The position numbers and the translations under genes were made by a program. A stretch of 38,450 bases of DNA from the NCBI GenBank assembly GCA_014801235.1, contig JAAVEM010000025.1, forward strand, positions 42,681 through 81,130. The letters run 5' to 3'. The DNA comes from Bacteroides sp. Its GTDB lineage: Bacteria; Bacteroidota; Bacteroidia; Bacteroidales; Muribaculaceae. The notes below the pieces were generated by a model. That model had not been told where the DNA came from. It ran no database searches and saw only the letters and a list, made by a program, of their open reading frames with translations. Positions 1 to 38,450 of the stretch are shown one piece after another (position 1 is the stretch's first letter; every line of letters starts with the position of its first letter).

Positions 1-1274
1 GCCATGTAGTAGCCGGTGCGTGTGGTTCCCGCCTCGGTCGAAGTGCCGTAGGGGGTCAGGTCGACCCCGGCAACCTCCTGTCCGTCGACAGTGGTATAGT
101 GGATGTCCATGATCTTGCCCTTCCACTCGGCTCCGTCATAGAGGATGTTGGCATAGAAACGAACGTCACGGCCCTCATAAGGATTATTGCTGTTATAGCC
201 CGACCCTGACTCGTTGATGCGCTTGCCGTTAGCCATGCGGTATTCGTCGACATGGTTCTGGGTGGGGTTATAGGCTGCGGTTGTTCCGCCTGCCGATGGC
301 GGAGCTGCGTCGCGGTCGAGTTTATGACCGTTGCCCATGTTGATGTCGCCGTCGTCGGAATGCTGCACTTCCCAGATGGATTCTTTGGAATTCTTTGTGA
401 GGAAGATATTGCGGTAAGCAGCCACGATTGACTCTTGGTCGCCTTCGGGAATCTGAACGAGGTCATAGACGTTGAGCGCCATCACCCTGTCATAGTTCAC
501 TTCGGCGGAGTCAAGCATTTCAGCCGAGCGGTCGTCGGGGAAGCCGAGATAAGGGAGCTCCTGATTCTGGAAATGCTCGCCCGACGCCCATTGGAACGTC
601 TTGGCTTTGAGCATGAGGGCGGCGCCGCGGGTGGCGCGTCCCGCATTGTCGTCGGTGTTCACCGCCGGCAGCAGATATGACGCTTTTTCAGCCTCCTCGG
701 TTATAAACTTCACCGTCTCCTCATAGGAGGCGCGGGGAAATTTTTCAGGATTTTTCAACGGGTCAAACACATGGTCGATCAAAAGCGGTCCGCCGAAACG
801 TCGGAGCAGCTTATAGTAATAATAAGCGCGGAAGAAATGAGCCTCGCCCACCACTCGGTCACGTATCTGAGGCACGAGACTGTGCTCGTTTTCAAGGAGC
901 GTGTTGATCGACTGTATTTGAGAATAAGCGCTCAGCCATGATGTGCGTCCGCGGGTGGTTATCATCGACTGCTGGCTCTTCAGGATATTGCCATAGTCGG
1001 TCTGATACCAGCTGCGACGTCCCACGGTCAACTGGTCGCCATACCACGGCTCATACTCATTACCGAGACCCGCCATGATAGTGGTCACGAGAGTCGAAAA
1101 ACCGTTGTCCATCGAGCTGTACCACGGATTCACATATTCGTTAAGCAGAATCTCGTTTTCCCATATTATATCCTGCGAAAGCTTATTGTTAGGAGCGTCA
1201 CGGAAGATGTCGTCGCATGATGACAGCCCCGTCGACAGGATAAGGGAAGGAATTATATATTTTAAAAATTTCAT
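1..1274 (-). CDS. SusD/RagB family nutrient-binding lipoprotein (3' end beyond window start)
   Basis: Reverse-strand frame from ATG at 1274 reads MKFLKYIIPSLILSTGLSSCDDIFRDAPNNKL...AHFFRAYYYYKLLRRFGGPLLIDHVFD..., with lipobox and typical SusD motifs; open to position 1; directly downstream of a SusC gene. Absent from the ORF track because there is no stop in the window. Confidence 0.9.
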   Translation of the reverse strand, partial: MKFLKYIIPSLILSTGLSSCDDIFRDAPNNKLSQDIIWENEILLNEYVNPWYSSMDNGFSTLVTTIMAGLGNEYEPWYGDQLTVGRRSWYQTDYGNILKSQQSMITTRGRTSWLSAYSQIQSINTLLENEHSLVPQIRDRVVGEAHFFRAYYYYKLLRRFGGPLLIDHVFDPLKNPEKFPRASYEETVKFITEEAEKASYLLPAVNTDDNAGRATRGAALMLKAKTFQWASGEHFQNQELPYLGFPDDRSAEMLDSAEVNYDRVMALNVYDLVQIPEGDQESIVAAYRNIFLTKNSKESIWEVQHSDDGDINMGNGHKLDRDAAPPSAGGTTAAYNPTQNHVDEYRMANGKRINESGSGYNSNNPYEGRDVRFYANILYDGAEWKGKIMDIHYTTVDGQEVAGVDLTPYGTSTEAGTTRTGYYM

Positions 1275-1302
1275 TGTGTTTCGTTCCTGTTGGTTTATAA
1301 TA

Positions 1303-4300
1303 TTAGAATCCGAAATTAACTGTTACGCCATAGGTGCGCGCCAACGGATAACCGCGGAGCGATTCGGGGTCGATATTGTTGTCAAGAGAAGATATAGTGA
1401 AGAGGTTTCCGCCCTGCAAAGCAACGTCGAGAGTGGAAATACGAGCCTTGCGCAACATCTTCTTCGGGAAACGGTAGCCCACAGTGAGAGCTTTCAAACG
1501 CACGAAATCACACTTCTTCAGCCAGAAATCGCTTCTCTTACGGTTGTTGTCGGTGCTCGACGCAAACTTCACCCTCGGGTAAGCGGCATTGGGATTGTCA
1601 GGTGTCCAGCTGTTATTGTAATGATATTCCTGAAAACGCTGCAAGGTGCTCGTTTCAAGCGAATAAATCTCGGTAAGCATCTGATTGTAGCCCGCAACGC
1701 CCTGGAACTGCGCGCTCAGATAAATTCCTTTCCATTCCGCGCCAAGCCCCAAACCGAAGTTAAGATCAGGACGTGATGAAGTCTTGACATATTCGCGGTC
1801 ATTGGTCGAGAGGACTCCGTCGCCGTCAAGGTCAAGATATTTTATATCGCCTGGAGCCAGCGAAGCGTTTCCCATGCCGTCCTGATCCACAGGCCAGGCG
1901 ACAATCTCCTCATAGCTCTTGAACAATCCGGCTGACTTATATAGGGCTGACACCGAATAGGGTTTTCCCTTTCGGCGAAGGTTGGGAAGTTCAGCTGATT
2001 CATCGCCCCAGTCAAGCACCTTGTCGGTGGTGCGCGAAAGATTGAGCGTCACGTTATACTTGAAGTCGCCGATAGTGTTGAGATGCTTGAAAGCAATGTC
2101 CCAACCCTGATAACGAACCTCGCCGATATTCATTTTGGGCACTGTACCGCCTACACCCACGGATGGCGGGAACAGATAAGCGGGCGCGTCGGTCACCATG
2201 TTGGTGCGGTAACGGCGGAAAAGCTCGCCGGTAACCGAGAAACGGTTGTTCCAGAAACCGAGGTCAAGACCCAGGTTGTAGTCCTTCGATTTGCCCCACT
2301 CGATATCGGGATTAGGATATACGCCGGTGGCGTTGACGATACCGGTAGAGTAATTGCCGCCAATCTGGTAGCCTGAACCGGGAGCGAAGATATATTGACG
2401 CAGGTAGCTGAAATCGGCAATGGCGCCGTCATCGCCAAGAATACCAAACGAGCCGCGAATCTTCGCAAACGAAAGAGCGTCGGGCGACACCGACTTGAAG
2501 AACGATTCATTGGAAATCACCCATGATGCCGAAACCGTGGGGAAGAAACCCCAGCGATTGTCGGGATGGAAACGCGTCGAACCGTCGACACGGAAACTGA
2601 ACTCGGCGAAATAACGGCTGTCGAAACCGTAGGTGGCGCGACCCACCAATGAAGCTCGCTCGCTGTAATATTCATCGCCGGCAATACGCACATTAGTCGA
2701 TGAGTTGCCGATTATTTCAGGATAAGAGCCCGACATATTGTTGTTTTCAGCTCTCAGATACTTGTTGTGGTAGTCCTGATAGTTTGCCACCACCATTCCC
2801 GACACGTCATGCTTGCCGCCGAAAGTGTGGTTATAGCTGATACCTGCCTCCAGCAACTTGTTGTTGACCTTCTGGTGGTAGTCGTTCATCTTTATCTTGG
2901 CGTTAGGATAAACCGTCTTGGAGTCGACCGAAGTTGTTCCGGTTGCCTCGTCATAGATATAAAGAGGAACGGGATTGGTGAAATTGGTCGTATTCTGGTG
3001 GTTCATGTCCATGGTGCCTTTGACGTAGACCTGAAGCCCGTCGATACAGGGAATCTGATAACGGAGAATAGCGTTAACGGTGTGCATGTCGGTATCGATT
3101 TTCTGATAGCCGCCAAGACCGTAGACATTGATGAGCGGGTTTGCGCCGTCGATACTTGCAAGATTGCCGTCGGTGAACTTGAGCACCTGAAGCGGAGAGA
3201 AATTATAAGCTGCGTCGATGGTGGAATAGCTCGGAGTCTTGTTTGCCACAACGCTTCCCGTGAGGTCAATCTGCGCGGTAAGCCCCTTGAAAAGCTCAGC
3301 GTCGAGCTTCACTGAGTAGTTGTAACGGTCACGGCTCACATTGGCATAGAGCCCCTTGGAGTTGGTATAACCGCCTGAAATGAAATACTTGACCGTTTTC
3401 ACGCCGCCCGAAATCGACAGTGAATAGCGCTGAGAATGTCCCCATTTATTCAGATAATCGAGCATATTCTCATTGCCATACACATTGGGATTGTTGCGGA
3501 TGGCGTCAAGATCGTAGGGTGTATAGACATCGCTGCCCGACTCTTCGACTGCGCGGTTATAGAGCTCGGCAAAGCGGTAGCTGTCCAGGAATTTGGGCAG
3601 ATAGGTAGCCTCCTGGAGGTTGTACTGACCGCGGAAATTCACTCGGGCTCTGCCCTCGCTGTTTCCGCGTTTGGTCTGTACCAAGATCACGCCGTTTGCG
3701 GCGCGTGCGCCGTAAACGGCGGCTGCAGCCGCGTCCTTCAGAATCGAGATGCTCTCGATGTCGTCGGGGTTCAAGTCGCTCAGGCGCATTTCGCCGTCGG
3801 AGGTTGTTGTTCCGAGTCGGGGCACGCCGTCGATCACAAGCAGCGGGTCACCGTTACCGCGGATACTCATTGTCGCCTCCTTGGGCGAAGCCGGGTCGCC
3901 GGTAGTGGTCATTACGCCAAGACCAGCCACCTGTCCGGCAAGAGTCTGGTCGACATTCATCGCCGGGATGCGAATCAGCTCGTCGCCTGAAATCACCTCG
4001 ACCGATGATGTCAACGAGCTCTTCTTAGCCGCGCCGTAACCGATCACGACAATTTCATCAATATTGTTGGCGCTGACGCTCAGAGTTGTCTTGACATTAT
4101 TTTGCGACGGAGCCACATCTATAACCGCGGTTGCGTAGCCCACGTAAGATATTGATAATTTCACAGCCTTCCCTACAGGAAGTTTCAACGTGTAGTTACC
4201 TTCGACATTCGTAGCCGTGGCATTTACAGTTCCCTCCTCCTTGACAGTCGCGCCGATCAAAGGCTCGCCTGTCTCGTCGAGGACCGTGCCATGAAACAGG

Positions 4301-4374
4301 CGAGTGTCAGCCGCCTGTGACCAGCCATCCAAAGAGGAGATTGCAAGAATTATGGATAACAGGATATACTTCAT
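1303..4374 (-). CDS. SusC/RagA family TonB-linked outer membrane protein
   Basis: Signal peptide, carboxypeptidase-D-like N-terminal domain (GTVLDETGEPLIGATVKEEGT), TonB plug motif (LLVIDGVPR...ILKDAAAAAVYGARAANGVILVQTKRG), C-terminal beta-barrel ending in F. Confidence 0.95.
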   Translation of the reverse strand: MKYILLSIILAISSLDGWSQAADTRLFHGTVLDETGEPLIGATVKEEGTVNATATNVEGNYTLKLPVGKAVKLSISYVGYATAVIDVAPSQNNVKTTLSVSANNIDEIVVIGYGAAKKSSLTSSVEVISGDELIRIPAMNVDQTLAGQVAGLGVMTTTGDPASPKEATMSIRGNGDPLLVIDGVPRLGTTTSDGEMRLSDLNPDDIESISILKDAAAAAVYGARAANGVILVQTKRGNSEGRARVNFRGQYNLQEATYLPKFLDSYRFAELYNRAVEESGSDVYTPYDLDAIRNNPNVYGNENMLDYLNKWGHSQRYSLSISGGVKTVKYFISGGYTNSKGLYANVSRDRYNYSVKLDAELFKGLTAQIDLTGSVVANKTPSYSTIDAAYNFSPLQVLKFTDGNLASIDGANPLINVYGLGGYQKIDTDMHTVNAILRYQIPCIDGLQVYVKGTMDMNHQNTTNFTNPVPLYIYDEATGTTSVDSKTVYPNAKIKMNDYHQKVNNKLLEAGISYNHTFGGKHDVSGMVVANYQDYHNKYLRAENNNMSGSYPEIIGNSSTNVRIAGDEYYSERASLVGRATYGFDSRYFAEFSFRVDGSTRFHPDNRWGFFPTVSASWVISNESFFKSVSPDALSFAKIRGSFGILGDDGAIADFSYLRQYIFAPGSGYQIGGNYSTGIVNATGVYPNPDIEWGKSKDYNLGLDLGFWNNRFSVTGELFRRYRTNMVTDAPAYLFPPSVGVGGTVPKMNIGEVRYQGWDIAFKHLNTIGDFKYNVTLNLSRTTDKVLDWGDESAELPNLRRKGKPYSVSALYKSAGLFKSYEEIVAWPVDQDGMGNASLAPGDIKYLDLDGDGVLSTNDREYVKTSSRPDLNFGLGLGAEWKGIYLSAQFQGVAGYNQMLTEIYSLETSTLQRFQEYHYNNSWTPDNPNAAYPRVKFASSTDNNRKRSDFWLKKCDFVRLKALTVGYRFPKKMLRKARISTLDVALQGGNLFTISSLDNNIDPESLRGYPLARTYGVTVNFGF

Positions 4375-4380
4375 ATCGAA

Positions 4381-6990
4381 TTATTTATTGGTAAGCGTCT
4401 TATTTATCATGTGAATCTGATAGTCATAGAAATCACGGGTGGAAGCATCGGAAGTGACCGCTCTCTTTGACTTGTATAGAGCGAGCACCTTACGGAGCTG
4501 AGCCGCCATCATGGGGCGAAGTTCCACCGTGGGAAGAGCGGGCATACCCATCAGGATGCGGAGGAATGAATGACGGGCTTCGTCGACATTGGCAAGTCCA
4601 TACATGCTGCAAGGCATTTCAGGAACGGTATTGGCGGCGATTGTCATAGCAAACTCATCCATAACCGACACAGCCGATTTTGAGCCGTTTTTGTTTTCCT
4701 TAGGCTGCAAGCCTGAGTAAAGAGTGAACACGTCGATCGCCATCTGCTGAAGAGTGCGCTCTGTATTGTCAAGAGCCTTTCCTTTATAAGTAGCGTCGAA
4801 AACGCCTGCGAAAGCGTCGTTGATATAGTCGTCGAGCTTATAGTTGTTCTTGGGGTCAAATTCGCCGCCCTCCTTGATGCGCTGAAGGTTAGTGGCGAAA
4901 TACAGGCACGCAACGATATTGCGCTGCATCTTTGTCTGCCATTCGTAGGGTTCCTCCCACTTTGCAAGCAGGTCCTTGGGAGCGAGCCAGTCGCTTGTGC
5001 GGGCTTGCTTCAACAACCAGTCCATGGCTTTCTTCTGCTTATCCTTTGAAATGAAGTTGCGGGCGTTGCCATCGTTCATTCCCTGGCGAATCTCCTTGAA
5101 CTCCACGCCGCCGATGTAGGGGTAAACGTGTCCCACATGACGGAGATACTGGTTGACAACCGATTTATAGGTGTTCAGGAGCGGATCATAGGTCTCGCCC
5201 TTCTCGCCTGCCCAATCCTCGAAATTGTCCATAATGATTTTGAGGTTGGAGATGGCAAGGTCGCCGGCTGCGATATGGTCGTTGCCGAGGTCTTCGGTCT
5301 GGTCAGTGGGATCGACAAGCCCCATAAACTGCTGGGCTCCGAATTCATACATCTTGTCGCCGGCTTTTTCGCGTATCCAGCGGTCAAGAGTCTCCTTCTC
5401 GTCCTCCATGGTCTTAGCGCCGGGAATGAGACGATAACCCCAATTGATTGCATAGATATCATATACTCCTACAGGCGGAGGTGTTAGACGCACTCCTCTT
5501 TCGAGGTCGCCAGGCTGAGCAACGTAGTTGTTGCGGGCGTAGTCCATGATACTCGGAGTAGTTCCGTGCTTCTGGGTAAATTCAGGGTCACGGAGATTTT
5601 CGATAGAGAACGCATGGGAAGCGCCCATGTTGTGCATAAGACCGAGACAGTGACCTATTTCGTGGGCGGCAACGTAAGTGAGAGATTCATACATCACTGA
5701 ATCAGAGAACACTTTAGTGCGCACACGGGGATCGACAGCCGCTGTCTGGGCGAAACGCCAGTCATGGAGAAGGCGAAGAATGTTGTGATACCAGATTACG
5801 TCGGCGCCGAGAATCTCACCGGTGCGGGGGTCGGTGTAGGACGGACCCATAGCGTTGGCGGTGGGAGTCACGCAATAGCGCACGCATGAATAGCGGATAT
5901 CGTCGGGGTCGAAGTTGGGGTCATCCTTGGGATAATCGCGCGCCTCGATGGCGTTCTTGAAACCTGCCGCCTCAAAAGCCGTGTTCCAATACTCGATACC
6001 CTCCTTAACGGCGCCGCGCCATTTATCGGGAAAAGCTGAGTCGACATAGAACACGATTTTCTTCTTGGGCTCGACGAGTTTTCCGGCGAAGTAAGCCTCG
6101 CGGTCCTCGTCGCGCGGTTCGAGACGATGACGGTTTATGATCTCGTAGTCCTTATTGCCGTCAAGATTTGACGAATAAAGGTTTTTCAAATCGGTGAAGT
6201 AACCCACACGCCTGTCCTGGAGTCGGGCGGGCATCGGATCGTCGGGCAGCTTCACGATTGAGCGTGACATCACAACAGTATAGGGCATCGAAGCCGTGGG
6301 AGTGGTATAGGCGAGACGGCTCTCGATTTCTACGTTTTCAGGGAATGACTTAACCGAAGTCACGGCTGAACCGTCGGAATAGAACGTGCCTTTGATACCG
6401 TCCTTCGCTCCGAGCATCTTCAACAGCGGATTGGCTTCCTTTATAGGAGACACCACCTTTTCGTTTCCGGCAAAGAAAGAGGTCACGTCGATAAACACCT
6501 TGCCAGCCTCCTTATGAGCGATTTTGAATCCTTTAAGCACCGGATTCAGGAAGTTGCGGTCATAAGACGCCTTGATGGGATCATCATCCTTCACCTCGTT
6601 GGTGGTGGGAATGATGTGGAGATACACGCTGTTGTCATCACGGGTGAAGTTGACAAGCATGGGAGAAGTAGCCATCTGACCGGCAACATAGTCGTCAGTG
6701 CGTGAAAGGCTGTTAACTCGGTTAACGAGCAGATAAGTATGAGCAAACGCGCTGTCGGGGATTTCAAATATCAGTTTTCCCTTCTTGTCAAGATAAGCAT
6801 TGAACATGCCTTTATATGCCTTGCTTTCACTAAGATTCTTGTGAAAGTCAGCACTGTCTTTAGCCGCGCCCTTCAATTCAAGTTTGGGGAGAGACGCCAC
6901 TTTTTTCTTAGCCGACAAGTCAGCAGGATACACTAGCCCTGATACTAAAGCAATAGCTATCGGCAAGAACGCGATAATCTTACACTTCAT
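4381..6990 (-). CDS. Zinc-dependent metalloprotease, metzincin-like (DUF5117/DUF4953 type)
   Basis: 869 aa with signal peptide; AAHEIGHCLGLMHNMGASHAF (HExxHxxGxxH) followed by a Met-turn-like SIMDYARNNY; 6 bp upstream of susC. Confidence 0.9.
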   Translation of the reverse strand: MKCKIIAFLPIAIALVSGLVYPADLSAKKKVASLPKLELKGAAKDSADFHKNLSESKAYKGMFNAYLDKKGKLIFEIPDSAFAHTYLLVNRVNSLSRTDDYVAGQMATSPMLVNFTRDDNSVYLHIIPTTNEVKDDDPIKASYDRNFLNPVLKGFKIAHKEAGKVFIDVTSFFAGNEKVVSPIKEANPLLKMLGAKDGIKGTFYSDGSAVTSVKSFPENVEIESRLAYTTPTASMPYTVVMSRSIVKLPDDPMPARLQDRRVGYFTDLKNLYSSNLDGNKDYEIINRHRLEPRDEDREAYFAGKLVEPKKKIVFYVDSAFPDKWRGAVKEGIEYWNTAFEAAGFKNAIEARDYPKDDPNFDPDDIRYSCVRYCVTPTANAMGPSYTDPRTGEILGADVIWYHNILRLLHDWRFAQTAAVDPRVRTKVFSDSVMYESLTYVAAHEIGHCLGLMHNMGASHAFSIENLRDPEFTQKHGTTPSIMDYARNNYVAQPGDLERGVRLTPPPVGVYDIYAINWGYRLIPGAKTMEDEKETLDRWIREKAGDKMYEFGAQQFMGLVDPTDQTEDLGNDHIAAGDLAISNLKIIMDNFEDWAGEKGETYDPLLNTYKSVVNQYLRHVGHVYPYIGGVEFKEIRQGMNDGNARNFISKDKQKKAMDWLLKQARTSDWLAPKDLLAKWEEPYEWQTKMQRNIVACLYFATNLQRIKEGGEFDPKNNYKLDDYINDAFAGVFDATYKGKALDNTERTLQQMAIDVFTLYSGLQPKENKNGSKSAVSVMDEFAMTIAANTVPEMPCSMYGLANVDEARHSFLRILMGMPALPTVELRPMMAAQLRKVLALYKSKRAVTSDASTRDFYDYQIHMINKTLTNK

Positions 6991-7071
6991 TGGTTTAATT
7001 TAAGCAGTTATACACAAATAAAAAAATATGCCATCATTTGGCAAAAAATGGAAACTTGAAGTTCCAGCTTG

Positions 7072-7079
7072 CAAATATA
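7072..7079 (-). promoter_or_regulatory. Predicted Bacteroidetes -7 box (TATATTTG) for the metalloprotease-SusCD operon
   Basis: Matches TAnnTTTG about 80 nt upstream of the 6990 start. Confidence 0.45.
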
Positions 7080-7176
7080 TACAAAAAATATTGATTTCTA
7101 TCAATCAAAGTGACAATTTGCGCCTGTTAAACCTGTTTTTTAAATAAATTTACAGGAATAGCGGCTCAATAGCGAC

Positions 7177-7467
7177 TCAATGCAACACAATCTCGCTGAT
7201 TACCGCCGCGCCGACAGCCTCATTAATAGCCGTGATAATCGACGGGCGCATGAACGATAGCTCCTGCTTCAAGGCGGCGGAAGAGAGAAAAACGTGCATC
7301 ACGCCGCGCTCCACATAGCGCCGGGTGGTGTAGCGGTTGACGCCGGGACCAACGATATCGCCCCAAAGATAAGCCGCACGCTGTTCATTGAAGCGCGACT
7401 CGATTCCGTCGCGCCTGATGCTGTCTTTGATAATATCGCCCAGCAGCTTCGGCTCACTCCTTTTCAT
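7177..7467 (-). CDS. DUF721 domain protein (DciA-like)
   Basis: 96 aa; LGDIIKDSIRRDGIESRFNEQRAAYLWGDIVGPGVNRYTTRRYVERGVMHVFLSSAALKQELSFMR; adjacent to recF. Confidence 0.85.
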   Translation of the reverse strand: MKRSEPKLLGDIIKDSIRRDGIESRFNEQRAAYLWGDIVGPGVNRYTTRRYVERGVMHVFLSSAALKQELSFMRPSIITAINEAVGAAVISEIVLH

Positions 7468-7474
7468 AGTATAA

Positions 7475-8569
7475 TCAAATTGAAGTCAACACTCCGTTTT
7501 CAACAAGCCACATTTTATAATCGCCCCTGGTGCGTCTCATTATTTCATCGAGATGCTGGCGATTGGTGTCGGTGACAAATATCTGCCCGAAATCGTCACG
7601 GGTCACAATTTCCATTATCTTTTCCACGCGCGACGAGTCAAGTTTGTCAAAAATATCATCAAGGAGCAACAACGGCATCATGCCGCTCACCCCTCTGAGA
7701 AATTCATACTGGGCAAGACGCAAGGTTATGACATAGGTTTTACACTGCCCTTGCGACGCCACCCGCCTCATGGGCATCCCGTCAATGAGCATCTCGATAT
7801 CGTCGCGGTGAGGACCCACGGTAGTGTGCCCTATCACCTCGTCACGATGGCGGGCGCGCTCAAACTGCTCCATCAGCGGGGCGTCATCCTCGCTGCCGCG
7901 GCAATAGGTCAATGTCACCGATTCTCCCCCGCCCGAAATATCGGAATAATAGCGGTTGAAAATCTCGGCGATTTCAGCCACATAACGCTCGCGGCAAGAA
8001 GTGATATATTGCGCGGCGCGGTCCATCTGGATTTCGAGAGCGATGTAAAGCGAAGGGTCGGCAACACGCTCCCTGAGCAGCTTGTTGCGCTGTTCAAGGC
8101 AGCGGTTATAGCGGATGAGCTCGTCAAGATAAACCGCATCGGCTTGAGAGATTATCATGTCGAGCCAGCGACGGCGCTCCTCGCCGCTTCCGCGAATGAG
8201 GTCGATGTCATGGGGCGACGACAGCACAAGCGGAAACGCGCCGATGTGCTGCGACAACCGCTGATAGGCTTTTCCGCCGCGCTTAAGGCTCTTGCGATGA
8301 CCGCGCGTGATGCCGAATTGCAGTTCTTCCTCAATGCCGCGCCTGTCATATCGCGCGTCGATCATCGAAAAATCTTCGCCGCGGCGAATAAGCATCGAGT
8401 CGGTCATTCCCGAGAAACTTTTACAGAAGCTCATATAATAAATGGCATCGAGAAGATTGCTCTTTCCCATTCCGTTGTTTCCGAGAAAGCAGTTCACCTT
8501 AGGCGAGAAGTCGAGATCGGCTTCCGCAATGTTTTTAAAATTGCATATCCTTATGTGATTTATGTTCAT
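7475..8569 (-). CDS. recF: DNA replication/repair protein RecF
   Basis: Walker A FLGNNGMGKSNLLDAIYYMSFCKSF; LLLLDDIFDKLDSSRV; full length 364 aa. Confidence 0.95.
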   Translation of the reverse strand: MNINHIRICNFKNIAEADLDFSPKVNCFLGNNGMGKSNLLDAIYYMSFCKSFSGMTDSMLIRRGEDFSMIDARYDRRGIEEELQFGITRGHRKSLKRGGKAYQRLSQHIGAFPLVLSSPHDIDLIRGSGEERRRWLDMIISQADAVYLDELIRYNRCLEQRNKLLRERVADPSLYIALEIQMDRAAQYITSCRERYVAEIAEIFNRYYSDISGGGESVTLTYCRGSEDDAPLMEQFERARHRDEVIGHTTVGPHRDDIEMLIDGMPMRRVASQGQCKTYVITLRLAQYEFLRGVSGMMPLLLLDDIFDKLDSSRVEKIMEIVTRDDFGQIFVTDTNRQHLDEIMRRTRGDYKMWLVENGVLTSI

Positions 8570-9603
8570 GAGCGTGACTCGTTGTTTTTACCGGCGAGCA
8601 TCCCGCAGGCGGCTGCGATATCCTCGCCACGCGAAGTGCGTATGGTCGCTGTGATGCCAAGCTCGTTGAGACGGTCACGGAAGGCGATCATCGTGTCGTC
8701 GTCGGCAGTCTCCAGCGGGGTGTCGGGGATGGCGTGGAAACGGATGAGATTCACTCGGCAATCCAGCCCTTTGAGCAAACGTGCGAGCGACTGAGCCGAG
8801 CGGAGATTGTCGTTGACCCCGCGCCACATTATATATTCTATCGAAAGGCGGCGCTGCTTGGAAAAGTCATATCCGCGCAACATTTCGAGAACGCTCTTCA
8901 GCGGATAAGCCTTCTCGACCGGCATTAGCGATTCGCGCTGTGACGACACCGGAGAGTGAACACTGATAGCCACATGCACCTTAGTGCTGTCAAGCAGCCG
9001 CTTCAACGTGTCGAGTTTTCCAATCGACGAAACAGTGATGCGCTTGGGACTCCACGCAAGACCCCACGGAGCGGTGAGAATCTCAATCGCCTTCATCACG
9101 GCATCGGGATTGTCCATCGGCTCACCCATCCCCATGAACACGATATTGGTCAGCGATTCGCTTTCAGGAATGGATAGAATTTGATTGATAATATCGTAAG
9201 AGTCGAGATTGCCATGAAATCCCTGTCGCCCGGTCATGCAGAAACGACATCCCATGCGACATCCCGCCTGCGACGACACACAAAGCGTGGCACGGTCACG
9301 GTCGGGAATATAAACCGCCTCGATGTCTCTGCCACCCCTGCCGTTGAAAAGATATTTGACAGTTCCGTCCTTAGAGCGCGCCGCCTCCTTGGGAGGCGTC
9401 AGCCCCACGCAATAGCGCTCTTTCATCGCCTCCCTGCCTTTCATCGACAAGTTGGTCATGGCGTCGATCGAATCCACGCGCTTCACATATATCCAGTCGG
9501 CAATCTGCTTGGCGGCGAAACGCGGCAAACGACACTCCTCGGCAACTGCCGAAAAATCGTCAAGCGTCATCCCTATCAGAGGTTTCCTGTTCTTTTCTTC
9601 CAT
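8566..9603 (-). CDS. rlmN: 23S rRNA (adenine2503-C2)-methyltransferase RlmN
   Basis: Radical SAM CxxxCxxC (CRMGCRFCMTGRQGF), NIVFMGMGEPMDN; stop overlaps recF start. Confidence 0.95.
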   Translation of the reverse strand: MEEKNRKPLIGMTLDDFSAVAEECRLPRFAAKQIADWIYVKRVDSIDAMTNLSMKGREAMKERYCVGLTPPKEAARSKDGTVKYLFNGRGGRDIEAVYIPDRDRATLCVSSQAGCRMGCRFCMTGRQGFHGNLDSYDIINQILSIPESESLTNIVFMGMGEPMDNPDAVMKAIEILTAPWGLAWSPKRITVSSIGKLDTLKRLLDSTKVHVAISVHSPVSSQRESLMPVEKAYPLKSVLEMLRGYDFSKQRRLSIEYIMWRGVNDNLRSAQSLARLLKGLDCRVNLIRFHAIPDTPLETADDDTMIAFRDRLNELGITATIRTSRGEDIAAACGMLAGKNNESRS

Positions 9604-9670
9604 AACAACAAAATTACTCAGAAATTACCAATTTACAAAAATCTTGCCAAAACTCGTCCGGCAAAAAACA

Positions 9671-9702
9671 TGACGCGGACCCCATGTCAGGAATCCGCGT
9701 CA
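9671..9702 (-). terminator. Rho-independent terminator of secDF
   Basis: TGACGCGGA...TCCGCGTCA stem followed on the minus strand by TGTTTTTTG. Confidence 0.75.
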
Positions 9703-9727
9703 CTTCTATAGTTTAAATCCTATTGTC

Positions 9728-12610
9728 TTATTTCTTTGTCGCTCTGCGCTTGTCGGTCAGATAAGCTACGGGAGCTGCAACAAAGATAGTTGCAAGAGTA
9801 CCGGTGATAACACCGAAGAGCATCGCGAATGTGAAGCTGCGGATTGATTCACCACCGAGGATGAAGATACACAGAAGCACGAGCAATGTAGATGCCGATG
9901 TCATGATGGTACGTCCCAGCGTGCTGTTGATTGACAGATTGACAGTGTTATAGAAATTCATCTTAGGATTAAGCTGAACGTTTTCACGAACACGGTCAAA
10001 GACAACCACCGTATCGTTGATCTGATAACCGATCACAGTAAGGATCGCAGCGATAAACGACTGGTCAATCTCCATCGAGAAAGGAAGAATACCCCAGAAG
10101 AGCGAGTAGAAGCCGATGATGGTGAAGGCGGTGAAAGCTACCGCTGCCAACGCTCCGACTGAGAATGCCACATTGTGGAAACGGAGAAGGATGTAGAGGA
10201 ACATCGCAATCAGTGAAAGAATAACGGCAACGTATGCGTCCTTCTTCATGTCGGCTGCAATGGTAGGACCAACCTTCTGCGAACTCTGGATACCCACGTT
10301 CTCATTGGTGGTCGAGAAGTCTTCAAGCGACATTCCGCCAAGTTCAGAGCTAAGTCCGTCATAAAGGATCTTAGTGATTTCAGCGTCAACGCCATCGGTT
10401 TCCTCGTCAATCTTATAGTTGGTTGAGATACGCACTTTAGTGTCATTGTCAATTGTGATGACAGAAAGCGAAGAGTTGGGGAACATCGGAGCGAGCTGGC
10501 TCTGAAGCTCGGCGGTCTTCACGGGATGATCAAACTGAACGATGTAGTTACGTCCACCCGAGAAGTCGATACCCTGGTTCATTCCGCGGGCAAAAAGCGA
10601 GATAACAACGATTACCACGAAAGCGGTGCAAACTCCGAATGCCACCTTGCGCTTGCCGAGGAAGTCAAACTTCGCGTTCTGGAACAAGTGTCCTGCAAAC
10701 TTGGTTGTGAAGGTGAGATTGAGGAACGGTTTGGTCTTGCCGAAAGCGATAAACACCAGTCGGGTCAAGAACACTGCCGTGAAGAACGAGCAGACAATAC
10801 CAATAATAAGAGTTGTCGCAAATCCCTTGATAGGACCGGTTCCGTAAAGAAGAAGGATAACCGCTGTGATGATTGAAGTCAAGTTAGAGTCGAAAATCGC
10901 TGAGAAAGCGTTGCTGTAACCGTCGGCGATTGCCTGGTGGATATTCTTTCCTGCGCGAAGCTCTTCCTTGGTACGCTCGAAGATAAGCACGTTAGCGTCG
11001 ACCGCCATACCGAGCGCAAGCACAATACCGGCGATACCTGAAAGCGTGAGCACTGCCTGGAACGATGCGAGAATACCCATCGTGAAGAACAGGTTGCAGA
11101 CAAGACCGATGTTGGCGATAAGTCCGGGGATGAAACCGTAGACAGCCATCATGAAAATCATGAGGAGAACAAGAGCGATAACGAATGACAGGAATCCGTC
11201 ATGGATAGCCTGCTTACCGAGCGACGGACCGATCACAGTGTCGCTTACGATGTCGACCTTAGCCGCCATCTTACCTGATTTAAGCACGTTGGCAAGGTCC
11301 TTCGCATCCTCAACCGAGAAGTTACCGGTGATTTGAGAACGGCCGCCCTCGATCACGCTGTTGATGCGCGGATAAGAATATACGTGTTCGTCAAGCACGA
11401 TAGCCACGGGCTTGCCGAGATTGTTCTGAGTCACGCGAGCCCAAGCCTTGGCGCCCTCGCTGTTCATGTCCATCGACACGTAGTTACCCTGCATGTTGTC
11501 AAAGTCGCTTGTAGCAGAAACAACTACATCGCCGGCAAGAGCGGGCTTGCCATTATTCGAGCGGAGAGCGATCAAAGTGTAAAGCTCTGCCTTGCGAACT
11601 GCATTGGTAGCGGTGTCGGTGTACTGAACCTCCTGAGGTTTAACCTCCCAGCGGAGTTTAAGATTTGAAGGAAGAATGCGCGCAGCGGTTGCAGTGCCGA
11701 GAATAGAGTCGATAACCTCACGATGGCGCTGAGTAGCCATACCGATCACCGGGCTTCCGGCATAACCGTTTCCGTCAAAGTAACCGAAGAATGTCTTTGC
11801 AACACCTGCCGAGTCAGTGCGAAGCGCCTGTTCAAGAGCCATAAGCTGTGACTGAATCTCATCAAGAGTGTAAACCTCATAGAATTCAAGATTAGCCGAA
11901 GCCTTGAGAAGCTCGCGAACACGGTCGTGCTCCTTAACGCCCGGAAGTTCAAGAAGAATCTGACCGTCCTTCTCAAGTTCCTGGATATTGGGAGCGACAA
12001 CGCCAAACTGGTCGATACGGTTGCGGAGCACGTTGGTTGAGCTTGACACACGGTCCTTAACCTCCTGCTTAACCTGAGCTTCCACCTGGGCGCGGTCTTC
12101 TCCGCGTTTAGCGACATTCTTGAAAACCACAGCCATGTCGGCGGTAGGATCAATGCGCTGATATTCTTTAAAGAAAGCGGCGACATAGTCGCTTGTCTTG
12201 GTTTTCTTAACTACCGAGTCGGTTGCCGCAATCACGCGGTTGAAAGTTTTGTTATCCTCGGCGTTTGCCATTGAACGCAAAATGTCGGGCACGGAAACCT
12301 GAAGAATCACGTTCATACCTCCCTTGAGGTCAAGACCGAGACCAACACCCATCTTCTGAACCTGATTGAAGGTGTAGCCGAATACTGGATAAACTTCCTC
12401 TTTACCGATTGAATCGATGTAATTTTTGTAAGCCTTCTGATAGGTGTCGCTATTGGCATCGCCGTTAGCGATTACCAACGCATAAGCCTCTGCTTTCTTC
12501 TCGTAACGGCTTGTTACCCAACTGAACGAGAGGTAAAACAGACACACGAGCACCAAGAAGATTGCTATCACACCGGAGATTACACTTCCGGTAGTACCTT
12601 TGCTTTGCAT
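9728..12610 (-). CDS. secDF: Protein translocase subunit SecDF (fused)
   Basis: 960 aa with both SecD (GLGLDLKGGMNVILQV, ALGMAVDANVLIFERTKEELR) and SecF (QGIDFSGGRNYIVQF, NDTVVVFDRVREN) modules. Confidence 0.95.
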   Translation of the reverse strand: MQSKGTTGSVISGVIAIFLVLVCLFYLSFSWVTSRYEKKAEAYALVIANGDANSDTYQKAYKNYIDSIGKEEVYPVFGYTFNQVQKMGVGLGLDLKGGMNVILQVSVPDILRSMANAEDNKTFNRVIAATDSVVKKTKTSDYVAAFFKEYQRIDPTADMAVVFKNVAKRGEDRAQVEAQVKQEVKDRVSSSTNVLRNRIDQFGVVAPNIQELEKDGQILLELPGVKEHDRVRELLKASANLEFYEVYTLDEIQSQLMALEQALRTDSAGVAKTFFGYFDGNGYAGSPVIGMATQRHREVIDSILGTATAARILPSNLKLRWEVKPQEVQYTDTATNAVRKAELYTLIALRSNNGKPALAGDVVVSATSDFDNMQGNYVSMDMNSEGAKAWARVTQNNLGKPVAIVLDEHVYSYPRINSVIEGGRSQITGNFSVEDAKDLANVLKSGKMAAKVDIVSDTVIGPSLGKQAIHDGFLSFVIALVLLMIFMMAVYGFIPGLIANIGLVCNLFFTMGILASFQAVLTLSGIAGIVLALGMAVDANVLIFERTKEELRAGKNIHQAIADGYSNAFSAIFDSNLTSIITAVILLLYGTGPIKGFATTLIIGIVCSFFTAVFLTRLVFIAFGKTKPFLNLTFTTKFAGHLFQNAKFDFLGKRKVAFGVCTAFVVIVVISLFARGMNQGIDFSGGRNYIVQFDHPVKTAELQSQLAPMFPNSSLSVITIDNDTKVRISTNYKIDEETDGVDAEITKILYDGLSSELGGMSLEDFSTTNENVGIQSSQKVGPTIAADMKKDAYVAVILSLIAMFLYILLRFHNVAFSVGALAAVAFTAFTIIGFYSLFWGILPFSMEIDQSFIAAILTVIGYQINDTVVVFDRVRENVQLNPKMNFYNTVNLSINSTLGRTIMTSASTLLVLLCIFILGGESIRSFTFAMLFGVITGTLATIFVAAPVAYLTDKRRATKK

Positions 12611-12668
12611 GTGTTGTTAGTGATATGATATTAAGTTATTAAATATAATTGCACGTTATTTCAGCGTG

Positions 12669-12676
12669 CAAATATA
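12669..12676 (-). promoter_or_regulatory. Predicted -7 box (TATATTTG) of secDF
   Basis: TAnnTTTG match about 60 nt upstream of the start; a small inverted repeat TGCACG/CGTGCA (12650-12670) overlaps the expected 5' end of the leader. Confidence 0.45.
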
Positions 12677-12716
12677 GTGTTTTTTTTCCTTATAGCCGAA
12701 ACTTGCGCCTATAATT

Positions 12717-13673
12717 TTAATACACAAGTGATATATTATCAATCCAGAGCGTCATTCCGGGGGTACCTTCATAAGCCACTCCACACCCCGACGAAGCCAT
12801 GACAAGCATGTGGGTGGGGATTGCCGACGCTTCGTCCCAACCAACCTCTTTCACCGGCACCATCTTCCCCTTGGAGTTTTTGGCATAGTAGCACCGGTCC
12901 TCAGGAATAAGCCCCATATAATCCTGATATTGAGGGTGTCCCGATATATTTCCATAAAGCACGTCGATTTCATGACCGTGAACCCACGGCGTGGACTTGC
13001 GGTAACGCTCCCGCCCCGTGCCGACGCGCTTGGCATATATGTTTCCGTCGGCATCCTCCCAGCGGCGCTGCAAAAGGATGTAGACTTCGGCAAAATCCTG
13101 TCCTGAAAGATTTTTCGTGGAGGTCCCCGTTGCCCTTATGCGTTGTGCCCCGTCGGGAATGAGCACCCTGTAGTCAAAGCGCAGGCTCTTCGGGCGGCGG
13201 GAGAACGGAATGCCCATCTCCATTTTCGAATAAGGATTGCTGGTGTTTCTTATCGGCTCCAGATTGTAGCCGAGATAAATCGAGCCCGAGACAAGGACTT
13301 TAAGATTAAGAAGCCCGAGCACCTTGACCGTTTCTATCTCGGTCATCATCTTGCAGCATCTGCCACCCGAAGGATTGACGTCGGGATAAACCGTGTTGCT
13401 CGCTTTCACCACGCCCATGACATCGGCATAGACATTGGAAGTCGCCCACGGCGAGCCTCCCATATTGCGGTAAGGCTCAGCCTTGTCGATAACCGTTTCG
13501 GGAGCTATCTCATAGACTTGGCGCGTATTGCCCCCTATCACCTTGGACTCCTTGATATTTCTCGTGACCCAGTTCTCAAAGTCGGCATATTTGACAAGCT
13601 GTGCGGTCTGAGCCTTCAGGCAATGCGCCGACAGCATGACCGACAGCATTAGAAACACACGTCGCGCTATCAT
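12717..13673 (-). CDS. PCMD-like (putative carbohydrate metabolism domain) secreted protein
   Basis: Signal peptide, [15 protein letters not shown]..., [13 protein letters not shown], terminal [10 protein letters not shown] typical of PCMD-type beta-sandwich proteins. Confidence 0.65.
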
Positions 13674-14164
13674 TCCTCCACCTTATAGATAAGCGCGGTG
13701 GCAAAAGCGGCAACGCCCTCCCCGCGTCCTGTAAATCCGAGTTTTTCAGTTGTCGTCGCCTTCACCGACACTGCGTCGAGGTCAATATTCAGGTCGGCGG
13801 CGATACGTTCCCTCATCACGGGAATATGGTCAAACAACTTCGGAGCCTGCGCCATGATTGTCAGGTCAACATTGCCAGGCTTATATCCCTTCTCTTCCAA
13901 AAGTTCCCTTACGCGGCGGAGGAGAACGCGCGAATCCGCGCCCTTGAAGCGAGGATCAGTGTCAGGAAAATGGTAACCGATGTCGCGCAACGCCGCCGCT
14001 CCGAGAAGAGCGTCGCTCAACGCATGAAGAGCAACGTCGGCATCGCTATGCCCCAGAAGTCCCATATGATAAGGAACCTTAACTCCTCCTAACCACAATT
14101 CGCGTTCCTCAACAAGCCTGTGAACGTCAAAGCCGTTACCGACTCTTATCGATGTTATATTCAT
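13670..14164 (-). CDS. ispF: 2-C-methyl-D-erythritol 2,4-cyclodiphosphate synthase
   Basis: [64 protein letters not shown]; start MNITSIRVG chosen over the longer track ORF (to 14200). Confidence 0.95.
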
Positions 14165-14219
14165 AACCATATCTTTATTTGATCTCTCTATTAACAACAA
14201 TCATGCCGCCAACAAAGAT

Positions 14220-15410
14220 TTATCGCCGTCCAAACATTTCCCTGATTCCGTCCATGTCAAACGACAGGGTAAAGCGCAGAGTCTGATCGAGAGGTGAAGT
14301 CTGAGCCGCAGCCATCATATAGGATGCGTCAAGACGAAGCACATTAAGCGAGAATCCGGCGCCGAGGGCGAAATATTTACGTCCCCCCTTGAACTCGTTC
14401 TCATAATAATAGCCGGCGCGGAGGAAGAACTGCTGATTGTAGCTGTATTCCGCTCCGAGCGACCAGGTTATTTCCCTCAGCTCCTCTTTGAAACCGCCGG
14501 GAGCGTCGCTGAACGATTTGAAAATACCGGTTATCGGCGACATATTTTCCCAGTTTTCCTCAGCGTCGAGATACTCCTGCTGACCTTCGGGAGTATCGGC
14601 ATAGTCACTCTGCCTCGGCTTGGTCGGCACAAGAAGCTTGTTCAAGTCAAGCGACAGGGCAAGATTGTGATAGTCGGCAAGCGGGAACATGAACGAGGTT
14701 CCGATGCGCAGATTCGTAGGCAAGAAAGCGGGACTCTCGCCATCATTGTAGCTCACTTTCGAGCCGATGTTGGAAATATCCCAGCCCCATGACCACTGGC
14801 ACTCATTGCGCCCCACAATAGGATAAGTGGTGTAGTAGCCCGAGAGGTCGGCAGAGAAAGCCGACGCGCCCGACATCTGGTCGCCCGAATTGGACGGAGA
14901 GAAACCCAATGCCGAATATATGTAACGCAGCACCACTCCCATCGAGAATTTTTCCGAAAGTTTACGCGAGTAGCCCACATCGACCGACATCTCATAGGGA
15001 TTGATCGACTGCCCGCCAAAATCACTCGAGGTGTTCACCTCGCCCAGCGAGAAGTAGCGCAGCGACGCGCTCACCGCCTGATTGTCATCCTGACCGAGCT
15101 TCCAGTAGCCTGAAAGATTGGCGAGGAAAATATCATTGACGATTTTGCGGAGCCAGGGAGTATAGCTAAGCGAAACGCCTCCGCCGCTATAAGCGAACGC
15201 ATACTTCGACGGGTTCCAGAACTGCGAATTGACATCGGGGTCGGTTGCCGCGCCAAGGTCGCCCATCGCCGCGCCGCGAGCGTCGGGGGCGATTGACAAC
15301 GAGGTTACACCGGTCTCCACCGGGTTGAATTCATTCTTATTCTGGGCAGCAAGTTCCGAGCAGCATCCAAGAACGAGCGCCAATGCTATGAAATAATGCT
15401 TAATTGCCAT
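14220..15410 (-). CDS. porV: Type IX secretion system outer membrane protein PorV (LptO)
   Basis: NPVETGVTSLSIAPDARGAAMGDLGAATDPDVNSQFWNPSKYAF N-terminal signature; full-length beta-barrel. Confidence 0.85.
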   Translation of the reverse strand: MAIKHYFIALALVLGCCSELAAQNKNEFNPVETGVTSLSIAPDARGAAMGDLGAATDPDVNSQFWNPSKYAFAYSGGGVSLSYTPWLRKIVNDIFLANLSGYWKLGQDDNQAVSASLRYFSLGEVNTSSDFGGQSINPYEMSVDVGYSRKLSEKFSMGVVLRYIYSALGFSPSNSGDQMSGASAFSADLSGYYTTYPIVGRNECQWSWGWDISNIGSKVSYNDGESPAFLPTNLRIGTSFMFPLADYHNLALSLDLNKLLVPTKPRQSDYADTPEGQQEYLDAEENWENMSPITGIFKSFSDAPGGFKEELREITWSLGAEYSYNQQFFLRAGYYYENEFKGGRKYFALGAGFSLNVLRLDASYMMAAAQTSPLDQTLRFTLSFDMDGIREMFGRR

Positions 15411-15546
15411 TGCAGAGAAAATAATATACTATTTTAACTCTAAATTCATCATTTTATTGTAACCACGCCAACTTATTTAGACTACTTCCCGCAAAATGCC
15501 AACGCAGTGGCGGCTATTTTCGACGGAAGGGGCATTAAAACGACAA

Positions 15547-15576
15547 GTCCGGACGGCTATGTAAAGCCATCCGGAC
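15547..15576 (-). terminator. Terminator downstream of asnS
   Basis: 12-bp stem GTCCGGAUGGCU/AGCCGUCCGGAC (one G-U) followed by TTGTCGTTTT on the minus strand. Confidence 0.65.
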
Positions 15577-15605
15577 CATCGCTATATGCGTCTCACCTTA
15601 AAAGG

Positions 15606-16997
15606 TTAGAATTCAGCATTGTTAGGAGTGCGCGGGAACGGAATCACGTCGCGGATATTGGTCATTCCGGTCACGAAGAGCACAAGACGCTCGAATCCGA
15701 GTCCGAAACCTGCGTGAGGCACTGTTCCGAAACGGCGGGTATCGAGATACCACCACATGTCCTTCATGGGGATGCCAAGCTCGTTGATGCGGCTCTCAAG
15801 CTTCTCAAAGCTCTCCTCACGTTCCGATCCGCCGATGATTTCACCGATTTTCGGGAAAAGCACATCCATCGCGCGCACAGTCTTTCCATCCTCGTTCAGC
15901 TTCATATAGAACGCCTTGATTTCCTTCGGATAGTCGGTCAGGATAACAGGCTTCTTGAAATGCTCCTCAACAAGGAATCGTTCGTGCTCGCTCTGAAGAT
16001 CAGCGCCCCAGTAAACCGGGAACTCGAATTTGTGTCCCGATTCCTCAAGAATCTTCACACCCTCGGTATAAGTGAGTCTCACAAACTCATTGTCAACCAC
16101 AAATTTCAATCGCTCAACCAACTCCGGGTCATAGTGCTCAGCAAGGAAAGCGATGTCGTCAGGACAATTGTCAAGAGCGTAGCGGATACAGTATTTGATA
16201 AACTCCTCGGCGAGATCCATGTTGTCGGTGATGTCAAAGAAAGCAACTTCAGGCTCGATCATCCAGAATTCCGACAAGTGGCGCGGAGTGTTGGAGTTCT
16301 CTGCGCGGAATGTAGGTCCAAACGTGTAGATCGCGCCAAGAGCGGTAGCTCCAAGCTCCCCTTCAAGCTGACCCGACACGGTAAGCGCGGTGGGCTTGCC
16401 GAAGAAATCGGCTGAGAAATCCACCTTTCCGTCTTCAGCTTTGGGCAGATTGTTCAAGTCGAGAGTAGTCACCTGGAACATCGCTCCCGCGCCCTCGCAG
16501 TCGCTGGCGGTGATGAGCGGAGTGTTCAGATAGAAATAGCCTCTCTCCTGGAAAAATTTATGGATGGCGAATGCAAGCGCGCTGCGCACTCGAAGCACCG
16601 CCCCGAATGTATTCGTGCGAGGACGGAGATGAGCCTTCTCGCGAAGGAATTCGAGAGTGTGACCCTTCTTCTGCAACGGATAGATGTTAGGATCGGCTGT
16701 TCCGAAAATTTCAAGTTTTTCAGCCTGCACCTCAACCGACTGCCCCTAGCCCATTGACTCGACAAGAATACCGTCGACCTTAAGCGATGAGCCGGTTGTG
16801 ATAGCCTTCAGATCATCTTCCGAGAACTTGGCGAGGTCAAAAACAATCTGCACGTTCTTCACCGAAGAACCGTCGTTCAATGCAACAAACTGCACATGCT
16901 TGTTGCCGCGTCGTGTACGCACCCATCCCATCACACACACTTCTTTGCCAAGAAGTTCGGGAGAGGTGAACAAGTCTTTTATCTTAGTACGTTTCAT
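15606..16997 (-). pseudogene. asnS: Asparaginyl-tRNA synthetase, reading frame interrupted by one in-frame TAG (16746-16748)
   Basis: The 16746-16997 ORF ([45 protein letters not shown]...[10 protein letters not shown]) and the 15606-16730 ORF are in the same frame; the joint reads [54 protein letters not shown]. Typed pseudogene for the interruption only; function may be intact. Confidence 0.9.
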
Positions 16998-17017
16998 TCC
17001 TGATGTTATTTTTTCAT

Positions 17018-18598
17018 TTATTCAAATGAGCCCATTTTCAAGAAGTTCACCTCTTCCTGAGTGAGGTAACGCCATCTGCCGCGGGGCAGATTCTTCTTGG
17101 TGAGACCTGCAAAATAAACTCGGTCAAGTTTTGTCACGTGATATCCGAGGCTTTCGAATATGCGTCTCACGATGCGGTTGCGTCCCGAGTGGATCTCTAT
17201 ACCCGCCTGATTGCGGTCGGTCTCGGTGGCATAGCTGATAGCGTCGGCATGGATCGGTCCGTCCTCAAGCTCGATGCCGTCGGCGATAGCCTGCATGTCA
17301 TCTTCTGAAATATCCTTGTCGGTCCACACGTGATAGATCTTCTTCTTTACATACTTAGGATGAGTGAGCTTTGAAGCCAAATCACCGTCATTTGTAAGAA
17401 GGAGCACACCGGTGGTGTTGCGGTCAAGACGCCCAACGGGATAAATACGTTCGTTGCATGCGCCCTTCACGAGATCCATCACCGTGGTTCTGCCGTTGGG
17501 ATCGTCGCTTGTAGTGACACAATCCTTCGGCTTGTTCAGAAGTATGTAGCACTTGCTCTCCAGCGTAACTACTTTTTCATCATATTCCACTACATCGCTG
17601 TGGGAAATCTTAGTTCCGAGTTCGGTGACAACCTCGCCGTTAACCTTCACAAGACCCTGAGAGATAAACTCGTCAGCCTCGCGACGCGAGCAAATTCCGG
17701 CATTAGCCATGAACTTGTTCAAGCGAATCTGCTCATCGGGATCGGGTATAGGCATTTCATACTCGATGCGCTTGGGACGCGGCACGAAGCTCTTGCCCGG
17801 GCGCTGGAATCCCTGCTGGCGATTGCCCTGCTGACGGTTGTTATTATAAGATCTCGGTCCGCCCTGCTGACGATTGTTGTTATAACCGCCCTGCTGGTTG
17901 TTGTAGCCGTAACCGCCCTGTTGACGGTTGTTGTTGTAACCGCCCTGCTGACGGTTGTTGTTGTAGCCGCCCTGCTGACGGTTGTTGCTGTAGCCGCCCT
18001 GCTGACGGTTGTTGTTGTAGCCGCCCTGCTGACGGTTGTTGTTATAGCCGCCCTGCTGACGGTTGTTGTTATAGCCGCCTTGCTGACGGTTGTTATTATA
18101 GCCGCCTTGCTGACGGTTATTGTTGTAGCCGCCCTGACGGTTATTATTGTAGCGATTATATCCGCCCTGCTGACGGTTGTTGTTGTAACCGCCCTGCTGG
18201 CTATAGCCTGTAGTCGGGGCGCTTTCAGTTGAAGCCGATTCAGCTGCCGAGCTCTCAACGCCATCTACCGGCTGAGATTGCTGCTGATACTGGCGAGGCT
18301 GATAGCCGCCCTGCTGGTTATTGTAACGGTTGTAACCGCCCTGCTGACGGTTGTTGTTATATCCTCCCTGATTGTTGTAGCCTGATCTTCCGTTATTATA
18401 TCCCCGCTGAACATACGGACGGGGCTGATAGGGACGGTCGTAGCCCGAATACTCCCTGCGCGGAGCGTCAGATGAAGATTCGCCGGCGCCTGCCGTGCGA
18501 TCCGAGTTGTTAAACAAACCATCGCCCGATGAAGACGCGGCAATACGGTTCTCCCCTATGCGGGGACGTCTTGGTTTCTTTTCTTCGCTGCTGTCCAT
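17018..18598 (-). CDS. rRNA pseudouridine synthase (RluB/RsuA family) with long Q/N/G/Y/R-rich N-terminal repeat domain
   Basis: C-terminal S4 domain plus RsuA/RluB catalytic motif ([33 protein letters not shown]); N-terminal repeats GGYNNNRQQ. Confidence 0.92.
17905..18135 (-). repeat. In-frame 27-bp tandem repeat encoding GGYNNNRQQ
   Basis: About eight consecutive near-identical units CTGCTGACGGTTGTTGTTGTAGCCGCC (plus strand); further degenerate units extend to about 17810 and 18440. Confidence 0.9.
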
Positions 18599-18904
18599 GA
18601 TTACCTTGAATTAGTGCTGTTAGTTACTGCCTCGCGGCGTTAATAAAAATCTTAAAGCTTTAATAATTAATTGCTGACTCTCTTAATAAACCTTCATTAA
18701 GTTTAGGTATACAAGTTCTTATGCCAATTCTCAAATTATAATAGATTGATATGGCACAATACCATCCACAATTTCCTATAATTTTTCGCAAATTTAAGTT
18801 TTTTCCTCAAAACTCCAACCGAATCGCTCCAAAACTTTTCTCAAAAAAACATAAAAACCCTCTATTTTAACATTTTCAGCCTCCGCATATAGCCGGAAAA
18901 CGAG

Positions 18905-18912
18905 TAAATTTG
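18905..18912 (+). promoter_or_regulatory. Predicted -7 box (TAAATTTG) of dinB, inside the inverted repeat CGAGT-N9-ACTCG (18901-18919)
   Basis: TAnnTTTG match 7 nt before the dinB ATG; flanking perfect 5-bp inverted repeat. Confidence 0.45.
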
Positions 18913-18919
18913 TAACTCG

Positions 18920-20026
18920 ATGGAGCAACGGAAAATCATACACATCGACATGGACGCCTTCTATGCTTCGGTCGAGCAGCGCGACAATCCCGAATTGAGA
19001 GGCAAGCCGGTGGCGGTAGGACACGCCGATGCGCGCGGAGTCGTGGCGGCGTCAAGCTACGAGGCGCGCCGCTTCGGAGTCAAGTCGGCGATGTCGTCGC
19101 AGAAAGCCAAGCGGTTATGCCCCGACCTGATATTTGTCAGAGGACGCATGAGCCATTACAAAGAGGTGTCACAACAGATCCACGCCATTTTCCACGAATA
19201 CACCGACATCATCGAGCCTCTTTCGCTCGACGAGGCTTTTCTCGACGTGACCGTCAACAAGCCGGGCATAACTCTTGCCGTCGACATCGCCCGGGAGATA
19301 AAAGCAAAAATAAGGGAGCGGCTTAACCTGATAGCGTCAGCCGGAGTGTCCTACAACAAGTTTCTCGCGAAAATCGCCTCAGACTATCGCAAGCCCGACG
19401 GGCTATGCACCATCCACCCCTCCGTAGCGCTTGATTTCATAGCCAAAATTCCGATTGAATACTTTTGGGGCGTAGGTCCAAAAACGGCGCAAAAAATGCA
19501 CGCGCTTGGCATTCACACCGGCGCCGAATTGCGCGATTGGCCGCTCCATCTGCTCACTCGGGAATTTGGCAAAGCCGGAAAAATCTACTTTGACTTTGCC
19601 CGAGGCATCGACAACCGCCCCGTCGAAACCGAGCGCATACGCAAGTCCATCGGGTGTGAATGCACCTACGACCACGACCTGAGCGCCGACGAAGAAATCG
19701 ACGAGGCGTTGACCGACCTCACCAACGAACTGCTCGGAAGATTGTCACGCAAACAATTTCTCGGACCCACGCTGACCCTTAAAGTGAAATTTCACGACTT
19801 CACCCAAATCACCCGAAGCATCACGAAGGAATTCAACTTCTCGTCGTTTGAGACAATACGCCACGCCGCCGACTATCTCATCTCAGGGGTAGACTATGCA
19901 GCCAAGCCGGTAAGGCTCATGGGGCTAACCGTTTCCAATCCCCATTCCGACCAGCATCCGGCAGAAAAAAGAGACTCCTCCAACTGGCGCCAACTTCTGC
20001 TCGACTTCGAAAACACGCCCTATTGA
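18920..20026 (+). CDS. dinB: DNA polymerase IV
   Basis: IIHIDMDAFYASVEQRDNPELRGKPVAVG; EPLSLDEAFLDVT; GVSYNKFLAKIASDYRKPDGL. Confidence 0.95.
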   Translation: MEQRKIIHIDMDAFYASVEQRDNPELRGKPVAVGHADARGVVAASSYEARRFGVKSAMSSQKAKRLCPDLIFVRGRMSHYKEVSQQIHAIFHEYTDIIEPLSLDEAFLDVTVNKPGITLAVDIAREIKAKIRERLNLIASAGVSYNKFLAKIASDYRKPDGLCTIHPSVALDFIAKIPIEYFWGVGPKTAQKMHALGIHTGAELRDWPLHLLTREFGKAGKIYFDFARGIDNRPVETERIRKSIGCECTYDHDLSADEEIDEALTDLTNELLGRLSRKQFLGPTLTLKVKFHDFTQITRSITKEFNFSSFETIRHAADYLISGVDYAAKPVRLMGLTVSNPHSDQHPAEKRDSSNWRQLLLDFENTPY

Positions 20027-20238
20027 CACCACTCCCGCGGTCCTCGGCAAGTTTACGCTGCTTCTATGATTCATAGCTGAGCAATAGCCTGTTCCTGAAC
20101 CACAGCGCATCACTGCCGATTTTTCCTCACAAAAAGCCATTCAATACATTTATGCGATATTTATGCAATAAATTCATGCCCTAAAAAAGAATTTTGCAAC
20201 TAATTTCGCCCGATAATTACATTTTAGATTATTTTTAG

Positions 20239-20246
20239 TAAATTTG
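20239..20246 (+). promoter_or_regulatory. Predicted -7 box (TAAATTTG) of the malic enzyme gene
   Basis: TAnnTTTG match 26 nt upstream of ATG 20272. Confidence 0.5.
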
Positions 20247-20271
20247 CGGATATTCTAACAACCTAAGGAAA

Positions 20272-22563
20272 ATGTCTAAAGTAACTAAAGAAATGGCCCT
20301 CGACTACCATCGCGAGGGAAAACCGGGCAAAATCGAAATCGTGCCCACCGTGCCATATTCAACACAACAAGACTTGGCTCTTGCATATTCTCCCGGCGTA
20401 GCATACCCCTGCCTTGAAATCGAGCAAAACCCGCAGGACGCATACGAATATACCAACAAAGGCAATCTCGTAGCCGTGATAAGCAACGGAACCGCAGTGC
20501 TCGGACTTGGCGATATAGGCGCGCTTGCCGGAAAACCGGTGATGGAAGGAAAAGCCCTTCTTTTCAAGATTTTCGCCGGACTTGACTGTTTCGACATCGA
20601 AGTCAACGAAAAGGATCCCAAGAAATTCATCGAGATTGTAAAAGCGCTCGCCCCCACTTTCGGAGGAATCAACCTTGAGGACATCAAAGCTCCCGAATGC
20701 TTCGAAATCGAAGAGCGGTTGAAAGAGGAATGTAACATCCCCGTGATGCACGACGACCAGCACGGAACCGCCATCATCTCTGCTGCGGGACTTCTCAATG
20801 CTCTTGAAATCCAGGGAAAGAAAATCGAAGACGCCCGTCTCGTGGTGAACGGCGCCGGAGCTGCAGCCGTGAGTTGCACCAAGCTCTATATTGCCCTCGG
20901 CATTAAGCCTGAAAACGTGGTTATGTGCGACTCCAAGGGAGTTATCAACACCAGCCGCACCGATCTCAACCCCCAGAAAGCGCAATTTGCCACCTCGCGC
21001 GACATCACCACTCTTAAAGAGGCTATGGTCGATGCCGACGTGTTCCTCGGTTTGTCGGTAAAAGACGTGGTTACCGCCGAAATGGTACAGTCGATGGCTC
21101 CGAACCCCATCGTGTTCGCGCTCGCCAACCCCGACCCCGAAATCGCCTATGACACGGCAGTAAATTCACGCCCCGACCTCATCTTCGCCACCGGACGTTC
21201 CGACTATCCCAACCAGATAAACAACGTGCTCGGCTTCCCCTACATTTTCCGTGGAGCCCTCGACTGCGGAGCCACCTCTATCAATGAGGAGATGAAGCTT
21301 TCAGCCGTGAAGGCTATCGCATCGCTCGCCAAGGAACCGGTTCCCCCGGTAGTAAACGCAGCCTACGGCATGACCGACATCCACTTCGGCAAAGACTACA
21401 TTCTTCCGAAGCCGCTTGACCCCCGCCTCATCACTTGCGTGGCTCCGGCGGTAGCGCGCGGCGCCATGGAATCAGGCGTGGCTAAACGCCCCATCACCGA
21501 CTGGGAGGCATACAACAAGAAACTGCGCAAGCTCATGGGCTATGACGACCAGCTCATGCGCCGCTTGAGCGACACAGCGCGCGAAAATCCCAAGCGCGTG
21601 GTGTTCTCTGAAGCCAATACCGACAATATGCTCCGCGCCGCTGTCAACGCTTACCAGGACGGCATCTGCATCCCTGTTCTGCTCGGCAACGAGGAGATGA
21701 TCGAAAAGCGCGCCAACCGACTCGGACTTAACCTTGACGGAATCGAGATAATCAACCTTCGCCACGACCGCGAGGCTGAACGTCGCGCAAGATTCGCCAA
21801 GCAGTTCGCCAAGAAACGCGAACGCGACGGCATGACCTACCCCGCCGCTCTCGAACTGATGTTCGACCGCAACTACTTCGGCATGATGCTCGTGGAAAGC
21901 GGCGAAGCCGACGCGCTGCTCGCAGGAACCTACTCAGGAAATCTGCGCCCCACCGAAATCGCGCGAGACGTGATCGGCATACGCCCCTCTTTCAACCACT
22001 TCGCGTCAATGCACATCCTGCAAACTCAGCGCGGAGTCTACTTCATTGCCGACACTTCAATCAACAGCCATCCCGACGAGGACACCCTCTTCGACATCGC
22101 CCGCCTCGCCCGCAACTCGGTTGAATACTTCGCCCACAATCCGGTCATGGCGCTCGTTTCCTACTCCAACTTCGGAGGCAACAAGCTCCATGGATCGCGC
22201 ATAGTCCACAACGTGGTTGCAAGACTCCACGAAACCTATCCGGAACTTCCCGTCGACGGAGAAATGCAGATCGACTATGCCCTCAACAAGAACATGCGCG
22301 ACACCAACTATCCGTTCAACCGCATCAAGGGCATGGACGTCAACACCCTCATCTTCCCCAACCTCAGCTCGGCAAACACCGCCTACAAGATGTTGCTCTC
22401 GATGGGTGTCGGCGAGGTTATCGGACCGATCCAGATGGGCTTGAACAAGCCGGTTCACTTCATCAACGTCGACAGTCAGGTGCGCGACATCGTCAACCTC
22501 GCCACCATAGCCGTGCTTGACGCTGCCGTTCAGGAAAAAGTAGGCAACGACTACGACAAGTAA
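20272..22563 (+). CDS. maeB: NADP-dependent malic enzyme with C-terminal phosphotransacetylase-like domain
   Basis: [13 protein letters not shown]..., [41 protein letters not shown]-terminal PTA-like half. Confidence 0.95.
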
Positions 22564-22598
22564 TCGAGAATCGCTGCAAAAATCCACTATCCCCCATC

Positions 22599-22654
22599 AA
22601 AAGTCTGCTTTTGAGTCTTCCCATCAATGATGACAAGAACAAAAGCAGACTTTT
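22599..22654 (+). terminator. Terminator of maeB
   Basis: Perfect 14-bp inverted repeat AAAAGTCTGCTTTT / AAAAGCAGACTTTT followed by T-rich sequence. Confidence 0.7.
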
Positions 22655-22705
22655 TATTATTATACATTTATATATATAGAAACCCTCAACCAAAAATTTT
22701 AGACT

Positions 22706-23578
22706 ATGAAACTTGACGGACGGCGACAAAGTTCAAACGTAGATGACCGGCGCGGACAACGCAGCGGCAGAGTGTTCCCGGTAAAAGCCGGCGGAATGGG
22801 CATCGGCGGATTAATAATTTTAGGATTGCTCACATGGATCATGGGAGGAAATCCGCTAAGCGTGCTCAACGGCAGCTCCGGACTGATGACCGACTCCGAG
22901 ACAACCGAATATGTGCCCTCACAGCAAGAGGAGGAGCTCGCTGAATTTTCTCGACAGATACTCGCCTCGACCGAAGACGTGTGGACCGAAATATTCCGCC
23001 AGCACGGAGCAACCTATCGCCCGCCAACACTCGTGCTCTTCACCGACGCCGTTCAGAGCGGATGCGGCAATGCCACCGCCCAGACAGGACCATTCTACTG
23101 TTCAGCAGACGAAAAACTCTACATCGACCTGTCGTTTTTCAGCCAGATGCGACAAACTCTCGGCGCCGACGGCGACTTCGCCTATGCCTACGTAATAGCC
23201 CACGAAGTGGGTCACCACGTGCAGCACCTGCTCGGAACCCTCGATAAAGCTCACACGGCAATGGCGCGCCAGTCGCAGACCGACGCCAACCAGACAAGCG
23301 TGCGCATCGAGCTACAAGCCGACTTCTATGCCGGTGTGTGGGGCTATCACGAAAACCGCATGTTCAGTTCTCTGGAAGACGGCGACCTGGAAGAGGCGAT
23401 AGCGACGGCATCGGTAATCGGCGACGACTATCTGCAAAAACAGGCTCAAGGCTATGCCGTGCCCGAATCATTCAACCACGGACGCTCCGACCAGCGAATG
23501 CGGTGGCTCAAAAAAGGACTCTCTACCGGCGACATCAACCAGGGCGACACCTTCTCACCCTCCTACAACTCCCTGTAA
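22706..23578 (+). CDS. YpfJ-like neutral zinc metallopeptidase
   Basis: MKLDGRRQSSNVDDRRG N-terminus; VIAHEVGHHVQHLLGT (HExxH); SVRIELQADFYAGVW. Confidence 0.9.
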   Translation: MKLDGRRQSSNVDDRRGQRSGRVFPVKAGGMGIGGLIILGLLTWIMGGNPLSVLNGSSGLMTDSETTEYVPSQQEEELAEFSRQILASTEDVWTEIFRQHGATYRPPTLVLFTDAVQSGCGNATAQTGPFYCSADEKLYIDLSFFSQMRQTLGADGDFAYAYVIAHEVGHHVQHLLGTLDKAHTAMARQSQTDANQTSVRIELQADFYAGVWGYHENRMFSSLEDGDLEEAIATASVIGDDYLQKQAQGYAVPESFNHGRSDQRMRWLKKGLSTGDINQGDTFSPSYNSL

Positions 23579-23598
23579 TCACCCCCGAAACTCATCAA

Positions 23599-23632
23599 AA
23601 AGGCATGGACTCCATTAGGAATCCATGCCTTT
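23599..23632. terminator. Terminator hairpin between convergent ypfJ-like and amt genes
   Basis: AAGGCATGGA...TCCATGCCTT stem with T-rich 3' side. Confidence 0.7.
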
Positions 23633-23653
23633 CCTCTTCTATTCTAAATGTTT

Positions 23654-25093
23654 TCAGCTCTGCTCCATGCCGCTGAACCACTCGGCGTCAGTCATCACAT
23701 CCTCGGCAATGCCGGTGCCTGTCTCGGCGCCATACTCCTCGCCATGCTGCGACAGGTCAAGACCTATCTCCTCGTTATGACGCGAAACTCTGAGCGGAAC
23801 AACCTTGTTCGTGAGCCAATAAAGACCATAGCTGACCACAAACGTGTAGGCAAACACTATCCCAAGCACGAGTATATGGTTCCAGAAAAATCGGGAACGA
23901 GAAATTATCTCGGGATTATCCTTGGCAAAAAAGCTGTAAGCGAAAATTCCCGTAGCGACAGTTCCAAGTATTCCCCCAAGCCCGTGGGTGGGAAACACGT
24001 CGAGCGCGTCATCGAGCATCTGCGAATATCCTTTCCATGACACAGCGAGATTGCAGCACATAGTGATCACAAACGAGATGAAAATGCTCTGTCCCACGGT
24101 GACCCAACCCGCGCACGGAGTGATCGCCACGAGTCCCACGACAGCGCCGATGGCGGCGCCCATTGCCGACGGCTTTCTGCCTCGGAGCGCGTCAAACACC
24201 ACCCATGTCACCATCGCCGTAGCCGCTGCGGTGTTAGTGTTAAGAAACGCAAGCACAGCTACACCGTCGGCGGCAAGCGAACTTCCTCCGTTAAAACCGA
24301 ACCATCCCAGCCACAGCATCGCCGCGCCGAGAAGCACGAAAGGAACATTGGCGGGTTTCGCAGCTTCGTCCGACTGAGTGCGCTTCCCCAGAAACATCGC
24401 GCCCGCAAGAGCGGCAACACCCGAAGCGGCATGAACCACGATGCCCCCGGCATAGTCGTGAACCTCAAGCATTCCAAATAGTCCCTCGGGATGCCAGGTG
24501 CAGTGGGCGAGCGGGCAATAAACGATAATGACCCACAGGACCATAAACAGCAGATAGCCCGAGAAGCGAACTCGCTCGGCAAACGAACCGGTGATGAGCG
24601 ACGGAGTGATGATGGCAAACTTCATCTGAAACAGCGCGAACAACACCAGCGGAATGGTGGTCGTGGCAATACCGATCTCCGACAACGCCGACTCCTGACG
24701 GTCAACAACATTATCAACACCCACACCGTCAAGCATCAGAAAATCGAGCGGATTCCCTATCACATGACCGATATCGTTGCCAAACGCAAGCCCGAATCCC
24801 ACTATGACCCATATCACACTGATGAATCCCATCACTATAAAACTCTGAAGCATAGTGGAAATGACATTCTTCGCCCTCACCATGCCGCCATAAAAAAATG
24901 ATAACCCGGGGGTCATCGTCAACAAAAAGATAGTAGCGGTAATCATCCAGGCGACATTGGCATAGAGATGATTGTTGGGCATCTCATACAAACCCTCCCG
25001 AGGACTCACAAACAAACCTGCGACACTGACGGCTAACATAATTATAAAAGCAACAAGCCATCCCGTCTTAATCTTTCTACCTTTCAAAACCAT
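23654..25093 (-). CDS. amt: Ammonium transporter
   Basis: MTPGLSFFYGGMVRAKNVISTMLQSF; GGIVVHAASGVAALAGAMFLGKR; DDALDVFPTHGLGGILGTVATGIF. Confidence 0.95.
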   Translation of the reverse strand: MVLKGRKIKTGWLVAFIIMLAVSVAGLFVSPREGLYEMPNNHLYANVAWMITATIFLLTMTPGLSFFYGGMVRAKNVISTMLQSFIVMGFISVIWVIVGFGLAFGNDIGHVIGNPLDFLMLDGVGVDNVVDRQESALSEIGIATTTIPLVLFALFQMKFAIITPSLITGSFAERVRFSGYLLFMVLWVIIVYCPLAHCTWHPEGLFGMLEVHDYAGGIVVHAASGVAALAGAMFLGKRTQSDEAAKPANVPFVLLGAAMLWLGWFGFNGGSSLAADGVAVLAFLNTNTAAATAMVTWVVFDALRGRKPSAMGAAIGAVVGLVAITPCAGWVTVGQSIFISFVITMCCNLAVSWKGYSQMLDDALDVFPTHGLGGILGTVATGIFAYSFFAKDNPEIISRSRFFWNHILVLGIVFAYTFVVSYGLYWLTNKVVPLRVSRHNEEIGLDLSQHGEEYGAETGTGIAEDVMTDAEWFSGMEQS

Positions 25094-25198
25094 AATCTCT
25101 GAGAATTTTTTTAATTATTTCATTCGTAACTTCACAATAAAAAGACATTCTGCAACAAAACGAGCCAATATTTTAGATTTATGCTTTACTTTCAGTCG

Positions 25199-25206
25199 CA
25201 AAGATA
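25199..25206 (-). promoter_or_regulatory. Predicted -7 box (TATCTTTG) of amt
   Basis: TAnnTTTG match about 106 nt upstream of the start. Confidence 0.45.
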
Positions 25207-25305
25207 GACATTTTCCACAATAACGCAAATAATTTTAACTTATTTCTTTCAATAATTCATTTTTGCCGCCAAAAACCTTTTCAACTCCGCCGGTGTTCTA
25301 ACAAT

Positions 25306-26721
25306 ATGACAGCGAGGGAACACCAACATCGGTCACAACGCCGCTCAACCATGGAGGCGATTGTGGGGTGGAAGCACAACCACTTCACCGATAAGTCATT
25401 TCTGCTCATTCTTGCCGTTATCGTGGGGCTCCTTTCAGGCACAGGCGCCTTCCTGCTCAAGCACATCATCATGCTCCTGAGCTCATGGCTCACCGCGCCA
25501 TTCTCATCCTCAGGACCCAACTGGTTCCTGCTCGCCCTCCCCCTCATCGGAATCCTCATAACAGGCATATACACCCGCTACATCCTCCGCGCCGACATCT
25601 CGGCAGGAACCGCCAAAATACGCAACGACCTCTCCACACGCAACTATCTCCTGCCCGGCAACCTCATGTACTCCTCGATCGTGGCGAGCTCCATCACCAT
25701 CGGCTTCGGAGGCTCGGCAGGAGCCGAGGGACCTATAGCCTACACCGGCGCCGCAATAGGAAGCAACATTGGCAGGTGGTTCAAGATGCCAAAGGAGATG
25801 CTCATGATTCTCATAGGATGCGGAGCCGGAGCCGGCATCGCCGGCATCTTCAAGGCGCCCATAGGAGGCGTGCTCTTCACCCTCGAAGTGCTCAGGCTCG
25901 AACTCACCACCTTCTCCGTCATCGCGCTCATCGTGGCGTGTCTCACAGCCGCCATGACAGCCTACGTCCTCTCGGGATTCACCATCGACCTCGACTACTT
26001 CCACTACACTCCCGTCGACAGCGATATGCTCGTGCTCGTCATAGCCCTCGGCATCTTCTGCGGGCTCTACTCGGTCTACTACTCCTACATAATGGAAAAA
26101 ATCGAAGGCTTCTTCAAAAGCCTGAAAAACCCCTGGGTCAAAAACATAATCGGCGGCGTCATCGTCTCGGTCGTCGTCTTCCTGTTCCCGTCGCTCTACG
26201 GCGAGGGCTACGCCTCAATCGGAAAAATCATCAACGGCGATCCAGCCGCAATCCTCTCAGGGTCATTCCTTGCCGCCGACGGAGCCCGCCCGTGGATCAT
26301 CGTGCTAATGGCGGCAGGAGTCATGCTCAGCAAGTGCTTCGCCACCTCAACCACCAACACCAGCGGCGGCGTGGGAGGCGAATTCGCGCCCACACTGTTT
26401 GCCGGGGCATTCGCAGGATATTTCTTCGCCGAGACGCTCAACCTCCTGTTCGGGCTCGGGCTTCCGGCTGGAAAATTCGCCTTCCTCGGAATGGCGGGCG
26501 TAATGGCAGGAGCAATCCGCGCCCCGCTCATGGCAATCTTCCTCACCGTGGAGATGACCGGAGCCTACACTCTGCTCCTCCCAGTGCTCATCACCGCGTC
26601 AATCTCATTTGCCACCGTAAGGCTATTCTCGCGCCACAGCTTCTTCACCAAGCGCGCGCCACGCCACTTCAAGCTCCCCGACTCACTCACCCAAAACACC
26701 CCCGACGAAAAAGCTCAATAA
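25306..26721 (+). CDS. ClC-family voltage-gated chloride channel protein (no CBS domains)
   Basis: GSAGAEGPIAYTGAAIGSNIGR, GAGAGIAGIFKAPIGGVLFTLEVL, TSGGVGGEFAPTLFAGAFAG, AGAIRAPLMAIFLTVEMTGAY. Confidence 0.93.
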   Translation: MTAREHQHRSQRRSTMEAIVGWKHNHFTDKSFLLILAVIVGLLSGTGAFLLKHIIMLLSSWLTAPFSSSGPNWFLLALPLIGILITGIYTRYILRADISAGTAKIRNDLSTRNYLLPGNLMYSSIVASSITIGFGGSAGAEGPIAYTGAAIGSNIGRWFKMPKEMLMILIGCGAGAGIAGIFKAPIGGVLFTLEVLRLELTTFSVIALIVACLTAAMTAYVLSGFTIDLDYFHYTPVDSDMLVLVIALGIFCGLYSVYYSYIMEKIEGFFKSLKNPWVKNIIGGVIVSVVVFLFPSLYGEGYASIGKIINGDPAAILSGSFLAADGARPWIIVLMAAGVMLSKCFATSTTNTSGGVGGEFAPTLFAGAFAGYFFAETLNLLFGLGLPAGKFAFLGMAGVMAGAIRAPLMAIFLTVEMTGAYTLLLPVLITASISFATVRLFSRHSFFTKRAPRHFKLPDSLTQNTPDEKAQ

Positions 26722-26774
26722 GGCTGTCGTCAAAATAGAATCGCATAGCCCCCTGTGCGTGCCATGTCAAAAAA

Positions 26775-26804
26775 CGCCCCAATATAGCGGGCTATATTGG
26801 GGCG
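26775..26804. terminator. Strong hairpin, likely bidirectional terminator between clc and queF
   Basis: CGCCCCAATATAGC-GG-GCTATATTGGGGCG, perfect 14-bp arms between convergent genes. Confidence 0.7.
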
Positions 26805-26819
26805 TATATTTCATCATTT

Positions 26820-27293
26820 TCAGAAATCGTTGCGGAAAGCGGCAAGCATCCTCTCCTTCACGAGATGCTGATGCTCCTCGTCGCCATAGTTGGCAAACGG
26901 ATAAATCGAGATACCACCGCGCGGAGTGAACAGCCCTATCACCTCAAGATAGCGAGGATCCATCAGCTTCACCAGATCCTTCATGATGATATTCACGCAA
27001 TCCTCGTGGAAATCCCCGTGATTGCGGAAACTGAACAGATAGAGCTTCAGGCTCTTACTCTCAACCATCTTCACCCGCGGTATATAATTGATGATGATGC
27101 GGGCAAAATCGGGCTGCCCCGTCTTGGGACAGAGCGACGTGAACTCAGGACATGTAAATGTCACCAGATACTCATTCTCCTGATGCTTGTTGTCAAACGT
27201 CTCAAGCACCTCGGGAGCATATTGGTCGGGATAGCGCGTGGAGGTATTCCCCAGCAGGGTCACTCCGGGCAGTTCTTCGGCTGTGCGTGGCAT
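26820..27293 (-). CDS. queF: NADPH-dependent 7-cyano-7-deazaguanine reductase (preQ1 synthase)
   Basis: [52 protein letters not shown]. Confidence 0.95.
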
Positions 27294-27309
27294 GTCGTCG
27301 TCCTCCTCC

Positions 27310-28947
27310 TTACTTAAAATTTATCTCCTTTTCCTTAAGTCTCTCGCCGGCGTCATCCACGATAGAGCGGAAATAACGCTCGTCATATCCGCCAAACTGC
27401 GGCGACGCGCATTGTCCCTGCGGAGTGCGGGCGAACACGCCCGGCTCAGTCTCGCGCTTGATATTACCGTCGAGGAACTTCACAAACAGGTAGTCGCCAA
27501 GTTTCTTAAATTCAGCGGTCGAGTGATTGGCAAGACGGTCGGAAAGCGCCGCGAGCTCCATGCGCTGATGAGTTTCAGGCATCGACATAACCCTCGCCTC
27601 AGTCTCCTTCACGGCAATCTCCATCGAGTCCTCAAGAGCGTTCTGCACCCGGCGAATGTCGGGAATCATCTGCGAATATCGGTTATAAGCCTGGTTAGCA
27701 ACATAGTTATGCACCCAGAAAGCGGCGTCCCACGACAGGTTGAGCATGTCGCCGTTGCCCGGAGCATAGCAATAAGGCACCTTGGTGACACAGCAATAAA
27801 TCGGAGCATACACGCAGGTGTTCGTGTCGTCAACGCCAAACCACAGCACCCCCTTCATCGGAGCCGGAACCGAGTCCCTCAACTGAGCCACGAAAGTGAA
27901 CGCCGTCTGCTGAGTCGCTATCGCGCGCTCATGAGTATAGTTCACGCTGTCGACCGTGAAGCTCATCGGACGCCAGCGGTAAGGCACCTTGAAAGGACCA
28001 GCGCCGATATCCTGAGTCATGTCAAACGGAGTGTCCTCAAAGTGGTCGCGCATAGCCCACTGCATGTCGCGCACGCTCAAAGGCTTGGAGGGCTTCACCC
28101 ACAGCGGCATGATCGGATCGGCGGCTTCATTGATCCAAGGCAGATACTTGTCCATCCCCTCGGCATTATGAGTGAAAAAGCTCCACACTCGCGCGTCACA
28201 TCCGCGCAGAGCGCCGAAATCAGTCACAGCATAAGCCTTCGAAAAGTCAAAATCCTCGTCCTTGCCGTCAAAATATCCCTGGCTGCGGGCAAACGTGATA
28301 ACGTCGGGCGAATAAAGAGTTTCCGGGTCATTAAGCGGGAAAGTGTGGATGCGCGAATGATTGGCATGCCCTGAAATCATTCCGTCGGGAATGCGGCGAG
28401 CCACCCACACGGCGCCCTTGCTCTTGCCACCCTTGCCTATCATCTCCATGATCCAAGCCTCCTTGCCGTCGGCAATCGAAAACGACTCCCCGCTGCTGTA
28501 ATAACCATGCTCCGCAACGAGGTCGGTCATCACCTTTATCGCCTCGCGGGCAGTCTTGGCGCGTTCAAGAGTGATATAAATAAGCGAACCATAGTCGATT
28601 ATGCCGGTAGTGTCCACCAGCTCCTCTCTGCCGCCCCATGTGCTCTCACTGATGGCGAGCCCATGCTCGTTCATATTGCCGATGGTCGCATAAGTTTTCC
28701 GCGGCTGGGGAATCTCCCCTAAAAACACGCCCGAATCCCAGTCATAAACCTTTCTCATCGCCCCCTTGGCATGCACGGCGGCAGGCTTAGAATACAATTC
28801 GCCATACAGACTGTGAGAGTCCGCGGCATAAGTGATCATCACACTATTGTCGGCGGTAGCGCCCGGCGTAGCGATAAGGCTCGTGCAAGCCATAGCCGAC
28901 GCAGCGGCAAACCCCGCAAGTATCGTGAAAAAATTACGTTTATCCAT
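27310..28947 (-). CDS. C69 family dipeptidase
   Basis: N-terminal nucleophile motif [27 protein letters not shown]; full-length 545 aa. Confidence 0.93.
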
Positions 28948-28969
28948 AATTCAAAAAAACATTATAATG

Positions 28970-28977
28970 CAAAGATA
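28970..28977 (-). promoter_or_regulatory. Predicted -7 box (TATCTTTG) of the C69 dipeptidase gene
   Basis: TAnnTTTG match about 23 nt upstream of the start. Confidence 0.5.
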
Positions 28978-29114
28978 ATAAAAATATCAACATCCACCCA
29001 AAAGTACCAACATCCCGCCCCACCCCCAAAAATACAATACCCCGATATGTAATCGCATTCGCAAGATGATGAAGATAACATGATTGAGAATCCAAAAGGG
29101 TTTCTGCCACGCAA

Positions 29115-29212
29115 TCAACGTCGGAGACGTTGAAATATGCGAAACCCCATGTTGGCGCGCCAACATGGGGCAAGGGAATGCATCACCTATTCATCCTCGG
29201 AGAGGATGAATA
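29115..29212 (+). repeat. Composite hairpin element, copy A: GGA hairpin (29115-29133), palindrome (29145-29170), GGA hairpin (29188-29212)
   Basis: TCAACGTC-GGA-GACGTTGA; GAAA + CCCCATGTTGGCGCGCCAACATGGGG (26-nt perfect palindrome); TATTCATCCTC-GGA-GAGGATGAATA. Confidence 0.85.
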
Positions 29213-29273
29213 AAAACACCACATAAGAGATAGACACACCCATGCAAACCAAGCCATAGGGTATAAAAAAAGC

Positions 29274-29305
29274 GGACCATGCGCTCCTCCCGGAGAGCAT
29301 GGTCC
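29274..29305 (-). terminator. Terminator of the right-hand SusC-SusD-lipoprotein operon
   Basis: GGACCATGC...GCATGGTCC followed on the minus strand by GCTTTTTTTATAC. Confidence 0.8.
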
Positions 29306-29341
29306 TTAAAAAAAGTATTTAAAAGTTGTGTATGTGCTGAT

Positions 29342-30193
29342 TTATTGCTGATTCGGAACGAAATATTCGTAACCGTATCCAAGGCTACCTGCCGATACCG
29401 ACATATTCAGATACAGGAAGCAAGTATAGTCATCATACATTCCGCTCTCAAAACCGTTGTCGGTCACGAATGCAGAATTGCCCTGCCAGTAGCCGATGTC
29501 CTGAGCGAACACGGTTCCATAGTTACCATAGGTGAACGGAGTGTTCTGGGGAGCTATACGGAAGAATGTGTATGTTCCGTCGGTATCCTTGCCGGTATAG
29601 TCGGGCAAAAGATTGATTTTAAGCGACCATCCTTCTCCATATACATCCTTGAATCGATAAAGAGTCTCATCAGTTGTACAGATCTGAAGCTCGGTCAGGT
29701 TTTCCTCCATGCCGGTCACATTAGCGAACTTGTCGAAATAATACGTTCCGTTCACCACGTGCTCCCATTCGAGTCCGAGGAAAGCGATTGTTGAACGATG
29801 GTGCTTATTTCCCTTAACGCCAACGGCTGAAATGGTGTAAGAACCATAAATATCGGTAAGAACGACATCGGTATATCCGTCTTCACCCGGAGCGATCTTG
29901 GTTCCTGCACTTATAACGTGCTGGATATATGCCTCTTCGCCGTCAGCTTCGATAGCCGCTTTAACATCGGCGTCCTTCTCGGCGATGTAGTAGATCTCCT
30001 CCACCTTATTGTTGGTAGCGAAACGCACCATCACGTCGTTGTCGGCATTATATTCCGACGAAGGTTCGTAAGTATAGAGCGTCACCACCGGCTTCGAGTC
30101 AGAACCCGGTTCGGTTCCCTCGTCTGCCGAGCATGAGGTCATCACCATTGCCATGCCGGCGAACAGCCCCAATAGATATTTTGATTTATTCAT
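29342..30193 (-). CDS. Hypothetical lipoprotein encoded distal to susCD
   Basis: Start MNKSKYLLGLFAGMAMVMTSCSADEG (lipobox); last gene before the terminator; no family recognised with confidence. Confidence 0.8.
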   Translation of the reverse strand: MNKSKYLLGLFAGMAMVMTSCSADEGTEPGSDSKPVVTLYTYEPSSEYNADNDVMVRFATNNKVEEIYYIAEKDADVKAAIEADGEEAYIQHVISAGTKIAPGEDGYTDVVLTDIYGSYTISAVGVKGNKHHRSTIAFLGLEWEHVVNGTYYFDKFANVTGMEENLTELQICTTDETLYRFKDVYGEGWSLKINLLPDYTGKDTDGTYTFFRIAPQNTPFTYGNYGTVFAQDIGYWQGNSAFVTDNGFESGMYDDYTCFLYLNMSVSAGSLGYGYEYFVPNQQ

Positions 30194-30227
30194 TTGTCTC
30201 GATTTAAATGATAAGTTTGACATTTAA

Positions 30228-31910
30228 TTACCATGCATACTGAGGCGAGTTGCCTTCAGGAGCTACAGGAGTGGGGTTGTTCACGATAGCCGAGTTGTAA
30301 TTGGTCTCGGTTTGAACGATACACCAGTTCATCCAGTCGGGAGGAGTGGTGGTGTTCCACTGGAAACCGTCCAGGTGGTTGGTTCCGGCATAGCTGCGGA
30401 TAACACCCTTTTCAAGACGCTTGATGTCGAAAGTAGCAAGACCTTCACCCCACAGCTCTACGCGGCGCTGCCACCACACTTCGTTCTGGAACTTTGAAGT
30501 AGAGTTGTTGTAGTAAGCCTCGTTGTGAGAGCCATATACATAGTTGGGGTCACGGAGCTTTCCGAAAGTGGTAAGGAGTGCCTGACCGCGGCTTTCGTCC
30601 TGCATTCCGGCAGCCTCAGCCTCGATAAGAATCATCTCCTCGACACGCATGATGGGAACATCCACGAGGAAGCCGATATACTGGTTGTTACGTCCGGCTG
30701 TTCCACCTGCCGCGCGGAATTTCACTGACAATCCGCCTGCCGCGCTCACGTTACCCTGCTCATAAGCTGTGTAGAACAAGCGATCGGGGAAATCAGAGTA
30801 TTCACCGAGAGCAGCGAGGGCTTCAGCCTTGGTTGCCATCTCGTCGACAGCGAAATCAACGAAGCACTTGCGGCGAGCGTCGGTAGCGGGAATAGTCTCA
30901 TAAAGGTGACGGTCGATATACTTGGGGTCACCGTAGTTAGAGGCATAACCTGCGGTCAACGGGTCGTTGCTCATCTCAAGACACATCTGGCTCGGCCAGC
31001 TTGAGTCACCGTCATTGTTAAGAATGTTGGGGTCGTCCGATTTGAAACGGGTCGCAAACATCCATGAAGAGTTGTTTGAGCTGTTGAAACCGTCGTTTTT
31101 GCTTGTGTAATAGTCATTGTCCATTGCGGCATAACCGTTCTGGGCAAGCTTTGCATACTTCTCGGCGTTAGCCCAGTCGCGCATCACCAGGTAAGCGCGA
31201 GCCTTAAGACCGTAAGCAACCGACTGGTCGGGGGTGTACTTGTCTTGGCGGGTATAACCGGCGAGATACTCTTCAGCCTTGTCAAGGTCGCTGATGATAA
31301 GATCCCACATGTCCTTGTTGGTTGCGCGGGGATTGCTCGCAAGAGTTTCAAGGGCTGTCGACTCGGTCACGATGGGCACGGTCATAGCGTCGGGATCGGC
31401 GCCATAGGTTTTCTGGGCAAACATCTGGGCGAGCTCGCTGTAATAAAGAGCGCGCATCGCATAGGCGATACCGGCGCCCACCTTCTTGTCTTCGGCAGGA
31501 TCGGGACCGGCAAGCGAAATCACGGTGTTGCAGTCCTTGATCCAGCTATAGTAGAGAGTCCAGGAAATCTGGCAGTCACGATAGCCGGGACCAAGCATTC
31601 GTCCACACTGATACCAGGTAGAGTACCATGAGCCGTCATACTCGAGCACAAGGTCCTGACCCTGCACGTCGCGCATGAGATAGAAAGTCGTGTAGCCGAA
31701 ATCCCAGGGATATTCGTTGGACGGGCTGTAAAGGAACTTACCCGTGGTTGAAGAGGTGAGACCGCCCACAAAGGTTTCATAAGAACCGGGGGCGTTGGCA
31801 GCCTGTTCGCCGGTCACGAAACTTGCCTCAGGCTGAAACTCTTCAAGACAGCCGGTGAAAAGCATCATTGATGCTGCGCCGACAAGTATTGATGAAAATA
31901 TCTTATTCAT
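30228..31910 (-). CDS. SusD/RagB family nutrient-binding lipoprotein
   Basis: MNKIFSSILVGAASMMLFTGCLEEFQPE lipobox; AYAMRALYYSELAQMFAQKTYG; directly downstream of susC. Confidence 0.93.
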   Translation of the reverse strand: MNKIFSSILVGAASMMLFTGCLEEFQPEASFVTGEQAANAPGSYETFVGGLTSSTTGKFLYSPSNEYPWDFGYTTFYLMRDVQGQDLVLEYDGSWYSTWYQCGRMLGPGYRDCQISWTLYYSWIKDCNTVISLAGPDPAEDKKVGAGIAYAMRALYYSELAQMFAQKTYGADPDAMTVPIVTESTALETLASNPRATNKDMWDLIISDLDKAEEYLAGYTRQDKYTPDQSVAYGLKARAYLVMRDWANAEKYAKLAQNGYAAMDNDYYTSKNDGFNSSNNSSWMFATRFKSDDPNILNNDGDSSWPSQMCLEMSNDPLTAGYASNYGDPKYIDRHLYETIPATDARRKCFVDFAVDEMATKAEALAALGEYSDFPDRLFYTAYEQGNVSAAGGLSVKFRAAGGTAGRNNQYIGFLVDVPIMRVEEMILIEAEAAGMQDESRGQALLTTFGKLRDPNYVYGSHNEAYYNNSTSKFQNEVWWQRRVELWGEGLATFDIKRLEKGVIRSYAGTNHLDGFQWNTTTPPDWMNWCIVQTETNYNSAIVNNPTPVAPEGNSPQYAW

Positions 31911-31930
31911 TTATTGATTCTTTTTATTGT

Positions 31931-34900
31931 TTAGAATGTCACTTGAACACCACCTGAGATGTTGCGCACGGGAGAGTAAACCGCAACGCTCTCATTTGAA
32001 GAGTAAGAGTAGCGGGGGTCAAATCCCTTGCGTGCCGACCAGAAGCAGAGGTTTTCGCCGGCTACATAGAAACGGAGCTTGGTAATGTCCTTGATCAAGC
32101 CCTTGGGAAGGGTGTAACCAACGGTGAATGACTGGAAGTTGAGGTAGCTTGCGTTGGTCAAGAAGCGGTCAGAAGCGTTGTTGCTGTTGCTGTTACCCTG
32201 ACCATACTGCCAGCGGGGAATGTCAGAGTTAGTGTTGTTGGGGCTCCATGACTTGAGCACATCCTTGTGGATAGCGTGACCGGCGTCATTGCTACCTGAA
32301 GGAACAATCATGAGCTGAGCGTACTGGTTGTCATAAACCTTACCGCCTATCTGATAGTCGAATGTTGCAGTCAAGTCGAAGTCCTTAACGCGAACATAGG
32401 TGCTGAAACCGCCATACACTTTGGGAAGGATAGAACCAACGGTATAACGAGATGCTTCACCGGGAACTGTGGTCACATAATCCTTTGACTTGATCTTTCC
32501 GGGCTGGGCGATATCCATCGCGCCGTCTTCGCCGATGAGGTTAGGATCGTAGTAGTAGAGAGCTTCACCCTGCTCGTTGACGCCTGCGTAGGCATAGGTC
32601 ATGTAGTTGTAGAGGGGCTTGCCTTCCTGATACCACATGCTCGATTCAAAGAAACCGCCGCGTTCGCCGGTCTTAGCCTTGGGAAGGCTCACGATCTTGG
32701 TGGCGTTGTGAGAGATGTTTCCGCTGAGCTGCCATTCGAAGTCGCGGGTGCGGATCACGTGTCCTGCAAGAGAAAGCTCGACACCCTGGTTGCGGATAGT
32801 ACCCATGTTGCCATAGTAACCGCGGGCACCTGCCGATTCAGCCACTGACATCCAGAAGAGAAGGTTGCTCACGCGCTTAACATAGAAGTCGATGTTACCG
32901 GTGAGACGGTTGCCGAAGAATCCGAACTCGGCGCCGACATTGAAGTTGGTAGTAGTTTCCCAAGTGATGTCGCGGTTACCGATGTTGGAGAATGTGGGCG
33001 ACATTTCATACTCGCCTGAAGGAGTGAGCTGATAGAGGTCTGACCAGTAAAAATAGTTGGGAAGATAAGAGTGGTCGTCATATCCCACGCCGTCGTTACC
33101 CTGCTGACCGATAGAAGCCTTGAGCTTCAACATGTCGACCCAGGTATAGGGCTTCATGAATTCTTCCTTGGAGATGAGCCATGCTCCACCTACTGACCAG
33201 AAGCTACCCCAACGGTGACCCTTGGCGAAGAATGAAGAACCGTCAAGACGGTAAGAAGCCGACGCGAAATATTTTTCCTGATAGTTATACTGAGCGCTTC
33301 CGAAGTAACCCTCGACGTTATAGTTCATAGCGCGTGAAGAAGAGGTTGCCTTCTTGGCAAACGCATAGATTTCCTGAATGTCGGGAGAGAATCCGCCCTG
33401 AGCGGTAGCGGTCAGATAACGGCTGTTGGTGCGGTAATATTCGTGACCTGCCATTATATTAAGGTAGTGAGCGCCGTCAGGACCGAGGTTCTTGAAGAAC
33501 GAAAGGGTCTGCACGTTGTTAGTGCGGGTAGAGTTCTGCTGATACTTGGTCAAGTCACCGTTGATTGAAGACTTGTTGGGATTGTAGATACTTCCGTAGC
33601 TTGAATAGATAGTGTTACCCCAGCTGAGAGTGCTCTGTGCCGAGAACTTCAAGTAGTCGGTGATGTTGATATCGGCGGTAAGAGTTGCGTTCAACTGGTT
33701 GCCGATGTTCTGAGTGTTGTCATAATTGTTGGTTCCGAGCGGGTTGGCGTTTGACATGAACGGACGGGCAAGACCGTAGTTGGTAGCTGCCACACCATAG
33801 TCGTAACGCTTTTCGCCTGCATCGTTGCGAAGGATATAAGGGTTACCGTCAGCGCCAACGCCACGAAGATACACCGGATAGATGGGAGCCATCATCGAGG
33901 TGAAGTACATGATGTTGGTAGAGTTCAGCGAAGTTCCGAAGTTAGGCACTGAAGTGGTCTTTGAATGAACATAGCCGATGTTGGCGCCAAGTTTCAACCA
34001 TTTCTTAGCCTGATAGTCGGCGCGCACGCGGGCTGAAAGGCGATCGTATGAAGAGTGGTCGATAACACCCTCGTCATCAAGATAGTTGATGCTGCTATAA
34101 TAAGAAGCGCGGTCGGTTCCGCCGTTTACGCTCACGTTATATTCCTGACGGAACGAATTGTGATAAGCTTCCTTATTCCAATCGTCGGGCTGGAGCCACA
34201 GTTTCTGTCCGTTGAGCTCCACTTCGCGGCCAAGAGTGGCGTTGGGATTGATCTTACCGTCAAGACCGATAAGGTTTTCACCCTGGGGAACAGTGTAGAC
34301 ATTATAACCGAGACCCGGCCAGCTGCCCGAACCAAACATCTGAGAGTTGGCTGCGGCGTTTGCGGCTGCCGCGCTCATGCCCTGACCGTAAAGGTTGAAG
34401 TTATAGAGCATGTCATAATAAGTCTCGTAATATTTTGACGGAGACTTGATTACATCATACTGCTGGATAGCGCGAGAGTTAACACCCCACTTTGCGTCAA
34501 CGCTTACAACAGCGTCTTTAGTTTTACCGCGCTTGGTGGTAACGATGATCACACCACCTGCGCCGCGGGCACCGTAAAGAGCAGCCGAAGCAGCATCCTT
34601 AAGCACCGAGATAGTCTCGATATCACCCTGGGGAATGTTGGAAAGGCTTGCTTCATAAGGAGCGCCGTCCACAATCACAAGAGGCTCTGAGTTAGAATAA
34701 AGCGAAGAGATACCGCGAATGCTGATCTCGCCCTGAGATGCGCCGGGGGCGCCTGAGCTTGAACGCATCTGGAAGCCAGGAACCGAACCTACAAGCGCGT
34801 CAGCCACGTTGGTGGTGATGTGCTTTGAAAGTTCTTCGGCGTCAACAACTGCCGCCGATCCGGTAAACGCCTGCTTGGTAGTGGTTCCGAATGCCACCAC

Positions 34901-35209
34901 CATCACTTCGTCGAGTTTGTTGCCGGTTGTGAGTTTAATGGTCATCGGCGAGTTGGTAATGGGAACTTCCTGAGTCACCATACCCACATAGCTTACTCGC
35001 AATGCCTTTACCGACTGGGGTACTTTGATTGAAAACTTTCCATCGATGTCGGTGGCAATTCCATTGCCGCCCCCTATCGGGAGCACCGAAGCCCCCACCA
35101 GAGGTTCGCCGTCATCGGCGTTCAGCACTGTACCGGTGACCGTGCGCATCTGAGCCGATGCTGTTGCCACCATTACAAGTGCAAGTAGAAACATAATTAC
35201 TTTTTTCAT
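31931..35209 (-). CDS. SusC/RagA family TonB-linked outer membrane protein
   Basis: MKKVIMFLLALVMVATASAQ signal; CarboxypepD_reg-like domain; SEPLVIVDGAPYEASLSNIPQGDIETISVLKDAASAALYGARGAGGVIIVTTKRGK. The track start at 35242 is upstream of the likely signal peptide. Confidence 0.95.
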   Translation of the reverse strand: MKKVIMFLLALVMVATASAQMRTVTGTVLNADDGEPLVGASVLPIGGGNGIATDIDGKFSIKVPQSVKALRVSYVGMVTQEVPITNSPMTIKLTTGNKLDEVMVVAFGTTTKQAFTGSAAVVDAEELSKHITTNVADALVGSVPGFQMRSSSGAPGASQGEISIRGISSLYSNSEPLVIVDGAPYEASLSNIPQGDIETISVLKDAASAALYGARGAGGVIIVTTKRGKTKDAVVSVDAKWGVNSRAIQQYDVIKSPSKYYETYYDMLYNFNLYGQGMSAAAANAAANSQMFGSGSWPGLGYNVYTVPQGENLIGLDGKINPNATLGREVELNGQKLWLQPDDWNKEAYHNSFRQEYNVSVNGGTDRASYYSSINYLDDEGVIDHSSYDRLSARVRADYQAKKWLKLGANIGYVHSKTTSVPNFGTSLNSTNIMYFTSMMAPIYPVYLRGVGADGNPYILRNDAGEKRYDYGVAATNYGLARPFMSNANPLGTNNYDNTQNIGNQLNATLTADINITDYLKFSAQSTLSWGNTIYSSYGSIYNPNKSSINGDLTKYQQNSTRTNNVQTLSFFKNLGPDGAHYLNIMAGHEYYRTNSRYLTATAQGGFSPDIQEIYAFAKKATSSSRAMNYNVEGYFGSAQYNYQEKYFASASYRLDGSSFFAKGHRWGSFWSVGGAWLISKEEFMKPYTWVDMLKLKASIGQQGNDGVGYDDHSYLPNYFYWSDLYQLTPSGEYEMSPTFSNIGNRDITWETTTNFNVGAEFGFFGNRLTGNIDFYVKRVSNLLFWMSVAESAGARGYYGNMGTIRNQGVELSLAGHVIRTRDFEWQLSGNISHNATKIVSLPKAKTGERGGFFESSMWYQEGKPLYNYMTYAYAGVNEQGEALYYYDPNLIGEDGAMDIAQPGKIKSKDYVTTVPGEASRYTVGSILPKVYGGFSTYVRVKDFDLTATFDYQIGGKVYDNQYAQLMIVPSGSNDAGHAIHKDVLKSWSPNNTNSDIPRWQYGQGNSNSNNASDRFLTNASYLNFQSFTVGYTLPKGLIKDITKLRFYVAGENLCFWSARKGFDPRYSYSSNESVAVYSPVRNISGGVQVTF

Positions 35210-35271
35210 ACAAACTATTTTAATTAAAAAGTATAGGGTCAAAAGCTAAATTACTAATAGTCAGTAAATTA

Positions 35272-35279
35272 CCCCCCCC
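35272..35279 (-). repeat. 8-bp C/G homopolymer in the susC leader
   Basis: AATTACCCCCCCCATACG on plus strand. Confidence 0.85.
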
Positions 35280-35377
35280 ATACGCTTTTTTTTAAGTCTG
35301 TATGAAAAGAATAATTTATTATGTCAAAGAGACTTATTGGCTAAGTCACGCTACGCATCTCCATGCGTAATTGGCTG

Positions 35378-35385
35378 CAAAGTTA
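35378..35385 (-). promoter_or_regulatory. Predicted -7 box (TAACTTTG) of the right-hand susCD operon
   Basis: TAnnTTTG match about 170 nt upstream of the 35209 start, implying a long leader. Confidence 0.45.
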
Positions 35386-35672
35386 TACAAATTTCCGTAT
35401 AAAACAACAAAAATATCGAAATTCCTACAAATTTTAACACTTTTCCTGTCAATCCGATACCTCCGCGCCAACCCCGCTCACAAATCCGCACCCCCATATA
35501 ATATAGGTATACTCCCCCCACCCCACCCCCGTGACAAATCCACCCCGCGGCTGAGCGCAGCGATACCCCCGGAAAAGTCGATGCCCCGGAAAGGAACCCG
35601 CAAGGGTTCAATCGCCCCCTTTTGCCTTGCGCGGGGGGGCGGTGGATTCGCGCCGTTGGACTGCACAGATGA

Positions 35673-35771
35673 AAACATCGGAGATGTTTGAGAAAAGAAA
35701 CCCCATGTAAAAACGCACGTTTTTACATGGGGTACAGCGATGCCGGTGGATGGACAACATCGGAGATGTTG
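35673..35771 (+). repeat. Composite hairpin element, copy B1: GGA hairpin (35673-35689), palindrome (35700-35733), GGA hairpin (35755-35771)
   Basis: AAACATC-GGA-GATGTTT; GAAACCCCATGTAAAAACG-CA-CGTTTTTACATGGGG; CAACATC-GGA-GATGTTG. Confidence 0.85.
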
Positions 35772-35789
35772 AAGGCGAGAGGGTTGGTT

Positions 35790-35890
35790 CAACGTCTCCG
35801 ACGTTGTTTTTTTGTGTAGAGTTCCTTTTGCCCATGCTAATTGCACACAATTAGCATGGGGTTTCTCATCTCGGTAGCTCTCCGAGCTAC
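35790..35890 (-). repeat. Composite hairpin element, copy B2 (inverted): hairpin (35874-35890), palindrome (35831-35860), hairpin (35790-35806)
   Basis: On the minus strand: GTAGCTC-GGA-GAGCTAC; GAAACCCCATGCTAATTG-TGTG-CAATTAGCATGGG; CAACGTC-GGA-GACGTTG. Confidence 0.85.
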
Positions 35891-35926
35891 ACACTGCGCG
35901 GGAGGGGGGGCTGGCGCGAAAAAAAT

Positions 35927-35950
35927 GCCCCGATGCTCACGCACCGGGGT
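35927..35950 (-). terminator. Terminator of the SusE/SusF-like gene pair
   Basis: Minus strand CCCCGGTGC-GTGA-GCATCGGGG (one G-U) followed by CATTTTTTTCG. Confidence 0.75.
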
Positions 35951-36017
35951 CACCTGTCTAAAAAAATCTAATCACAATTTGGAATTTGCTTAACAAACTC
36001 CTATTACAATCAGTTGC

Positions 36018-37109
36018 TTATTTCTTTTCCATCGTAGCCTTGCAAGGATAGCTTGAAAGGTCGAGAGTGATTTCAAATGTTCCTGTAGAGGGAGCCTTGA
36101 GGTTATCCTGGCTGTTGTCAATCAGCTCGTCGAGAGAGTTGCCGAGGCTGATAGCCCAATCGTCGTTGGCGCGGAACTTAAATTCGTCGCCCTCGGTCAT
36201 TGTCACCGTGCCGGTCCACACGAGGAAGTTCTCGCTCGGAGTCAACGCCACGCTTGATCCCCAGTCGTTGAACGCGCCGATCACACCGTAGGTGGAGATG
36301 TAGACGGTTGAATAGGTCAGGTCGGCAGTGTTCACCTTGCACCAGTACAGACCATCTTCAGCAACGCTGAGATTGCCCGCGCCGCCGTCGGTAGAAAGAG
36401 TGCCCTCAGCGCCGCCGTCGCCATAGTTTGTGCCGTCCCAGTTGGGGAGCGAGGTAAACTTGAAGCTGCCGCTCAAGTGGGCATAACCTTGGAAAGTCTT
36501 GCCGTTGGTCGACGAGAGCTGCTGGCTGTAGCCTTGATTCCAGCCGTTGCTGTCGCCCGGAGTGTAGAGCACGAATACCGGATCGGGGGTCAAAGTGTAG
36601 TTGACTGCCGAATAGAATTGAGAGCTACCTCCGATTCTCACGGTCATATTGTTAGCCTTATTATAAGCATAAGCGGCTACACGGGTATAGACCTGCTGAG
36701 GGGTTTCCGACAACCCGAAAATATCCTCATAAGTCTCTTCGAGATCAGCGGTGGTCACCACACCTGCCGCAGCGCCCTCGGTAGCAACGATTTCAACCGG
36801 AAGCGTCCTAACATCGGCAAAATCGGAAGTTCCCGACATCTCATATTCCAACTGCAAATCATAGCCCTCGGGAAGATTGCTCGCGTCGTCGACAGTCACG
36901 ACAGCCACGGTCTTGGTGCCGGCATCGTTAAGGGCGGGGAGATCCACCGAACCGTTGTCCACGATGGGAGAGCTCAGTTTAAACGCCTCGAAATCAAACG
37001 CTGCCTCCGGTTCGTTGACCCCCGGAGTTCCGGTGGGGTCCTCCACCTCGTCACAGGCTGCGAAGCCCATCGACAAAGCCAGAAGCGAATATAATGCAAA
37101 TTTCTTCAT
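36018..37109 (-). CDS. SusE-like outer membrane lipoprotein
   Basis: MKKFALYSLLALSMGFAACDEVEDP lipobox; SusE/SusF-style modules (VFVLYTPGDSNGWNQGYSQQL..., GVIGAFNDWGSSVALTPSENFLVWTGTVTMTEGDEFKFRANDDW). Confidence 0.8.
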   Translation of the reverse strand: MKKFALYSLLALSMGFAACDEVEDPTGTPGVNEPEAAFDFEAFKLSSPIVDNGSVDLPALNDAGTKTVAVVTVDDASNLPEGYDLQLEYEMSGTSDFADVRTLPVEIVATEGAAAGVVTTADLEETYEDIFGLSETPQQVYTRVAAYAYNKANNMTVRIGGSSQFYSAVNYTLTPDPVFVLYTPGDSNGWNQGYSQQLSSTNGKTFQGYAHLSGSFKFTSLPNWDGTNYGDGGAEGTLSTDGGAGNLSVAEDGLYWCKVNTADLTYSTVYISTYGVIGAFNDWGSSVALTPSENFLVWTGTVTMTEGDEFKFRANDDWAISLGNSLDELIDNSQDNLKAPSTGTFEITLDLSSYPCKATMEKK

Positions 37110-37146
37110 ATCGATTTAAAGAATTTGTGATTAATAAATTTAAGGA

Positions 37147-37190
37147 GCGGGAGCCCTTGCCGGGCAACGAGCGCCGCGGAGCGCTCCCGC
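37147..37190 (-). other. GC-rich hairpin between the SusF-like and SusE-like genes
   Basis: Outer arms GCGGGAGC/GCTCCCGC, with alternative inner GAGCGC/GCGCTC pairing, in the roughly 90-nt intergenic gap. Confidence 0.6.
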
Positions 37191-37198
37191 CGATGATT

Positions 37199-38450
37199 TT
37201 ATTCGGTAGCAAACAACACGGTGTTGTTGACAGTGTTAAGGGTCACGGTAAGTTTATGACCGCCAACGCCAGGCACCTGGAAACAGCCTTCGCCTACCAC
37301 TGTGGGCGCTTCGACGCCGAGAGTGACTGCTAAGTTTTTGTCGCCGGCTTCATCGCCTGCCCATTGAGCGGCACCCCATCCGGTGAGCTGCTGATAGAAT
37401 CGGCAATAAAGTTCATTACCGCCGTCAAGAGAACCCTCTTCGATGTCGAAAGTGCCGGTATAGATACCTGAATCGGTCTTGTCGACAAGCGCCCAGTCAT
37501 TATATTTGGCGGCATTTGACTCCGACGGTTCAGCCCATCCGGCGTTATTGCCCACCATATACACATACTTGGGTTCAACGACAGCCTGAGCGCCAGCCAT
37601 AATCTGGATCGACTTATCCTTCATGTTGACAACGATAGTCATCGTGCCTCCGGCATAGTCGGGGATATTGATGTTTCCTTTACCTACCACGAGAGTGCCT
37701 TGCCACTGACCGTCAGTAAGCTCGATGTCGGTATTATCGCCGTCGTCAGCCTTAAGACCGAATGAAACCGAAGCGTCGTCCCAGCCGTTAAGCTCGGTGT
37801 AGAAACGGAACATCGGAGCGGCGGGCACATCAAACACGCCTGAGTAAATCTGACTGCCGATAGTGGTCTCAAACAAGCGCCAGTCGGCAAGTTTTTCGGC
37901 ATTCGCTGCCGAGGGTTCCGACCATCCTTCAGGCGAACCGATCATATAGATGAAGCCGGGTTGCGGAATAGCGAAGTAGCCCTGAACCTGAGCGAGCTCA
38001 ACCCAGTCAGACTTCACGAGGCTCGACTCGACAGTGGGAAGCTGAGCGGTGGCGCGCACATACACTTTCTGCACCTCCTGAGCGGCAGGATTATTATTCC
38101 AGTCCTCTTCATTCTCAACGCCGTTGAGCGAGCATAGACCGGTGGCGAAATCCGCCTGCTTGATCTCCATTTTAGATGAAGTGAGCACGCTCGGAGTCAG
38201 CGCATACACCTCCTGCTTGTCAAGCGACATTTCAAGACCGTAATAAACCGAGGCGGCAAAGCCATAGTCGGGCTGTTCCTTCACCGAGAACTCCATTGTT
38301 CCCAACGGATCAAGCAGATAAAGCTGCTGGGCAAACGGAGGAGTGTTCAATATGATAGTGGTGTTTTCATCAGGCTCATGATAGCGGGGAGTGTCATCGT
38401 CACTACAAGCGGTGAAGCCGAATGCCACTGCAAGCGCTGAGAAAAGTATT
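37199..38450 (-). CDS. SusF-like outer membrane lipoprotein with two related C-terminal modules (5' end beyond window)
   Basis: The frame continues past the annotated GTG at 38428 as ...ILFSALAVAFGFTACSDDD (lipoprotein signal), so the true start is outside. Modules YMIGSPEGWSEPSAANAEKLADWRLFE... and YMVGNNAGWAEPSESNAAKYNDWALVD.... Confidence 0.8.
   Translation of the reverse strand, partial: ILFSALAVAFGFTACSDDDTPRYHEPDENTTIILNTPPFAQQLYLLDPLGTMEFSVKEQPDYGFAASVYYGLEMSLDKQEVYALTPSVLTSSKMEIKQADFATGLCSLNGVENEEDWNNNPAAQEVQKVYVRATAQLPTVESSLVKSDWVELAQVQGYFAIPQPGFIYMIGSPEGWSEPSAANAEKLADWRLFETTIGSQIYSGVFDVPAAPMFRFYTELNGWDDASVSFGLKADDGDNTDIELTDGQWQGTLVVGKGNINIPDYAGGTMTIVVNMKDKSIQIMAGAQAVVEPKYVYMVGNNAGWAEPSESNAAKYNDWALVDKTDSGIYTGTFDIEEGSLDGGNELYCRFYQQLTGWGAAQWAGDEAGDKNLAVTLGVEAPTVVGEGCFQVPGVGGHKLTVTLNTVNNTVLFATE

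Follow-up and report, generated by a model that had tools for sequence, protein, structure and literature searches.

The window, i.e. the whole stretch of 38 450 nucleotides that was analyzed (G000:C25:42681-81130), comes from a 1.77 Mb MAG that comprises 50 contigs and is 59% complete. Two of its intergenic spacers contain three copies of a unit of about 100 bases with three hairpins: copy 1 at 29115-29212 and copy 2 at 35673-35771, both on the plus strand, and copy 3 at 35790-35890, on the minus strand.

Three-hairpin units in two intergenic spacers

Each unit follows the same plan: a first hairpin (h1), with a GGA loop closed by a C-G pair, is followed by 7-8 nt, a GAAA tag with a palindrome, another 17-24 nt, and a second GGA-loop hairpin (h2). 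In the window, the palindromes are of the form CCCCATG...CATGGG(G), with the tag on the 5' side. In copy 1, as delineated by pattern matches and folding, h1 is TCAACGTC-GGA-GACGTTGA (29115-29133, plus), the tagged palindrome is CCCCATGTTGGCGCGCCAACATGGGG (29141-29170, plus), and h2 is TATTCATCCTC-GGA-GAGGATGAATA (29188-29212, plus). Copy 2, also on the plus strand, consists of h1 AAACATC-GGA-GATGTTT (35673-35689), CCCCATGTAAAAACGCACGTTTTTACATGGGG (35697-35732) and h2 CAACATC-GGA-GATGTTG (35755-35771). Copy 3, in the minus-strand reading, starts with h1 GTAGCTC-GGA-GAGCTAC (35874-35890), continues with CCCCATGCTAATTGTGTGCAATTAGCATGGG (35831-35865) and ends with h2 CAACGTC-GGA-GACGTTG (35790-35806).

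All six GGA-loop hairpins and all three GAAACCCC palindromes of the original prediction were found where it had placed them. It had also assigned the three copies the same order and orientation; the order holds when copy 3 is read on the minus strand, and the orientation does not, because copy 3 is inverted. Copies 2 and 3 therefore form a head-to-head dimer (35673-35890, no strand assigned) of the arrangement [h1-pal-h2]-18 nt-[h2'-pal'-h1'], the two arms of which belong to different stem subtypes. When folded as single-stranded DNA, each copy yields the three hairpins, with z values between -7.0 and -8.7; none of 200 shuffles folded this well. A covariance model (CM), R1, built from 29 units (alignment A1), recovers all three copies, at 29116-29208 on the plus strand (E 1e-17), 35673-35771 on the plus strand (E 3e-14) and 35790-35890 on the minus strand (E 4e-16); two of the three copies had seeded the model, so these matches do not test it independently.

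Abundance, phyletic spread and stem covariation

The unit recurs in its own genome. The string GAAACCCCATG occurs there 17 times, compared with 0 occurrences of a reversed-pattern control, and the combined hairpin and tag pattern TCGGAGAN{6,22}GAAACCCC occurs 27 times, again compared with 0 for the control. The latter pattern is present in 46 of the 397 genomes of the family, where some single matches may be due to chance; across contigs from all phyla, the matches listed are scattered and mostly chance. The CM census gives 42 copies in the window's own genome and, in eight relatives, 71 (G196), 58 (G383), 54 (G024), 23 (G006), 22 (G350), 9 (G319), 7 (G036) and 3 (G007) copies; three complete congeneric genomes (G001, G009 and G012) have none. 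Several copies lie at contig ends of the source MAG.

The GGA unit is absent from the orthologous stretches of G004 (81% identical DNA) and G008 (89%); the orthologous spacer of G004 holds a different hairpin family and, judging from repeat matches, so does that of G008. Three dimers of G196 were traced by orthologous genes to the matching loci in other species of the genus, and none of the loci recovered outside G196 carries GAAACCCC; these relatives are too diverged for the joined-flank comparison to give exact unit boundaries. A joined-flank search with loci of the window's genome against G006 and G008 returned no junction-spanning match; most of what it matched in the flanks was a second repeat family. 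Neither an exact empty site nor an excision product was obtained from the joined-flank searches with own-genome and G196 loci. As far as genome comparison can tell, the unit is not a conserved feature of these spacers and its presence is lineage-specific.

This distribution bears on the possibility that the units are bound by the host, e.g. by a nucleoid protein or by gyrase in line with proposals for BIMEs, and serve chromosome structure, with spread being secondary. Precedents of this kind exist among the REP and BIME sequences of Enterobacteria, and the units are mostly intergenic, with 18 of 26 copies touching no ORF of at least 120 aa. However, complete congeneric genomes and orthologous spacers do without the unit, and the loop, unlike the freely varying stems, follows the transposase clade (see below), as expected if a transposase reads the loop; host binding as the primary role appears unlikely.

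The stems themselves were assessed in a set unbiased with respect to pairing, whose matches had to contain TC-GGA-GA and GAAACCCC and met no other condition. Watson-Crick pairing at the five outer stem positions amounts to 85, 82, 83, 68 and 58%, compared with 31, 36, 39, 26 and 24% when the arms are permuted, and at each of the five the observed value is higher than in any of 500 permutations. A single stem position shows as many as four pair types. In alignment A1, 96.7% of the pair positions are paired and 15 of the 21 pairs show double changes, but these counts lean towards structure, the rows having been chosen for paired stems. The covarying stems around a conserved loop that were originally described are thus borne out by compensating Watson-Crick changes in the pairing-unbiased set. 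The prediction would have failed had only the three copies existed, without covariation; the 42 CM copies in the window's genome and the covariation show otherwise.

Covariation in stable palindromes could also signify an element that acts at the RNA level, such as a terminator, an mRNA stabilizer or a regulatory RNA, and a terminator scan indeed labels 35790-35806 (plus) and 35700-35733 (minus) as terminator-like. Functional RNA stems usually drift through G.U pairs. In contrast, the 248 stem cells of the real hairpins include 224 Watson-Crick pairs, 24 mismatches and no G.T pair, which points to a DNA hairpin rather than an RNA one and, with the covariation, to selection for structure at the DNA level. 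Moreover, in the spacer near 36 kb of the window, the upstream gene has a terminator of its own (35928-35949) ahead of copies 2 and 3, the unit is missing from the spacers of the orthologous genes, and an Rfam scan of the region produced no relevant family, only a sub-threshold chance match. An RNA-level function is therefore improbable.

Transposase genes, dimers and the loop/tag pairing

In two relatives, G024 and G036, matches to Y1_Tnp (PF01797) lie between units. The association was quantified in a sample of 58 loci that contain Y1 genes, the Y---Q--HH motif being present in nearly all of them. R1 matches (E<=1e-3) are found at 26 of these loci; among 58 further loci of comparable size there are 2 with a match, and both had been chosen for carrying GAAACCCCATG. 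With the loci that seeded the model excluded, the counts are 21/53 and 2/58 (Fisher p 2e-6); an earlier, shuffle-based association that relied on a strict regular expression (10/54 loci) is superseded by the CM result. Of the 58 Y1 genes, 27 have a unit no more than 300 bp away, and 16 have units on both sides, 13 of them in an inverted bracket (upstream unit on the plus strand, downstream unit on the minus strand, h1 outermost); for one locus in this count, L144, the gene ends were approximated. The cleanest bracket, L092 from G007, which belongs to the window's genus, consists of a unit at 33-123 (plus), the gene at 173-616 and a unit at 631-714 (minus). Its upstream unit reads h1 GCATGGC-GGA-GCCATGC, AAACCCCAGGC gca GCCTGGGG and h2 GCCTC-GGA-GAGGC, and the mirror image follows the gene.

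The bracketed proteins match PF01797 and the PDB chains of the TnpA proteins of IS608 and ISDra2, and two of them (L092 and L088) score above the cut-off of the IS200/IS605 model NF033573. None meets the cut-off of REP_Tyr_transpos (NCBIfam NF047646, class 2 RAYT), with scores of 19-31 compared with a cut-off of 80. The combination of HuH and Y---Q--HH in these genes of the relatives fits TnpA subclass 1.2, a Bacteroidetes group of about 147 aa with the [DN]H[IV]H and Y---Q--HH motifs, for which REP association is given as ‘no’ (Quentin 2018, PMC6006769). An associated IS200-like transposase, which the original prediction had proposed to look for, is thus bracketed or adjoined by units in relatives. 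In the incomplete genome of the window itself (59% complete) and in the nearest relative G006 (65%), no Y1_Tnp gene was detected, and 12 of the 22 element-bearing genomes had none. These absences may reflect MAG gaps at repeats, which remains unproven. A GGA-type unit is lacking in the vicinity of many subclass-1.2 genes. Presence or absence of Y1_Tnp and of the unit at the level of whole genomes is not informative because other repeat families use the same enzyme class and the MAGs are incomplete.

Relatives carry the transposase gene inside the same head-to-head arrangement as that of copies 2 and 3. Such dimers, about 200-250 bp long and with inverted ends, account for many of the units in G196 and G036; those of G196 have a fixed spacing, and one subfamily has conserved outer arms of ~20 nt (GGTGTNGCAAAACTAATCTCA), whereas G036 has the same dimer both with a gene (contig C2) and without one (C17 and C26). 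Dimers of this size with inverted ends are what a DDE transposase would be expected to mobilize as a MITE, the arms serving as terminal inverted repeats, yet the bracketed gene encodes a Y1/HuH enzyme rather than a DDE one, no target-site duplication could be discerned by eye in the G196 dimers (no exact empty site being available for comparison), and units also commonly occur singly or in direct tandem arrays, as in G024; a DDE-type origin appears improbable. The weakest alternative, chance hairpins or an assembly artefact, might be suspected in a fragmented MAG with copies at contig ends, but it is refuted by the control patterns (0 matches in the window's genome) and the CM census across genomes, with 0 composites in shuffled loci (20 shuffles x 54 loci) and recurrence in many genera, low-contig genomes included.

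In relatives, repeated hairpins with different loops, chiefly T-GAA-A, flank other subclass-1.2 genes. This second family has the same three-hairpin plan, with a palindrome of the form [AG]TAG-CCGGG, that is, a classical GTAG-type REP foot, and T-GAA-A units are also present in the window's genome (e.g. L004, L005 and L179). On a maximum-likelihood tree of 57 TnpA proteins, with a loop label for 33 genes, the distinction between C-GNA-G and T-GNA-A requires 4 changes, compared with a mean of 9.5 and a minimum of 6 in 300 shuffles; the label of one locus, L143, was corrected by hand, its counts having come from its palindromes, and 5 changes are required without the correction. Loop and tag are also paired at the gene loci: C loops occur with GAAA at 10 loci and T loops with RTAG at 6, with 2 exceptions and 15 uninformative loci (p 0.002). 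The foot of the GGA family carries GAAA, with no GTAG or GTGG, although the rows had been selected on GAAA; L092, not selected on the tag, has TAAA in a similar place. From its position, GAAA is inferred to correspond to the GTAG guide tetranucleotide; for the classical TnpAREP, both the loop and GTAG matter for recognition (PMC8266576). So far as can be read from these loci, loop and tag co-segregate with the TnpA clade. The original prediction had foreseen neither the link to subclass-1.2 TnpA nor the dimers arranged head-to-head, and it did not anticipate the loop/tag code or a second family of like plan.

Relation to known mobile elements and proposed mechanism

The GGA family shares with the REP/REPIN-RAYT systems the short intergenic palindromes in tens of copies, inverted doublets (PMC3116915; PMC6006769; PMC8266576), with the dimers resembling REPINs (PMC3116915), a strand-asymmetric tag 5' of the hairpin foot, compensatory stem changes and repeats that bracket a Y1/HuH transposase gene. 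It differs in that the tag is GAAA instead of a GTAG/GTGG foot, the unit has three hairpins, with the conserved triloops in the two extra flanking ones, and the associated enzyme has Y---Q--HH, not the Y..NP of RAYT, and falls below the REP_Tyr_transpos cut-off. On the best reading, what sets it apart from the known REP/REPIN is that it is loop-tagged, tripartite and without a GTAG foot. From IS200/IS605 elements (IS608, ISDra2), with which it shares TnpA homology over the HuH core, subterminal hairpins and a tetranucleotide adjoining the foot, it differs in the placement of the gene between two inverted three-hairpin units rather than one hairpin at each end, and in the gene-less copies far outnumbering the genes. 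In contrast to the description of subclass 1.2 as having no REP (PMC6006769), many of the inspected Muribaculaceae members have repeated hairpin units alongside. The subclass 2.6 TnpA, likewise from Bacteroidetes, are associated with ‘atypical secondary structures’, REP-like and without GTAG; their motif is YIH[QN]NP, whereas the genes considered here have Y---Q--HH (PMC6006769). BrickBuilt of Porphyromonas gingivalis, another miniature repeat of a Bacteroidales genome, is described as a MITE containing a minisatellite (PMC4596501). Among the open full texts, which do not cover the sequences of the subclass-2.6 structures, no description of the GGA three-hairpin unit was found.

We consider it likely that the unit is a REP/REPIN-like, non-autonomous mobile element of single-stranded (ss) DNA that is mobilized in trans by a subclass-1.2 TnpA. 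The self-spreading, REP/BIME- or MITE-like nature proposed originally is supported by copy number, unbiased covariation, lineage-specific presence and the bracketing of IS200-like genes; transposition itself is inferred, and the individual copies could be old and immobile. Under this inferred mechanism, TnpA would bind the folded single strand through its triloops (C-GGA-G), and the GAAA at the foot of the palindrome would guide the cut position in place of the classical GTAG. The enzyme would nick and rejoin ssDNA, probably where it is exposed at replication forks, and so spread the unit; the units would be excised and inserted in single-stranded form, as by IS608. Gene-less units would use TnpA in trans, the gene of TnpA itself being situated between two inverted units. 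A bolder extension, for which the case is tentative and somewhat short of even, is that these elements represent a distinct Bacteroidales branch of ssDNA elements with the code residing in the flanking triloops and the foot tag, such that each TnpA lineage has its own loop and tag, and mutually orthogonal sets of element and enzyme co-exist in one genome and swap at the same spacers.

If a REP/REPIN-like element is indeed what lies in these spacers, an HuH enzyme class described as having no REP-like partner would gain one, and REP/REPIN biology would extend into the abundant gut Muribaculaceae. Some of the fragmentation that repeats cause in Muribaculaceae assemblies may be due to the units. 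The natural loop/tag variants with matching enzymes would make the recognition code of ssDNA transposases directly testable.

Hairpin families in the relatives and in the genome's other loci

The three-hairpin plan of the GGA units recurs in a second repeat family, with a T-GAA-A loop, that is present in many copies in the window's own genome and in its nearest relative, G006. In the former, its parts (CAAGCCT-GAA-AGGCTTG; the palindrome RTAGCCGGG...CCCGG; CACTCTGCAAAGAGTG) are found in flanks such as loci L004, L005, L016 and L179. The congener G004, with nine Y1_Tnp (IS200-like transposase) matches, differs at the spacers orthologous to the unit-bearing spacers of the window (L167 and L175): these contain hairpins of another family (GAATCT-GAA-AGATTC; GTAGCCGGGG...). 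Direct tandem arrays of the GGA unit, all on the same strand with a period of ~85–135 bp, occur in two other relatives (L047, G024:C28:15000-18500; L192, G319:C10).

Other features of the window

A T run follows the h2 hairpin of copy 3 on the + strand (35790-35806), which, judged from sequence, looks like an intrinsic terminator. An ORF at 17018-18598 (-), judged pseudouridine-synthase-like by eye alone, carries a long N-terminal NNRQQGGY repeat tract.

Units at contig ends

Several units lie at contig ends of the window's genome (C7, C12, C32, C47 and others), which points to these repeats as a cause of breaks in the assembly and to a possible loss of unit-bracketed transposase genes from the bin.
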